Positions 1 to 64,000 of a stretch of 64,000 bases of DNA are shown here, in pieces. The stretch comes from Litorivicinus sp. (GTDB taxonomy: Bacteria > Pseudomonadota > Gammaproteobacteria > Pseudomonadales > Litorivicinaceae), in assembly GCA_018401755.1 (NCBI GenBank), contig JAGYKJ010000007.1:434001-498000 (forward strand), in the 5' to 3' direction. Both the position numbers and the translations under genes were made by a program. The stretch's first letter is position 1, and every line of letters begins with the position of its first letter. A model generated the notes under the pieces. The model searched no databases, had not been told where the DNA came from, and was given only the letters and a program-made list of their open reading frames with translations.

Positions 1-1046
1 GCACTGACCCCTCCGATAGAACCAATGAAGGCGGCGATGAGCCATATCCATCCATGTAAGCTGCCTGAGGCGATGCCACTAAATAAGGCGCCGACATTGC
101 ATCCAAACGCGAGACGGGACGAGATGCCGAGCGCCAATCCTGCAGCCAGGATCGCGCCATAGAACCACCATTGCACAGACGGGCGAAGCGCGGTCTGTTC
201 TGCGCCCTTCCATGCTGCTAAGGCGGCTCCAGCGATTAATCCAAAGTCGGTGAGCGATGTGGTGTCTGTCAGCACAGACTGTGACAGTGCCTGGGCGTTG
301 ATTGGGTGTATCCAAAAGTCTGCAGTGCTGGGATCCCAGCCAAGCCCTGTCGCGAATTTGGCCGCCCATAGTCCGAGTCCATAGACCACACCCCAGGGTT
401 GCCCTGCGATGACGACATGCAAGCTAGCCAATACGGCAACACCGACAGCGGCAATCAGAAGCTGCTTATTCCATCGTGCCGTGCCCTGCCCGCGAGTCGC
501 CCACGCGGCTAACCCAATAAGGCCGACCACGGTGATCACGAGACTTGGTGCGACCCCAAAGGTCTCTGGGAGTGACACAGTGATGTGGGTGGTGTTGATG
601 ATCGCGAGCGGCAGGATTAATGTGCCCAGAAAGCTACCCACACAGAATGCAGGCAGTGCAACCAATGCAATGAGATTTCCAGATCCCGCGTTGACTAGCG
701 TCCCTGATCCGCACCCGAGGATCAGTTGCATGGCAAAGCCAAAGATCAACGCGCCTAAGATCATCGTGACTGACACTGGCGCGATTGCGCCGATTAAGGA
801 TGACGATTGGGCAATCAAGGGCTGGATGATAATTGCGGTCAAACCAATCGCGACACACTGGGCAAGAACCCCCTGCCCTTGCCGTTCTCGAATGAGGCGC
901 CGCCAAGGACCGGCGAAGCCGAACCCAAATCGTTCCAAGATAAATCCAATACCCAACCCAACCAGAGCGGTCAGTGAATAGCGAACGCCCGCCATAATAG
1001 CGAGCGCTCCCAGAAGAATCACGATCAGACCGACACGAAGAATCAT
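1..1046 (-). CDS. YeeE/YedE-family sulfur-compound transporter (3' end outside the window)
   Basis: An integral membrane protein of the YeeE/YedE family, whose members import thiosulfate or related sulfur (in some genomes selenium) compounds. The frame is open on the minus strand from an ATG at 1046 to the window edge, about 348 codons, so the C-terminus is missing. The translation is almost entirely hydrophobic helices. It carries the two half-repeats typical of the family, each with a conserved cysteine: LGCGSGTL in the first half and FGCNVGALFSG in the second. It lies 36 bp downstream of two exported rhodaneses on the same strand, which suggests one operon for capture and entry of sulfane sulfur. 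An AGGAAG about 15 nt upstream of the ATG is a poorly spaced ribosome site, so the start is not certain. The family call is firm; the exact substrate is inferred. Confidence 0.88.
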   Translation of the reverse strand, partial: MILRVGLIVILLGALAIMAGVRYSLTALVGLGIGFILERFGFGFAGPWRRLIRERQGQGVLAQCVAIGLTAIIIQPLIAQSSSLIGAIAPVSVTMILGALIFGFAMQLILGCGSGTLVNAGSGNLIALVALPAFCVGSFLGTLILPLAIINTTHITVSLPETFGVAPSLVITVVGLIGLAAWATRGQGTARWNKQLLIAAVGVAVLASLHVVIAGQPWGVVYGLGLWAAKFATGLGWDPSTADFWIHPINAQALSQSVLTDTTSLTDFGLIAGAALAAWKGAEQTALRPSVQWWFYGAILAAGLALGISSRLAFGCNVGALFSGIASGSLHGWIWLIAAFIGSIGGVS

Positions 1047-1082
1047 AGGTAGAGTGTGCTTCCTGACTGTTGTTGGCGTCCT

Positions 1083-2027
1083 TTAATTTGCGAGCTCGTT
1101 AAACCATTTTTTGGTTTTCAACACGGCAAACTGGATCGCTGATGGCACATTATCCATGCGTGAGTCGGTATTTGACCAGGCCACGATGGATTCTGCATAG
1201 AGCTTGACGTCGGGCACTTGGGCGACTTCGCTTAACACAAACCAATTGGTTGCTGCCCAGTGTCCAGTGTTGCAATAACTGATTGTATTGGCGGTATCCA
1301 GTCCGTTGGCCTTGACGATTTCCACAACCTCACCTTGCGCTTTTAAAAAAGGAGACTTGGGTGCGAAGAATGCGTCAAATGCCAAATTGTCTGCACCAGG
1401 CAGTGCGCCGGGCTTGCTGGCAGCACCATGCCATGCTTTGCCATTAAAGAAGTCGGCAGGACGTGCGTCGAGTAATCGTGTTCCCGGATTTTGTGTCTCG
1501 GCTTGCACATCTGCAGTTGAGGCATACCACTGATTGTTAAATACAAGTGTTGGGGATGTCGCCAGTACCTGAGGCACCCCTGAGGCCATCGCGAATCCGG
1601 CACTTTGATAGGCTTTGACCCCGCCATTTAGGACCGCCAAATTTTCGAAACCAACGGATTTAAGCGTCCAGTACACGCGCGCCGCAGCCCCAAAATCTGA
1701 GCTGTTTTTTCCTTCATGTGCAACCACGACTGAATCACTGAGATCCAGGCCTGCAGCACCGAAAATGGCCGCCAGTTGCGTTAACTCAGGTAATTTCCCT
1801 GGGTTTTCTGCAGGCCCACGGAATTTCCCGTACGGAATCTGGACGGATCCCGTGATGTGCGCTTGCGCGAACGCTTTTACGTCACCGCGAATATCGACGA
1901 TCTTGACCGCCTGCTGTTGTACCAGGGCGTCTAAATCCGAAGCCTCGATGATTGGTGACAGGGTTGCCGCCTGCGTCAAAGAGACAGAGGTGACAACGGC
2001 GATGCCGACGAGTAGATGACGCAACAT
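1083..2027 (-). CDS. Exported two-domain rhodanese (sulfurtransferase), copy A
   Basis: A 314-residue protein with an N-terminal signal peptide and two rhodanese domains, predicted to move sulfane sulfur in the periplasm. The first domain (about residues 30-140) has no cysteine in its active loop (VVAHEG...SSDFG) and is probably structural. The second carries the catalytic loop CNTGHWA inside YCNTGHWAATNWF, which places a persulfide-forming cysteine there. I place the start at 2027, not at the in-frame ATG at 2051, because AGGAGA sits 8 nt before it and the signal peptide then begins MLRHLL. It is a close paralogue of the gene immediately upstream (2113-3057); long stretches around both active loops are near-identical. 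A small GGCC-ATA-GGCC hairpin followed by TTGGTATTTTT lies between the two genes and might weakly attenuate transcription. The acceptor molecule is unknown. Confidence 0.9.
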   Translation of the reverse strand: MLRHLLVGIAVVTSVSLTQAATLSPIIEASDLDALVQQQAVKIVDIRGDVKAFAQAHITGSVQIPYGKFRGPAENPGKLPELTQLAAIFGAAGLDLSDSVVVAHEGKNSSDFGAAARVYWTLKSVGFENLAVLNGGVKAYQSAGFAMASGVPQVLATSPTLVFNNQWYASTADVQAETQNPGTRLLDARPADFFNGKAWHGAASKPGALPGADNLAFDAFFAPKSPFLKAQGEVVEIVKANGLDTANTISYCNTGHWAATNWFVLSEVAQVPDVKLYAESIVAWSNTDSRMDNVPSAIQFAVLKTKKWFNELAN

Positions 2028-2112
2028 GTTTGATTCTCCTAAAAATACCAAGGCCTATGGCCGCTATAACACTCTTCATTCAGCAGGGTCTTGAGGCTTA
2101 CCGCCTGACGCA

Positions 2113-3057
2113 TCAGTTGACCAGTCGGTCGAACCATCCCTTTGTCTTCAACATGGCGAACTGCAGGGCGGAAGGCACATTCACCATGGGCGCCCCCGTG
2201 TTTGACCATTCCACCATCGACTCGGCATACAGTTTGACATTGGGAATCCGTGCGACTTCGCTCAACACAAACCAGTTGGTTGCCGCCCAATGCCCAGTGT
2301 TGCAGTAGGTGATTACTTGAGGACCTTGAAGATTGTAGTCAGTGACGATAGCGAGCACGTCGTCGTCGTCCTTGAGTAAGGGTGTTCCAGCGTCAAAAAA
2401 ACGCTCGAACGGAATCAGATTTGCGCCCGGGATCGCACCTGGACGCCCTGCTGCTGCATGCCACGATGTGCCCTCATAGAACGCCGCCAGCCGTGCATCA
2501 ACGAGGAGGCCCTCGGCTCCCTCAATCGCATCCTGAACGTCTCTCGTTCCTGCATACCATTGACCATTAAATCGCAACGCCAGCTCTGTTGGGGTGATCT
2601 CATGGTCACCTGATGCGAGGTCAAAGCCATCTTTCTGGTAGCCTCGAAACCCGCCATTTAAAATCGACAGTGACTCAAAACCCACCGATTTCAATGTCCA
2701 ATAGACGCGTGCTGCGGCACCAAAATCTGACGTTGTGACCCCATCATGCACAATCACAACCACATCTTTCGGCGTCAAACCGATCGATCCGAGCCGCTCG
2801 GAAAGCACGTCAAGCGACAGTAATTGGCCTGGATTATGATCAGGTCCACGAAATGCTGTGTAGGGCAAGTGACGCGAACCAGGAATGTGACCCGCCTTGA
2901 ACTCTGCTGCCTGCTCTCGGATGTCGAGCACGATGACCTCATTCGCATCAATCAAGTCAACCAGATCAAACGAATTGATCACGGCATTGAACGCGAATGA
3001 AGTGGCACTCGAGACGCTCAAGAGGATCGCGGCAACCCATCGCTTTGCAGACATCAT
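2113..3057 (-). CDS. Exported two-domain rhodanese (sulfurtransferase), copy B
   Basis: First gene of the minus-strand rhodanese-rhodanese-YeeE group. It encodes 314 residues with a signal peptide (about residues 1-22, ending near SFAF), an N-terminal rhodanese fold lacking a loop cysteine (VVIVHDG..TSDFG), and a C-terminal domain with the active loop CNTGHWA. The phrases DFGAAARVYWTLKSVGFE and ATNWFVLSEVA are shared with copy A, so this is a tandem duplication that has since diverged. Two adjacent ATGs (3057 and 3054) both fit the AAGGA ribosome site. Family members transfer sulfur from thiosulfate or mercaptopyruvate to thiol acceptors. Export together with a YeeE-type importer suggests periplasmic handling of thiosulfate or persulfide. 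The promoter is probably in the AT-rich region 3090-3150. Confidence 0.9.
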   Translation of the reverse strand: MMSAKRWVAAILLSVSSATSFAFNAVINSFDLVDLIDANEVIVLDIREQAAEFKAGHIPGSRHLPYTAFRGPDHNPGQLLSLDVLSERLGSIGLTPKDVVVIVHDGVTTSDFGAAARVYWTLKSVGFESLSILNGGFRGYQKDGFDLASGDHEITPTELALRFNGQWYAGTRDVQDAIEGAEGLLVDARLAAFYEGTSWHAAAGRPGAIPGANLIPFERFFDAGTPLLKDDDDVLAIVTDYNLQGPQVITYCNTGHWAATNWFVLSEVARIPNVKLYAESMVEWSNTGAPMVNVPSALQFAMLKTKGWFDRLVN

Positions 3058-3114
3058 TCATTCCTTGGTAACATCACTTGGATGCGCAGAATAACGAGCC
3101 CTGGATAGATCGAA

Positions 3115-3137
3115 AAAGAATATTTAATTCATTCTTT
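3115..3137. promoter_or_regulatory. Inverted repeat upstream of the rhodanese operon, possible operator
   Basis: AAAGAAT and ATTCTTT form perfect 7-bp arms separated by 9 bp in an AT-rich stretch about 60 bp upstream of the first rhodanese start. The position fits an operator over the promoter of that operon. No regulator gene is next to it, so the cognate protein is unknown. The spacing and orientation do not match the ATTC-N8-GAAT site described for SqrR-type persulfide sensors. Confidence 0.35.
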
Positions 3138-3176
3138 ATATCAAAATTGAATAACAGATGCGCTTTGCCTTGGCTG

Positions 3177-3437
3177 CTAGCGCGTTCGCTGCGTTGGGCA
3201 AACGTGGCGACCATAGACGAATCCACGTTTCGCCCGATGTTTGGTGACTCGCCCCGAGACACGTGCGCGCCACAACTGAAAACTGCGTGGTTTGAGGGTG
3301 CGACGCATCAGTGCGATCACGCCGGATTCGCTGAGTCCATAGAGGGTTTCGATGGCTTCAAAGGGTGTGCGATCTTCCCACGCCATTTCAATCACACGGC
3401 CGATGTCAGACTCAGATAAATGGATCATATCCGGCAT
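3177..3437 (-). CDS. DUF2805 (TIGR03643) family small protein
   Basis: An 86-residue basic protein that matches the DUF2805/TIGR03643 family by its pattern: MAWEDRTPFEAIE near residue 18, GLSESGVIALMR near 34, LKPRSFQLWRARVSGR near 48, then TKH. The family is widespread in proteobacteria and marine bacteria and has no established function. The regular helices and arginine-rich C-terminus would suit nucleic-acid binding, but that is inference. The start codon at 3437 overlaps the stop of the upstream acidic gene by one base (TGATG), so translation is probably coupled. The following 120 bp hold only the rhodanese promoter region. Confidence 0.8.
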   Translation of the reverse strand: MPDMIHLSESDIGRVIEMAWEDRTPFEAIETLYGLSESGVIALMRRTLKPRSFQLWRARVSGRVTKHRAKRGFVYGRHVCPTQRTR

Positions 3438-4135
3438 CAGTGCACCGTTTGTCCATTCTCATCGTCATCCTCTTCGTCGTCAGTGGATTCCTCAAAGTCA
3501 TCATCGAACATGCCACTTTGTTCTAGGTTCGCAACTAAGCCTTCTGGCATTTGCTGATTGAATTCATCAATCAGGTCGCGCACCACTGTTTGCAGGGCTT
3601 CTACAGCAATTTGATGGTTTTCACGGATCGCATCATCTTCGATATCCATTTGGCCATGCCAGTACAAGCACGCGGCCATTGCATCGTGCGCCTCATTGGC
3701 GACTTGATCGTAAAAGCCTTGATGTACCCCATCCTGCGACTCTGCGCGGTAGATTGTGATGGTGAGATCGGCATCCTGCTCCCAAGGCGGCAAGGTTGGT
3801 TGCCGGAGAATCATGCGCACGAGATACAGCCGAGAGCGGTTCTCTAGGATGCAAATGGCATCATCCATTCGCACTGGCACCCCATCTTCTCGCTCCGCGA
3901 GAGACACATAGGCGGCCATGACTGGGGCTGACAGCCAAGGGGTTTCATCATCTTCGCCAATTAATTGATCTGCCAACAGGCAATGCAAACACTCGAGCTC
4001 AGGTTGCTTCAAGCTATATTCGGCTTGGAAGATGGTGAGGTCGTCGGTTTGTCCTGCATGCCGAAAGTCCTGATCAAACAACGAGACTGCGTGCTCTCGA
4101 TGTGGAGCGTCATCAAATAATTCCAGTGCTTGCAA
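3437..4135 (-). CDS. Hypothetical acidic protein
   Basis: I do not recognise this 232-residue protein. It has no signal peptide and no membrane segment. It is strongly acidic throughout, and the last 30 residues are almost all Asp and Glu (DDDFEESTDDEEDDDENG). A C-x2-C-like pair (ECLHCL, near residue 50) is present but there is no second pair, so a zinc site is doubtful. A helix-rich middle (IAVEALQTVVRDLIDEFNQ) precedes the tail. It is translationally coupled to the basic DUF2805 gene at 3177-3437, so an acidic/basic partner pair is possible. The start at 4135 is about 75 bp from the divergent transporter operon. The function is unknown. Confidence 0.7.
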   Translation of the reverse strand: MQALELFDDAPHREHAVSLFDQDFRHAGQTDDLTIFQAEYSLKQPELECLHCLLADQLIGEDDETPWLSAPVMAAYVSLAEREDGVPVRMDDAICILENRSRLYLVRMILRQPTLPPWEQDADLTITIYRAESQDGVHQGFYDQVANEAHDAMAACLYWHGQMDIEDDAIRENHQIAVEALQTVVRDLIDEFNQQMPEGLVANLEQSGMFDDDFEESTDDEEDDDENGQTVH

Positions 4136-4210
4136 GATTGCATCCTTTGAGGGCTGGCGCCATAGTCTCTGTATTGAACCAAGAACGGCCCCGATTGAGA
4201 ACCCGAAACT

Positions 4211-5233
4211 GTGACTCAGTACTTTTTCCGCCGTATTTTACTGATGATCCCGACCTTTCTCGGCATCACATTATTAGTCTTTACACTGACTCGCTTAGTG
4301 CCGGGTGGTCCGATTGAGCGGATGATGACTGAGATGCAGATGGCACAGGGTGATACGGCCACTGCATTGGCAGGCCCAGAGCGTGGCGGCGTCCTATCCA
4401 GTGCGCAGCTGGCGCAACTCGAGGCTTACTACGGATTCGATCAGTCGATTCCAGAAGCCTATCTGAATTGGTTGGGCCGCGTGTTGCAATTGGATTTGGG
4501 AATGAGCACCCGTTATCACGAACCTGTCTGGAACATCATTGCTGACCGTCTCCCCATTTCCTTGTACTACGGTCTTGTGACCTTGATCTTAACCTATGCC
4601 ATTTCGATCCCGCTCGGCATTGCTAAGGCACTTCGCCATGGCCAGCGATTTGATCATGTGTCCTCGACCATTGTATTCGTCGGGTATGCCATTCCAGGGT
4701 ATGTGTTAGCCATCGCGCTGTTGACGACCTTCGCCGCGCAACTGGATTGGTTCCCGCTGGGAGGGTTTACATCGGAGCGCTTTGAGGAATTGAGCGGTTT
4801 TGGTCAGGTCAAAGATATTATTTGGCACTCCATTCTTCCCTTGTTGGCCTATCTGCTGGGGAGCTTCGCGGTCATGACATTTATGATGAAAAACGCGTTG
4901 ATGGATCAATTGGCTGCTGACTATGTGCGCACAGCGCTTGCGAAAGGCCTGTCATTTAGCGATGCGATTCGAAAGCATGCAGTCCGCAACGCATTGATTC
5001 CATTGGCCACTCACTTTGGCAACAATATCAGCGTCATTCTTTCTGGATCGTTCTTGATCGAAACAATTTTCAACATCAACGGATTTGGCTTGTTAGGGTA
5101 CGAAAGCTTATTGGAGCGGGACTATCCGGTGGTGATGGGGATCTTGGTGATCTCGTCGCTTCTGTTTTTAATCGGTAACATCCTCTCAGACCTGTGTGTT
5201 GCTTGGGTCGATCCGAGGGTACGGTTCGGATGA
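4211..5233 (+). CDS. yejB: Oligopeptide ABC transporter permease, YejB type
   Basis: First permease of a YejABEF-like peptide importer in the inner membrane; in enterics this system takes up peptides and microcin C. It is 340 residues long (E. coli YejB about 364). It begins with MTQYFFRRILLMIPTFLGI, the standard first helix of DppB/OppB/YejB permeases, followed by LTRLVPGGPIERM. It has five further helices and a permease coupling loop at ADYVRTALAKGLSF near residue 235, which docks the ATPase. The start is GTG at 4211. Its stop overlaps the next permease gene (ATGATG at 5230), so the operon is translationally coupled. It is divergent from the acidic hypothetical gene, with no clear promoter motif in the 75-bp gap. 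Confidence 0.92.
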   Translation: MTQYFFRRILLMIPTFLGITLLVFTLTRLVPGGPIERMMTEMQMAQGDTATALAGPERGGVLSSAQLAQLEAYYGFDQSIPEAYLNWLGRVLQLDLGMSTRYHEPVWNIIADRLPISLYYGLVTLILTYAISIPLGIAKALRHGQRFDHVSSTIVFVGYAIPGYVLAIALLTTFAAQLDWFPLGGFTSERFEELSGFGQVKDIIWHSILPLLAYLLGSFAVMTFMMKNALMDQLAADYVRTALAKGLSFSDAIRKHAVRNALIPLATHFGNNISVILSGSFLIETIFNINGFGLLGYESLLERDYPVVMGILVISSLLFLIGNILSDLCVAWVDPRVRFG

Positions 5234-6276
5234 TGCGCATCGATCCAATCACACGGGCGAAATTTGCTCGCTTTCGAGCGATGCGGCGCGGTTACTGGAG
5301 CGCTCTGATCCTTGGTGCACTGATGCTGTTGTCGCTCTGTGCTGAGCTGTTGGTGAACTCACGGGCGCTCATCGTGGTGTATCAAGGCACTTGGCATTTT
5401 CCAACCTACGGTGCGGTCATTCCGGGCACTGTATTTGGGGAAGACTATGCGTATGAGACGAATTACCGAGACTTAAAAGGCCGTTTTCAGGCTGCCAATC
5501 AAGGGGATTGGGTGGTGATGCCACTGATTCCGTTTAACCCACTTGAGATCAATACGTATGACGGGGAGTTTGCACCGCATCCACCGAATGCGGGCCGAGA
5601 TCATTATCTTGGAACCGACGTCGCGGGCCGGGATGTGGCGGCACGGTTGGTATATGGTTTTCGCATTGCAATATGGTTCAGCATGGCGCTCCTCCTGAGT
5701 ACCTATGTGATCGGCATCGGTCTGGGATGCTGGATGGGGTACCGTGGCGGATGGGTCGATCTTGGGATTCAGCGTCTGATTGAAATCTGGAGTAACGTGC
5801 CGTTCTTGTACGTCATCATGATTGTCGCCAGCATTGTGACGCCTGGATTTGGTTTATTGGTCAGTTTGATGGTGTTGTTTGGTTGGATGGGGATGACCTG
5901 GTACATGCGCACTGCGACCTATAAAGAGGCAGCGCGTGACTATGTGCTTGCGGCACGTGCATTGGGCGCGAGTCCGACCCGGATCATTGTGCGTCATATT
6001 TTGCCAAATACCGTGTCCATTATTGTCACCTTTATTCCGTTTTCTATTGCGGGAGGAATCACGGCACTCACGGCCTTGGATTACCTGGGCTTTGGCCTGC
6101 CACCCCCGACTCCGAGCTGGGGTGAACTGCTAAAGCAAGGCACTGATCGATTGGATGCGGCCTGGATTGTCTCGAGCGTTGTCTGTGGACTGATCGCAAT
6201 CTTAGTGATGGTGACCTTCGTCGGGGAAGCGATTCGGGAAGCATTTGATCCCCGTCGGCAGGTACGTTATGCGTAA
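5230..6276 (+). CDS. yejE: Oligopeptide ABC transporter permease, YejE type
   Basis: Second permease of the importer, 348 residues from the ATG at 5230 that overlaps the yejB stop. As in YejE proteins, a first helix near residue 25 is followed by a long periplasmic segment (about residues 50-130) containing PFNPLEINTYDG and HYLGTDVAGRDV. Five more helices follow, with the EAA-type coupling loop EAARDYVLAARALGAS near residue 235. The long insert after the first helix and the LGTD.AGRDV motif separate YejE and DppC from YejB. An ATG further upstream at 5194 lies inside yejB and is unlikely. The 3' end overlaps the yejA start by 8 bp. Confidence 0.92.
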   Translation: MMRIDPITRAKFARFRAMRRGYWSALILGALMLLSLCAELLVNSRALIVVYQGTWHFPTYGAVIPGTVFGEDYAYETNYRDLKGRFQAANQGDWVVMPLIPFNPLEINTYDGEFAPHPPNAGRDHYLGTDVAGRDVAARLVYGFRIAIWFSMALLLSTYVIGIGLGCWMGYRGGWVDLGIQRLIEIWSNVPFLYVIMIVASIVTPGFGLLVSLMVLFGWMGMTWYMRTATYKEAARDYVLAARALGASPTRIIVRHILPNTVSIIVTFIPFSIAGGITALTALDYLGFGLPPPTPSWGELLKQGTDRLDAAWIVSSVVCGLIAILVMVTFVGEAIREAFDPRRQVRYA

Positions 6277-8188
6277 GGGTGGTCAAGCTCTCTGGAGTAT
6301 TTTCGTGGTCGCACTGGTGGGCTGTTCGAAGCCTCCGGAAGTTGATCTTGCCAGTGAGTGGTCTAGTGCCAATCAGTTGGTCTGGACCAGAGACATTGCG
6401 GCAGCACGACACGCCTTGTTGACGCCCTATCCCGCGCTCGGTCTGGATCAATTACCGGGTGACCTCGCCTGGGAAACGCATTCCGGCGAACCTTTCCTTG
6501 GAGATCCCAATTCTGTCCCTGGGGGAACTTTTTATGACCATGCCAACGTCTATCCACTGACCTTGCGGACGGTCGGGCCGGACTCGAATAACTCGTTTCG
6601 AGGCTATCTGCTCGCCAATCAGTGGAGCTTGACGACGCTCCATCCGGACACTGAAGTGCCCATGCCCGAACTGGCGCTTGAGTGGGCCGTCAGCGCAGAT
6701 CAGACCACCCTCTTTTTTCGTCTGGACCCCACTGTGCGCTGGTCAGATGGCGTCCCTGTGACGGCCGATGATTACCTCTACACGATCGAATTTATGCGCT
6801 CCGAAGCCATTGTTGCACCCTGGTACAACAACTATTTCACGGAGCAAATTCTGGGCGTCGACAAGTACGATGACTACACCATCGCAGTGCGTGGGCCGGT
6901 TCCGAAGACAGCTGTCGATTTACACACGAGTCTCTCGATTTCCCCGAAGCCACGGCACTTCCATGTGCTCGATGCAGGATGGGTCCAGAATACCAATTGG
7001 GCGATCGAGCCCAATACGGGGCCCTATCAAATTGAACGTCGAAGCATTGTCGATGGCAAAGGAAAGTATCTTGTATTCGAGAAAAAAGCAGATTGGTGGG
7101 GATGGAGTCGGCCACAATATCGTGGACGATTTAATGTCGATCGCGTCCGAATCAAAATTATCCGAGATCCCAATACCGCGTTCCAGGCATTTAATAAGGG
7201 AGACCTTGATAGTTTCGCGCTGATACTTCCCGAGTTTTGGCATGAAAAGGCGAAGGGACCAGCCTATGATCGCGGCTATCTTGAAAAGTTGTGGGTGTAT
7301 AACGACGCGCCAAGACCATCGACCGGTGTGTGGATGAATCAAGCGCACTCATTACTTGCCCAACAGTCTATTCGTCTGGGGATCCAGCACAGCCTGAACT
7401 TTGACAAAATGCTCAGCACGGTGCTTCGCAATGACTACGTGCGCTTGCATCAGCATTTCACCGGCTATGGCGCCTATACCAACCCAGAGGTGCGGCCACG
7501 CGCATTTGATTTGGCCAAGGCCGATCAATACTTTGGGACAGCTGGCTTTGACCGTCGTGGTCCGGATGGCATCCGGGTGCGTGGGGAACAGCGCTTATCC
7601 TTGACCATGACCTATTCGCAAGCGGTGCATACACCACGATTGGTGGTGTTGCAGGACGAAGCGAAAAAGGCGGGTCTCGAAATCAAGTTGCAGCTTCTGG
7701 ACGGCCAGAATGCTTTTCGGAACATCATGGAGAAGCAGCATGAGCTCGCCTGGATGGGCTGGTCGACTGGGTTTCGCCCCGCGTATTGGGAACACTATCA
7801 TTCAACCAATGCAGGGAAGCCGCAAACCAACAATATCACCAACACTGCGATTGCAGAGTTGGATCAACTGATTGAGTCCTATCGCAATGCAGTCGATGCC
7901 GAAACACGAATTGCGTTATCCCATGTCATTCAAGCGCGCCTAGATGACGAAGCGATGTTTGCTCCAGGGTATATGGTCCCCTACTCTCGCGGCGCGCATT
8001 GGCGCTGGATCCGCTTTCCCGAGGCTGCCGGAACCCGAGATGGAGGTGGTCTCTATGACCCATTTGCCTCCGCATCAGGCGGACTATTCTGGATTGATCC
8101 TGTGATCCGCGATGAAACCCGAAATGCACAACAGACAGGTGATGCATTTTCACCTGTATTGCGCGTCGATGAGCGGTTTAGGCCATGA
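6269..8188 (+). CDS. yejA: Oligopeptide-binding lipoprotein, YejA type
   Basis: Substrate-binding protein of the importer (SBP_bac_5 family), 639 residues. The start at 6269 gives MRKGGQALW, a hydrophobic stretch and a lipobox LVGC at residues 16-19, so it is a lipoprotein where enteric YejA is a soluble periplasmic protein. Recognisable family features are the early YPLTLRTVGPDSNN segment, DPTVRWSDGVPVTADDYLYTIE and the C-terminal half with the WWGWSRPQYRG motif. In many relatives the binding-protein gene comes first; here it sits third, after both permeases. It overlaps the permease stop and the following ATPase start, indicating one transcript. Substrates are probably short peptides; that is inferred from the family. 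Confidence 0.92.
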   Translation: MRKGGQALWSIFVVALVGCSKPPEVDLASEWSSANQLVWTRDIAAARHALLTPYPALGLDQLPGDLAWETHSGEPFLGDPNSVPGGTFYDHANVYPLTLRTVGPDSNNSFRGYLLANQWSLTTLHPDTEVPMPELALEWAVSADQTTLFFRLDPTVRWSDGVPVTADDYLYTIEFMRSEAIVAPWYNNYFTEQILGVDKYDDYTIAVRGPVPKTAVDLHTSLSISPKPRHFHVLDAGWVQNTNWAIEPNTGPYQIERRSIVDGKGKYLVFEKKADWWGWSRPQYRGRFNVDRVRIKIIRDPNTAFQAFNKGDLDSFALILPEFWHEKAKGPAYDRGYLEKLWVYNDAPRPSTGVWMNQAHSLLAQQSIRLGIQHSLNFDKMLSTVLRNDYVRLHQHFTGYGAYTNPEVRPRAFDLAKADQYFGTAGFDRRGPDGIRVRGEQRLSLTMTYSQAVHTPRLVVLQDEAKKAGLEIKLQLLDGQNAFRNIMEKQHELAWMGWSTGFRPAYWEHYHSTNAGKPQTNNITNTAIAELDQLIESYRNAVDAETRIALSHVIQARLDDEAMFAPGYMVPYSRGAHWRWIRFPEAAGTRDGGGLYDPFASASGGLFWIDPVIRDETRNAQQTGDAFSPVLRVDERFRP

Positions 8189-9150
8189 GTATCCTGCGCA
8201 TCAACGCTTTACAGGTGCATGCGGTTGACGGGGAGCACTCGGTGCCACTCTTACGTGGCGTGGATCTCGAGATTGAGGCGGGCGAAACCGTTGGTTTGGC
8301 GGGCGAATCAGGTTCCGGTAAAACCCTCACTGGCTTGTCTGTGATGGGATTATTACCCCAACCTGCCGTGCAACTGACCGGTGGCGAACTTGTATTCCAA
8401 GGGCAACCGTTAACGACACTACCAGTGCGGGCCCGACAGCAGTTACGTGGGGCGTCGATGTCCATGGTGTTTCAGGAGCCGATGACAGCCTTAAACCCAG
8501 TGCAGCGCGTTGGTCTGCAGCTTTCCGAGCTCTATCAGATTCATCGTCCAGAGCTCTCCCGAGCACTGGTTCGCCGACAGTTGTTACAGGCGTTATCGGA
8601 TGTGGGGGTGAGCGATGCGGAACGCCGACTTGAGGCTTATCCTCATGAGCTGTCCGGCGGGTTACGCCAACGGATGATGATCGCGATGGCATTGGCACTC
8701 AAGCCCGCCTTACTGATTTGTGACGAGCCAACCACTGCGCTTGACGTCACGATCCAAGCTCAGGTTCTGGATTTGATTCGAGGGCTCACGCGTGAGATGG
8801 GGACGGCGGTGCTCTTTATTACTCATGATCTGGGTGTCCTCGCTGAGCTCGCGGATCGGGTTGCTGTCATGTATGGCGGAGTGATTGTGGAGCAACAACC
8901 GATCGATGCACTGTTTGAACGACCACAACATCCCTACACAGAGGGCTTGATGCGAAGTATTCCGCGCTTTGATCACGCACCGAGATTGCGACTGGACATC
9001 ATTCCTGGTCAGGTGCCTCAAGCCAATGAATCAGTGTTGGGATGTCGATTCCATCCCCGTTGCGCGCGCGCTACAGCGCGCTGCCAACTGGAATCGCCGA
9101 AGATGGATCATGGCGTTGCCTGCCATCATCCAGGGCAGGCCGTATGTTAG
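8185..9150 (+). CDS. Oligopeptide ABC transporter ATP-binding protein (YejF N-terminal-half or DppD type)
   Basis: Cytoplasmic ATPase, 321 residues. Walker A is GESGSGKT near residue 39, the signature is LSGGLRQRM near 155, Walker B is [13 protein letters not shown] near 176, and the switch histidine is in ITHDLG. The C-terminus has the Oligo_HPY extension with cysteines in [11 protein letters not shown] and CHHP, a pattern seen in dipeptide and oligopeptide ATPases. In E. coli the two nucleotide-binding domains are fused in one YejF chain; here they are two genes that overlap by 7 bp (ATG at 9144, TAG at 9148-9150). The ATG overlaps the yejA stop by 4 bp. Confidence 0.93.
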
Positions 9151-10103
9151 TTGCACGGGATGTCCGCGTTCATTTTCCGATACAGGAAGGGATCTTACGG
9201 CGCACCGTCGGTCATGTGCGCGCGGTCGATGGAGTGTCGTTGCAGGTTGAACGCGGTAAGACGCTCGGACTCGTTGGTGAATCTGGGTGTGGTAAGAGCA
9301 CATTAGCGAAGGCCCTGATGCAGTTGGTCTCGATGACGTCTGGGACCGTATCGCTTGACGGACTTCTCTTGGATGCAGGGAATACGCAACAGCTCCGCGC
9401 GTATCGCCGGCGAGTGCAAATGGTGTTTCAGGATCCAGCGGAAAGCCTCAATAGTCGCCACACGCTGGGAGAGATCTTGGCTGAACCGATGGATATCCAC
9501 ACCATTGGAGATGCGGCTTCTCGGGTCGCGATGGTCCAACAGTTGTTGAGCGACGTAGGATTAGTAAATACGCCGTTGACCAGATACCCGCATGAATTCT
9601 CCGGTGGGCAGCGTCAACGGATCGGAATCGCGCGTGCCCTTGCGCTCAAGCCAGATTTCTTGATTTGCGATGAGCCTGTCTCTGCGCTTGATGTTTCCGT
9701 CCAGGCACAAATTCTCAATTTAATCATGGATCTGCAGGATGATCGTGGTGTTGGTGTGATGATGATTTCCCATGATTTGTCGGTGATTCGACATGTCAGT
9801 CACACTGTGGGGGTCATGTATTTAGGCCACATGATGGAGTATGCATCGGCAGAACACATATTTGCCCATTCTGCGCATCCTTACACCAGAGCCCTGCTGG
9901 ACGCCCTTCCCCGTCCTGACCCTCGTTTGCGGCATCGACCGCGGACGCGTCTGGTGGGCGACCTACCATCGGCGTCCGACCCGCCCTCGGGTTGCCCATT
10001 TCAGACACGGTGTCCCCAGGTCAGTGGGCGCTGTCGAGAAGAGCGACCCCTGTTTCGTGAATTGGCACCATCCCATTGGATCGCATGTCATCATGTGGAT
10101 TGA
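9144..10103 (+). CDS. Oligopeptide ABC transporter ATP-binding protein (YejF C-terminal-half or DppF type)
   Basis: Second ATPase of the importer, 319 residues from the ATG at 9144. An earlier in-frame ATG at 9042 would add 34 unrelated residues lying inside the preceding gene. Motifs are Walker A GESGCGKST near residue 50, signature FSGGQRQRIGIAR near 155, Walker B FLICDEPVSALDV, and SHDLSVIRH. It ends in the Oligo_HPY cysteine tail (GCPFQTRCP and CHHVD). The N-terminal segment HFPIQEGILRRTVGHVRAVD is typical of DppF, OppF and the second YejF half. It completes the set of two permeases, two ATPases and a binding lipoprotein. The bdhA start follows after 19 bp. Confidence 0.93.
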   Translation: MLVARDVRVHFPIQEGILRRTVGHVRAVDGVSLQVERGKTLGLVGESGCGKSTLAKALMQLVSMTSGTVSLDGLLLDAGNTQQLRAYRRRVQMVFQDPAESLNSRHTLGEILAEPMDIHTIGDAASRVAMVQQLLSDVGLVNTPLTRYPHEFSGGQRQRIGIARALALKPDFLICDEPVSALDVSVQAQILNLIMDLQDDRGVGVMMISHDLSVIRHVSHTVGVMYLGHMMEYASAEHIFAHSAHPYTRALLDALPRPDPRLRHRPRTRLVGDLPSASDPPSGCPFQTRCPQVSGRCREERPLFRELAPSHWIACHHVD

Positions 10104-10122
10104 GCGTTGTGAGGACTGAGTC

Positions 10123-10908
10123 ATGATAACGACACCACGTCTTGCATTGATCACTGGCAGCACCAGTGGGATTGGCTTGGGCATTGCACGGGCCCTTTCT
10201 GAAGCAGGGTATCGGATTGTGCTAAACGGGGTCGGCTCGGCGGAATCGATTCAGTCCGCAGTGACGTCGGTGCAATCGTCATCCCCCTACCCAGTTGAAT
10301 TCTTAGGCACCGATCTCACCCAGCCGCATGCGATTGAGACCGCATTGGGTGCATTGATTGAGACGCTTGGGCCCGTGTCAGTGTTGGTCAACAATGCAGG
10401 TGCGCAGCATGTTGCACCGATCTCTGAGTTTCCGGTAGAGGCGTGGGATCGCTTACTGGCGTTGAATCTGTCAGCTGCTTTTCACACCATTCGTCTCGCA
10501 TTGCCGGGCATGATTGCGCAACGATTTGGGCGTGTGATTAATATTGCGAGCGTTCACGGCTTGGTCGCGTCCAAGGACAAGTCGGCCTATGTCGCCTCGA
10601 AGCATGGATTGGTGGGGTTAACCAAAGCGGTAGCCCTTGAAACGGCGCAATTGCCCATCACTTGTAATGCCATCTGTCCAGGGTGGACGGAAACACCGTT
10701 GATTGCTGATCAGATCCGAGCGCGTGCGGACGCCTTAGGGGTTGAAGTGACCGAAGGTGGTCGTCAGTTGTTGATGGAGAAACAGCCATCTCTTGAATTT
10801 GTTACCCCCGAGCAGCTCGGAGCGCTCGTTTGTTTTTTGTGCACGGATGCGGCCAAGCAGCTGACTGGAGCGACCATCCCGGTCGACGGCGGCTGGACAG
10901 CTCAATAG
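10123..10908 (+). CDS. bdhA: 3-hydroxybutyrate dehydrogenase
   Basis: Short-chain dehydrogenase of 261 residues that interconverts (R)-3-hydroxybutyrate and acetoacetate with NAD, the last soluble step of polyhydroxybutyrate breakdown and of ketone-body use. It shows the cofactor motif TGSTSGIGLG near residue 11, NNAG near 88, catalytic Ser in ASVHG, and YVASK with the Tyr-Lys pair. The family-specific part is CPGWTETPL, EKQPS and FVTPEQLG, which distinguishes BdhA from generic SDRs. It ends VDGGWTAQ, as in BdhA. It follows the peptide importer by 19 bp, so it may share its transcript. No PHB synthase is in the window. Confidence 0.92.
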   Translation: MITTPRLALITGSTSGIGLGIARALSEAGYRIVLNGVGSAESIQSAVTSVQSSSPYPVEFLGTDLTQPHAIETALGALIETLGPVSVLVNNAGAQHVAPISEFPVEAWDRLLALNLSAAFHTIRLALPGMIAQRFGRVINIASVHGLVASKDKSAYVASKHGLVGLTKAVALETAQLPITCNAICPGWTETPLIADQIRARADALGVEVTEGGRQLLMEKQPSLEFVTPEQLGALVCFLCTDAAKQLTGATIPVDGGWTAQ

Positions 10909-10923
10909 TCAAGGAGAGCCCCA

Positions 10924-11742
10924 ATGTGTCACGATATTCAATGTTATGTCAGTACAAAACCAGTCCCCCAGCCTGATCCCGAGATCCGTCGCTTATTCTT
11001 GAAGGGATTAGCGGCTCTCCCATTGGCCTATGTGTTGGCTGATATTGAGTTAGCCGCGGCGGCCGCTCATGGGGGTGAGACGGTGTCTCTGGAGGTGCCT
11101 GGCGTGGGCACGGTCCAAGGCTACCTTGCAGATCCTGATCAGCCTGACGCGCCGACAGTGTTATTGATTCATGAATGGTGGGGACTCAACGATCACATCA
11201 AAGCAGTCGCACAGGAATTTAAAAGCAAAGGCTTCCGTGCATTAGCTGTGGACTTGTTTAAAGGCTCCGTCGCGACAGATCGCGAAGGTGCGATGAAGCA
11301 AACACGTGGCCTTGTCGCCACTGAGGCGCGCGCGACAATGGAGGCTTGGGTGGCTTGGGCTCGTGGCCTGGGTAATGGCAAGGTTGGAACTTGTGGCTGG
11401 TGTTTTGGTGGTGGCTGGAGTCTGCAAACAGCACTTGCCGCTGCACCTGATGCATCCGTGATCTATTACGGATCCGTCAAAGTGGAGGCGCAAGACTTGG
11501 TGCGCTTATCCACACCCTTACTGGGTCATTTTGGAACCTTGGACAAGGGAATTAATCCCCAGATGATCGGTGCCTTCGAAAAGCATCTTCGCACTGTTGG
11601 GAAAGAAGATCTGATGACCACACATTGGTATACCGCAGATCATGCGTTCGCAAATCCAACCGGTGGTCGCTACGATGAAGATGATGCAGCGCTTGCATGG
11701 GCCAGGACACTGACGTTTCTAGAGTCACATTTGCGCGGCTAA
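10924..11742 (+). CDS. Dienelactone hydrolase family protein with a Tat-type signal
   Basis: An alpha/beta hydrolase of 272 residues related to dienelactone hydrolases. The nucleophile motif is GWCFGGGW with Cys near residue 159, the elbow is LLIHEWWGLN, and the catalytic His is in TADHAFANP near 238. The N-terminus carries a twin-arginine motif, RRLFLKG at residues 22-28, then a hydrophobic stretch ending in repeated Ala, so export in folded form by the Tat system is likely. Secreted DLH-like proteins of this type are common, but their substrates are mostly unknown. A ribosome site AGGAGA lies 7 nt before the ATG. It is the last gene of the plus-strand block before a convergent gene. Confidence 0.85.
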   Translation: MCHDIQCYVSTKPVPQPDPEIRRLFLKGLAALPLAYVLADIELAAAAAHGGETVSLEVPGVGTVQGYLADPDQPDAPTVLLIHEWWGLNDHIKAVAQEFKSKGFRALAVDLFKGSVATDREGAMKQTRGLVATEARATMEAWVAWARGLGNGKVGTCGWCFGGGWSLQTALAAAPDASVIYYGSVKVEAQDLVRLSTPLLGHFGTLDKGINPQMIGAFEKHLRTVGKEDLMTTHWYTADHAFANPTGGRYDEDDAALAWARTLTFLESHLRG

Positions 11743-11765
11743 ACTCTCCGCTCGTGCTGTGCAGA

Positions 11766-11787
11766 TCGTGCTGCTAGTGCAGCACGA
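11766..11787. terminator. Perfect hairpin between convergent genes, possible bidirectional terminator
   Basis: TCGTGCTGC and GCAGCACGA are perfect 9-bp arms around a TAGT loop. The hairpin overlaps the stop codon of the minus-strand MAPEG gene and lies 24 bp beyond the dienelactone hydrolase stop. It has no T-run on either side, so it is not a standard intrinsic terminator; it may block read-through or protect 3' ends. Confidence 0.4.
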
Positions 11788-12178
11788 CCCAGCCAATCAG
11801 AATCAGCCCTGACAGTGCGGCCGCGCCCAACGAAGACAGCGTCAGGATCATGCCGCGGACTCGTCCTCCGAACGCGGGCGGCGACCCCGTCTCACCAATC
11901 AATATCCCGTAGGCATGACTCAGACGGCCAATGATAAAGCTGATCCCGAGCCCGGAAATCCACCATAGATAACTATCAGAAAGCTCAAGTAACATCAGTA
12001 AAATCAGAAATATGGGGGTGTATTCCATAAAATTACTATGCGCTCGTATGGCGCGTTGTAACGGCTCGGAGGGCACGCTTGTGACACTTGCCTGTTCGTT
12101 GCGTCGGGTGCGAATCACATGTGCCGAGAGGGCAAGGTAGATTCCGGTCAAGCAGACGGCAATTAACAGGGTAATCAC
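11774..12178 (-). CDS. MAPEG family membrane protein
   Basis: A 134-residue protein with four hydrophobic helices, matching the MAPEG (membrane-associated eicosanoid and glutathione metabolism) family. It shows the conserved block RAIRAHSNFMEYTPIFLILL near residue 43, followed by GRLSHAYGI near 84. Bacterial members may be glutathione transferases or peroxidases, but few have been tested. It starts at GTG 12178, 22 bp after the chromate transporter stop on the same strand, so co-transcription is plausible. Glutathione reductase (21067-22425) is in the window but not adjacent. Confidence 0.85.
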   Translation of the reverse strand: MITLLIAVCLTGIYLALSAHVIRTRRNEQASVTSVPSEPLQRAIRAHSNFMEYTPIFLILLMLLELSDSYLWWISGLGISFIIGRLSHAYGILIGETGSPPAFGGRVRGMILTLSSLGAAALSGLILIGWVVLH

Positions 12179-12199
12179 GAGGGAGCGCCATATGGATCC

Positions 12200-13375
12200 T
12201 TACAAAAGCCAACGTGAGACTGCGGTGACTGCGTACGCCAGTGTGACCAGCACTATGACGACACGCAAGGGTGATTGCCGAAATCCCAACGTCATCACCA
12301 AGCCGACACCTGCTAACAGCGTGGTGATCCCGTCTACCACCGTGGTTTGGATAATTGGGTCGATTAATACTGCCAGTAATAAGCCGACGACGCAGGCATT
12401 GACCCATTGCAGACGAGGTTGCAAAGCCCCCATCATCGCCACTGCCGCGGGCAGTGTGGCCACCAAATAGAGGATTCCTGGAATAAAAATACAGATGGTG
12501 GCAAGGCCGACCCCAACCACCGGATCAATCCCTGGGTATACCGCGCCGATGAAGCTTGCCAATGTAAACAATGGCCCTGGCATGGCTTGGGCAAAACCAT
12601 ACCCCGCTAAAAATGTTTCCGGGGCGATGGGTGGGCTGACCGTGGCATCGAGCAGTGGCAGGACAACGTGTCCACCGCCAAAGACCAATGCACCTGATTG
12701 ATACATGGACCATGCAAGTGACTCCGCTGCCCCACCCTTCAGCGTGACGGCGAGCCACAGGAGCCCTCCCAAGGCGCCCATCACAGCAAGCCACCGAATT
12801 AGATGTCGTATCTCCTTGCCTCCCAAATGATTGGTGGCGGGAGGCGTCGACTGGTGTTGGACCACGCCAGCCACGAGGGCAACTGTCAGGATAATCAGGG
12901 GCATCAGTGGGTGATTGACGCCCAACAATAGGATTACCGAGACAACCGCCCAAAGACGGCACGCCGGCGTTTGGCACAGTGATCGCCACATACCTAACAC
13001 CGCATCCGTGACGATCGCGACCGCGACGCATTTTAGGGCCATCACCAGTGTCTGGATCTCGAGACCAACGCCTTGGACCCAGCCCCATCCAGCGAGCCCC
13101 ATGATCAGTGCTGATGGCAATGTAAAACCAACAAAGGCTGCTATCGCCCCTGTGAGCCTGCCTTGACGATACCCCAGCGCCATTCCAACTTGCGATGACG
13201 CTGGCCCCGGGATCACCTGACACAGCGCCACCAACTGACTGTACTCTGCCTCGTTAAGCCACTGCCGTTGCTGAACGAATACCTGCCGGAAAATGGCGAG
13301 GTGGGCCATAGGGCCACCAAACGACGTGACACCTAATTTTAAAAATGTGAGGAAAATATGAAGGGTCATCGCCAA
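12200..13375 (-). CDS. chrA: Chromate transporter, ChrA family
   Basis: A 391-residue membrane protein of the CHR family, with two homologous halves. The first half has FLKLGVTSFGGPMAHLAIF near residue 10 and CQVIPGPASSQVGMALGY near 52. The second has FGGGHVVLPLLDATVS near 232 and GYGFAQAMPGPLFTLASFIG near 260. These G-G-P and P-G-P motifs define long-chain ChrA proteins, which export chromate with protons and are also found in strains without chromate exposure. No chrB regulator or other metal genes are nearby, so its normal substrate could differ. It starts 33 bp downstream of the acyl-CoA ligase stop. Confidence 0.92.
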   Translation of the reverse strand: MAMTLHIFLTFLKLGVTSFGGPMAHLAIFRQVFVQQRQWLNEAEYSQLVALCQVIPGPASSQVGMALGYRQGRLTGAIAAFVGFTLPSALIMGLAGWGWVQGVGLEIQTLVMALKCVAVAIVTDAVLGMWRSLCQTPACRLWAVVSVILLLGVNHPLMPLIILTVALVAGVVQHQSTPPATNHLGGKEIRHLIRWLAVMGALGGLLWLAVTLKGGAAESLAWSMYQSGALVFGGGHVVLPLLDATVSPPIAPETFLAGYGFAQAMPGPLFTLASFIGAVYPGIDPVVGVGLATICIFIPGILYLVATLPAAVAMMGALQPRLQWVNACVVGLLLAVLIDPIIQTTVVDGITTLLAGVGLVMTLGFRQSPLRVVIVLVTLAYAVTAVSRWLL

Positions 13376-13408
13376 ATCTCGGGGTGTGGTGTTGCATGGT
13401 TGAGTCTA

Positions 13409-15166
13409 TCAGGACTCAGATGACGGATTACCGCGATAGAGTTGATCAATCTCCACCCGCAATGCATCAATGACAAACTGCCTACGCACTTTTTGGGTTG
13501 GTGTGAGGAGTCCGTTGTCTGTGCTAAAGGGTATCTGGTGCACGATAAACTTCCGAATTTTCTCGGTAGGCCCCAGCCGGTCGTTCACCCGTTTCAGCGC
13601 GTGTTCCAGCGCTGCAATGCATTGCTCTGACGAGGTTGTGGTCTCGAGTAACTGCGCTGCAGGAACTAAGATGGCGCTGAGCCAAGGCCGACGATCCCCA
13701 ATCACCACTGCCTGATCAATCTCGTCTTGTAGCGTTAATAGGGCTTCTAGTTTCGCGGGGGCGATGTTGTCGCCGCCTGAGGTAATCAATAGATCTTTTT
13801 TCCGGCCGATAATTTCGATAAAGCCATCCTCATCGATCCGAGCCAAGTCACCCGTATGCAGCCAACCATCTCGCAATACTGCCTCAGTGGCCAAAGGGTC
13901 ATTCCAATACCCTTGCATCACCAGATCACCCCGCACGACCAACTCTCCATCATCGGCCACACGAATATCGACGCCGGGAAAGGGCTTGCCGACAGTGTGT
14001 AGTTTGTTGGCGTCTGGGGTGTTGACACTGATCAGAGGGCTCGCCTCAGTCTGCCCATAGCCTTGCAAGATGCCGAGTCCGAGACTCGTAAAAAACCGCC
14101 CCACATCGGGATTCAACGGGGCGCCACCTGAAATAAAAAAGCGAAGGCGCCCCCCAAAACGCGCGCGTACTTTCTGCCGTACTAGGCGATCGAGGACGGG
14201 ATCGATCAGACGTTCAAGCAAGGTCAGTGGGGTCTGATCAAGTTTCTTCAGACCGATCGAGACCGCCGAATGGAAAAGTTTGGATTTCAGTCCTGAGCTG
14301 GTTCGAACTTGGCCCTGAATACGTGAATACAGCAAATCGTACAGTCGAGGCACTGCGGTTGCTAACGTCGGTCGCACTTCACCGAGATAGGTCTGTAGTT
14401 TGTCTGTTGAGTCGCAATACCACACTTCTGCGCCCAAGCTAATCGGGAGATGTAATCCGGCGGTATGCTCGTAGGCATGCGCCAGTGGTAGAAATGATAA
14501 AAAGCGATCGTCGGCGCCAAAGCCATGTGTTCGCAGAATATGGGCCGCCGCATCGACGTTCGACCCGATTGATCGATGTGTCAAAATGGCAGCCTTGGGG
14601 TGACCACCGGTGCCTGATGTGAAGATCAGACAACAGGGATCATCCGGTTTTGCTGCATAGGGTATGTCAGGGTCATGGCTGTCCGATTTGCCTGAGTTCA
14701 AGATATCTCGCCATCCAGACACCTGGGTGTGCCACCTGGGTTTTTCAATTCCCTCCGGCTCGGCACTCCACAACTGTTTGAGTGTGTCAGCCTCGACATT
14801 GGCCGCTAGGACGCGATCAGTGAGTTCGGCAGAAGAAACAAATGCAGCGGTGGGGGTCGTTAACTGCAAAATATACTGCAGATCATATACCGTGTGAGTC
14901 GTATATGCCGGCACCACCAGCGCGCCGACTGCCATGATGGCGAGATCAAATATCGCCCATTCAGGGCGGTTTTCGGCGAGTAACAGGACCCGATCTCCCG
15001 GCTCAATGCCTGCCTCACGCAATGCTCGCATCGCGTGCTCAACCTGTATCTGAGCGTCTGACCAAGTCATGGTCTCCCAGCCATTTGATTGGCGGGCAGC
15101 GAATAGAGTGCGATCACTCAATAACCCAGCTTGTTCGAAGAATCGCATGGGAAGTGTGCGCATCAT
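13409..15166 (-). CDS. AMP-dependent acyl-CoA ligase (long-chain fatty-acid--CoA ligase type)
   Basis: An adenylate-forming enzyme of 585 residues that would activate a fatty acid to acyl-AMP and then acyl-CoA. Motifs are the ATP loop FTSGTGGHPKAAI near residue 179, GYGQTEASPLIS near 363, GWLHTGDLARIDEDGF near 425, IIGRKKDLLITSGGDNIAP, and the C-terminal lysine in LTPTQKVRRQF. The N-terminal FFEQ...FAARQSNGWETMTW and the long form resemble the FAA1/FadD15 group of long-chain ligases. GGAGG lies 6 nt before the first of two ATGs (15166 and 15163). The gene is downstream of tRNA-Thr on the same strand. The chain-length preference is not visible in the sequence. Confidence 0.9.
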   Translation of the reverse strand: MMRTLPMRFFEQAGLLSDRTLFAARQSNGWETMTWSDAQIQVEHAMRALREAGIEPGDRVLLLAENRPEWAIFDLAIMAVGALVVPAYTTHTVYDLQYILQLTTPTAAFVSSAELTDRVLAANVEADTLKQLWSAEPEGIEKPRWHTQVSGWRDILNSGKSDSHDPDIPYAAKPDDPCCLIFTSGTGGHPKAAILTHRSIGSNVDAAAHILRTHGFGADDRFLSFLPLAHAYEHTAGLHLPISLGAEVWYCDSTDKLQTYLGEVRPTLATAVPRLYDLLYSRIQGQVRTSSGLKSKLFHSAVSIGLKKLDQTPLTLLERLIDPVLDRLVRQKVRARFGGRLRFFISGGAPLNPDVGRFFTSLGLGILQGYGQTEASPLISVNTPDANKLHTVGKPFPGVDIRVADDGELVVRGDLVMQGYWNDPLATEAVLRDGWLHTGDLARIDEDGFIEIIGRKKDLLITSGGDNIAPAKLEALLTLQDEIDQAVVIGDRRPWLSAILVPAAQLLETTTSSEQCIAALEHALKRVNDRLGPTEKIRKFIVHQIPFSTDNGLLTPTQKVRRQFVIDALRVEIDQLYRGNPSSES

Positions 15167-15272
15167 GATCGCCTCCAGGTACAGTAAGCTTACAATAAGC
15201 GCGATTCACTGGATTCCAACTGGAAGACTTCTGGTAAACTGAGGGAACTCGCAGGGCGAACACAAGATGATG

Positions 15273-15348
<76 letters not shown>

Positions 15349-15363
15349 ATCCTGAGGTGCGCG

Positions 15364-15392
15364 ATTATTCAGGCCCAACCGAAGCAAGTCAA
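15364..15392 (-). promoter_or_regulatory. Sigma-70 promoter of tRNA-Thr, abutting the mnmH start codon
   Basis: On the minus strand TTGACT (15387-15392), a 17-bp spacer and AATAAT (15364-15369) form a good sigma-70 promoter. It is followed by a GC-rich discriminator (CGCGCACC), as at stable-RNA promoters under stringent control. Transcription would start about 10 bp before the tRNA. The -35 box ends one base before the divergent mnmH ATG. Confidence 0.6.
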
Positions 15393-15393
15393 C

Positions 15394-16482
15394 ATGCGAA
15401 GACAGATCCAAATCCTCTCAGCCGCCGAGTTACTCGAGGCGCCGGACGTCTATGACACGCTCATCGATGCGCGCTCTGAGTCTGAATATGTGCTCGACCA
15501 TATTCCGGGGGCGGTGAACCATCCGGTTTTAAACGATCGACAGCGCATCTCGATTGGTACGCTGTACAAGCAGGTGGACTCTTTCACCGCTCGAAAGCAT
15601 GGTGCGCAGTTCGCCAATTTGAATATCGCGCGACACCTCACTGGTTGGATGGATCATGCGCGTGATTGGCGGCCTGTGGTCTATTGTTGGCGTGGAGGAC
15701 AACGATCTGGTTCGCTTGCGTTGGTCCTGCATGAGATTGGTTGGCCAGTTCGCGTGTTGTCTGGCGGATATAAAGCGTATCGGCGATATCTGCAACAGGT
15801 CTTCCCTGCCCTGATTGAGCAATTTGAGTTTCGACTGCTTACTGGACCGACTGGGTCTGGCAAAACTGAGCTCTTAACCCAGATGGCTGCGCAGGGCTTC
15901 CAGACCATTGACCTTGAAGGATTGGCGCATCATCGGGGGTCTTTGTTGGGAGGCTATCGAACACCGCAACCGACCCAAAAATGGTTCGAATCACAGTTGT
16001 TTCATCAGTTGGCGGCGATGGATCCCAATCGGCCTGTCTGGCTAGAGTCGGAGTCCTCGAAAATTGGCCAATTGCATGTGCCTGAGCAATTATTTCAGTG
16101 CATGGTGTCATCGCCAGCATTGGCGCTTGAGGCGAGCCTTGACGCGCGAAGCGCCTTTCTGCGAGCGATCTATCAGGATATGCAGGAAGATCCTGATCGA
16201 TTCCGAGTGGCCATCGCAGCACTGCAATTTCGCCAACCACGACAGATGATCAGCCAGTGGCTCGAATGGGTTGATGCAGGTCAATGGCTGCGATTATCAG
16301 AGTCTTTATTGGCGCTGCATTACGATCCGGCCTATCGTCGGTCACAACATCGTCTTCATGTGTGTGATTCCATGCCAGTCACGCCGGGCGTATTGAGCAC
16401 GGAATTGATGCACCGATTGGAACAGTTTGAACACCATGAGCACGCGATTACTCAAACATCTATTCCAGCCGCAGATCATTAA
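15394..16482 (+). CDS. mnmH: tRNA 2-selenouridine synthase
   Basis: MnmH (SelU/YbbB) replaces the sulfur of 2-thiouridine at wobble position 34 of tRNA-Lys, -Glu and -Gln with selenium, through a geranylated intermediate. The 362-residue product (E. coli 364) has an N-terminal rhodanese domain with catalytic Cys98 in YCWRGGQRSGS. A P-loop domain follows, with GPTGSGKTELL near residue 150 and the family phrase LEGLAHHRGSLLGG near 178. I take ATG 15394 as the start because an upstream ATG at 15322 lies in the tRNA gene. No selD is visible, so selenophosphate must come from elsewhere, or the enzyme may only geranylate. TusA and tRNA-Lys(UUU) are also in the window. Its 3' end overlaps the next gene by 47 bp. 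Confidence 0.93.
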   Translation: MRRQIQILSAAELLEAPDVYDTLIDARSESEYVLDHIPGAVNHPVLNDRQRISIGTLYKQVDSFTARKHGAQFANLNIARHLTGWMDHARDWRPVVYCWRGGQRSGSLALVLHEIGWPVRVLSGGYKAYRRYLQQVFPALIEQFEFRLLTGPTGSGKTELLTQMAAQGFQTIDLEGLAHHRGSLLGGYRTPQPTQKWFESQLFHQLAAMDPNRPVWLESESSKIGQLHVPEQLFQCMVSSPALALEASLDARSAFLRAIYQDMQEDPDRFRVAIAALQFRQPRQMISQWLEWVDAGQWLRLSESLLALHYDPAYRRSQHRLHVCDSMPVTPGVLSTELMHRLEQFEHHEHAITQTSIPAADH

Positions 16483-18841
16483 CTGCTGGGCTCCTCAGGA
16501 TGCACTCATTTCAGATGTGACCAGGGTTGTGACATGGATCACTGACAATCCAGCCGGAAAGCGGGTCGTTCAGTGGCTTGGTCCACTCCCTCCTGACGGT
16601 GCGGTGGATGGTCTGTGGATTGTATTTGCGACTGAGGATGCCTTGATTGAGGCATTGGATACGCTGATTGCGAAGAAGCCGCCCGTGATTCTGATTGCCC
16701 AGATTGGCGCGCAGAGATGCACACGTGAGCTGCGCCGGCAATTACGCTCCCGTTATGCGAGTCGGTCTTCGCGGATCGTTGGTCCAGACGCGGCCCATTG
16801 GCTCGTTCAACAAGGCCGTCTGTCATTGCCTGTGCCTGAGTGGCCTCCACAGAACGTTGCCCCCGTTCGGCCCGGGCACATTGCCATTCTCACGCAATCT
16901 CCATCCATTGGATCCTGCCTATTGGATTGGGTACGCGGCCGTCAAATCGGCCTATCCCATTTCCTCTGCGTTGGAGGAAGTATTGATGTCAACATCGCCG
17001 ATCTAGTCGATATGCTGGTACAGGAGTCATCCTGCCATGCGATTGTCATTCAAATTGATCGGTTACGGATCCCTGCGCGATTTATTAGCGCGTTACGAAG
17101 TTGCACGCGCTATAAGCCAGTGATGGTGTTGCATACCGGACGCGTCCGGGATTTTCAGACCGAGCAAGATCCGGAAAATGCGGAATTATTAGACCGGGAG
17201 CTGCTGTATCGCGCGGCGATTGAGCGTGCTGGCGCAAGCGCGCTCGATACCCTCGATGACTGTTTCCAAGCTCTGGAGAGCCTCACCAAACGAAAGCCGC
17301 ACGAGGGTCGCCACTTGACCATTCTTGGCCCTGGCGATGGACTTGAAGCCTTGGCAGCTGATCACCTGTATGCCGAGGATTCCACGCGTCAGTCTGTGAC
17401 GATTCGGAAAGAGCCCTCTTGGTTTATCTCACCGGAGGCATTTCCGATCGATGAGGAAACCATCGCAACGGTGCGTGAACAGACCGATGGTGTCTTAATT
17501 CCGCTGGTTGCGGAGCATCTGATTGCCGGCGACGAGGACCGTTTTTCGGAGTGGACCGCACGATTTCTTGCGTTTGAGACGCGGCTGAATCGACCTGTCT
17601 TTTTTGCCGCGCCAGGAATGGTCCTGGGGCGTGCACTTCGGCTCGCCTTCGATGCGCAAGGTCTGGCAGTGTATGGAACCCCTGAGCAAGCTTTGAGTGG
17701 CTTTCTTGCGCTATCTCGCCATGATCACGCCATACGTCTCGTGGACGCCTCTGTGTTGCCTGATGATCCAGATACACTGAGGCCTGCTGAGCAGTTGCTG
17801 CATCACTTGCGGGCGCAGATTCCACTGGATGTCGCTTTGGTTGATCGAACAATGATCTTGCACACCATCCCGGGCTGCTCCAATCAGGCGCGGCCAGGAC
17901 TGGGGGCCATACGCTTAACCGCCGGGATTGTTCGAGATCCTGTGTTCGGACCAGTGATCGTGATTCATGAGCCCTTGGGTCATTTTCCAACATTGGCCGT
18001 GACCCTTCCTCCCCTGAATCAAGCGCTGTCTGAAGACCTGTTGCACCGATCAGTGCAAGGTCGTGTGATTGAATCGTTGTCACTGGACGGGTTTACGCAA
18101 ACCGCGTCGATCCTAACTCATTTCTCAAGATTGTTAGGTCGGGTCCCCGAGATCGCTGACGTCCGTCTGCAGATTGCGCTGGAAGGAGCGCATCTCTCGG
18201 TGCATCTCGATCGTCTGCGCCTTGATCATGCTGTTGCGCAAGCGATCGTGCCATACCCCGAACAATTGGATCGGGAGGTGGTGTTACGAGATGGTCGAAA
18301 AGCGCGCCTGCGGCCATTGCGACCTGAAGACGAAGAAGCGCACATCCGCTTTCTGGCAAAGTTATCGCGGGCGACACTTCGATTTCGTTATTTCTCCGAC
18401 AAACGGAGTTTTTCTGCACGCGAACTCGCGGCGATGACGCACATGGATTATGCGCGTGAAATCGCGCAAATTGTTCAGGTGCAGGAGTCGAATGGTCCCG
18501 AAACGTTGGGTGTCATTCGATCGGTATTTGATGCCGATGGGCTCGCCTGCGAATTTGCCATGGTGGTCCGTGATGACTTACAGAGAACCGGTGTGGGTCA
18601 GCTGCTTTTGGAGGCTGCCGTTGAGATCGCACAGCAGCGTGGGTCACGACTGATATATGGTGAAACCATGATTGAAAACAGGGGGATGCAGGCATTATCT
18701 CGGAAAATTGGCTTTCAGAATCGGATCGATTTGGATGCAGATTGTGTGTGGATGACACGTGTCCTGTCTGCACCGGTTGACGCCTGGGAGACCGAACGTT
18801 TGGCTCAGTTGGTCCCAGGCTTGAACCAGGTTGTTGTCTGA
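16436..18841 (+). CDS. Pat/PatZ-type protein lysine acyltransferase (shortened acyl-CoA-synthetase part plus GNAT domain)
   Basis: About 801 residues: an NDP-forming acyl-CoA-synthetase-like region followed by a C-terminal GNAT domain, as in Pat/PatZ (YfiQ, about 886), which acetylate and silence Acs and related ligases. The middle region has ILTQSPSIGSCLLDWVRGRQIG and VGGSIDVNIADLVDMLVQ, aligning with the PatZ core. The GNAT part starts near residue 607 (VVLRDGRKARLRPLRPEDE) and has the acetyl-CoA loop RTGVGQLLLE. The ATP-grasp part is cut short: the usual GYPVALK...HKS segment is absent, and only VRDPVFGPVIVIHE...LPPLNQ remains. This suggests loss of ligase activity and a purely sensory role. 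ATG 16436 is chosen over TTG 16427. It is tail to tail with prpE, a known Pat target in Salmonella. Confidence 0.85.
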   Translation: MSTRLLKHLFQPQIINCWAPQDALISDVTRVVTWITDNPAGKRVVQWLGPLPPDGAVDGLWIVFATEDALIEALDTLIAKKPPVILIAQIGAQRCTRELRRQLRSRYASRSSRIVGPDAAHWLVQQGRLSLPVPEWPPQNVAPVRPGHIAILTQSPSIGSCLLDWVRGRQIGLSHFLCVGGSIDVNIADLVDMLVQESSCHAIVIQIDRLRIPARFISALRSCTRYKPVMVLHTGRVRDFQTEQDPENAELLDRELLYRAAIERAGASALDTLDDCFQALESLTKRKPHEGRHLTILGPGDGLEALAADHLYAEDSTRQSVTIRKEPSWFISPEAFPIDEETIATVREQTDGVLIPLVAEHLIAGDEDRFSEWTARFLAFETRLNRPVFFAAPGMVLGRALRLAFDAQGLAVYGTPEQALSGFLALSRHDHAIRLVDASVLPDDPDTLRPAEQLLHHLRAQIPLDVALVDRTMILHTIPGCSNQARPGLGAIRLTAGIVRDPVFGPVIVIHEPLGHFPTLAVTLPPLNQALSEDLLHRSVQGRVIESLSLDGFTQTASILTHFSRLLGRVPEIADVRLQIALEGAHLSVHLDRLRLDHAVAQAIVPYPEQLDREVVLRDGRKARLRPLRPEDEEAHIRFLAKLSRATLRFRYFSDKRSFSARELAAMTHMDYAREIAQIVQVQESNGPETLGVIRSVFDADGLACEFAMVVRDDLQRTGVGQLLLEAAVEIAQQRGSRLIYGETMIENRGMQALSRKIGFQNRIDLDADCVWMTRVLSAPVDAWETERLAQLVPGLNQVVV

Positions 18842-20710
18842 TTAGAACCGGGCTTTGATTTCGTCCAACACGGCGGGATCTTCGATCGTCGAGGGTGCCG
18901 TGTAGGTCTCCCCATCGGCGATCTTTCGCAAGGTCGCTCGCAAGATTTTTCCAGAACGTGTCTTTGGCAATCGTTCAACGATGAGTGCTTTCTGAAAGCA
19001 CGCAACTGCACCAATCTGAGCGCGTACGGCCTGAATCAATTCCTTTTCAACCACCTCTGGCGCAGTGTTAATCCCATCTTTCAGGACGACCAGTCCAAGC
19101 GGTAATTGGCCTTTCAGTTCGTCTGCGATGCCAATCACAGCGCATTCAGCGACCGCTGGATGCGCCGCAACAATTTCCTCCATTTCACCGGTTGAGAGTC
19201 GATGACCGGCAACATTAATGACGTCATCAGTGCGTCCCATGATAAACAGATACCCCTCATGATCGATAAATCCGCCGTCGCCGGTGAGGTAGTACCCCGG
19301 ATAAGGTGCGAGGTATCCCTGCTCAAAACGGCCGTGGTTACCCCAGACCGTTGGCAGGCAAGACGGTGGAAGCGGCCGTTTGATCACGACGGAACCTTGT
19401 TCTCCAGGGTCAACTGATGCACCACTTGCATCGAGGATGTCGACCTGAAAGCCAGGGCTGGGCTTGGTGGCTGAGCCTGGCTTGGGTGGAAAGGACTCCA
19501 ATCCACGCGGATTGCAGGCTATCGCCCAACCAGTTTCCGTTTGCCACCAATGATCCACGATTGGGAGGTTTGTCAGTTCGTCTAACCAATGATAGGTCGG
19601 AGGATCAAGTCGTTCTCCGGCCAGATACAGTGCCTCCAGTGAGGAGGTGTCATATTCAGCGAATCGGCGACCTTCCGGGTCTTCTTTCCGAATCGCTCGA
19701 AACGCGGTGGGTGCACTGAATAATACCTTCACTCGGTATTCTTCAACGACACGCCAAAATGCGCCCGCGTCAGGGGTTCGCACGGGTTTTCCCTCATAGA
19801 GGATCGTGGTGCATCCCGCGAGTAATGGTGCGTAGACAATATAGGAATGGCCCACCACCCAGCCCACATCACTGGCTGCCCAAAACACATCTCCAGGATT
19901 GACGTCATACACGGTTTTCATGGAATAGGTCATCGCCACCGCATGTCCGCCATGGTCGCGAACCACACCCTTTGGCTTGCCTGTTGTCCCTGAGGTGTAA
20001 AGGATATACAGCGGATGTGTCGCACTGACTGGGACGGGGTCTGCAGGGTATGCACCAGCCACCGCATCATCCCAAGTGATGTCTCGCCCATCTGTTAGGG
20101 AGCATGTTGCTTGCGGTCGTTCAAGAACGATGACATGGCTCGGGGCATGATCAGCGAGTTGGATCGCCTCGTTGACGATAGGCATGTAGGGAATCACTTT
20201 CGCGACTTCGATTCCACAGGTGGCAGTGACCAGCACCTTAGGGGTTGCGTCAGTCAGCCGAACGGCCAACTCATGTGCTGCGAATCCGCCAAAAACAACG
20301 GAGTGGATCGCCCCAATGCGAGCACAGGCTAACATCGCAATGACAGCCTCAGGCACCATTGGCATATAAATCACGACACGGTCGCCTGTCCTGACCCCGA
20401 GCGCTTGAAGAGCCCCAGCAAACCGACTGACTCGATCGCCTAACACGTGATAGGTGATTGCTTGCTTCACGCCAGTAACTGGTGAATCGTAGTAAATCGC
20501 CACCTGCTCTCCTCGACCAGCAATGACATGGCGATCGATCGCGTTGTAGCAGGTATTTAATAATCCATCGGGAAACCATCGTTCGATGCCCTGGGTATCT
20601 TGAGCCAGTCCAACTTTTGGAAACTGGTGCCAGTCAATAAGCGATGCTTGCTCTAGCCAAAACGATTCCGGATTGTTAATCGAAGCGGTGTAGTGATCCT
20701 GATATCCCAT
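18842..20710 (-). CDS. prpE: Propionate--CoA ligase
   Basis: An AMP-forming acyl-CoA synthetase of 622 residues (E. coli PrpE 628), which activates propionate and probably acetate. Features are SINNPESFWLEQA at the N-terminus, the ATP loop YTSGTTGKPKGVVRD near residue 240, the PrpE/Acs phrase VFWAASDVGWVVGHSYIVY, LFSAPTAFRAIRKEDPEG, and catalytic Lys in KTRSGKILR near the C-terminus. That lysine is the residue Pat enzymes acylate. I chose ATG 20710 because the downstream sequence then aligns with PrpE from its first residue and AAGGA lies 10 nt upstream. No prpBCD genes are nearby, so propionyl-CoA disposal must be encoded elsewhere. Its stop is adjacent to the stop of the pat gene, with no gap. 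Confidence 0.9.
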   Translation of the reverse strand: MGYQDHYTASINNPESFWLEQASLIDWHQFPKVGLAQDTQGIERWFPDGLLNTCYNAIDRHVIAGRGEQVAIYYDSPVTGVKQAITYHVLGDRVSRFAGALQALGVRTGDRVVIYMPMVPEAVIAMLACARIGAIHSVVFGGFAAHELAVRLTDATPKVLVTATCGIEVAKVIPYMPIVNEAIQLADHAPSHVIVLERPQATCSLTDGRDITWDDAVAGAYPADPVPVSATHPLYILYTSGTTGKPKGVVRDHGGHAVAMTYSMKTVYDVNPGDVFWAASDVGWVVGHSYIVYAPLLAGCTTILYEGKPVRTPDAGAFWRVVEEYRVKVLFSAPTAFRAIRKEDPEGRRFAEYDTSSLEALYLAGERLDPPTYHWLDELTNLPIVDHWWQTETGWAIACNPRGLESFPPKPGSATKPSPGFQVDILDASGASVDPGEQGSVVIKRPLPPSCLPTVWGNHGRFEQGYLAPYPGYYLTGDGGFIDHEGYLFIMGRTDDVINVAGHRLSTGEMEEIVAAHPAVAECAVIGIADELKGQLPLGLVVLKDGINTAPEVVEKELIQAVRAQIGAVACFQKALIVERLPKTRSGKILRATLRKIADGETYTAPSTIEDPAVLDEIKARF

Positions 20711-21066
20711 GTGCACCTGTCCTTGTGTCATGAGGGACAGTGTACCGGTCATTTTTCCGCTGTCTTTACGACGTTTTATCGACATTCTGACTCAGATGTC
20801 CTGGTGCAAACCCGATGCCGCGGATCCCTCCTACCGTACTGCACTGAGGTGATGAGGGATTGCGATCAGCTCATGGGCTGACCTGTCTGTGGAACAAAAT
20901 AGCGAAAGCTGCTGTCACGCGATACGGGATGCGTGCACGCCCAGTTGTCACTACGTGCACTTGTCCGAAGACCTTATTGGCTCATGTCCTCGCCTTCTGG
21001 CTCGCATGATGCTCAGGGTGTTGGCACGCCCTTCGGCGAGAACTCAACATTGGGTGGGTGGTGTGT
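20711..21066. other. Non-coding interval between prpE and gor
   Basis: These 356 bp hold the upstream region of prpE and the space beyond the gor stop. I see no convincing gene, RNA, repeat or terminator. Short open frames on both strands lack ribosome sites and resemble nothing I know. Confidence 0.5.
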
Positions 21067-22425
21067 TCACGGAATCAGGCGCGTTGGTTCCCGCATGGTG
21101 ACAAGCTCTTCAGCCGCAGTCGGATGGATGCCAATGGTCATATCAAACTGCGCTTTAGTTGCTCCCGCTTTCACAGCGACCGCAAATCCCTGCAGGATTT
21201 CTCCAGCATCAGCAGCGAGAAGATGTAGCCCAAGAATTGCATCGGACGTATCGTCAACGATCAGTTTGAAGATGCTGTGTTCCTCGCGGCCGCTCAAGGT
21301 ATGCTTCATGGGTCGAAAACGGCTGGTGTAGACCCGCGCTCTGAGACCTTTTGCGCGAACAGCCTCTTCACTCAATCCCAGCGTACCAATGTTGGGCTGC
21401 GAGAAAATAGTCGTCGGAATCTGTGCGTAATCCACACGGGCATCCGCCGCGCCGGCAAACAGATACTTTGCCAACGCCATACCCTCGGCAAGCGCAACTG
21501 GTGTGAGTTGGGTTGTTCCGGTCACATCACCGACTGCATACACGGATGGCTCGTGTGTTTGAAAAACTGAATTGACGATAATGGTCCCGTCAGGGCGCGT
21601 TTGCACTTGGGTGTTGTCGAGACCGAGCTCTTCGGTGTTGGGTGAGCGGCCAACCGCCATGAGGACCTCTTGAACGTTGAGTGTGTCGGCATCGGAGTGA
21701 TCGACACCGATGCCATCTGCACTCTTGTGAAACCCAAAGAGTCGATGATTCAATCGAACATCGATTCCCTTTCGACGCAATTCCTCCAACAGCCCATCCA
21801 CAATCTCTCGGTCAAACTCTTTAAGGATCTGCGGTCCGCGATAAGAGAGCGTGGTATGCACGCCCAGTCCTGCGAAGATACCGGCGAACTCAACCGCGAT
21901 ATAGCCACCGCCCACCACTAAGATGGAGTCCGGAAGACGTTCTAAATCGAAGATTTCATTGGAGGTTTTGGTCAGATCGATCCCGGGCATGTCTGGACGG
22001 TTTGGCCAGCCTCCGGTCGCGATTAAGATACGCTCGGTCTCCAGGATACGCCCAGCGACCTCAACCTGTTGAGGACTCAATATTCGTCCTCGACCGAGAA
22101 TTAATTCGGCCCCCGCCTTGGAGAGCAACTGATCATAGATCCCATTAAGGCGCGTGATTTCCCGTACTTTATTATCGCGCAAGGTCGGCCAATCAAAGCT
22201 GATGGCAGATGCGTCCCACCCGTAGCCGCGGGCATCGGTCCAGGTCTCCCAGAAGCTCGAGCCATAGACATAGAGCTTTTTAGGAACGCAGCCGACATTC
22301 ACACAGGTGCCGCCCAAGTACCGATCTTCCAGGACGGCGACTCGCGCCCCGGCCTGGGCCGCGACTCGTGCGGCCCGCACACCACCTGAGCCCGCACCAA
22401 TCACAACGAAATCATACCGATCCAC
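21067..22425 (-). CDS. gor: Glutathione-disulfide reductase
   Basis: An FAD-dependent disulfide reductase of 452 residues (E. coli Gor 450) that reduces glutathione disulfide with NADPH in the cytoplasm. It has the FAD motif GAGSGGVRAAR near residue 11, the redox-active pair in GGTCVNVGCVPKK (Cys about 42 and 47), the NADPH fold GGGYIAVEFAGI near 175 with SYRG and KEFD as in NADPH-specific Gor, VYAVGDVTG, and the dimer-contributed catalytic His in GIHPTAAEE. It is followed downstream by nothing on its strand and preceded 9 bp upstream by a quinone oxidoreductase gene, so the two are likely co-transcribed as a redox pair. Confidence 0.95.
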   Translation of the reverse strand: MDRYDFVVIGAGSGGVRAARVAAQAGARVAVLEDRYLGGTCVNVGCVPKKLYVYGSSFWETWTDARGYGWDASAISFDWPTLRDNKVREITRLNGIYDQLLSKAGAELILGRGRILSPQQVEVAGRILETERILIATGGWPNRPDMPGIDLTKTSNEIFDLERLPDSILVVGGGYIAVEFAGIFAGLGVHTTLSYRGPQILKEFDREIVDGLLEELRRKGIDVRLNHRLFGFHKSADGIGVDHSDADTLNVQEVLMAVGRSPNTEELGLDNTQVQTRPDGTIIVNSVFQTHEPSVYAVGDVTGTTQLTPVALAEGMALAKYLFAGAADARVDYAQIPTTIFSQPNIGTLGLSEEAVRAKGLRARVYTSRFRPMKHTLSGREEHSIFKLIVDDTSDAILGLHLLAADAGEILQGFAVAVKAGATKAQFDMTIGIHPTAAEELVTMREPTRLIP

Positions 22426-22434
22426 AATAGTTCC

Positions 22435-23412
22435 TTACTGTAACGTCATAACGGACTTCCCGATTTGCTCACCTGCTTGCATCCGCTCAAAGGCTTGGTT
22501 GATTTCATCGGGCATATAAATCTGGCGAACCGCATGGTCTACTCGGCCTCGCGCAACCGCCGGCCATACGATGGTCTCAAGTTCGGCCAAGAGTCTGCGT
22601 TTCACCGCATCTGGCTGGTTACGTAAGGTTCGTCCCGTGAGTGTCACATTTTTCGATAACAGCTCAACGAGATTGCACTCCGCGTGGATACCGCCGAGCA
22701 GACCGATCAATGCAATACGACCAGAATTGGCAATCACCGACAGATTGCGATTCACATAGCCAGCCCCGACTGGATCTAAGATCACGTCGAATTGGACGCC
22801 TAATCCACGGAAGTATGCAGCCCAGTCTTGGTCTCGCGTGACGCCTCCTTCGGCACCTCGCTCGATGCAGTATTTTAATTTCTCGGAGGTTCCGCAGGTC
22901 AGATACGGAATAGCCCCCAGTAATCGCACGAGCTGAATTGCGGCGATCCCTACCCCACTTCCCCCGGCGTGAACCAATACTTTTTCTTTGGGCTTCAGTG
23001 CTGATTGGTCCCAGAGATTGAATAGCGCTGTACACCACGTTTCGACTAAGCCAGCCGCTAAGGTCAGCTCGAGATTCGGTGGTGCCGAGACCAGTACGCT
23101 CGTTGAGCAGACGACATATTCGGCCATTGCTCCACTGCGAACGAGCGCGCAGACCTTTCGACCATACCAGGCTTCATCGACACCCTGCCCGATGGCATCG
23201 ACAATGCCTGAGCATTCGAGTCCAAGAATGGGAGACCCGATGGCGCCAGGATAGAGTCCGCGGATCTGTAGGAGATCTGCACGATTTAATCCAGCGGCCG
23301 CAACTCGGATGCGGACCTCACCAAACTGCGGTTCAGGGGCATCTATTTCCTGCCAGCAGGCCTCGGCCTTCACATCGTTAACAACTAGCGCACGCATTGT
23401 CTGTGACTTCAT
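22435..23412 (-). CDS. NAD(P)H quinone oxidoreductase, PIG3-type MDR family
   Basis: A medium-chain dehydrogenase/reductase of 325 residues without zinc ligands, matching the PIG3/TP53I3-like quinone oxidoreductase group. It shows LNRADLLQIRGLYPG near residue 42, GLECSGIV near 63, the Rossmann phrase VHAGGSGVGIAAIQLV near 146, and ILDPVGAGYVNRNLS. The family uses NADPH to reduce quinones by one-electron transfer. Residues 1-5 precede a second ATG (23397); either start is possible. It lies 9 bp upstream of gor on the same strand, consistent with an oxidative-stress pair. No regulator site was recognised. Confidence 0.88.
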   Translation of the reverse strand: MKSQTMRALVVNDVKAEACWQEIDAPEPQFGEVRIRVAAAGLNRADLLQIRGLYPGAIGSPILGLECSGIVDAIGQGVDEAWYGRKVCALVRSGAMAEYVVCSTSVLVSAPPNLELTLAAGLVETWCTALFNLWDQSALKPKEKVLVHAGGSGVGIAAIQLVRLLGAIPYLTCGTSEKLKYCIERGAEGGVTRDQDWAAYFRGLGVQFDVILDPVGAGYVNRNLSVIANSGRIALIGLLGGIHAECNLVELLSKNVTLTGRTLRNQPDAVKRRLLAELETIVWPAVARGRVDHAVRQIYMPDEINQAFERMQAGEQIGKSVMTLQ

Positions 23413-23773
23413 ACCAATACCATCAAAAGAAATACCGTAGCCGATGGACTTGTCGAATCAAAGCGTGTCACCGGAAAAGTGGCTCGTGACAAGTCTACAC
23501 TCTGAAGTCGATCCAGGCTTACTTCTTCTCATCGTGGTTATCCTGGTCAAGCCATCTGACCTGTGACAGTCGCTATTGGTGGTATGACAGTGCCGACACT
23601 CGTCTATGTGATGCCGCCCTTGGCTCAGACTTGTTGGGTCTGATGGGTCCATTGGCTCGCTGGTGTAAACCACAATCGTGCTGAAGCAAACCTTCTGGTT
23701 GTCGGTAGCCGCGCAGTGCAGAGACCTATCGACCTTGCCCTGCACGATGCAGAGCAAGGTCGGCGTCTGGTTA
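23413..23773. other. Non-coding interval with a strong hairpin
   Basis: These 361 bp contain no gene I would defend. A minus-strand open frame across 23458-23757 has no ribosome site and an improbable, Cys/His/Ser-rich composition. The notable element is the hairpin at 23731-23761, described separately. The rest may hold the promoter of the quinone oxidoreductase. Confidence 0.45.
23731..23761. repeat. Long imperfect hairpin (8+5 bp arms)
   Basis: GACCTTGC pairs with GCAAGGTC, then a single C-A mismatch, then CTGCA pairs with TGCAG around a CGA loop: 13 pairs in 31 bases. It starts 12 bp beyond the stop of the minus-strand gene at 23774. No T-run follows on either strand, so it could be a rho-dependent or 3'-end protecting structure, or a solitary REP-like element. 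Confidence 0.55.
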
Positions 23774-24373
23774 TTAGGGGTTCAGTAATTGCTGCGCTTG
23801 GCCAATCCAATCATCACGCGTAATTCGACCGGCGAACTTCACCACCTCTCGTTCGAGTCTGAGAATATCTGCGTCGGTCAGCATCGCAATCTGTGCATAG
23901 CTTGTGATGCCGGCAGCATTGAGCTTTTTCTCGAGCCCTGGACCGATACCCGCAATCATTTTGAGGTCATTGATGAGTATCTCTGAAGGCCCTGCAGTGA
24001 CCTGATCCGCTATGGCGGCGCCTTTATTTTTCCGTGCCGGTGCTTTTTTGGGCGCAGCAGGTGAGGCTAGGATCGTCGTGACCGGTGTCGTCGTCGTGGG
24101 CGTCGCAACACGGCGATGGGGCGCTTGACGAGATGATTTGCGGGACTTGGTAATTGCATCGGGAGTGGCTTTTGGTCCGCCGGGAGCGACCAAGGGAAAC
24201 CACAGCATGACTGCGTCGTCCACCTCCATTGGCTTGAGCTCAAAGTCGAGCATTGCACGATTGAGCGCAATGGATTCATCCACCAAATGGTTGAACCATT
24301 GATTGGCTTGTTTTAACGCATGTTCGGCCTGACGAAACGAATACAGGGCCATTGAAGAATCAAGTGTTTGCAT
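23774..24373 (-). CDS. Hypothetical protein with C-terminal helix-hairpin-helix-type domain
   Basis: A 199-residue protein in three parts. Residues 1-65 are helical, with no signal (AEHALKQANQWFNHLVDES), and faintly recall phasins, the PHB-granule surface proteins. Residues about 66-130 are a low-complexity Lys/Ala/Pro/Thr linker (TPTTTTPVTT, APKKAPARKNK) like the basic tails of granule-associated or DNA-binding proteins. Residues about 135-199 form the compact domain DLKMIAGIGPGLEKKLNAAG, TSYAQIAMLT and RITRDDWIGQA, found at the C-termini of NuoE-like and ribosomal-protein-like bacterial proteins. Its GIGPGLEKKL loop is a helix-hairpin-helix signature. I cannot assign a function. PHA-granule or nucleoid association is inference, supported weakly by bdhA elsewhere in the window. 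It is divergent from fnr. Confidence 0.7.
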   Translation of the reverse strand: MQTLDSSMALYSFRQAEHALKQANQWFNHLVDESIALNRAMLDFELKPMEVDDAVMLWFPLVAPGGPKATPDAITKSRKSSRQAPHRRVATPTTTTPVTTILASPAAPKKAPARKNKGAAIADQVTAGPSEILINDLKMIAGIGPGLEKKLNAAGITSYAQIAMLTDADILRLEREVVKFAGRITRDDWIGQAQQLLNP

Positions 24374-24440
24374 CGCAACCTCCGTTGGTCAATGGCGTCA
24401 CCATACCATGCTTTTTGTGCAACGCAACATCACACGTTAG

Positions 24441-24469
24441 TTGATAAACCACTCAAATTGTTCTACAAA
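24441..24469 (+). promoter_or_regulatory. Probable sigma-70 promoter of the fnr gene
   Basis: TTGATA (24441-24446), a 17-bp spacer and TACAAA (24464-24469) precede the fnr start by about 30 bp. TTGAT is also half of an FNR binding site, but the second half is not at the right spacing, so autoregulation is only possible, not shown. Confidence 0.4.
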
Positions 24470-24497
24470 GAAGGGAATTAAAGGTTGAGGCAAACGG

Positions 24498-25232
24498 ATG
24501 GGCTTAGACCAACAACATGTGGCATCGATGGCACATGCGGATGCCAGTCGCTGTAATCAGTGTGCGCTGCATGCGCTCTGTCTTCCAGGAATGACCGGAT
24601 GTTTTTCCTCGGCCTTGGGGCCAGTGGTTGCTGAAGACCTGAAGATCTCGAAAGGTCACGCCCTGTATCACAGCGGCGACCGTAGTCAGAATCTTTATGT
24701 GGTAAAAAGTGGCGCGTTCAAGATCATGACGCCGGTGTGCGGTCACCAAGCTCATATCTCGGGATTTCGTTTGCCGGGAGACCTCATCGGCGCGTGTGGT
24801 CTCGCTTGTGGACAATATGCGTTTACGGCGATTGCCTTAGATCGCGCAACAGTCTGTCGTCTGCCAATGGATCGTTTGCGTGAAGCATCATTGCGGCAAC
24901 CGCTCTTAACGCAAGGTTTGTTACAGGCTCTGTCGACGCAGGCAGTGATCGCGCAGCGACAGATTACCCGAGCAAATCTTCCCGCTTTGGCGCGATTCGC
25001 ATTGTTTTTAAGGGACTTAAGTGCGCACCATAAGCGGCGCTCATTGTCGGCGATAGCCTTTGATTTACCGATGCCACGGACAGATATTGCAGATTATCTA
25101 AGCCTTGCACCTGAAACAATCAGTCGCTTGCTGGCAAGCCTGACCAAGACAGGCGTCATTGCAGTGGATGGCAAGCTGGTACAGATCTTGGATTCAGCGG
25201 CTTTAGATGACGCTGCGGAAGCGATTGCTTAA
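24498..25232 (+). CDS. fnr: FNR/ANR-type oxygen-responsive transcription regulator
   Basis: A Crp/Fnr regulator of 244 residues with the [4Fe-4S] ligands of FNR: Cys19, Cys22 and Cys28 in CNQCALHALC, plus Cys120 in ATVCRLP, which aligns with E. coli FNR Cys122 (ligands there 20, 23, 29, 122). The sensor fold includes LYVVKSGAFKI and GFRLPGDLIG. The recognition helix is PETISRLLASL, keeping the Glu, Ser and Arg that read TTGAT. It should therefore sense oxygen and control anaerobic or microaerobic genes. The ribosome site is GAGG, 8 nt upstream. The 3' end overlaps the start of the MFS gene by 26 bp, so that transporter is probably in the same transcript. Confidence 0.93.
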   Translation: MGLDQQHVASMAHADASRCNQCALHALCLPGMTGCFSSALGPVVAEDLKISKGHALYHSGDRSQNLYVVKSGAFKIMTPVCGHQAHISGFRLPGDLIGACGLACGQYAFTAIALDRATVCRLPMDRLREASLRQPLLTQGLLQALSTQAVIAQRQITRANLPALARFALFLRDLSAHHKRRSLSAIAFDLPMPRTDIADYLSLAPETISRLLASLTKTGVIAVDGKLVQILDSAALDDAAEAIA

Positions 25233-26412
25233 CGGTCAAAACCACGCTGTGAGTCGGTTCATGACCCTAATGGGCTTTGGCGCGGCGAATGATAATCTCC
25301 TCAAGATGGCTCTCGTGGTCGCCGTCAGTGTCGGTGTCTTTGAGACCTATGGCCTCTCGCCTGTTATCTGGGCGAATCTCGCAGGGCTTGTGTTTATTGT
25401 GCCCTTCGTTTTGCTTGCGACTGTCGCAGCAACCGGCAGTGTGAATGTGTCTGCTCGCCGTCGGGTGATGCAATTAAAGAGCCTGGAGTTTGTGCTATCT
25501 GGGATCGCATTGCTTGCCTTGTGGTTTCAGTCCGCCCCCCTGCTGCTTTTGGTTGTGTGTGGACTTGGCATCCAATCTGCCTTATTGGGCCCGCTAAAAT
25601 ATGCATTGCTTCCGCAATGGGTGCCAGTTTCTGGGTTGTCCGGTACGAATGCCTGTTTGCAGACCATCACTTTTGTGGCGATTTTGGTCGGGACCGCATT
25701 GGGCTCGATGGGTGTCCTCGGGTGGCCATTGGGGTTAGGTCTTCTCTGTCTCCTATTAGCGGGCATGGGATGGTGGCTTTCATCTGGGATTCCATCGACT
25801 ATTATCACTAACGATGCCCCCGTTGTCTCGATGGCGTCTCTGATCCGTACGATCTACGCTGTTCCGACGCACCGTGCACAGATCCATCTAATCAGCGGTT
25901 TTTGGGCGATCGGCTCAGTTTGGTTGGCACATTTGTCACTCCTGATTTCTGGTGTGTGGATGATGGACGCCAGTCTCGTGCCCGGGATCCTGACGCTGTT
26001 TGTCTTGGGAGTCGGGATGGGCTCAGGGATCGGTATTCTTTTGCAAAGGCAGGCCGTCTCCTCGCGCGTTGTGACAGGGGCTTCGGTGCTCTGCCTTGGT
26101 GGCCTGCTCACTGCATCCGGTCACCCACTTGGCGGGTTACTTGGGGTGTGGCTCACGGCTGCCGGAGGCGGTTTTATGGTTCTTCCCCTCTATGTTGCGA
26201 TGCAGCTTGAGGCGGGATCTGTGGTCAACCGAATCGCCGCCTTAAATGTTTTCAACGCGCTCGCCATGGTGAGTGCAAGCATCGCATCCATGCTTTTTAT
26301 TGCAGGCATGGGTATGCCCTTGGTCCTCTGGCTAGGGTGTTTGGCCGTCTTGCAATTGGGTCTCTGCCTCTATCATCGCCGCGATTTGCTGTTCAGCGAA
26401 GAACTCGGGTGA
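25207..26412 (+). CDS. MFS transporter, LplT/Aas-N-terminal-like
   Basis: A 12-helix transporter of 401 residues. The first helix ends in GFGAANDNLLKMALV, and later there are VMQLKSLEFVLSGIALLAL and GIQSALLGPLKYALLPQWV, all hallmarks of the LplT group. LplT flips lysophospholipids inward in enterics, where it is coupled to the acyltransferase Aas. No Aas acyltransferase is encoded here, so the substrate is uncertain. The start at 25207 lies inside fnr and lacks a clear ribosome site; ATG 25261 is an alternative. The last 81 bp overlap ycgL on the opposite strand, an unusually long tail-to-tail overlap in this compact region. Confidence 0.82.
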   Translation: MTLRKRLLNGQNHAVSRFMTLMGFGAANDNLLKMALVVAVSVGVFETYGLSPVIWANLAGLVFIVPFVLLATVAATGSVNVSARRRVMQLKSLEFVLSGIALLALWFQSAPLLLLVVCGLGIQSALLGPLKYALLPQWVPVSGLSGTNACLQTITFVAILVGTALGSMGVLGWPLGLGLLCLLLAGMGWWLSSGIPSTIITNDAPVVSMASLIRTIYAVPTHRAQIHLISGFWAIGSVWLAHLSLLISGVWMMDASLVPGILTLFVLGVGMGSGIGILLQRQAVSSRVVTGASVLCLGGLLTASGHPLGGLLGVWLTAAGGGFMVLPLYVAMQLEAGSVVNRIAALNVFNALAMVSASIASMLFIAGMGMPLVLWLGCLAVLQLGLCLYHRRDLLFSEELG

Positions 26413-26640
26413 TGGCGGTAGCTGAAGGTAGTACCCCTGTTGGGTAATTTCATCTAACACCGCCTGAGCCGAAACACGCGCAAGCTTCTTGTTCGGAGTG
26501 AGCAGGAGGATCATCACCGATCGGAGAACGCCGAATTGACTACGTAAGTTCTCTGGAACACGTTCAAGGCCCTCTGTTTTATCCACATACAGATACATCT
26601 CTGCACGCGTTGATCCGGTAAAGATTTCAACTAAACGCAT
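26332..26640 (-). CDS. ycgL: YcgL domain-containing protein
   Basis: A 102-residue protein of the YcgL (DUF709) family: MYLYVDKTEGLERVPENL near residue 16, followed by the helix KKLARVSAQAVLDEITQQGYYLQLP. The family is found in gammaproteobacteria, usually beside rnd, as here. It overlaps the rnd 3' end by 14 bp and is probably co-transcribed. Its biochemical role is not settled. The 3' end runs 81 bp into the convergent MFS gene. Confidence 0.9.
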   Translation of the reverse strand: MRLVEIFTGSTRAEMYLYVDKTEGLERVPENLRSQFGVLRSVMILLLTPNKKLARVSAQAVLDEITQQGYYLQLPPSPEFFAEQQIAAMIEAETQLQDGQTP

Positions 26641-27712
26641 GAATCACTTCTCCAATGAGGATGCTGCGCCATCCGGTAGGTTGCCAGCCGCGACCGTCTA
26701 ATACCGCGATCAGATCTCGCTTTTTGACCAGCACTTCTGGAGCAATGTGATAGTCATTAGCAATTGTACTGATCGCGTGCTGGAGCGACTCGAGTTGGGT
26801 TTTTTGACGTTTTGACAAGGGTGGGGGCGGAGTCGCACGCACCGGTGCGTCGTCACTGTCGGCGAGGAGCGCTTGGATTGCTGATCCATACCGGTCCGCT
26901 TGACGCTCAGACAATCCAGCATCCACAACGAATTGATGGCGACGCGACACGCTCTTACTTGTGGCGAGATGGAAGATCGATTGATCACTTAAAATATGCT
27001 TTCTGGGACGATCATAGCGACGCGCAGCATCTTCGCGCCAACTCACCAAGGCATAGAGACGTGCCATGCTGCGTTCAGATAATCGCCATGCATTTCCGAA
27101 TCGCGCAACTTGGGTGTCAACATCGCCCCCATCGATGTGCGCTTTTACTCGGGAAAGTACGTCTGCCATGTCCTCCGCCATCCACTGGGCACGGTCCAAT
27201 TGATTGAGTTGCGCTTTGAGGGTCTCGGCAAGTGGTTCTAAAACCCGCACATCTTCAGCTGCATAATGCAGTTGCGAGGGGCTCAGAGGCCGTTGTGTCC
27301 AATCCGAGCGAGTCTCCCCTTTATCGAGGGTGACGCCCAGTTGCTGCTCGACCAATGCTTGTAGGCTTAGGCTGGGTTTTGGCGTCAACAGACTCGCTGC
27401 AATTTGTGTGTCAAAGACACGGCCGGGTAATGCGCCGGTTAAACGATACAGCACTTCATAATCTTCAGCTGCCGCATGAAAGATACACTCAGGTTGCTCA
27501 GCCAGCCAGCGTGCGAGTCGACCCCACTCAAGCCTTGCCAGTGGGTCAATCAACCAGGTTTTGGCGCCAACACCGACTTGGATCAACCCGGGTTTTGGAT
27601 AAAAGGTTGAGACCCGAACAAATTCAGTATCAAGCGCAGCAGTGGGTGCATCCCAAAGTGCATCTAAACAGTCGTCGAGCTGTTGTTGTTGAATGACGAG
27701 CGTCGAAGTCAA
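26627..27712 (-). CDS. rnd: Ribonuclease D
   Basis: A 3'-5' exoribonuclease of 361 residues (E. coli 375) for trimming tRNA and other small RNA ends. DEDDy residues are visible: Asp and Glu in ALDTEFVR near residue 23, Asp in HAAAEDYEVLY near 80, and the final Tyr and Asp in HYAAEDVRVLE near 150. HRDC-type helical repeats follow. The ATG overlaps the recR stop by 4 bp, so it belongs to the dnaX-ybaB-recR-rnd-ycgL run. Confidence 0.95.
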   Translation of the reverse strand: MTSTLVIQQQQLDDCLDALWDAPTAALDTEFVRVSTFYPKPGLIQVGVGAKTWLIDPLARLEWGRLARWLAEQPECIFHAAAEDYEVLYRLTGALPGRVFDTQIAASLLTPKPSLSLQALVEQQLGVTLDKGETRSDWTQRPLSPSQLHYAAEDVRVLEPLAETLKAQLNQLDRAQWMAEDMADVLSRVKAHIDGGDVDTQVARFGNAWRLSERSMARLYALVSWREDAARRYDRPRKHILSDQSIFHLATSKSVSRRHQFVVDAGLSERQADRYGSAIQALLADSDDAPVRATPPPPLSKRQKTQLESLQHAISTIANDYHIAPEVLVKKRDLIAVLDGRGWQPTGWRSILIGEVIHAFS

Positions 27713-28308
27713 CTCGGAACCTCGGTGCGACTTAATAATGCGTGGCTCAGCGTGGTCGCATCCAATTGTCCCAAGTCGCCACCAACTGGCACGCCCTGCG
27801 CAAGCCGAGTCACCCGAAGCCGGCGCCCGAGGGTGGCTTGGATCTGAAAAGTGGTTGCCTCCCCTTCCACGGTTGAGGGCAGGGCAATAATTAACTCACT
27901 GGGCTGTTCTGCCTCAATCCGTGCATACAGACTTGGCAGTCCAATGTCTTCGGGTCCTCGCCCGTCGAGTGGGCTCAGTGTGCCACGCAGGCAATGGTAC
28001 TTTCCCTGGAAGAGTCCCGATTGTTCAATCGCTTGGACGTCGGCGGGCCCACAAACGACGCACCAAATACGATGATCTCGGGTGGTATCCGCGCAGAATT
28101 GACACAGTGCGTCTTCGGTCGGTACTGCACACTGCTGGCATTCACCGATCTGAGTCATCGCTGCTTCAAGCGCAAGTGCCAGATGTAAGCCACCCGCTCG
28201 ATTTCGCTCTAAGAGGTGAAGTGCCATCCGACTCGCAGTGCGTTGGCCAACGCCGGGCAAGCATCGTAAAGCACGCTCCAGCTGATCAAGGAGTGGCGAT
28301 AAACTCAT
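27709..28308 (-). CDS. recR: Recombination mediator RecR
   Basis: 199 residues (E. coli 201). N-terminal helix-hairpin-helix LPGVGQRTASRMALHLL near residue 18, a four-cysteine zinc site in CQQCA...LCQFC near 57-71, a Walker-B-like Toprim domain (VCGPADVQAIEQSG; ALPSTVEGEATT), and a C-terminal GVPVGGDL motif. RecR works with RecO and RecF to load RecA on gaps. It overlaps ybaB and rnd by 4 bp each, in the conserved dnaX-ybaB-recR order. Confidence 0.97.
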   Translation of the reverse strand: MSLSPLLDQLERALRCLPGVGQRTASRMALHLLERNRAGGLHLALALEAAMTQIGECQQCAVPTEDALCQFCADTTRDHRIWCVVCGPADVQAIEQSGLFQGKYHCLRGTLSPLDGRGPEDIGLPSLYARIEAEQPSELIIALPSTVEGEATTFQIQATLGRRLRVTRLAQGVPVGGDLGQLDATTLSHALLSRTEVPS

Positions 28309-28634
28309 GAAAACGGAAACTTAAAACCAGGCGGTAATTGTAACCCTGCGGTCATTTGCGACAGTTGATCCCCTTTCAGTTGCTCAAGCTTCTTCATCGC
28401 ATCATTGATTGCCGCAGCGACCAATTCGCCAACGATCTCTGGCGTATCTGCTAAGACTGGCGGATGAATGGACACGCCGAGACAATCGCCCTTCCCGTTC
28501 AACCGTACCGAAACCAATCCAGCTCCGGACTCGCCACAGATCTCCTGATCGAGCAACGCCTCTTGGGCGCGCTTCATGTCTTCTTGCATTTTTTGGGCTT
28601 GCTTCATCAGCTCACCCCATGGGCCATCAAACAT
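28305..28634 (-). CDS. ybaB: YbaB/EbfC nucleoid-associated protein
   Basis: 109 residues. The family pattern is the helical N-terminus ELMKQAQKMQEDMKRAQEAL, a beta-sheet core GAGLVSVRLNGKGDCLGVSI, and the C-terminal helix AAINDAMKKLEQLKGDQ. YbaB dimers bind DNA and organise the nucleoid. The ATG shares a base with the stop of the tau C-terminal frame (TAATG), so it is coupled to dnaX. Confidence 0.95.
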   Translation of the reverse strand: MFDGPWGELMKQAQKMQEDMKRAQEALLDQEICGESGAGLVSVRLNGKGDCLGVSIHPPVLADTPEIVGELVAAAINDAMKKLEQLKGDQLSQMTAGLQLPPGFKFPFS

Positions 28635-29041
28635 TAAATCTCCTTGCTAACGGGCTGGATACTGTCTTGATCGATTGCCGCATTAAAACGCGCAACCAGC
28701 GTCTTGACCACTGGATCTGCAACAAAGGCTGATTTTGCTAAAGCAAGGCGCTCAGCATGTAACCGATCACGCCGTTGTAACGGAGTCTCCGGGGTCATGT
28801 CTGATGCCGTGATTTCAACCTGAAGCGCGAGCTGGGTGACTTGCCGCAGGCTGGTTTCAATACGGTGCCGGTGCACTTCAGTGATTAATCGAAGAATGTC
28901 CGGTGTTGTGACAAATGACCAGCACAGATTTTGCTGCGTCAGTAACGCCATTTGCGAAGCAAAGCCCCCTGTCATCCCGTGCAGATTCAGTTGATCAAAC
29001 ACCTCGGACCAATTACTCGGTGTGACCTCAATCTTTGGGGG
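28634..29041 (-). CDS. dnaX: C-terminal (tau-specific) domain of DnaX, in the -1 frame
   Basis: 136 codons in the -1 frame relative to the upstream dnaX reading frame. The translation begins PPKIEVTPSNWSEVFDQLNL and contains the tau domain V pattern: NWSEVFDQL, LLTQQNLCWSF, ITEVHRHRIE, and ETPLQRRDRLHAERLA followed by DPVVKTLVARF. In E. coli this domain binds the DNA polymerase III alpha subunit. Reading upstream in this frame meets TGA just before the C run, so it cannot be translated from dnaX without a -1 shift or an extra base. A GTG at 29002 could start a separate protein, but the domain's first Trp-containing segment would be lost. The sequence is well conserved, so it is probably functional and expressed in some way. 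Confidence 0.8.
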   Translation of the reverse strand, partial: PPKIEVTPSNWSEVFDQLNLHGMTGGFASQMALLTQQNLCWSFVTTPDILRLITEVHRHRIETSLRQVTQLALQVEITASDMTPETPLQRRDRLHAERLALAKSAFVADPVVKTLVARFNAAIDQDSIQPVSKEI

Positions 29042-30546
29042 AACTGCTGATCATTCGAGGAGTCATCACGGTCGACATCGTCGCCAACTTCAACACCAAA
29101 GACGTCCTGAGTTGCCGCAACGTCAGCAAGCTGCGATGCCTTAGCTGTCGAGTCGCCGTCATTGTTTGGGTCAATTAATTGATCCAATAGCGGCTCGGTC
29201 TCTGGGATGTATTGCGGCTCAGGCTCAGGGTCGCTGACCCAGGGGGGATCCTCAGTGTTGGGATGCTCACCCAACGGTCTCTGTTGAGCCAGTGACGACT
29301 GCGCCTTGGTTCGACTCTCGATGCTGCTGTCTGCACCCGAAGAACCGGTGTCGAGAGGCCCAATTGATGACTGTTGAGTATCTATCGGCCGGTGATGCTC
29401 TTCATTGGAGGAGTCTTCGGGCGTACTTGGCTTAGCGGCGCTGGGGAACTCCCGGGCACGCGCTGGCCGGAAGGCGAGCATGCGAAGCAAGACCATCTCG
29501 AAGCCAGTCCGTGGATCGGGTGTGAGTGGTAAATCCCGATACCCCTGCAATGCAAATTGATAGGCCAATTGCACGAACTCAGGATGCATCGCGTCAGCCA
29601 AGGCAGTAATGTGGTCCCGAGATGTCGGGGGTAAATGGGCGATGGCGGCCGGGTCCACGTGTGCGATTGCAACGTGATGCAAGCAGCTTTGCACCGCACT
29701 GAGACAACTTAGCCAATCCGGTGACATCTGTGCCAACGCATCAACATGACGCAGGGTTGCAGGGGCATCCCCACGGGCAATATGGCCGAGCAAGGCGGGA
29801 ATGTCGGATTGCCCCTGCTGTCCAAGCATCACAATCACATCGTTTGAACGCACTTCGCCTTCACCAAATGCGATCGCTTGGTCGAGAAGTGTCAATGCAT
29901 CACGGACCGATCCTCGCCCCGCTTTGGCGAGATGCCATAAGGCATCCTCGTCATACGCAATCTGTTCCCCGTGCAACACAGTCGCAAGGTGCGAGGCCAC
30001 TAAGTCAGGAGCAAGGTCCCGTAAATGAAACTGCAGGCAACGCGACAGAACGGTCGGTAGTACTTTTTGAGGGTCAGTCGTCGCCAGTAGAAAAATCACG
30101 TGGGCTGGTGGCTCCTCCAGCGTCTTAAGCAAGGCATTAAATGAATGCGGACTCAGCATATGCACTTCGTCAATCAGATACACCTTGTAGCGCCCCTGAT
30201 TGGGGGCGTAACTGACGTTCTCGAGTAATTCGCGGGTGTCATCAACCTTTGTGCGACTTGCTGCATCGACTTCAATGAGATCAACGAATCGTCCAGCATC
30301 AATGGCAGCGCAGGCGTGACAGGTTCCGCAGGGGGTGGCTGTCACTCCGGTTTCGCAGTTGAGACAACGCGCCAGAATTCGGGCGACTGTCGTTTTACCA
30401 ACGCCCCGGGTACCAGTAAACAAGTACGCGTGATGGAGCCGATCAGTGTCGAGCGCGTGAGACAGGGCTTTGCGGACGTGATCCTGTCCAATCAAGTCGG
30501 AAAACCGAGTGGGTCGCCACTTTCGTGCCAGAACCTGTTGACTCAT
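28987..30546 (-). CDS. dnaX: DNA polymerase III subunit tau/gamma, main reading frame
   Basis: Clamp-loader ATPase. The 0-frame product is 519 residues from ATG 30546 (GAGGA 5 nt upstream). Walker A is GTRGVGKT at residues 45-52, zinc ligands are Cys64, 73, 76 and 79 at the same numbers as E. coli, the Walker B is DEVHML, and sensor LLATTDPQ and SRCLQF follow. After about residue 395 comes a long Ser/Asp/Glu/Pro linker. The frame then passes the C run at 29037-29041 and ends at 28987 with an unrelated 18-residue tail. The tau domain V continues in the -1 frame (28634-29041), so full-length tau of about 637 residues needs a frame change. An earlier ATG at 30672 lies inside the SRP RNA and is rejected. 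The SRP RNA is immediately upstream. Confidence 0.92.
   Translation of the reverse strand: MSQQVLARKWRPTRFSDLIGQDHVRKALSHALDTDRLHHAYLFTGTRGVGKTTVARILARCLNCETGVTATPCGTCHACAAIDAGRFVDLIEVDAASRTKVDDTRELLENVSYAPNQGRYKVYLIDEVHMLSPHSFNALLKTLEEPPAHVIFLLATTDPQKVLPTVLSRCLQFHLRDLAPDLVASHLATVLHGEQIAYDEDALWHLAKAGRGSVRDALTLLDQAIAFGEGEVRSNDVIVMLGQQGQSDIPALLGHIARGDAPATLRHVDALAQMSPDWLSCLSAVQSCLHHVAIAHVDPAAIAHLPPTSRDHITALADAMHPEFVQLAYQFALQGYRDLPLTPDPRTGFEMVLLRMLAFRPARAREFPSAAKPSTPEDSSNEEHHRPIDTQQSSIGPLDTGSSGADSSIESRTKAQSSLAQQRPLGEHPNTEDPPWVSDPEPEPQYIPETEPLLDQLIDPNNDGDSTAKASQLADVAATQDVFGVEVGDDVDRDDSSNDQQFPQRLRSHRVIGPRCLIN
29028..29041 (-). promoter_or_regulatory. dnaX slippery run CCCCCAAAG with in-phase TGA for a gamma-type end
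   Basis: The run of five C (29037-29041) followed by AAAG contains the heptamer C_CCA_AAG in the tau frame. A -1 slip there would read CCC AAA GAT TGA, ending at 29028-29030, like the short gamma subunit of E. coli made at A_AAA_AAG GAG TGA. A small stem, ACCGA with TTGGT around GTAA, lies about 11 nt downstream. As given, the upstream frame is not the tau frame, so one more C would restore the classic layout. Confidence 0.55.
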
Positions 30547-30560
30547 AAGTTCCTCATTGG

Positions 30561-30684
30561 CAATGGAAGCAACCCCTGCCAGCCACACCCCGGCACACCC
30601 GATTGTCGCTGCCGCTGCTCCCTTCCAGGCCTGACGGGGTTCACGACGATCGTGTTGCGAGGGGACCGACAAGGGTCACCATTG
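30561..30684 (-). ncRNA. ffs: Signal recognition particle 4.5S RNA
   Basis: The apical domain is unmistakable: GTCAGGCCTGGAAGGGAGCA with the GGAA tetraloop, then GTGTGCCGGGGTGTGGCTGG, matching bacterial small SRP RNA, especially the pseudomonad form. The closing helix pairs CAATGG (30679-30684) with CCATTG (30561-30566), which sets approximate ends; true ends may be a few bases inside. It lies 15 bp upstream of the dnaX start on the same strand, as in pseudomonads, so RNA and dnaX mRNA may share a transcript. Confidence 0.92.
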
Positions 30685-30706
30685 AGGCCAATTAGGCCGA
30701 AGCGCA

Positions 30707-31471
30707 TCATTGTCCTTGGAACCACAGGTCAGATGCAAGCTTGATCGCCATTGCAACGCAGATGATCACGACCGTTGGCCGAACGAATAGAATGCCTCTC
30801 CCGAGAATTAGTCGTGTTCCGATCAAGGCCCCTGCGATTTGTGCGGGAATCATGCAAAGGGCAGCCACCCAAACGACAAGATCACTGGTGACGAAGATTA
30901 AAAATGCAGCGAGATTCGTCATCGCATTGAGTACTTTGGCATGCGCAGTCCCCTGCCGTAGGCCAAATCCGAGTCCTGCAACCAAGGCAAGCGCAAAAAG
31001 GGATCCTGTTCCGGGGCCAAAAAATCCATCGTAGAAGCCAATCGCTGCCGCTAGGCCAATCGCGATCCAGAGCCCTGTTCTCTGGGGGCTGATTCGATCT
31101 GTTGGCATGCGAACCAGCCCGAAATAAGCCGCAGCAACGATCAGAAGAACTGGGACCCATTGAGCGAGCCATTCTGGCTCGGAGAAACGAAGAGTCAGTG
31201 CGCCAGCGATCGAGCACACAAAGGCTGTCAGTGCATAGGGCCAAATCCATCGCCAATTAATCTGCCCATGTCGAGTCAAATTGAGGGTGGCCGTGAGTGT
31301 TCCTGCAAACGCCTGACATTTATTGGTTGCAAGTGCTTGCGCTGGTTGCAGTCCGGCGAACATTAAAACCGGGATCGTCAACAGGCCGCCGCCGCCTGCC
31401 AAGGTGTCGATACAGCCTGCTAAAAACGCAATGGCGATGAGTGCAAGCAACCATTCCGGCTCAAGACTCAA
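30707..31471 (-). CDS. TSUP (TauE/SafE, YfcA-like) membrane transporter
   Basis: A 254-residue protein with about eight helices and the duplicated TSUP pattern: [20 protein letters not shown] near residue 18 with [15 protein letters not shown] near 48, and [18 protein letters not shown] near 138 with [12 protein letters not shown] near 183. Family members move sulfite, sulfoacetate or other organosulfonates; YfcA itself has no firm substrate. It starts at TTG 31471, overlapping the end of purC by 11 bp, so it is translated from the purC transcript. Its stop lies just before the SRP RNA. Confidence 0.88.
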
Positions 31472-32177
31472 TCGTGATTCCTAAGCGGGTGGCAACATCA
31501 GTGTAGGCCTCGATCACGCCGCCAAGACGTTGCCGAAATCGATCTTTATCCATCTTTTCCCCGGTGGCTTGATCCCAGAGTCGGCAACCATCTGGACTGA
31601 ACTCGTCACCCAGTACGATCCGTCCATGGTATCGTCCAAATTCCAGTTTAAAATCAATAAGATCAAGCCCAATCTCAGAAAAGCGATGGGTTAGAATCGC
31701 GTTGATCCGCAAGGACAGGTCCATCATTGTGTGGAGTTCGGTAGAGCTAGCCCAGCCGAACGCTTTGGCGTGATGCTCGGTAATCATTGGGTCATGGAGC
31801 GCATCATTTTTCAAAAATAGTTCGAATAAGGGCTCCTCGAAATGCGTCCCCAATTCGACCCCAAGCCGCTTGACCAGCGAGCCAGCGGCGCGGTTACGGA
31901 CAACACATTCGACCGGGATCATCTCAAGGCGCCGGACCAGGGATGTCGTCGCGCTCAAGCGCTGAATGAAGTGCGTCTCGATGCCTGCATCATGTAGCAA
32001 ACCCATGATGTACGCGTTGAATTGATTGTTGACAGCACCTTTATGGGCCAATTGCTCAATGACTTCTCCGTCAAAGGCCGACGTATCATCTCGAAATGCC
32101 AATACCAAGGTGTCAGGGTCATCCGTTAAATAGGCTGATTTTGCCTTGCCTTGATACAGAAGTGTGCCGTCTACCAT
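31461..32177 (-). CDS. purC: Phosphoribosylaminoimidazole-succinocarboxamide synthase
   Basis: SAICAR synthase of purine biosynthesis, 238 residues (E. coli 237). It contains [17 protein letters not shown] near residue 5, [11 protein letters not shown] near 27, the phosphate-binding [18 protein letters not shown] near 93, and [12 protein letters not shown] near 193. It follows the MBL hydrolase gene by 3 bp in the dapA-bamC-MBL-purC order seen in pseudomonads. Confidence 0.97.
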
Positions 32178-32180
32178 GAA

Positions 32181-32936
32181 TTATCCTAATCTCATCCAAT
32201 CGAATCCAAAGTCTTGCGTCGCAATCATCCGTTGCGTTGAGAACGGTTCTAAGGCCTGCTCCAAAGCCGCCTCGACCAAGGCCTCGGCATTATTCTGTGC
32301 GCTGAGATGGCATGCAATCACTGTTTGTAGGCGTGTCGATGCAATCTGCTGCAGCAGTGCCATCGCCTGGCCGTTATTGAGATGACCAAAATCGCCGCCG
32401 ACTCGCTGCTTGAGAAAGCTGGGATAGGGCCCATCAGCCAACATTTGCAAGTCATGATTGAATTCAAGTGAGAGACCATCCAGGTTTTGAAAACGTTCGA
32501 TCACTGTTTTCGAGACGGAACCCAGGTCGCTCAGGACACCAAACCGATGGGTCAGACTTGAAATGACATATTGGACTGGCTGTCGCGCATCATGTGGCAC
32601 GGTCACGGGCTCGATATGAAGTTCGTTAAGTTGAGTCGATTGGGTCAGTTCATGATGTAGATCGGAGGCCCGCCCACCGATTTCGATCCAAGTACCACGC
32701 GTGGCATAGACTGGAATCTGATGCTGTTCTGACAGCGCCTTGACTCCTGTCGCATGATCACTGTGCTCGTGTGTGACGAATATGGCACTCAAGGCCTCTG
32801 GCGCGAGAGATCGCTGATGAAGGCGTTTGATGGCCTCGCGGTAGCTGAATCCACAATCGATCAGAATGCAGGTGGATCCCTGTCGAATGAGCGTTCCATT
32901 GCCTCGACTACCGCTTCCGAGCGATGCGATCTCCAC
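32181..32936 (-). CDS. MBL-fold metallo-hydrolase
   Basis: A 251-residue metallo-beta-lactamase-fold protein with the metal site THEHSDH near residue 55, preceded by the nucleotide/phosphate-like loop SLGSGSRGNGTLI and followed by ICHL-type metal ligands (IACHLSAQNN near 205). It resembles the YycJ/WalJ and PhnP branch (exonuclease or phosphodiesterase activity in some members). Its place between bamC and purC is conserved in pseudomonads, but its substrate is unknown. The ATG shares one base with the bamC stop. Confidence 0.9.
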   Translation of the reverse strand: MEIASLGSGSRGNGTLIRQGSTCILIDCGFSYREAIKRLHQRSLAPEALSAIFVTHEHSDHATGVKALSEQHQIPVYATRGTWIEIGGRASDLHHELTQSTQLNELHIEPVTVPHDARQPVQYVISSLTHRFGVLSDLGSVSKTVIERFQNLDGLSLEFNHDLQMLADGPYPSFLKQRVGGDFGHLNNGQAMALLQQIASTRLQTVIACHLSAQNNAEALVEAALEQALEPFSTQRMIATQDFGFDWMRLG

Positions 32937-33955
32937 TAGTACAGACGCCCCGAAAGCTCACGAATGAGCTCGTTGACGCCGCCAATGGAGGCGGAACCGC
33001 TAATGGGCAGTACGTCGAGGCGGACCTCGTCAGCACTGACAGGTGTGATCGCGAGCTGGTACTGCCCGACGGGGTCGTCGATGGTGGTCGCAATGGCGCG
33101 ATTTAAGAAGGTCATCGTTTGCAGTCGCTGTTCGGTTGCCTTTCGAACATACTGAAATTGAATCGTCCCCGCAGAGAGGTCGCCACTTTCAATGAGGGCT
33201 CGCAAGTCTTGCAGGATGTCGGCTGCAACGGGAAATACGCGCTCGATTGGCGCGCCGATCGTCAGGTAATCAATGCCTTCTTCCCGCGTTACCACCATCC
33301 GACTCACTTGATCCAATTGCGCCAAGGCGCTGGATACGGTCCGAGTGCTCTCGACAGATCGATCGAGGAACTCTTTCAACGCATCTAGAATGGCATTCAC
33401 GGTCTCTGCTGGTAATGGCGTATTGAGGCTTTCGACTCGCACTTCCGCAGTCCCCATGCGGAGACCTTGATTCACTGTAAATTCAAGTGCAGTGGGTTCG
33501 CTTAAGCTAGGGAGCAGATCCGGGGTGGTGATGCCTGTGCGTAATCGCTGACCAAGGCGTGTTGTCTCTGCGCTAACAATGACGAACTGCCGGTCAACTG
33601 CAAACTGCTCCACTTGGGGCCACACTACGGCAATAGGTTTTGGAATCGCGAGCCATTGAAGACCGCGAACGTCATAGCGTCGCGCTTCAGGTAAGGCAAT
33701 CGTGCGTGCCGCAGTTTCAGCGCGCGGTGCGTTAAAGGATCCGCCATACAGCCCTGCCGTGGGCTCTTCAATACCAGGAATCGGCAACGCCTCATTGATC
33801 CGTGCATCCGACAATCCGTCCGGTACGCGCAAGGTCGGCTCGACATAGGCTGCTTGATAGTCAAGCAGCCGATCACGAATCACGGCTTGCTGTCCAGGTT
33901 GACTACTGCATGCGACCAGTACACTGCAGCTCAGTATCGCAATCAGTGCTTTCAC
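32936..33955 (-). CDS. bamC: Outer membrane assembly lipoprotein BamC
   Basis: 339 residues. The GTG at 33955 overlaps the dapA stop (GTGA). It gives a basic N-terminus (VKALIAILS), and lipobox LVAC with Cys16. After the lipidated Cys come the unstructured BamC segment with RDRLLDYQAAYVEPTLRVPDGL and two helix-grip domains; the family phrases WLAIPKPIAVVWPQVEQF and GIDYLTIGAPIERVFP are visible. BamC is an accessory member of the Bam complex that inserts beta-barrel proteins. An in-frame ATG further upstream (34036) lies in dapA and would destroy the signal peptide. Order dapA-bamC supports the call. Confidence 0.88.
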   Translation of the reverse strand: MKALIAILSCSVLVACSSQPGQQAVIRDRLLDYQAAYVEPTLRVPDGLSDARINEALPIPGIEEPTAGLYGGSFNAPRAETAARTIALPEARRYDVRGLQWLAIPKPIAVVWPQVEQFAVDRQFVIVSAETTRLGQRLRTGITTPDLLPSLSEPTALEFTVNQGLRMGTAEVRVESLNTPLPAETVNAILDALKEFLDRSVESTRTVSSALAQLDQVSRMVVTREEGIDYLTIGAPIERVFPVAADILQDLRALIESGDLSAGTIQFQYVRKATEQRLQTMTFLNRAIATTIDDPVGQYQLAITPVSADEVRLDVLPISGSASIGGVNELIRELSGRLY

Positions 33956-34830
33956 AGGCGTACTCCGGCGTCTACGCAGGCTTGCCGTAACAGTGGTTTC
34001 AGTGCTTCCGATACGGGAACGAGAGGTAATCGGCAATCAGGTCGCATCAATCCGAGCTCAGACAGCACCCACTTCGCAGGAATGGGATTTGGTTCTTGAA
34101 AGAGGACCGAGTGCAGTCCTCGCAGCGTCTGGTCAATTTGCTCCGCTGCCACCCGGTTTCCTGCAAGACAAGCATTCATCAGCTGCGCCATTTGGGCGGG
34201 CGCAACGTTTGCGGTCACTGAAATATCGCCATCCGCACCCGACAGGACAAGTTCCGCCGCAGTTCCATCATCGCCGGAATACACCATAAATCCGTCAGGT
34301 CGACGAGTGATTAAGTCGCGACCACGATGCAGATCTCCAGTGGCATCTTTAATTCCGACGATATTGGGCTCTCCGGCCAGCTCTAAGGTGGTGTCATTGT
34401 GGATATCTGTCACTGTTCGGCCAGGCACGTTGTACAAAATGACGGGCAGCGCAGTACTGGCTGCGATTGCACGGAAATGTGCGAGTAAGCCAGCTTGTGG
34501 TGGCTTGTTATAGTAGGGGGCAACGGACAGGATCCCTTGGGCGCCTGCGTCTTCAGCCGCTTCAGTGAGCCTGCAGGCCTCAGCAGTCGAATTTGAACCG
34601 GCGCCTGCAATGACCGGGATACGGCCATCAGCAAATTCCACTGTGGCACGAATCACAGCGCCATCTTCAGCATGGGACAGCGTTGCTGATTCCCCGGTGG
34701 TGCCAACAGCGACAATTGCATGGGTTCCTGCATTGACATGAAAATCCACGAGACGCTTAAGTGCGGCAAAATCCACTGCGCCATCTGCCTGAAAAGGGGT
34801 GACTAGAGCCACAATGCTGCCGCGTATCAT
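33952..34830 (-). CDS. dapA: 4-hydroxy-tetrahydrodipicolinate synthase
   Basis: 292 residues (E. coli 292). It condenses pyruvate and aspartate semialdehyde in lysine and diaminopimelate synthesis. Visible are GTTGESATLSHAED near residue 44, the catalytic Tyr in LYNVPGRTVTD near 132, and the Schiff-base Lys in VGIKDATGDL near 161. It is the first gene of the minus-strand dapA-bamC-MBL-purC block, about 120 bp from the divergent bcp gene. Confidence 0.97.
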   Translation of the reverse strand: MIRGSIVALVTPFQADGAVDFAALKRLVDFHVNAGTHAIVAVGTTGESATLSHAEDGAVIRATVEFADGRIPVIAGAGSNSTAEACRLTEAAEDAGAQGILSVAPYYNKPPQAGLLAHFRAIAASTALPVILYNVPGRTVTDIHNDTTLELAGEPNIVGIKDATGDLHRGRDLITRRPDGFMVYSGDDGTAAELVLSGADGDISVTANVAPAQMAQLMNACLAGNRVAAEQIDQTLRGLHSVLFQEPNPIPAKWVLSELGLMRPDCRLPLVPVSEALKPLLRQACVDAGVRL

Positions 34831-34951
34831 ATGAGTGTCCTGTGGGTGATGAATCCCCTATGGTACAGAGCGATGAATTGCCTCGGCAAGGTTGAACGCA
34901 TGTGTTCTGTCCCAATCTTGTGGGTTAGGTCATTATTCAGAGGACAGCACG

Positions 34952-35419
34952 ATGCCAATCACTCTCCAAGATACAGTTCCAGCCTTTCAAGCGTCAGCGA
35001 CGAGTGGTGTCACGGTCACTGAGCAAGATCTGCTCGGTCGTTACACAGTCATTTACTTTTATCCGAAGGACAGTACCTCGGGATGCACGATCGAGTCCCA
35101 AGAGTTCAGCGCTCAGTATGCGGCTTTTCAGGACGCGAATTGCCAAATTTTTGGCGTTTCACGCGATTCACTGAAGAGCCATGAAAGCTTTAAAGCGGCC
35201 CATAGCATGCCATTTGAACTCATCAGCGACCCTGACGAGAGTCTCTGCGAGCTGTTTGGTGTTATGCAGATGAAAAATATGTACGGGAAGCAGGTCCGTG
35301 GTGTCGAACGATCAACTTTTCTGATCAATCCCAATGGGGTTGTGATTCAGGAATGGCGGAAAGTGACGGTGTCTGGCCATGTCACCGCGGTCCTCGACGC
35401 GCTACTTGCCGAGGTCTGA
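34952..35419 (+). CDS. bcp: Peroxiredoxin, Bcp/PrxQ family
   Basis: A thiol peroxidase of 155 residues. The peroxidatic Cys is in the motif PKDSTSGCT near residue 46, matching P-x3-T-x2-C. In E. coli Bcp a resolving Cys follows five residues later; here that position is in TIESQEF and the Cys is missing, so this is probably a one-Cys enzyme or uses another thiol. ATG 34952 is chosen for the AGAGGA site 6 nt before it, giving the usual Bcp length. The last 18 bp overlap the tusA 3' end on the other strand. Confidence 0.92.
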   Translation: MPITLQDTVPAFQASATSGVTVTEQDLLGRYTVIYFYPKDSTSGCTIESQEFSAQYAAFQDANCQIFGVSRDSLKSHESFKAAHSMPFELISDPDESLCELFGVMQMKNMYGKQVRGVERSTFLINPNGVVIQEWRKVTVSGHVTAVLDALLAEV

Positions 35420-35638
35420 TACGCGCGCTTGAATAAGAAATCGATGCACCATGCCTTCAGTGGTTTGTTCCACCAAGCGGTGCGGTGTGATGTTCAAAAA
35501 TGCGGGAATATCCCGTAATGACACCGCATCGGTTGCCGTGAGACAAATGATTGCATTGTCGTCGAGACTGTGTAGCGCCACTTTGAGCTTCAAAAGTGGC
35601 AACGGACAGGGTAATCCTTGGCAATTCAAATCGATCAT
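35402..35638 (-). CDS. tusA: Sulfur-carrier protein TusA
   Basis: A 78-residue protein with the TusA CPxP motif GLPCPLPLLK near residue 8; the first Cys carries persulfide. Length and DLNCQGLPCP start are typical. TusA feeds sulfur to MnmA for 2-thiouridine at the wobble base, and to other pathways. MnmH and tRNA-Lys(UUU), which use that product, are both in the window. It is convergent with bcp and divergent from the protease gene at 35685. Confidence 0.92.
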   Translation of the reverse strand: MIDLNCQGLPCPLPLLKLKVALHSLDDNAIICLTATDAVSLRDIPAFLNITPHRLVEQTTEGMVHRFLIQARVSDLGK

Positions 35639-35684
35639 CTCGGCATCCTGTTACACTGTGACGGCGTTGTAAATAGGGGGGCGA

Positions 35685-37046
35685 ATGCGTCGGCATTGTT
35701 TAGTGTGGCTGTTTACGACTGGTTTGTTGGCGGCGTCAGTATCACTGCCTGCCCAGGTGCGTACGCCTGATATCCGTGTCGACGAGGTTGGGTTTGGGGA
35801 AGCCTGGTTACGCGCAACACGAAGTCAACTGAACGAGCGTGTCGATCCATTTTGCCTTGACCTGCTCGAGACTTGGTTAACACGACTTCGAAACTATCTC
35901 GACATTGGCACGCTCCCGCTGACCCCGCTGTGTCTCAATAGCTCTGGCTTTAATGCATTTGCTGCGCCTGGCGGTATCGTCGCAATGAATCGTGGAGTAT
36001 ACCAAGCGCTCGCGACCGAGGCAGAAGTCATGGCAGTACTTGCTCATGAGCTTGCGCATTTGGCGCTGCGGCATCATGTGCGAGGGTTACGGCAGCAAGA
36101 GGGAGTCACACCAGCCCGGCTGGCAATGCTTGCAGGCCTGTTTGCAGCGATTGCCACTGAACAAGGCACTGCCGCTCAATCATTGATTATGGGCGGTCAA
36201 GCAGCGGAGTTGCAAAATCAACTCGCTTATAGCCGTGAATACGAACGTGAAGCAGATCGCCTGGGCGTTGTGGCACTGTCTGGCGCGGGGTATCGGCCGG
36301 AAGCGATGGTTGCGGTCTTGAAGTATTTGGCCGATCAGCAGACGCGCGGCCGGACTGATCTCGCGTTCCTCTCAACCCATCCCCTTGGGATTGAACGTCA
36401 GTCCGAACTGGAGGGACGTATTGCCCAGTTGCCCACCCAGGGGCGTGATGAAGCGATCCTTTCAGCAACTGGGTTTGATGTGTACCGCTGCCTGCAAACG
36501 GAGGGTATGGATACCCCACTACTCCGCTCAAGACTGGATTGCAGTGAGGTTTGGAATGTCCTCACGGCATTTCGTGCAAAAAAGTACGAGGACGCGTTAG
36601 CACTCTGGAATGCCCAGCCTATCGCACTTCGCCAGACTTTGCCTGGCCTAGATCTCACCTTGGCGCTTGCGTTGGCGACTCGGAAAGAAGCACTTGTTCA
36701 ATCCGTGTTGGACGAGCTTGGGTTGTATTATCCCGAGTGGGTGATGCTGGACATTGCCGCACTCGAGGTGGCTTCGTGGCAGGAGACACCAACAGTGCCT
36801 CGCTCCTTTCGAGCCATGTTGATTGAACGACCTGACCGGCTTGATGCTTGGCGTGCACTTGCTCGATTTGCCGAAACCACAGGACAAGCACACCTGTTGC
36901 ACGAAGCGCGGGCGTGGGATCTTCTCTTGCACGGCCAAATTAAAGCGGGCCAGGATCAATGGAGAGACGCGAAGCGCACTTGGCCTGCTGAGTTAGATGC
37001 GCGCCCTCTCGAACGACTTGAGTCACGTATTAAACTGTTGCTGTAA
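35685..37046 (+). CDS. bepA: Periplasmic M48 metalloprotease, BepA/YfgC-like
   Basis: 453 residues with a signal peptide (about 1-24). Zinc protease motif HELAH (HExxH) near residue 123, followed by [12 protein letters not shown] with the third ligand Glu near 191. The C-terminal half lacks further catalytic motifs and carries TPR-like helices, as in BepA, which degrades or chaperones stalled LptD and other outer membrane proteins. Loop [16 protein letters not shown] is typical of M48. The last 17 bp overlap the nadA 3' end. It is divergent from tusA across a 46-bp gap. Confidence 0.88.
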
Positions 37047-38082
37047 ACGCAAGCATTCGATCCAACGGGCGCCGTGCGGCATGCAAAAGATCGGCCGGCA
37101 CCTTTGCCTCGCAATCACTTGGCCAGGTTCTGAGGAGGTGTTCAAGCCGGCTAAATCCATTCATTGCCATCCAAGGGCAGTGCGCGCAGCTTTGGCAACT
37201 TCCACCCGCTCCTCGGGTGGGTGCTTCAATGAGGCGCTTGTGCGGCACACGCTGTTGCATCTTGTAGAAAATCCCTTTATCCGTTGCGACGATAAAGGCG
37301 GGGTGTGGTAAGCGCTCTGCAGCCGCAATGAGCTGTGAGGTGGATCCAACAGCATCTGCGCGTAATACCATTTCTTCGGGTGATTCGGGGTGCACTAATA
37401 AGCCTGCTTCGGGATAGACCTGCTGAAGTTGATCAAGATCCTGAATCCGAAACTCTTCGTGCACCACGCATGCGCTATCCCAAAGCAGCATATCCGCACC
37501 TGTCTTGCGCTGAATGTATTGTCCGAGGTATCGATCAGGTGCCCAGAGTATTCGTTCACCGCGACGATCGAGCATCTCGATAACTTGAAGACCGATGGAT
37601 GACGTCACCACCCAGTCTGCCCGCGCCTTCACTGCTGCAGACGTATTGGCATAGACCACCACGGTTCGATCGGGATGGGCATCACAGAATGCGCTGAAGA
37701 GATCAATAGGACAACCGAGGTCGAGACTGCAGGTGGCGTCAAGCGTGGGCATCCAGACTCGTTTCTCCGGACTTAAAATTTTCGCCGTCTCAGCCATAAA
37801 ACTCACCCCAGCGACAATCAGATTCTGTGCAGGATGAGCTGCACCAAAGCGCGCCATCTCGAGCGAGTCGCCGACAAACCCACCGGTTTCCTCTGCCAAT
37901 CGCTGTAAATCAGCATCGACGTAATAATGGGCGATCAAACAGACGCCACTGTGTTGCAACAATGCCTTCACGCGATCGTAAGTCTCCGGCGAGACTGCGC
38001 GCTTGGATGCGTCGTCAGCGAGCGCGGTTGCAAGATACTCTTTCACCATCGTGTGTGTGGCAATGTAATCAGTGGCTGTCAT
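37030..38082 (-). CDS. nadA: Quinolinate synthase A
   Basis: 350 residues (E. coli 347). It makes quinolinate from iminoaspartate and dihydroxyacetone phosphate for NAD. It has the iron-sulfur cysteines of NadA: one in [12 protein letters not shown]-like regions and [15 protein letters not shown] near 124, and the C-terminal [26 protein letters not shown] and [11 protein letters not shown] are also family phrases. ATG 38082 overlaps the upstream HNH stop (ATGA) and gives the right length; an earlier ATG at 38139 is inside the HNH gene. No nadB is adjacent. Confidence 0.95.
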
Positions 38083-38405
38083 CGTGGTTTTCGCTTTGCT
38101 GGCTTCGGGCTGAAGTTGTCTGGCTTGCCCTTGATCCAAGCGACAAAGGTTTGAATCTCAGGATGTGCCAATAGTAACGCAACGCTCGCATAGTGCTTGG
38201 CTAAATCGCGTTCAGTGATACAGCGATGGAGGTGACGATGGCAAGGCGCACATAACCAGGCAATCAGCGTCCGACAGGCTTCGCGGCCAACCTGTTTGAC
38301 CACCCACTCGCGACGATGCTCGGTTTTCGGGATGAGATGATGTGCGGTCAGAGTCGTATGCCGCCCACAGAGCTCGCATGTATGTGGTCGAGGTGTGCGG
38401 CGCAT
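38079..38405 (-). CDS. Small HNH-family nuclease-like protein
   Basis: 108 residues. Zinc-finger HNH pattern: C-x2-C (CELC at 10-13), [10 protein letters not shown] near residue 21, then CAPCHRHLH near 53, the second Cys pair and catalytic-type His. The C-terminus [18 protein letters not shown] is shared with a conserved group of stand-alone HNH proteins in gammaproteobacteria. A DNA or RNA nicking role is inferred from the fold. The ATG shares one base with the upstream methyltransferase stop (TAATG), and its own stop overlaps the nadA start, so it is translated inside this operon. A nuclease between a methyltransferase and nadA is unusual context. Confidence 0.8.
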
Positions 38406-38968
38406 TAGCGACACTCAGCAGCCAATCGAACTCGCATGGCTGGTTTCGGATCCTCAATAAGGCCTTGCCAGTGCTCATGAATAATCCATCCTGGCGGGAT
38501 TGCCGCCAACAGCTCCCCCTTGCGAACTAAAAAGTCTGGATTTGAAGGCTTACCATACTGTCCATTACCTTCTGAAAATGTCTCATAAAGGAGCCAGCCG
38601 CCAGGGCGAACAAGGTCGAATACACGCGATAGAGACGGGCGCCAGAAATAGTTGGAAACAACCACCAGGTCGACCTTGTGATCGTTGAGAGGCCAAATTG
38701 AGGTTTCAAGATCTGCACAAAGCACCCTCACATTCGCGAGACCAGAGAGTGAGGTGACGGCGCTGGTGTCACGATCAATGGCGAGAACGTGAAGTCGAGG
38801 AGCCATCAATCGAGTATGGCGCCCTGCCCCACAGGCAAGATCGATTGCCTGGATGCCATCTGGCTGGTCGGCAATCCGGCTGGCAAGCCATCTAGACGGA
38901 GATTCATCACCATGCAAACGTGTCATCGCGCCATCCCTATTGCCGAGGATCGTGAGATGCCTGCTCAT
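38405..38968 (-). CDS. SAM-dependent methyltransferase
   Basis: A Rossmann-fold class I methyltransferase of about 187 residues. Motif I AIDLACGAGRHTRLMA near residue 41, the acidic end of strand 2 (VLAIDRD) and motif IV DLVVVSNYFWRPSL, followed by VRPGGWLLYETF, all visible. It resembles TehB-like small-molecule or tRNA-modifying enzymes, but the substrate is not recognisable. I place the start at ATG 38968 (alternative 38926); a longer form to 39052 overlaps the neighbouring membrane gene too far. It is followed by the HNH gene with a one-base overlap. Confidence 0.82.
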   Translation of the reverse strand: MSRHLTILGNRDGAMTRLHGDESPSRWLASRIADQPDGIQAIDLACGAGRHTRLMAPRLHVLAIDRDTSAVTSLSGLANVRVLCADLETSIWPLNDHKVDLVVVSNYFWRPSLSRVFDLVRPGGWLLYETFSEGNGQYGKPSNPDFLVRKGELLAAIPPGWIIHEHWQGLIEDPKPAMRVRLAAECR

Positions 38969-39185
38969 GATGTGGATCTCGCGGTGGAAGGCGCGTAAAT
39001 GGGATCGGACTGCCGAGGACGACGAACCGAAGTGCGCCATACGGCACGCCAAGCACGCTGAAAAAAATCAAGACATCCAGATCTTGCTGTGTCGCGAATC
39101 CGTAGACATACACAAATCCAACCGCGCTGAGGCTGAACAGAACTGTTAATACCCAATCTGCAATACGTAGTGCGCGATGATACAT
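38937..39185 (-). CDS. Small hypothetical membrane protein
   Basis: 82 residues with two hydrophobic helices, about residues 11-30 (VLTVLFSLSAVGFVYVYGF) and 38-56 (VLIFFSVLGVPYGAL). No family is recognised. The strong AAGGAAGG ribosome site 5 nt before the ATG at 39185 makes it a real gene. Its last 32 bp overlap the likely methyltransferase start, so it is probably the first gene of the run MP-methyltransferase-HNH-nadA. Confidence 0.6.
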   Translation of the reverse strand: MYHRALRIADWVLTVLFSLSAVGFVYVYGFATQQDLDVLIFFSVLGVPYGALRFVVLGSPIPFTRLPPRDPHHEQASHDPRQ

Positions 39186-39234
39186 TGGAGCCTTCCTTTG
39201 TGATGCCCGTCAAGCGACGCTGAGCTGCGGCATG

Positions 39235-39250
39235 ACGCGATTGATCGCGT
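39235..39250. promoter_or_regulatory. 16-bp palindrome upstream of the nadA operon, possible operator
   Basis: ACGCGATTGATCGCGT: perfect 7-bp arms around TG. The spacer is too short for an RNA hairpin, so a dimeric DNA-binding protein site is more likely. It is about 50 bp upstream of the 82-residue gene, between it and tRNA-Lys. The regulator is unknown. Confidence 0.35.
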
Positions 39251-39364
39251 AAGAACGTGACACACTGTCAGACATCCTAGGGTGTTAGTAGGCATCGTGC
39301 GAATGGATTTCAATGCGGACTGCGCTAAATCAAGTCGCGACTCTCGAGAATGAAACCAGTGAGA

Positions 39365-39440
39365 TGGTGGGTCGTGCAGGATTCGAACCTGCGACCAATT
39401 GGTTAAAAGCCAACTGCTCTACCAGCTGAGCTAACGACCC
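39365..39440 (-). tRNA. tRNA-Lys (anticodon TTT)
   Basis: 76 nt with encoded CCA. Acceptor GGGTCGT/ACGACCC, D arm GCTCAGCTGGTAGAGC, anticodon loop CTTTTAA giving TTT, T arm GCAGGTTCGAATCCTGC. It is nearly identical to E. coli tRNA-Lys. This tRNA is a substrate for 2-thiolation and selenation at position 34, which links it to tusA and mnmH in this window. Confidence 0.98.
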
Positions 39441-39481
39441 GCCCAGAGTGCATCCGATTTGGATACTTTGAAGTGGCGCGT

Positions 39482-39509
39482 ATGATAACCATCACGCTCA
39501 CCATTGCAA
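39482..39509 (-). promoter_or_regulatory. Sigma-70 promoter of tRNA-Lys
   Basis: On the minus strand TTGCAA (39504-39509), a 16-bp spacer and TATCAT (39482-39487), followed by ACGCGCC. It lies in the gap between queC and the tRNA. The GC-rich discriminator suits stringent control of stable RNA. Confidence 0.55.
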
Positions 39510-39522
39510 GTTTTTGTCCGAA

Positions 39523-40224
39523 TTATGTCTGTGCGGTCACGCCAGGCTGATAGCGCGTCGGATCTGGCACGCCGGCCTCATCGAATCCGGCCTTCCGCAG
39601 TCTGCAGGCATCACAGAGTCCACAGCCACGTCCATCGCTATCGGCTTGATAGCAACTGACAGTGAGACTGTAATCGATTCCCAAGGCCAAGCCTGTTCGA
39701 ATGATCTCAGCTTTGGAGAGTCGCATTAGAGGCGCTAAGACGGTCCATCGCGTCCCATCGTCGACTGCGCTGGTCGCAACATTTGCGAGCGCCTCAAATT
39801 GTTCAATAAATGCGGGTCGACAATCTGGATATCCAGAATAATCAACTGCGTTAGCGCCAATCATCAGTGTTCGCGCGCCCAATACCTCGGCGTAGCCCAT
39901 CGCGATCGAAAGAAACACCGTATTGCGCGCCGGCACATAGGTGACAGGGATTCCTGAGCTTGCAACACCGTTTATTGGAACTGCAATTGCGTCACTGGTG
40001 AGTGCTGAGCCGCCAATTGTTTTGAGGTCCAGCTTGACCACTTGATGTGCCGCATCAGCCCATTGGTCGGCGATGCGTGCGGCAGCTTGAAGCTCGGCTG
40101 TATGCCTTTGCCCGTAGTCAAAACCAATCGTATAACACTGATATCCTTGACTTTTGGCAATCGCCAGTAGGGTGATGGAGTCCAATCCTCCAGAGAGTAG
40201 GATCACTGCCTTTGGTTGCGTCAT
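39523..40224 (-). CDS. queC: 7-cyano-7-deazaguanine synthase
   Basis: 233 residues (E. coli 231). It converts carboxydeazaguanine to preQ0 with ATP and ammonia for queuosine in tRNA. PP-loop [12 protein letters not shown] near residue 9, and zinc site [10 protein letters not shown] near the C-terminus with an upstream Cys in [13 protein letters not shown]. The ATG abuts the queE stop. The order cpoB-queE-queC-tRNA-Lys is as in pseudomonads. Confidence 0.97.
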
Positions 40225-40883
40225 TAATGCCCTGCCTTCTCACCCCAAATCTGTTTGTGTAACTGTAGTTGAAGACGAAACCGCCCGCGTTGCGCGATGA
40301 CCCATTGGGCTAAGATGGACAGATCCATGTCGCCATAGCTGGGTGACACCCAGACAATGCTCGCCTGAAATAGAGTTGGATACTGATCGCACCACAACAG
40401 TAACCATGCCAGATCATCCGTCGATGTGATCACCGCTTTAACTTGGTCTTTCGGTTGAAGCAATGCGTAATTCTCAATGCGATTGCGATGAACTTCACCT
40501 GAGCCTGGGGTTTTGATATCTAAGACAATCGAGACCCGTGAATCGACACCTGAAATATCCATGGCACCAGAGGTTTCAAGCGACACCTGATACCCCGCAT
40601 CACAGAGCGCGTGAAGCAGGATGAGGCAATTTGGTTGCGCAAGCGGCTCTCCTCCGGTGACACAAACGCACGCCACACCCGCCTCATTCACCGCCTCCAT
40701 TAAGAGGGCGATTGTTTGCAGCGTTCCACCATGGAAGGCATATGCAGAATCACAGTACCCACATCGCAATGGACAGCCTGTCAGGCGAATAAAGACCGTG
40801 GGTAACCCTTGCGTAAGAGCCTCGCCTTGGAGACTTGTGAAGACCTCGGTAATCCGCAGCGTCTCGTCGAGTGGCGCCGCCAT
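40224..40883 (-). CDS. queE: 7-carboxy-7-deazaguanine synthase
   Basis: A radical-SAM enzyme of 219 residues; queuosine pathway step before QueC. The iron-sulfur motif CPLRCGYCD (CxxxCxxC) starts near residue 37, after [13 protein letters not shown], and the SAM-binding phrase [13 protein letters not shown] is near 74. The family-typical Phe/Tyr-rich segment follows (SAYAFHGG). It overlaps queC by one base and follows cpoB by 3 bp. Confidence 0.96.
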
Positions 40884-40886
40884 GGA

Positions 40887-41603
40887 CTACCGAATCGCCT
40901 CAAGCTCGCGTCGAGCGAGACCCGCTTCCACACTGTCGGGGTCGGCCGAGATCAAGGCGTTTAATAGTTGCTGCCCTGCCGCTGTTTGCCCTGTCTTCAG
41001 ATACAACTTTCCGAGCTTTATTTGCACCTGAGGCAACCGTCGATAATCGGGCTTGACCGCTAATAATCCCTCGTACTCTTTGATGGCATTTGCATCATCG
41101 GCCAGCACGTCATAGACCTGACCGCGCCAGAAGCGCGCATCATGGATTAGCTCACTGTCTGGATAGCGCGAAATAAACTCGGCCATTTCTGCCAAACTCT
41201 CTTCGAACTGACGTTCACGAATCATTTGAAACGCAAGGTTATAGGCTTCTTGAGCAGGAACTCGAGTCGGTTCAGGGCGTGAGATGACCTCAGTGCCATC
41301 CGCTGACGCGATTGGTGCTGGAGCAGCAGCGGACTGAACCGCCTCTCGTTGAATCCGAATGAGCTCACCAAGACGCCGGTCTAAGTCCAAATAGCGCGAC
41401 TTCTCGTCATCCTGCATGGTCCGCAACTGATTACTGAGTTCCTCCATCAGCCCACGAAGCGCTTGGGTTTCCTGACGTAATTGCTCGATTTGCAGCAACA
41501 ACTCGCCGCGCGCATCGTCAGTGACGGGCAAAGGATCGGCGGCAGAAAGAACAGTGGCCGAGAGCGAAACGCTCACGGCCACTATCCACTGGGAGATACG
41601 CAT
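40887..41603 (-). CDS. cpoB: Tol-Pal system protein CpoB (YbgF)
   Basis: 238 residues with a signal peptide (about 1-22, ending TVLSAAD). A coiled-coil region (LLLQIEQLRQETQALRGLMEELSNQL), then three TPR repeats (NLAFQMIRERQFEESLAEM; FWRGQVYDVLADDANAIKEYEG; KLGKLYLKTGQTAAGQQLLN). CpoB coordinates peptidoglycan synthesis by PBP1B with Tol-driven outer membrane constriction. It is 4 bp after pal in the usual place. Confidence 0.95.
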   Translation of the reverse strand: MRISQWIVAVSVSLSATVLSAADPLPVTDDARGELLLQIEQLRQETQALRGLMEELSNQLRTMQDDEKSRYLDLDRRLGELIRIQREAVQSAAAPAPIASADGTEVISRPEPTRVPAQEAYNLAFQMIRERQFEESLAEMAEFISRYPDSELIHDARFWRGQVYDVLADDANAIKEYEGLLAVKPDYRRLPQVQIKLGKLYLKTGQTAAGQQLLNALISADPDSVEAGLARRELEAIR

Positions 41604-41607
41604 CGTA

Positions 41608-42195
41608 TTACTGATAGATTAGCTCAACACGACGATTACGACCCCAGCCTGACTCATCGCGAGCCAGCGACAGCGGACGCTCTTCGCCGTAACTCATTGT
41701 TTCGATCTGGGCACGATTCACCCCTTGAATCACCAAGTAGCGCGCGACTGCATTGGCACGTCGCTCACCGAGTGCCAAGTTATAAGCTCTGGTTCCACGC
41801 TCATCCGCATGCCCTTCGAGACGTACTCGAGCACCCCGGTCTGCAACCAAATACTTGGCGTGCGCATCCAAGTCATCGAGCGCATCTTGCCGTAAGTCTG
41901 ATTTGTCGAATTCAAAGAAAAACAAGGTGTCAGCGGCTAGTGCGCTCGCCTTCAGGGATTCACGGGTAATTTCCGCACCCGACACAGCAGATTGAGAAGC
42001 GCCCTGTGATGCTTGTGAACTCCCAGCGCCAGAGACTGCTTCGGTCGGTGCTGCGGTTGCCGTTGCCGTTTCAGGCGCACGTTCTGCAGTCGCGTCACTG
42101 ACAGCGACGTCTTCCTTCACCTGACCGGCACACCCTGCAAGCACCGCGAACGCTGCCGCGAAGCTCGCCATCTTTATTGTTTTCAACACATCCAT
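41608..42195 (-). CDS. pal: Peptidoglycan-associated lipoprotein Pal
   Basis: 195 residues. Lipobox LAGC with Cys22, an Ala/Thr-rich linker, and an OmpA-like C-terminal domain with [11 protein letters not shown] and [25 protein letters not shown] and YGEERPLS, which bind meso-diaminopimelate. Pal links outer membrane to peptidoglycan and to TolB. Confidence 0.97.
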
Positions 42196-42228
42196 TCTGT
42201 CACCCCTATCAATCGCAAAATGTTAGTA

Positions 42229-43521
42229 CTAATTCATGAAAGGGGACCAAGCTGGCTCTCGCACCTGCTCACTCGCTGATGGTAACCGCACCCGAACACG
42301 TCCATCTGTGGAAACAAGCCCTAAGAGTCCCCTCGCCCCTTCTGACGTCGCATAAATTACCATAGTTCCGTTGGGTGCAACACTCGGGGATTCATCCAGA
42401 TCTGTTTCCGTCAAAATTCGCATTGCACGTGTCTTCAGATCCATGCGGGCAATGTGGAATCGATCGTTGCTGCGATGGACAAACACAATGGCGGAACCAT
42501 CCGGAGTAAATGCGCCATTTGAATTATAGTCACCATCGAAAGTCACCCGTTTGACCTCCCGATCTGACACATTGAGTTGATACAACTGAGGTTTCCCGCC
42601 TCGGCTTGACGTAAATAAGATGGAGCGCCCATCGGGAGACCAGCGGGGTTCCGTATCGATGCCAAAGTGATCGGTCATCCGCTGTAACTCTCCGGTCCGA
42701 AGGTTCGCAATATAGACTTCTGGATTTCCATCTTTAGAGAGTGTGAGTGCGAGCTGACGTCCATCCGGACTAAATGAAGGCGCGCTATTGAGCCCAGGAA
42801 AATCAGTCACTTTTTGAACTTCACCAGTGGCCAATGTTTGCACATAGATCCCGGCTCGTTTTCCGCGGAAACTCATGTACGCAATACGCCCACCGTCTGG
42901 AGACCATGTTGGCGATAGAATCGGTTCGCTTGATTCAAAAATCGTTCGGGTCCGTCCCCCATCGGCGTCGGATAAGATGAGCCGAAATGTTTGATCTTTT
43001 TCGGATCGGCGATCAACAGTGACATACACCAGCTTGGTCGAAAAAATCCCTTTGATTCCCGTCAGGGATTCATAAATTTTGTCACTGATGTAGTGTCCGA
43101 TGTCACGCAACGCACTCGCTGGCCCGGGTACTTTCTCCGCAAACAGTTCCCGCTGCCCTAGGACATCATGCAGCCCGAAGGTGACTAGATAGCCATTCTC
43201 ATTTGGAGTGATCTCACCCACCACGGTGTATTCAGAATCGATGGCTCGCCAATCTCGATAGAACAACTGATCATTGGGTCCAGGCAGGGAGAGCATCGAG
43301 TTGCGATTGACTCGCTGAAATTGTCCTGTTCGCTCTAAATTGGATTCAATGAGCCGGGCTAGATCGACATCTAAGACCCCGGAGCCTTGAAACCGAAATG
43401 GAACAACTGCGACTTTGATTGGGTTCTCTACACCACGCGTGATCTCAATGACCAACTCAGCGCGGACAGGACCTGCCACGCAAACAAGCAGTAGCCAAGT
43501 CCAATAAATGAGTCGTTGCAT
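42229..43521 (-). CDS. tolB: Tol-Pal system beta-propeller protein TolB
   Basis: 430 residues (E. coli 430) with a signal peptide (1-21). N-terminal domain has ENPIKVAVVPFRF; the C-terminal six-bladed propeller repeats as SPTWSPDGGRIAYMSF, SAPSFSPDGRQLALT, EPRWSPDGRSILFTS, GAFTPDGSAIVFV and SPSVAPNGTMVIYA. TolB is periplasmic and passes force to Pal. Its ATG overlaps the tolA stop by one base. Confidence 0.97.
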   Translation of the reverse strand: MQRLIYWTWLLLVCVAGPVRAELVIEITRGVENPIKVAVVPFRFQGSGVLDVDLARLIESNLERTGQFQRVNRNSMLSLPGPNDQLFYRDWRAIDSEYTVVGEITPNENGYLVTFGLHDVLGQRELFAEKVPGPASALRDIGHYISDKIYESLTGIKGIFSTKLVYVTVDRRSEKDQTFRLILSDADGGRTRTIFESSEPILSPTWSPDGGRIAYMSFRGKRAGIYVQTLATGEVQKVTDFPGLNSAPSFSPDGRQLALTLSKDGNPEVYIANLRTGELQRMTDHFGIDTEPRWSPDGRSILFTSSRGGKPQLYQLNVSDREVKRVTFDGDYNSNGAFTPDGSAIVFVHRSNDRFHIARMDLKTRAMRILTETDLDESPSVAPNGTMVIYATSEGARGLLGLVSTDGRVRVRLPSASEQVREPAWSPFMN

Positions 43522-44630
43522 TAGTCCTCCGGTCGGAATTTAACAGTCAATGTGCGAAATTTTTCCTCAAAGGTCGAGGCGCTAAATTGAGTGACTTCAT
43601 TGAATGGAGCCGCCCGCTGAACTGCTGCTGTTGCGGATCGATCAAATAGAGCATCACCACTGGATTTGATCACAGTGACGCCCACAAGTTCCCCATTGGG
43701 TGCAAGTGACATCCGAAGCATCACTTCGAGACCTGCACGGAATGAGACAGGTCGACGCCAGGCTCGCGTGATGCGGGTTGTCATCGCGTCCAAGACGTTG
43801 GCCGCTGCCTTTTCAGACGCAAGAGCGTTTAAAAGGGCGACCTCGTTATCCTCTTTCGCTTGCGCGTCCGCGAGCGCTTTCGCTTCTGTTTCAGCTTGGC
43901 GGAATGCGTCATCGATTACTTTTTGTTTTTCTCTTTCTCGACGTGCCATCTCATCCTTTAAGCGCTCTGCTTCAGCACGTTCCGCGGCCTCCTTGATACG
44001 GGCCTGCTCTGCAAGTTGAGCTCTTTCCCGCTCAAGTACCTCACGTTTTGCCTGCTCCTGAGCGCGCTGTGCAGCCAATGCTTGCTGTGCTTGTTGCGCG
44101 CGCGCTGCCTCATCCGCCGCCTTTTGTTTCGCCTCCTCGGCGCGCTTGAGCTGTGCGACACGATCTGCCTCAGCTTGTTTGGCAAGTTGTGCCTCGCGGG
44201 CCGCTTGCTCAGCTTTTTGTTGTGCCAGTTTGGCTTGGTCAGCCTCTGCTTGCCGTTTTGCCTCTGCTTGCTTCAACAACTCCGCCTGCTTCACAGCCTC
44301 TGCGTTGGCAGCTTCCACACGCTTCTTCTCAGCCGCCTCTTTCTCCTTTTGAGTCGCAATACGTTTTGCCTCGGCTTCACGTCTCGCCTGATCGGCTTTC
44401 GCCTGTTTTTTTTCCTCCTCGGCATCTCGAGCAGCTTTTGCCTTCGCCTGCGATTGAGCCGCTTCCGATGGCGCGAAACTCAGGGCTGTCGCTTGGATCA
44501 CTTGCACTTGGGGTGGGGAAACCGTATTCGCTTCGGGCGCCATGGCGATGAAGAACGACCCAATGATTAGGGCATGTAAGACGACAGCAAGCGAAAATGG
44601 TCGAATTAAACTCTCGCCACGGCGATCCAT
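43521..44630 (-). CDS. tolA: Cell envelope integrity protein TolA
   Basis: 369 residues. One N-terminal transmembrane helix (LAVVLHALIIGSFFIAM), a long Ala/Lys/Glu/Gln helix (about residues 60-270) that spans the periplasm, and a C-terminal domain with GELVGVTVIKSSGDALFD and a pattern of two beta strands, binding TolB/Pal. It overlaps tolR by one base. The repetitive helix produces long false open frames on the other strand. Confidence 0.96.
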   Translation of the reverse strand: MDRRGESLIRPFSLAVVLHALIIGSFFIAMAPEANTVSPPQVQVIQATALSFAPSEAAQSQAKAKAARDAEEEKKQAKADQARREAEAKRIATQKEKEAAEKKRVEAANAEAVKQAELLKQAEAKRQAEADQAKLAQQKAEQAAREAQLAKQAEADRVAQLKRAEEAKQKAADEAARAQQAQQALAAQRAQEQAKREVLERERAQLAEQARIKEAAERAEAERLKDEMARREREKQKVIDDAFRQAETEAKALADAQAKEDNEVALLNALASEKAAANVLDAMTTRITRAWRRPVSFRAGLEVMLRMSLAPNGELVGVTVIKSSGDALFDRSATAAVQRAAPFNEVTQFSASTFEEKFRTLTVKFRPED

Positions 44631-45058
44631 TACGGGGCCTCCGCCACCAGGCCAATCGACACGACGCCGGCATCCTGAAGTGCGCTCATCACTTGCATCA
44701 GGGTGCCATAGTCGAGTCGGGTATCACCTCTGAGCTGCACTTGGGTCTGTGGGCGCGCTGCTAAGACCTTCATCACACGATCTTTGACCACACCAAGGGT
44801 CACTGGACTGGTTTCTTCCCCACCAACATTAATAAACAACTCACCGTTGGTACGAACCGAAACAATCAGTGGTTCTTCATTGGTCTCAATATTCATCGGT
44901 TCGGTGGATGCCTCAGGCAACTCAATCGTGACCCCAGATGTCAACATCGGCGCGGTCACCATGAAAATTACCAATAACACGAGCATGACATCGATGTAGG
45001 GGACGACGTTGATGTCAGAGACCAAGCCTTTTTTCTGGCGACGACGACGACTGGACAT
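44630..45058 (-). CDS. tolR: Tol-Pal system protein TolR
   Basis: 142 residues. A single transmembrane helix (YIDVMLVLLVIFMVTAPML) carries the proton-coupling Asp, preceded by a basic arginine-rich start; the periplasmic domain has IELPEAS and ETNEEPLIVSV. With TolQ it forms the proton-powered stator that energises TolA. One-base overlap with tolA and tolQ. Confidence 0.97.
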   Translation of the reverse strand: MSSRRRRQKKGLVSDINVVPYIDVMLVLLVIFMVTAPMLTSGVTIELPEASTEPMNIETNEEPLIVSVRTNGELFINVGGEETSPVTLGVVKDRVMKVLAARPQTQVQLRGDTRLDYGTLMQVMSALQDAGVVSIGLVAEAP

Positions 45059-45738
45059 TACTCACCCCGTTGATGCACACGACGGTGCAAAATTGCCGTG
45101 AATTCGTCTGCGAAATTCTCATACGTCAGGGACAGATTATCCACTAACGAGCTAAATCGGTTGTAGGCAATGACTGCTGGGATTGCCGCGAAGAGGCCGA
45201 TGGCGGTCGCTACTAGCGCCTCGGAAATCCCCGGTGCAACGGTCGCTAACGTAGCCTGTTTCACCGCAGCGAGACCTCTAAACGAGTTCATGATCCCCCA
45301 GACTGTCCCAAACAATCCGATGTATGGGCTGATTGATCCAACGGTTGCTAAGAACGGTAGATGTAATTCAAGACGCTCTTCCTCTCGCGCTCGCGCGACA
45401 CGCATGGCACGCTGCACGCCCTCCATGATGGCGTCGGGGTCTGATTTTGCATCCTGCCGAAGGCGGGTGAACTCTTGAAAGCCTGCTTTAAACACTGCCT
45501 CTAGTCCAATTAAGTTTGGTTGATTGGCGACCTGTCGGAATAAACCAACCAATTCCGCTCCCGACCAAAATGCATCCTCAAAGGCGCGCGCATGGAGCCT
45601 GGCGCGTGACAACACGCGTGCTCGTTGGAAGATGACGACCCAGGACAGGACCGATGCTAATACCAACGTTGCCATCACCAACTGCACCACAGGCCCTGCC
45701 TGCAATACAAGACTCAGGATGGAAAGTTCATCACTCAT
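45058..45738 (-). CDS. tolQ: Tol-Pal system protein TolQ
   Basis: 226 residues (E. coli 230). Three helices; the MotA/ExbB-like segment IGLFGTVWGIMNSFRGLAAVK near residue 137 and ATVAPGISEALVATAIGLFAAIPAVIAYN near 163. It forms the pentameric stator channel with TolR. The ATG lies next to the ybgC stop, with no gap. Confidence 0.97.
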   Translation of the reverse strand: MSDELSILSLVLQAGPVVQLVMATLVLASVLSWVVIFQRARVLSRARLHARAFEDAFWSGAELVGLFRQVANQPNLIGLEAVFKAGFQEFTRLRQDAKSDPDAIMEGVQRAMRVARAREEERLELHLPFLATVGSISPYIGLFGTVWGIMNSFRGLAAVKQATLATVAPGISEALVATAIGLFAAIPAVIAYNRFSSLVDNLSLTYENFADEFTAILHRRVHQRGE

Positions 45739-46152
45739 TCATAATTCCTCTGGGCCTTGCCCGGTTAGTATCATTCGCAGTGTGGATGGTAGCGGCTTCG
45801 GGCGATGTGTGTCCGCAGACACACAGACCACATCGACCGATCCGGCCACCAAGACCACTCCCCCGCGTTCCGCACGATGGGAAAAAACAACCCGCGCACC
45901 GCGTATGGCCTCCACCTGAGCCATGATATCAAGTGAGTCATCTAGATAAGCGGGCGCGTGATACGTCATTGCGCATGAACGTACCACAAATAATCGATTG
46001 GCATGGATGGTCGTCGATTGCTCAATGCCAAGTGACCGTAACCACTCACTCCGCGCGCGTTCAAAGTACTTTAGGTAGTTCGCATAAAAGACGATTCCAC
46101 CTGCATCGGTGTCTTCAATGTAGACCCGAATTGGGAGGACGAAGTCAGTCAT
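45739..46152 (-). CDS. ybgC: Acyl-CoA thioesterase YbgC
   Basis: A hotdog-fold thioesterase of 137 residues; family motif [24 protein letters not shown] near residue 8, with the catalytic Asp, as in tol-pal-associated YbgC. Start is ATG 46152, overlapping the ruvB stop by 8 bp; a longer form from 46182 lies in ruvB. It hydrolyses short or acyl-ACP-like thioesters. First gene of the tol cluster proper. Confidence 0.93.
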
Positions 46153-47173
46153 CGACACGCCTAAATAGGTCGTCTGCCACATGCGATCCCAATACGGCGA
46201 CTGATGCTGGGGTCAACATCCGTCCCCGTGGTGTCCGTTGAATATATCCTTGCTGGATAAGATACGGCTCGATCACTTCTTCGAGTGTCCCGCGCTCCTC
46301 ACCTACCGCAGCTGCGATCGCCTCGATACCCACGGGTCCGCCATCAAACCGATCTCGCATGATCTGCAACATGCGACGATCCAGGGTGTCAAACCCGTGT
46401 TGATCGACATGTAATAAATTGAGTGCGGCATCAGCAACTTCGTCGGTAATCACGCCATCTGCCCTGACTTCTGCAAAATCACGAACTCGACGCAGCAGTC
46501 GGTTTGCAATACGCGGGGTACCCCGGGACCGTCTCGCGATTTCATAGGCCCCTTCTGGGGCGGTTGCGATCTGAAGTAACGCTGCTGCACGGAGCACAAT
46601 CTCCGTTAAATCAGCCACTGCGTAAAACTCCAATCGCTGGACAATTCCAAACCGATCGCGTAACGGGCTCGTCAGGAGGCCGGCACGGGTTGTGGCACCG
46701 ACTAGTGTGAAGGACGGTAAATCCAACTTGATCGATCGTGCGGCAGGGCCCTCGCCGATCATGATGTCCAGCTGATAATCCTCCATCGCAGGATAGAGAA
46801 TTTCTTCGATCTGAGGGCTTAGTCGATGAATTTCATCGATAAATAAGACATCGCCTTGCTCAAGATTGGTCAGCATGGCAGCCAAATCGCCTGCACGTTC
46901 GAGTACCGGTCCGGAGGTGGACTTAATCGAGACTCCCATTTCGTGCGCAATGATATGCGCTAACGTCGTCTTACCAAGGCCTGGTGGGCCGAAGATCAGT
47001 GTGTGATCCAGTGATTCGCGTCGATTACGTGCTGCATCCACGAATAGCTGCATCTGATCGCAGACCTTTGGTTGCCCCCGATAGTCGGCCAGTCGAGTGG
47101 GCCGAACAGTATGATCCAATCGCTTCTCGTCGCGCCCTTCGGGTATTGGGGTGATGAGTCGATCAGTGCTCAT
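46145..47173 (-). CDS. ruvB: Holliday junction branch migration helicase RuvB
   Basis: 342 residues. AAA+ ATPase with Walker [11 protein letters not shown] near residue 62, Walker [12 protein letters not shown], sensor [18 protein letters not shown], and C-terminal winged helix with [13 protein letters not shown]. The N-terminal [12 protein letters not shown] is diagnostic. It overlaps ruvA by 4 bp (ATGA). Confidence 0.98.
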
Positions 47174-47754
47174 GCGCTCCCCTTCATCATGGCGCGAAGT
47201 GCCGCACGGATGAGGGCCTCAGGCGTGTCATCGCTTGTTTTCACGGCATGCACCACTCGCTCCGCATCGGCGGCTTTGTACCCCAAACTCACAAGCCCTG
47301 CGATGGCCTCTTGGATGGGATGCGCGCCCGTGGGCGGCGTGTCTGCTGAGATGCCAACGATGCGATCACGTAACTCGATCAAAAGCCGCTCGGCTGTTTT
47401 CTTCCCAATGCCCGGAAGCCGAATGAGGGACTGCACATCGTCTCGTTCCACCGCTCCGGCCAGTTCAGACGCTGTCATCCCAGATAAAATTGCGAGGGCT
47501 AGTTTTGGACCGACACCGCTGATTCGAATCAGAGTTCGGAACACATTACGGTCGGCGCGAGTCAAGAACCCATAGAGCAAATGTGCATCCTCTCTGACGA
47601 CAAGATGGGTCAAGAGACGCACTGTGCTGCCAGCCGGCGGAAGTTCGCATAACGTCGAGACGGGGCATTCGATTTCATAACCGATGCCATGACAAGCGAT
47701 CACCGCACAGCTCTGTTCAATAACAATCAGCTCGCCTTCTATGAACCCAATCAT
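47170..47754 (-). CDS. ruvA: Holliday junction DNA-binding protein RuvA
   Basis: 194 residues (E. coli 203). N-terminal OB fold [10 protein letters not shown]..., helix-hairpin-helix [12 protein letters not shown] near residue 80 and [16 protein letters not shown] near 116, and a C-terminal UBA-like domain that contacts RuvB ([20 protein letters not shown]). It overlaps ruvC and ruvB by 4 bp each. Confidence 0.98.
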
Positions 47755-48305
47755 GATGCATCATCCTTTAAGCGCCAGCGGCCGACTTGACTACGACGTC
47801 GGTGTGATTGTGAGGTGGTTGATCCAGTTCCGGCAAGACCAGAACTTGAGTGTGCATGACAGATTGCGACCCCAGCCGCGTCCGCCGCATCTTCCGGAAG
47901 AGATTGGCTCAGGCCAAGTAATAGCTTCACCATGGTTTGCATTTGTCGTTTATCCGCTTGCCCTTGCCCGACGACCACCTGCTTGACACGACGGGCAGCA
48001 TATTCAAATACAGGGAGTTGCGCCTCAGCCCCAATGAACATGGCGACTCCTCGGGCATGCCCCAGCTTCAATGCAGATTGAGGATCTTTGGCGAGAAATA
48101 CCTCTTCAATGGCCATTTGCGTTGGCTGATGTGACACAAGGATCTCGCGGAGGGCAAGGCCCAGGGTGGCCATCCGCTCAGGAAAGGGGCCGGAACCCAG
48201 CCGAATGACTCCGGAGGCGACCCAAATGAGGCGTTGCCCCTGGTGATCGATCACCGCCCACCCTGTTTTCTGTGAGCCAGGATCAATCCCCAGGGTACGA
48301 ATCAT
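47751..48305 (-). CDS. ruvC: Holliday junction endonuclease RuvC
   Basis: 184 residues (E. coli 173). Catalytic acidic residues in GIDPGSQKTGWAV near residue 6, IEEVFLAKDPQSALKLGHARG near 67, and the C-terminal DAADAAGVAICH near 138 are all present. The C-terminus is about 10 residues longer than in E. coli, and Ser/Arg rich. It overlaps ruvA by 4 bp and yebC by one base. Confidence 0.97.
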   Translation of the reverse strand: MIRTLGIDPGSQKTGWAVIDHQGQRLIWVASGVIRLGSGPFPERMATLGLALREILVSHQPTQMAIEEVFLAKDPQSALKLGHARGVAMFIGAEAQLPVFEYAARRVKQVVVGQGQADKRQMQTMVKLLLGLSQSLPEDAADAAGVAICHAHSSSGLAGTGSTTSQSHRRRSQVGRWRLKDDAS

Positions 48306-49048
48306 CAGGTTAGAGCCTCGAGCGCTGCGTCATCGAAATTCGCATTGGAGTAGACATTCTGAACGTCATCAAGGTCCTCGAGCATATCGATCATTTTGAT
48401 AACCTTTGGTGTGCTGTCGGCATCCAAATCAACCATCGTCGCCGGCACTAGCGATACATCAGCTTGGATGATTTCGAGCCCAGCCGAGACCAAAGCATCC
48501 TTGACGTCCACAAGGGTATGAATCTCGGTCGCAACGTCGAATGACGTCTCATCGAGTCCAATGACATCGAGCGCACCGGCATCGAGCGCGGCCTCGACCA
48601 CGCGGTCTTCGTCGTCGGCAGTGACAATAATTTGCCCACGCTTCGTAAATAAATATGCAACCGAGCCATCGGTCCCCAGATTTCCGCCACACTTATTAAA
48701 CGCGTGGCGCACTTCGGCAACGGTTCGATTTCTGTTGTCAGTCATTACTTCCACGAGCACTGCAACGCCGCCAATGCCATACCCCTCGTAAATCAACTCC
48801 TCAACGTTATCCCCACCACTGTTCCCTGCCCCGCGATCAATTGCGCGCTGAATGGTGTCTTTTGTCATATTTGCGGACAGCGCTTTATCGACTGCCGCAC
48901 GAAGGCGCGGATTATCGGCGATTTCACCACCGCCAAGTTGAGCAGCCACTGTGATTTCCCGAATCAGCTTGGTGAATACTTTCCCACGCTTGGCATCTTC
49001 CTTCGCCTTTCGATGCTTAATATTGGCCCATTTGGAATGCCCTGCCAT
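48305..49048 (-). CDS. yebC: YebC/PmpR family translation/transcription factor
   Basis: 247 residues (E. coli 246). Family start [23 protein letters not shown], then [14 protein letters not shown]...[15 protein letters not shown] near 85 and a C-terminal Asp/Glu-rich tail. Members ease ribosome stalling at proline or act as regulators. Its place before ruvC is conserved. Single-base overlaps with aspS and ruvC. Confidence 0.97.
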
Positions 49049-50826
49049 TAGCGCGCCTCCGTGGTGTCCACTTGACGAATGCGAATATGAAGCTCTTTGA
49101 GCTGTGCTTGACTGACTTCACCAGGCGCATCGGTTAACAAGCAAGTCGCTGACTGCGTCTTCGGGAATGCGATCACATCGCGAATTGAAGACGCACCCAG
49201 CATGAGCATGACCAGGCGATCAAGGCCGAAGGCAAGCCCACCGTGGGGTGGCGCTCCGTAGCGAAGTGCATCCAGCAGGAATCCAAATTTCTCCCGCTGT
49301 TCATCTGGCGAAATATTGAGTACTTCGAACACCGCTTGCTGCATCGCTTGATCGTGAATCCGAATTGACCCACCCCCTAATTCAGTGCCGTTGAGCACCA
49401 TGTCATAGGCACGCGAGTTATGTCCCAATGGATTTGTACGAAGCGCTTCAGGTGAGCAGGTTGGCGCGGTAAAGGGGTGATGTAGAGCGGCAACCCGACC
49501 GTCACCAGCATCCTCGAACATCGGAAAGTCAATCACCCACAGTGGAGCCCATGGATGGGTTAAGGCCCCCAGGTCGTGCCCAATTTTGATCCGTAAGGCA
49601 CCAAGTGCATCAGACACGATCTTGAATTGATCAGCGCCAAAAAATAAAATATCGCCGTCAATGGCATGCACTCGGTCGAGTACCGCTTTGATAATGGTGT
49701 CTGGAATAAACTTTAAGATCGGACTTTGAAGGCCTTCAATCCCGTCTGCCAAGGCATTGACTTTGATCCATGCCAAGCCTTTTGCACCGTATAGGCCAAC
49801 GAACTTGGTGTAGTCGTCGATGTCCTTTCGTGATAACTGCGCGCCATTTGGAATCCTCAGGACGGTGACCCGACAAGCGGGATCATTGGCAGGCGCCTGA
49901 AACACTTTAAACTCGACGTCTGTCATCAGGTCACGAATATCGATGAGCTCATAGGGAATCCGAAGATCCGGCTTATCGCTTCCAAATCGAGCCATGGCAT
50001 CGGCATAGGTCATGCGTGGAAACGCACCTAGATCGACATTCAGTTCGGCTTCGAAAAGCTGGCGAATCATGGATTCTGTTAATTGCATCACGTCGTCTTC
50101 AGAGACGAATGACATTTCCAAGTCGATCTGCGTAAATTCTGGTTGGCGATCAGCGCGAAGATCTTCATCTCGAAAACATTTTGCTATTTGAAAATAGCGA
50201 TCGAGACCGGCGACCATCAACAGCTGCTTAAACAACTGAGGAGATTGCGGAAGCGCAAAAAACTCGCCCTTATGCACTCTGGATGGAACCAAATAGTCAC
50301 GTGCACCTTCTGGTGTTGCACGCGTCAAAATTGGTGTCTCTGTATCGACAAATCCATTTTTTGCTAAGAAATTGCGCACAAAGGTCGAGACTCGTGATCG
50401 CAACATCAGATTATCAAGCATCTCAGGTCGGCGAAGATCGAGATAGCGATGCTTGAGTCGAACCTCTTCCCCGACTTTGGCATGTTCATCCAATTGGAAC
50501 GGCGGTGTATCTGCTTGATTGAGCACATTGACGACTTTGCCGAGTAATTCGATCTGACCTGTGGGCATATCCTTATTGTCTGTTCCGCTGGGGCGCTTCC
50601 GGACGCGACCAGAAATCTGCATCACCCATTCATTACGTGCGCGATCGGCGGTTTCGAATGCCTCGGGTGTATCGGGATCCACCACTACCTGCAGAATGCC
50701 CTGCCGGTCGCGCAGGTCGAGAAAGATCACACCTCCGTGATCGCGGCGACGATGCACCCAGCCACAGACTGTGACCGTCGCATCCAACTGAGATTCGGTT
50801 AATTCACCGCAATAATGGGTACGCAT
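49048..50826 (-). CDS. aspS: Aspartate--tRNA ligase
   Basis: A class II synthetase of 592 residues (E. coli 590). N-terminal OB-fold anticodon domain ([21 protein letters not shown]), motif 2 [20 protein letters not shown] near residue 216, bacterial GAD insert, and motif 3 [14 protein letters not shown] near the C-terminus. The bacterial-type insert is complete. Whether it also charges tRNA-Asn cannot be judged here. 24 bp after the zinc-ribbon gene. Confidence 0.98.
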
Positions 50827-50849
50827 GCTCTTTCCTTTATGTGTCAGCG

Positions 50850-51131
50850 TTACGCAGCTGAATCTGTTTTCGTCGGCTTCGTCTCTGCTTTGGCAGGCGC
50901 GGGATCTGCCTTTGCAGCGCCCTCTCCGGTCAAATTCTTTTTCTTATCACCGGTTTTGAAATCTGTCTCATACCAGCCACCACCACTTAAACGAAATCCA
51001 GATGCGCTCAACTTCTTCTTGAGTGCCGAGGCGCCGCAGTGTGGACACTGCACTAATGGAGCGTCCGATAATTTTTGAAGTGCATCATGACTTGCATGAC
51101 ATTCCGCACATCGATATTCATAGATGGGCAT
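50850..51131 (-). CDS. FmdB-family zinc-ribbon protein
   Basis: 93 residues. N-terminal zinc ribbon [16 protein letters not shown] with a second pair [11 protein letters not shown] near residue 29, the FmdB/putative regulatory protein signature. The C-terminal third is a Lys/Ala/Pro/Thr-rich tail ([17 protein letters not shown]). It probably has a regulatory or metal-related role, not established. It starts the long aspS-tol block, with GAGGAAGG before the ATG. A TATACT (51163-51168, minus strand) about 30 bp upstream of the start could be its -10 box, though no good -35 is seen. Confidence 0.88.
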
Positions 51132-51228
51132 GGGGGCCTTCCTCTGGTTAAGTCAACAGTGAAGTATAGCTAGTCAAGACACACAGCGCGACGGGCGCTC
51201 TGCAAAATGTGGATCGATTCGACGCATC

Positions 51229-51714
51229 TCAAGCACCAACATGTTGAATCAGATGCGTCAGCGCAGCAATGACTGCCTGCTCGCGAACGGCCCGGCGATC
51301 TCCGTTAAAGTGGTGCGCATTGGCAATAATTCCTGTGCTTGAGGCTACAGCAATCCAGACCAACCCAACTGGTTTGTCTGGTGACCCCCCGTCTGGACCC
51401 GCAATCCCTGTAATACCGACCCCAACGGTAGACTCAAAACGTTGTCGAACCCCGTCTGCCATACCACACGCAACGGTCTCGCTGACCGCGCCGGCTTGGT
51501 CGATCCACTCGTTTGGAACGCCAAGCTGCACGTGTTTGACGTCATTGGAATATGCGATCGTGCCACCGACAAACCATTGGGATGACCCTGCAAGATGCGT
51601 GCAGGTCGCACCAAGTAATCCGCCGGTACAACTTTCTGCGACCGACAGTGTCGCCTTTTGTGCACAGAGTGCTGCTGCGAGATCCTGTACAAGTGTGTCA
51701 GCATCACGGTTCAT
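51229..51714 (-). CDS. pncC: Nicotinamide-nucleotide amidase (CinA C-terminal domain)
   Basis: 161 residues, the stand-alone CinA-C/PncC form that converts nicotinamide mononucleotide to nicotinate mononucleotide. Family phrases LSVAESCTGGLLGATCT near residue 28, GTIAYSNDVKHVQLGV, and VGVGITGIAGPDGGSPDKPVGLVW. ATG 51714 follows an AGGAGA site. It is divergent from mutS; linkage of mutS, fdxA and pncC is usual in pseudomonads. No recA follows. Confidence 0.93.
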   Translation of the reverse strand: MNRDADTLVQDLAAALCAQKATLSVAESCTGGLLGATCTHLAGSSQWFVGGTIAYSNDVKHVQLGVPNEWIDQAGAVSETVACGMADGVRQRFESTVGVGITGIAGPDGGSPDKPVGLVWIAVASSTGIIANAHHFNGDRRAVREQAVIAALTHLIQHVGA

Positions 51715-51930
51715 AAAGCTCTCCTGTCTCCGCTCAGAGGATGCCATGAACAGCCCAAAAGAACGAGATTGATTGCGTTGTAAATAGACGTTTTGGTCTG
51801 AATCAGAAGAAACTCAGTGCCAAGGTTGATAGCATTCAAGGCAGCGACCAGAACCGCTGCGATCGAAACCCAAAAAGAGAGTCCCAATGCACCTCTGCAT
51901 ACGCCATTGTCACCGACTGAGTGCGTCTTC

Positions 51931-54519
51931 GTGACCCAGGCCGCTACTGATGCGCCTGAGCATACCCCAATGATGCAGCAATACTTGGCGATTAAGGCCG
52001 AGTATCCGACTCAGTTGGTTTTCTATCGGATGGGTGACTTTTATGAGCTGTTTTATCGCGATGCTGAAATTGCCGCGCAGGTACTGGACATCACACTGAC
52101 GCGACGGGGTCAGTCTGCGGGTGAGCCAATTCCCATGGCGGGCGTGCCGCATCATGCCGCAGAGAACTATCAAGCCCGATTACTCCGTGCCGGCCATGCC
52201 ATCGTGGTGTGCGAACAAATGGGGATCCCCGGCGAAACGAAGGGTCCGATGCGACGTGAGGTGAGTCGTATTTTGACGCCGGGTACGGTGGTCGATGATG
52301 GGCTGAGTGAGCCTGCTCGTGATCTTTGGGTGGCATCGGTCTCCGCGATAGATTCGATCTTTGGGATCGCGTTCGGTTCAGTCAGTCGTGCAGAAATTCA
52401 GGTCTTGGATCATCTCTCAATGGCTGAGTTCAGTGCCGCCATGGCACGCTATCGCCCAGCGGATATCCTCATTTGTGAAGGAACTGTGATCGCTGATCTT
52501 GAGTATCAGGGAATGATCACAGCGCCTTGGCACTTCAGCCCTGAAAACCTATTTCGTGAACTTGATCGGACCTATGGGGTCCGTGATCCACACGGCTTGG
52601 GTTTGGCAGATGTAAGTGCCGCCGCCCGAGGCAGCCTTGCTGCCTTACTGACCTATCTCCACGACACCCAGCGCACAACCTTGACGCATTTCAAGCGGCC
52701 TTGCGTTATTCAGACGCAGCAACGAGTGGGGTTGGATCGCGCCACCATTCGCAACCTGGAATTATTAGAGACGCTCCGAGGGGCGCGCGAAGGATCGCTT
52801 TGGGAGGTGATTGATCGGACCCAGACGCCCATGGGTTCGCGCTTGCTGAGTCGCTGGATTACAGAGCCCTATCGGGACAATGTGGAGCCCTCAAGACGAC
52901 TCGCGATGATTGCAGCCCTTCAGTCAGAAACGATGATTGTGGCGGTGCAACGATTCCTAAGAGGGATTGGTGATCTTGAACGCGTGTTGGCGCGTGTCGC
53001 ACTGGGCAGTGCTCGGCCTCGGGATCTTGCGAGGATTCGTGACAGCCTGACTGCACTTCCAGAGTTAATTCGGACCCTTCCTGATGATCCTGCATTTGAC
53101 ACCGTGCGGCAGGCTCTCGATCCACATTCAGATTTGCGTGACTTTCTCGCACGCGCGCTCATCGATGAACCAGCCGTGCTGATTCGCGATGGTGGCGTGA
53201 TTCGTGAGGGCTTTGACACAGAGTTAGATGCCTTGCGTCGCTTCTCGCAGGATGCAGATCAATTACTCCGCGATCTTGAAGCGCGCGCACGGGCGGAGAG
53301 TCAAGTGGCCGCCTTGAAGCTTGGGTATAACCGAGTGCACGGCTACTATTTCGAAATCAGTGTTGCTCAGCTCGCTGGGGTCACCCTGCCACCGAACTTT
53401 ATCCGTCGCCAGTCGTTAAAAAATGCAGAACGCTTTACAACGGCTGAGCTCAAGCAATTCGAAGATCAAGCGTTGTCCGCGGAAAGTCGGTCTTTGACGC
53501 GGGAGAAGGCGTTATTTGTGGCCTTGTTTGACCCCCTCCAATCCGCACTGCCCACCTTATCTGCCGCCTCAGACAGTCTCGCTCAGCTTGATGTCCTGGC
53601 TGGTCTTGCAGAGATTGCACGACACAATCACTGGGTTGCCCCAGTACTCATCGAGAGTCCAGAGATTCGGATTCAAGGTGGACGACACCCGGTGGTTGAA
53701 GCAAAAAGCCGCGATCCCTTTGTGCCCAATGACATCCTGCTCACTCAGCAACAGCACATGCAGCTCATCACTGGCCCAAACATGGGTGGCAAGTCCACCT
53801 TTATGCGTCAGACAGCGTTGATCACGTTGCTTGCGCGCATCGGATCGTTTGTCCCAGCGAAGGCGGCTCAGATCGGACCGATTGACCGAATCTTTACGCG
53901 TATCGGTGCCAGTGATGACTTGGCGGGTGGCCGATCGACTTTCATGGTTGAGATGACCGAAACTGCCGCAATCCTGACGCATTCGACCGCATCAAGTCTT
54001 GTGCTGATGGACGAGGTGGGTCGTGGTACGTCCACGTACGACGGCCTGGCATTGGCTTGGGCCTGCGCACATGCCCTTGCAGATCGCAAATCACTCACCC
54101 TGTTTGCGACCCATTATTTCGAGCTAACGACCTTACCTGAGACCACCACAGGCGTGGGAAATCTTCACTTGGCGGCCACCGTTGCTGGTGAATCAATTGT
54201 GTTTCTTCATCAAGTGTTGCCAGGCCCAACCTCACGATCCTATGGATTGCATGTCGCTCGTCGCGCTGGGGTCCCCGATGCGGTGATTGGCCGCGCGCAG
54301 GGCTATCTCGCTCAACTCGAACAAGGCGCGGACACGCAGCGCCCGCCACCACAAGCCGATCTATTCGCGAAACCCATTGATCCCTTGGTTTCGGCATTAG
54401 CCCGCATTGACATTGATGATCTGTCTCCGAAGGCAGCATGGAGTCTACTGGAACACCTGATTGGTGAGGCACAGGCTCAGAGCGGAACTGTGACCAAGGC
54501 TCAAAACAATCTCAATTGA
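51931..54519 (+). CDS. mutS: DNA mismatch repair protein MutS
   Basis: About 862 residues from GTG 51931 (E. coli 853). Mismatch motif RMGDFYELF with the F-x-E near residue 35, Walker [10 protein letters not shown] near 653, Walker [14 protein letters not shown] near 730, and the helix-turn-helix segment [10 protein letters not shown] prefer GTG 51931, because it gives the usual short leader before [13 protein letters not shown] at 51817 would add 38 unconserved residues, and ATG 51970 is also possible. It ends about 60 bp before fdxA. Confidence 0.95.
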
Positions 54520-54576
54520 CCCTTGGCGTGACTTCATCAGATCCCTACAATTCACCCGCATTCAAGGAGAGCATCC

Positions 54577-54903
54577 ATGACCTTTGTCGTGACCGAAAAT
54601 TGTATTAAGTGCAAATACACCGATTGCGTGGAGGTGTGTCCTGTGGACTGCTTTTACGAAGGCCCTAATTTCCTTGTGATCAATCCAGACGAATGTATTG
54701 ATTGTGCGCTGTGTGAGCCTGAGTGCCCTGCCGAGGCGATCGTATCGGATGACGAGCTTCCCGAAGTTCAACATCACTTCCTTGCTTTAAATGCTGAATT
54801 ATCAGAGGTTTGGCCTAATATTACAGAAAAAAAAGAAGGCTTGCCGGACGCTGAAGAATGGGATGGTGTGCCCGACAAGCTGCAACATTTAGAGCGGGAT
54901 TAA
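54577..54903 (+). CDS. fdxA: Seven-iron ferredoxin FdxA
   Basis: 108 residues. Cys9, Cys12 and others in [17 protein letters not shown], with the second cluster [12 protein letters not shown] near residue 39, fit the [3Fe-4S][4Fe-4S] ferredoxins of Azotobacter FdI type. The ribosome site is AAGGAGAG, 7 nt upstream. It is an electron carrier with conserved neighbours mutS and rpoS. Its stop overlaps the rpoS stop by 4 bp. Confidence 0.97.
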
Positions 54904-55652
54904 CTGGCTACTGCGGTGGCCGCCATGCGTAGCTTGCTCATTGCGGTCAACTGAATCTGCCGCACACGCTCTTTGGTGAATCGGTAGTCACGACCAATCG
55001 CCTCTAATGTTTCTGGATCATCAGTTCCCAAACCAAAGCGTCGCGTGATCACTTCGCGTTCCAATGGGTTCAGCGCAGACAGCCACCCATGTATTTCATT
55101 GTGTTGCGCTGAATCCAGCAGTGCATCCTCTGGAGATGGTGTCGTCACATCCATCAGTGCAGAGGCAAAATAACCACCTTCTATCTCTTGAGCATCCAGT
55201 GAAATGCAGGCATCACGAGGACTCAGCAAACGTGATTTTTGGTGCACATGTCCTGGTTCGCCGGTCTCTTCAAAGGTTTGAAATTGCTCTCTGACCCGAT
55301 GGAGAGGTACCCGAATCATGCGATTTTGTGTGTAAAGGCCTCGTTCAACTGCTTGCTTAATCCACCAAGCCGCGTAGGTCGAAAAGCGGTAACCAAGCTC
55401 TGGATTGAATTTTTCAACGGCACGGATGAGGCCGAGATTCCCTTCTTCAACCAGATCAGCAACATCCACTCCACGTCCACGATAACGACCCGCGATGCTG
55501 ACCACGAGCCGAAGATTGGCGCGAATAAAGTGATCCTTCGCTTGTTCGTCCCCAGCTTGGACTCGACGCGCTAGCGCCTGTTCCGTGGCTGCGTCTAATA
55601 GATCAACTTCAGCAAGCTGCGCCAAATAGGGTGTGCCAGACAATGAATCCAT
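54900..55652 (-). CDS. rpoS: RpoS-like sigma factor, shortened
   Basis: A sigma-70 family protein of 250 residues, placed between nlpD and fdxA where RpoS sits. Region 1.2 is [26 protein letters not shown]. Region 2 is close to consensus: [39 protein letters not shown] and [17 protein letters not shown]. Region 3 is much reduced, with about 31 residues between [10 protein letters not shown] and SLDAQEIE against about 53 in E. coli. Region 4 is present ([26 protein letters not shown]). The total is about 80 residues below the usual 330, and the N-terminal extension is missing. It should direct RNA polymerase to stationary-phase or stress promoters, if the reduced region 3 allows. Confidence 0.88.
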
Positions 55653-55723
55653 ACGATGCCTCCGTTCAATGAAGAGCTAGGCTACGTGAATCGATCATGG
55701 AACGACGTCGGACTGAAGACCAG

Positions 55724-56599
55724 TTAGCGTGCAGGTAATAACTTCATGGGATCGATTGGCGTCCCATCTTTCCTGATTTCGAAATGCAACTTAACGCGAT
55801 CGGTCCCGGTGGATCCGAGTTGTGCAATGACCGCATCTTGCGTGACGACCTGTCCCACTGTGACTGAGATTGCGTCATTGTGGCCATAGGCCGAGAGGTA
55901 ATTGTCAGGATGGCTCAAGATCACCAAGTTGCCAAAACCAACCAGACCATCCCCTGCATAGACAACGCGTCCTGACGCGGCGGCACGCACCGGTGCGCCC
56001 CGCTCACCCCCTAATTGCAGTGAGCGGCTAAATCGTGTTTGCGTCGAATACCGCTCAATAATGGGTCCTTGAACCGGCCATTGCCAACCAGAGGCAGGTG
56101 GCATGGCGCGCACTGGTGGAGTCTTCTGTGGTGCTTCTGTTGGCGCAGTTGTCGATGCTGGTGGCCTACGCGCCTCCAATGCGGGTTGAGCAGGACGTGG
56201 CTCAGACACAACAGGTGCGGGTCGTTGAATCGTCTGTCCCTGAATGATTGGGCGACTTGATGTGGGTGCTGGGGTTGTCTTTGCGACCTCTGGGACTGGG
56301 CCTCGCAGCTGCAGTACATCACCTGGCCGAATGAGGTCGCCTTCGATGCGATTGCGCCGCGCCAAGATCAGAGGGTCTTGCTCAAAGCGCCAGGCGATTG
56401 CAAATAACGTGTCGCCTCGTTGTACCACGTATGTTGAGCCGGGCTCCTCAGGATCCCACTGCGCGGTTGACGTTTGTGTGCGCTCAACAGGGACACGTAT
56501 TTGCTGACTTCCGCGCTCATCGGTTGGGATTTGATAGGGCGCTGTGCATGCGGATAACAGGACACCTAGGCATGGGACGATGAGGCGGCTCGCTCTCAT
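55724..56599 (-). CDS. nlpD: Murein hydrolase activator NlpD
   Basis: A lipoprotein of 291 residues with lipobox LSAC (Cys18), a LysM domain (YVVQRGDTLFAIAWRFEQDP near residue 55), a Pro/Thr/Ala linker and a C-terminal M23 domain (GAPVRAAASGRVVYAGDGLVG). The M23 zinc His/Asp pair is replaced, so it is probably an amidase activator (AmiC partner) and not an enzyme. ATG 56599 overlaps the DUF368 stop (ATGA); a longer form to 56746 would run into that gene. The rpoS promoter often lies within nlpD. Confidence 0.93.
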   Translation of the reverse strand: MRASRLIVPCLGVLLSACTAPYQIPTDERGSQQIRVPVERTQTSTAQWDPEEPGSTYVVQRGDTLFAIAWRFEQDPLILARRNRIEGDLIRPGDVLQLRGPVPEVAKTTPAPTSSRPIIQGQTIQRPAPVVSEPRPAQPALEARRPPASTTAPTEAPQKTPPVRAMPPASGWQWPVQGPIIERYSTQTRFSRSLQLGGERGAPVRAAASGRVVYAGDGLVGFGNLVILSHPDNYLSAYGHNDAISVTVGQVVTQDAVIAQLGSTGTDRVKLHFEIRKDGTPIDPMKLLPAR

Positions 56600-57468
56600 A
56601 CGGCACCTTCGCGTTGGCTGACCCAGAGCATTACAAATCCACACATCAACCCTGCCAGCATCCACAGTGTGGGCGATAGCCAATTCGATACCGATGGCCA
56701 GTTCAGCAACAATGTCCCACTTTGATCGCTCGACTGCCATGGCCATATCCTGACGAGAGCACCAAAGACCACGCCTGTGAGCGTGCTGAGTAATATCATT
56801 TCAGCCCGTGCCAGGATCCAGCGTAGTAGATGCGCCATGGCAATCAGGCCACAACCACCGCCCAGCGCAAATAGTCCAAGCATTCCCCAGTCCCCGCTCG
56901 TCACAGCTTTCATGAGGGTCGGATAGACGCCAATCAAAACTAACAAAAAGCTTCCAGAAATCCCAGGTAATAGCATCGCCGACAGCGCCAAGGCGCCAGC
57001 GAGGGGCCAACCCCACCACGCCATCTCCATGCTAACTGGTTGCAGTAAACCAAGTGCCGCAGAGCCGAGTAAACCGATCGCAAAATAGGCGACATGCCTT
57101 CCTTGAAACCCAGGCCAGATCTGTCGTATTAGGCCCAATCCCATCATCATGACCAGCCCAAAAAATAAACCCCAGATTCGCTCAGGCCACGCATCCAACC
57201 CATAGGTGATCAGATGCGCAACACTGATCAATGCGACGATAATCCCAGCGATCAGGGGCAGAACAAAAGCGCCATCCAACACTCGCCAAAGCGCCTTCCA
57301 TTGTCCTTGCATACCCAGCCGGAGTAATCGCGGATGCAGTGCAGTCAGAACAGCCAGCCATCGAGGATAAATGCCTGTGAGAAATGCAATCGTTCCACCC
57401 GAGACCCCGGGGACAGCATCTGCAGCCCCCATGGCCAAGCCACGCATGAATATTCCCGCGCTGGTCAC
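56596..57468 (-). CDS. DUF368 polyprenyl-phosphate transporter family protein
   Basis: A 290-residue membrane protein with about ten helices and the DUF368 pattern: FMRGLAMGAADAVPGVSGGTIAFLTGIY near residue 7, and a second MLLPGISGSFLLVLIGVY near 166. Members (PopT) were shown to bring undecaprenyl phosphate back to the cytoplasmic side for cell wall and LPS assembly. It overlaps pcm and nlpD by 4 bp each. Confidence 0.9.
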   Translation of the reverse strand: MTSAGIFMRGLAMGAADAVPGVSGGTIAFLTGIYPRWLAVLTALHPRLLRLGMQGQWKALWRVLDGAFVLPLIAGIIVALISVAHLITYGLDAWPERIWGLFFGLVMMMGLGLIRQIWPGFQGRHVAYFAIGLLGSAALGLLQPVSMEMAWWGWPLAGALALSAMLLPGISGSFLLVLIGVYPTLMKAVTSGDWGMLGLFALGGGCGLIAMAHLLRWILARAEMILLSTLTGVVFGALVRIWPWQSSDQSGTLLLNWPSVSNWLSPTLWMLAGLMCGFVMLWVSQREGAV

Positions 57469-58109
57469 GCAACGCCACCCAGCGCTGGCACGAAAAAGGC
57501 TTCGTCAACGACCAAACTAGTCAGCCCATCCTCAGTTTTCTGAAACAACGTCAGTGACTGCACGGCTCCCTGTCCAACCGGTGCAATCAGTCGTCCTCCA
57601 ATCGCTAATTGCGCTAAGACGACATCGGGAACCTGCTCAGGACATGCCGCCATGATAATCGCATCAAAGGGCGCGAATTCAGGCCAACCAAGTAACCCGT
57701 CGCCATGTTTGATCACTGCATTTTCCAGTTCGAGCTGATCAAGACGCGCTCTTGCAGCTTTTGCGAGCGGTGCGATTCGCTCGATAGCGAATACTTGCTC
57801 TGCCAGAAAACAGAGCAATGCTGTTTGAAATCCACTGCCTGCTCCGATCTCGAGAACACGTGACAAAGATCGTCCACCACGGACACACTCCAACATGCGG
57901 GCAACGACCGACGGTTGAGACAGCGTTTGCTGATATCCAAGCGGCAGGGTGACATCCAAATACGCCGAGTCTCGCACCGCAGGATCGACGAACAAATGAC
58001 GAGGCACGCGCCGAAATGCATCGAGAACAAACACGTCGTTAATCCCCTGATCTCCAAGGAGCTCAACAAGACGCTCCCGACCACGATCACTGATCAAGGC
58101 ATGCATCAT
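57465..58109 (-). CDS. pcm: Protein-L-isoaspartate O-methyltransferase
   Basis: 214 residues (E. coli 208). Repairs isoaspartyl residues with SAM. Family motifs are FVDPAVRDSAYLDVTLPLGYQQTLSQPSVV (from about residue 35), SAM loop VLEIGAGSGFQTALL near 79 and IIMAACPEQVP near 147. The gene begins inside truD, overlapping by 23 bp. surE, which normally lies between truD and pcm, is absent. Confidence 0.96.
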   Translation of the reverse strand: MMHALISDRGRERLVELLGDQGINDVFVLDAFRRVPRHLFVDPAVRDSAYLDVTLPLGYQQTLSQPSVVARMLECVRGGRSLSRVLEIGAGSGFQTALLCFLAEQVFAIERIAPLAKAARARLDQLELENAVIKHGDGLLGWPEFAPFDAIIMAACPEQVPDVVLAQLAIGGRLIAPVGQGAVQSLTLFQKTEDGLTSLVVDEAFFVPALGGVA

Positions 58110-59142
58110 CGATCCCTATTGCTCCAATTTCTTTTAACACTGACGTGGCAAAACTACCTTTAGGTAGCGTAAAGGTTAAGGTGAGTACCCCGTTCATTTC
58201 CTGCCATTCGAGCTGTTGAGGCCAGACACGCAGTGCTCGGCGTTTCTCGTGAGGAAAAATCCCAAGTAACCAGCGACCCAGTGGGTCAGCCCCCTGAATA
58301 CCTTGCTCCATGGCAAATACAGCATGACGAGCTAAACACCGCCGTCCAAATAATGGTCCAGTGAGGACAGCCTCTCCTTGAGCCGTTCGTGCGCTCCAGT
58401 CCGAGAGACTCTCACTACAGACGACTTGCTCACGAAGATCTCCAGATACCTGAAGCACAGCTCCACGCTGCACATGATCGAAGGTCCCTTGTTCTAAATG
58501 TTCAGCAAGGACAGCATTGAACCCTGCTCCGCGCGCAGCCGATGCAAGCATGGATTGATTATGGCGAAGTCGTCGGCGTCCCTCAGGATCACGATTGCTT
58601 AACTGACGAACTCGCTCAAGAGTCTGCCCTTCCCGTCCGAATCGCTGTGGCCCAAAGTAGTTTGGAATGCCAGACGTGGTAATCAGCCGGAGTCGATCAG
58701 CTAATTCCTCGATGCCCGTGACTGCATCAACACGGATCTGAAATCGATTGCCATGCAACTGACCGACACGGATCTTCTGTGCATCACGATGCGCTGCCAA
58801 GATTTCGAGGCCAACGCCCAATCCGCCGATTTCAGGACGTGCGTCCGCTGGGCAACTAATCCATTGACGTGCAACCGCGAGACGATCTTTTTTCCCCGCA
58901 TAGCCAAACAGTGCCGGTTTAATTCCCCAGGTGTTTGCCAGACGATGAATCACTTCCTCGGTGGTGAGACCAATTTTTTCAATCCACAGCCACCAATGCT
59001 CGCCTGTCCCGCTCGGAGCCACGCCGAGCTCTTCTTCTACAATAAATGCCTGTGGATCCGCACGGTAGATCCCGCGGATACCTGTGGGTGGATACAAGGT
59101 TGGTAGCTGTTGCCAGTGTAGCGAACGAGAACCCCACAACAT
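58087..59142 (-). CDS. truD: tRNA pseudouridine(13) synthase TruD
   Basis: 351 residues (E. coli 349). Catalytic Asp in LFGYAGKKDRLAVARQWIS near residue 79, GTGEHWWLWIEK near 45, and the TRUD insertion with GIPNYFGPQRFGREGQTLER near 155. It modifies U13 of tRNA-Glu. One-base overlap with ispF at its 5' end; 3' overlap with pcm of 23 bp. Confidence 0.97.
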   Translation of the reverse strand: MLWGSRSLHWQQLPTLYPPTGIRGIYRADPQAFIVEEELGVAPSGTGEHWWLWIEKIGLTTEEVIHRLANTWGIKPALFGYAGKKDRLAVARQWISCPADARPEIGGLGVGLEILAAHRDAQKIRVGQLHGNRFQIRVDAVTGIEELADRLRLITTSGIPNYFGPQRFGREGQTLERVRQLSNRDPEGRRRLRHNQSMLASAARGAGFNAVLAEHLEQGTFDHVQRGAVLQVSGDLREQVVCSESLSDWSARTAQGEAVLTGPLFGRRCLARHAVFAMEQGIQGADPLGRWLLGIFPHEKRRALRVWPQQLEWQEMNGVLTLTFTLPKGSFATSVLKEIGAIGIDDACLDQ

Positions 59143-59627
59143 CAGGCGTGCGCCAACATTAAAACAATTGCTTGAACAGCTAAGCCCTCACCCCGGCCGA
59201 TCGATCCGAGTTGCTCGCATGTGGTTGCCTTCACTGAAATCCGATCCACTGGGATGTCCAAAACTTGCGCGATCACTTCACGCATGGTCGCCCGATGAGG
59301 GCTGATTTTTGGTTGTTCACAAAGGATGGTGAGGTCTAGATTACCGACTACATAGCCAAGGTGACGGCATCGGTCTCGAACAATCCGGGTGAGCTGCGCA
59401 CTGTCTGCACCTTGATAGCGGGCGTCCGTATCTGGGAACAACTCACCGATATCACCTAGGGCAAGAGCACCTAGCATCGCATCCATCACCGCATGTAAAA
59501 CCACATCGCCGTCTGAGTGTGCAACTAAACGATATGGGCAAGCAATCCATAGACCACCGAGGGTAACACCGTCACCAGACTCAAGCCGGTGAATATCAAA
59601 ACCTTGACCGATACGTAGCGTCATCAT
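59142..59627 (-). CDS. ispF: 2-C-methyl-D-erythritol 2,4-cyclodiphosphate synthase
   Basis: 161 residues. Metal ligands Asp and His in GFDIHRLESGDGVTLGG near residue 9, and His in AHSDGDVVLHAVMDAMLGAL near 37. MEP isoprenoid pathway. It follows ispD by 6 bp. Confidence 0.98.
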   Translation of the reverse strand: MMTLRIGQGFDIHRLESGDGVTLGGLWIACPYRLVAHSDGDVVLHAVMDAMLGALALGDIGELFPDTDARYQGADSAQLTRIVRDRCRHLGYVVGNLDLTILCEQPKISPHRATMREVIAQVLDIPVDRISVKATTCEQLGSIGRGEGLAVQAIVLMLAHA

Positions 59628-59633
59628 GCCTCC

Positions 59634-60362
59634 TTATTTCGCGCGCTGGCGCAAAATGGCATCTACAAGTTCAATGTCCTCAGGATACGTCAATTTGATG
59701 TTTGAGCGACGCCCTCGAACAAGCCAGGGTTGCGTTCCCATTGCCTCAAGCGCGGAGGATTCATCCGTCACAGGGTGACCTGCTGCGAGCGCGCGCTCAA
59801 TGGCATGTTCGAGGTCGGATAGTCGAAACGCTTGCGGTGTCATTGCATGCCAAATCCCATCACGAACCAGCGTGCTTCCGATGGCGCCATCTGCTACCTC
59901 GTCCGTCCGTGCAAGCACATCGACCCGCTTTAACGTATCGGCCGCTGGCACTGCCAACACCACACCGGGACAACCTGGTGTCTCGATGGCTTCGATCAAT
60001 GCAAAAATCTCACCTGTTGTCAGTAACGGACGTGCCGCATCATGCACCAAAATCCAGTCGCTGGGGCCAGCGCCGGCAGCACGTAGAGTCGTGATTCCGG
60101 CAAGCACACTCAATGCACGCTCAGTCCCACCTTCGGCAGACAGTACTCTCGGATCTCGAGCCTCAACAAGTTCTTCAAACCGAACATCACTTTTGGCGAT
60201 GGGGACCGCGATGAAATCAATCTCGACTGCCTGTAGAAAACGCGCCAAGACATGGGATAGGACTGGCCGACCAGCGACCTCAAGATACTGTTTGGGGACG
60301 GGTCCACCAAAGCGCTGACCACGACCGCCTGCTGGTACAATCGCATGTATGCGATCATTCAT
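59634..60362 (-). CDS. ispD: 2-C-methyl-D-erythritol 4-phosphate cytidylyltransferase
   Basis: 242 residues. CTP loop IVPAGGRGQRFGGPVPKQYLEV near residue 8, VHDAARPLLTTGEI near 110, and ALPA-like core LAVPAADTLKRVD. It supplies the MEP pathway upstream of IspF. The start overlaps ftsB by 8 bp; order eno-ftsB-ispD-ispF is standard. Confidence 0.97.
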   Translation of the reverse strand: MNDRIHAIVPAGGRGQRFGGPVPKQYLEVAGRPVLSHVLARFLQAVEIDFIAVPIAKSDVRFEELVEARDPRVLSAEGGTERALSVLAGITTLRAAGAGPSDWILVHDAARPLLTTGEIFALIEAIETPGCPGVVLAVPAADTLKRVDVLARTDEVADGAIGSTLVRDGIWHAMTPQAFRLSDLEHAIERALAAGHPVTDESSALEAMGTQPWLVRGRRSNIKLTYPEDIELVDAILRQRAK

Positions 60363-60650
60363 TGGATTGTTCAGCCTTTGGGATTAGTCGGACAAAGGTT
60401 TCACCTTCGCGGACATAGCCAAATCGAGACCGCAGCAATTCCTCAATCGCTTGAGCATCTGTTTTAATTGCGCTGACTTCCTTTGCAAGCTCCGCGTTGC
60501 GACTCGCCAGACGCGCATTCTCGAGTTCTTGTCGGCCTAGCTCATCGCGCAAACGCTGCAATTCGGCAAGCGATCCAGTGCCAACCCACAATTGGTATTG
60601 CGACAGTCCCAATAAGACTGCCAAAGCGATCAAAAAGAGGCGACCGAGCA

Positions 60651-60651
<1 letters not shown>
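60355..60651 (-). CDS. ftsB: Cell division protein FtsB
   Basis: 98 residues. One transmembrane helix (LFLIALAVLLGLSQYQLWVG), then a periplasmic coiled coil (ELQRLRDELGRQELENARLASRNAEL) and the conserved end LLRSRFGYVREGETFVRLI. It forms the FtsQLB divisome complex. One-base overlap with eno. Confidence 0.96.

Positions 60652-64000
<3,349 letters not shown>

Follow-up and report, generated by a model that had tools for sequence, protein, structure and literature searches.

A dnaX gene recorded in two frames in a Litorivicinus assembly is very probably an ordinary tau gene affected by a base-call or assembly indel

The dnaX gene of E. coli undergoes a −1 frameshift at A_AAA_AAG that makes gamma. 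Sites of this type combine an efficient heptamer in the read frame and a near −1 stop with a downstream stem-loop, an upstream Shine-Dalgarno-like stimulator and conservation among relatives. A different layout, a dnaX of two ORFs with tau made by recoding, was published in 2013. The available text of that study describes 17 such genes detected with GeneTack, in which the tau C-terminus is encoded −1 relative to the upstream ORF; the genes form a cluster, and 12 of them carry slippage-prone poly-A runs of 7–10 A (PMC3711429). The accessible part of a review restates tau by recoding in two-ORF dnaX (PMC5009743). According to the GeneTack study, a singleton whose broken frame is confirmed by homology is expected to be a sequencing error (PMC3711429), and another report describes indels, with truncated ORFs as their result, as a fault to which long-read sequencing is prone (PMC10688829). 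As for the slip sites, the available text of PMC4066793 places C_CC.A_AA.G among the strongest E. coli heptamers (54% with the IS3 pseudoknot) and attributes slight slippage to C_CC.C tetramers with the same pseudoknot.

The window examined here is a stretch of 64,000 nucleotides from a Litorivicinus sp. genome (referred to below as G000) that comprises 2,194,005 bases in 7 contigs and is 99% complete. Its dnaX lies on the minus strand, directly downstream of a small SRP RNA gene (30574..30671, minus strand; RF00169, 70.8 bits) and upstream of two further minus-strand ORFs, at 28305..28634 and 27709..28308, which we take to be YbaB-like and RecR-like, respectively. The 0 frame begins with the ATG at 30546, passes through TTC CCC CAA AGA and stops at 28987. 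This ORF (28987..30546, 519 aa) encodes the N-terminal DnaX domains (dnaX_nterm, 414 bits) and the linker, and ends in a short non-homologous tail. The tau domain V is found in the −1 frame (28634..29050, minus strand), which is open for 138 codons and terminates at 28636–28634. The closest relative used for alignment, G007 (locus L003), has a stop-to-stop DnaX ORF whose residues 548–678 match this piece with 92 of 131 residues identical (70%). Both pieces are matched by the NCBIfam family PRK07994 (DNA polymerase III subunit gamma/tau) in profile order, at profile positions 1–432 and 529–654. Between them they supply the N-terminal clamp-loader ATPase and the gammaproteobacterial tau C-terminus, and they are one DnaX recorded in two frames. 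A search of the whole G000 genome revealed no second dnaX copy above the family cut-off; a pattern search of viral contigs for a further copy of the tau piece gave five matches, none a relative, and no same-species copy was found in genome contigs among the best 80 of 584 relatives, where the top identity was 64%. In domains, length (~637 aa over both frames; ~636 in G007) and genomic neighborhood the gene is like an ordinary gammaproteobacterial dnaX, from which it differs in being recorded in two frames.

The place of the break is narrowly bounded. A TGA at 29051..29053 (minus strand) closes the tau frame upstream, and the alignment to L003 begins at the codon at 29032; therefore, the break lies within 29050–29033 (29033..29050 on the minus strand), an interval of 18 bases. 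Exactly five C are recorded at 29037..29041 (minus strand), the sole run of at least four bases inside this interval. A C or G run of at least five occurs in 1.2% of random 18-base stretches (20000 draws from the sampled genome). The first-pass annotation had read the 0 frame as running through TTC CCC CAA AGA into a non-homologous tail ending at 28987, domain V as intact in a −1 frame blocked upstream by a TGA, and C_CCA_AAG as in phase in the tau frame; frame reading and the alignment to L003 bear out all three readings. It offered two explanations, namely that one base had been lost by mutation or sequencing error, or that in this organism ribosomes slip −1 on CCC to yield tau and slip a second time to yield gamma.

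Under programmed recoding, tau would come from ribosomes that slip −1 on the C run, and the short form either from the end of the 0 frame or from a second slip on C_CCA_AAG. The precedent of split dnaX genes with tau in the −1 frame, a layout shared by the present locus, speaks in its favor (available text of PMC3711429), as does the strength in E. coli of C_CC.A_AA.G with a strong stimulator and the slight slippage of C_CC.C, both reported with the IS3 pseudoknot (excerpt of PMC4066793). Given its strength in E. coli, the C_CCA_AAG motif raises a fair suspicion of recoding. The tau frame also resembles E. coli dnaX in having a −1 stop close to an X_XXY_YYZ heptamer. However, the sequence of the heptamer differs from that in E. 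coli, and it is out of phase in the recorded 0 frame, so the read frame offers no efficient heptamer with a near −1 stop. When 85, 61 and 46 bases downstream were folded and compared with shuffles, no structure stood out from chance (z 1.15, 0.58 and −0.13), and inspection by eye of the 25 bases before the C run showed no GGAG or AGGA that could act as a Shine-Dalgarno-like stimulator. The junction carries only five C, in one genome, whereas the available text of PMC3711429 describes 12 of 17 split dnaX genes with poly-A and the genes as a cluster. The gamma-like end that the first-pass annotation had seen at C_CCA_AAG does not hold: the heptamer falls at about codon 504 of ~637, just ahead of domain V, and the short product of a slip there would lose domain V alone, an extent that is not gamma-like. 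Heptamers beside a −1 stop are common in G000. An X_XXY_YYZ heptamer with a −1 stop at most 3 codons away occurs in 106 of 605 ORFs of at least 200 aa; for V_VVA_AAG heptamers the count is 4 of 32. The window dnaX itself contains a further X_XXY_YYZ heptamer, C_CCA_AAC. The first-pass annotation regarded the double slip as a new way of setting the tau/gamma ratio; tau by recoding is itself not new, being described in the available texts of PMC3711429 and PMC5009743.

Comparison with related genomes bears on the same question. The dnaX search covered 57 genomes (G000 and 56 relatives), 53 of which gave a match, and loci were read in 29 relatives: 16 of 21 congeners (L003–L018) and 13 genomes of the same order (L019–L031). 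Two congener loci fall short of the dnaX end, L009 at a contig end and L010 at a stretch of N, and were left out. The 14 congener genes that remain, each of which can be read to its end, all encode tau in a single open frame, and none of them contains A_AAA_AAG, C_CCA_AAG or G_GGA_AAG past about residue 300. A_AAA_AAA is present in five of the 14, at residue 309 in two and at residues 578–580 in three. Among the 13 order relatives, by comparison, nine have A_AAA_AAG at residues 383–425, eight of these with the classic layout of a −1 stop one codon past the heptamer; the window heptamer sits ~80–120 codons further downstream. The slip site is thus not conserved in the genus. Judged from these sequences, the genus seems to have lost the classic A_AAA_AAG tau/gamma signal. 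Given that nine of 13 order relatives but no readable congener (0 of 14) have the signal, tau may be the sole product in the genus, or else gamma may arise there via another route. Programmed recoding at the C run is, on the evidence of phase, folding, upstream sequence and conservation, extremely unlikely. The same very low probability is given to its specific form, in which the five C are real, tau arises by a −1 slip on CCC, the 0-frame product serves as the domain V-less form, and the genus lacks the usual gamma signal.

The frequency of frame breaks elsewhere in the assembly was estimated by searching stretches of G000 with ORFs from 1.2 Mb of a congener, G001. In a first sample of 832,746 bases, 447 queries were matched and 17 rows flagged. 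One of these was a tRNA locus (q673/q1177) and was dropped; the remaining 16 were put through frameshift-aware alignment. They included an antisense ORF (q1159/q1132), recognized by reading of the sequence and dropped from the list of G000 breaks. A larger sample of 1,232,746 bases with stricter filters yielded 22 breaks, spread over 21 of the 627 queries that matched, or 21 breaks in 20 genes without the antisense ORF. Fifteen of the 22 rows were among those aligned in detail in the first sample, and seven new rows are outside that alignment. The filters missed dnaX and the RNase E gene (rne), both of which are additional to the 21. The contig that holds the window (C6) accounts for 6 breaks in 696 kb, and the other stretches for 16 in 536 kb. 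Breaks affect ~3% of matched queries on contigs C1, C2, C4, C5 and C6 and are concentrated within the first 60 kb of C4. In-frame stops were counted in 18 rows of G000 and 47 of G001. Judged by eye, the G000 rows fall close to the ends of genes or within ORFs that are short or contain many stops, except for the rne row, which is a frame break; these counts carry little weight.

The reverse search, on G001 with the stricter filters, flagged 4 of 612 queries, so that unrelated conserved genes show an excess of frame breaks in G000 over this relative (21/627 vs 4/612; Fisher p = 0.0008). Of the reverse rows, q80 lies upstream of a start codon, q792 is a fragment of the secA that is broken in G000, and q848 is an ambiguous overlapping gene pair; none of these three is a clear break in G001, and the fourth row, q830 (109 aa), is outside that check. 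Looser filters flagged 9 of 441 on G001, and again none of the nine was a clear break: eight were stretches upstream of starts, SRP RNA, low-scoring noise or the ambiguous overlapping pair (here q791), and the ninth, q786, was a gene broken in G000. ORFs from a second congener, G009, matched G000 in 105 queries, of which 5 showed a break (6 breaks in all). With G009 itself as the control (220,000 bases, G001 ORFs) there was 1 candidate break among 119 matched queries, no significant deficit relative to G000 (p = 0.23). G009 ORFs on G001 gave 1 flagged row in 116, at the tRNA locus, and G000 ORFs on G009 gave 1 in 103, once more the ambiguous gene pair; neither proportion differs significantly from 5/105 (p = 0.10 and p = 0.21, respectively).

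Of the 16 breaks aligned in the first sample, nine lack one base (the antisense ORF included) and seven carry one base too many. Runs of at least four bases adjoin six of the nine short ones, vs 23% expected (p = 0.006), and none of the long ones. The errors are accordingly of more than one type.

Ten of the broken genes could be named through the best NCBIfam match of their intact copies in G001. They correspond to SufB, SufC, FtsY, FliP, a Rieske subunit, HisG, ClpA and prephenate dehydratase, and, with the G001 copy under the curated cut-off, to transaldolase and N-acetylmuramoyl-L-alanine amidase. The ftsY break is weaker evidence because it precedes the conserved GTPase part, which is intact. 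In addition, secA is recorded in G000 as two pieces in two frames, both matched by NCBIfam SecA, and rne (L209, G000:C4:51001-54068) likewise as two NCBIfam-matched pieces in two frames, with the break near residue 316 of the congener's protein. In the whole G000 genome, no other secA and no other sufB exceeds the family cut-off; a SecA-like ORF of 607 aa at G000:C4:464148-465860 (minus strand) scores lower, under the secA family cut-off.

In E. coli, secA, rne and tau are indispensable. It is hardly plausible that secA, sufB and dnaX are all truly split in one living cell, and since indispensable genes are broken together, most of the breaks must be faults of the recorded sequence, absent from the organism itself. 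This weighs on the possibility that a true recent indel, or a mixed population, broke dnaX in this strain, which would leave it with leaky slippage or with no full tau. The break is, after all, present in the given sequence, homopolymer runs are mutable, and breaks away from runs also occur in G000. Yet a true indel in dnaX would strike a product that is essential in E. coli, would require secA and sufB (which have no second copies) and rne to be broken in the same cell, and would have to be reconciled with a domain V that retains 70% identity in a tau frame free of stops from 29050 to its end. A true indel is therefore considered highly unlikely.

The window dnaX is thus very probably an ordinary, single-frame, tau-encoding gene that was mis-recorded in the assembly through a base-call or assembly indel. 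The bases of the C run that immediately precedes domain V were very probably miscounted, and a miscounted run would split the frame on paper; the faulty base call would in all likelihood be in the C run itself. The split would then be one among many frame breaks in the G000 assembly. Of the two explanations offered in the first-pass annotation, the loss of a base is strongly supported as an assembly or base-call error by breaks across the genome, indispensable genes included; the double slip found no support, with its site in none of 14 congeners, no structure beyond chance and no Shine-Dalgarno-like sequence.

Measuring the frame-break rate of the assembly thus removes the ground for a tempting claim of recoding, and conclusions drawn from ORFs of G000 need checking. 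If recoding were true, the locus would be a C-run variant of the tau-by-recoding layout already known for two-ORF dnaX.
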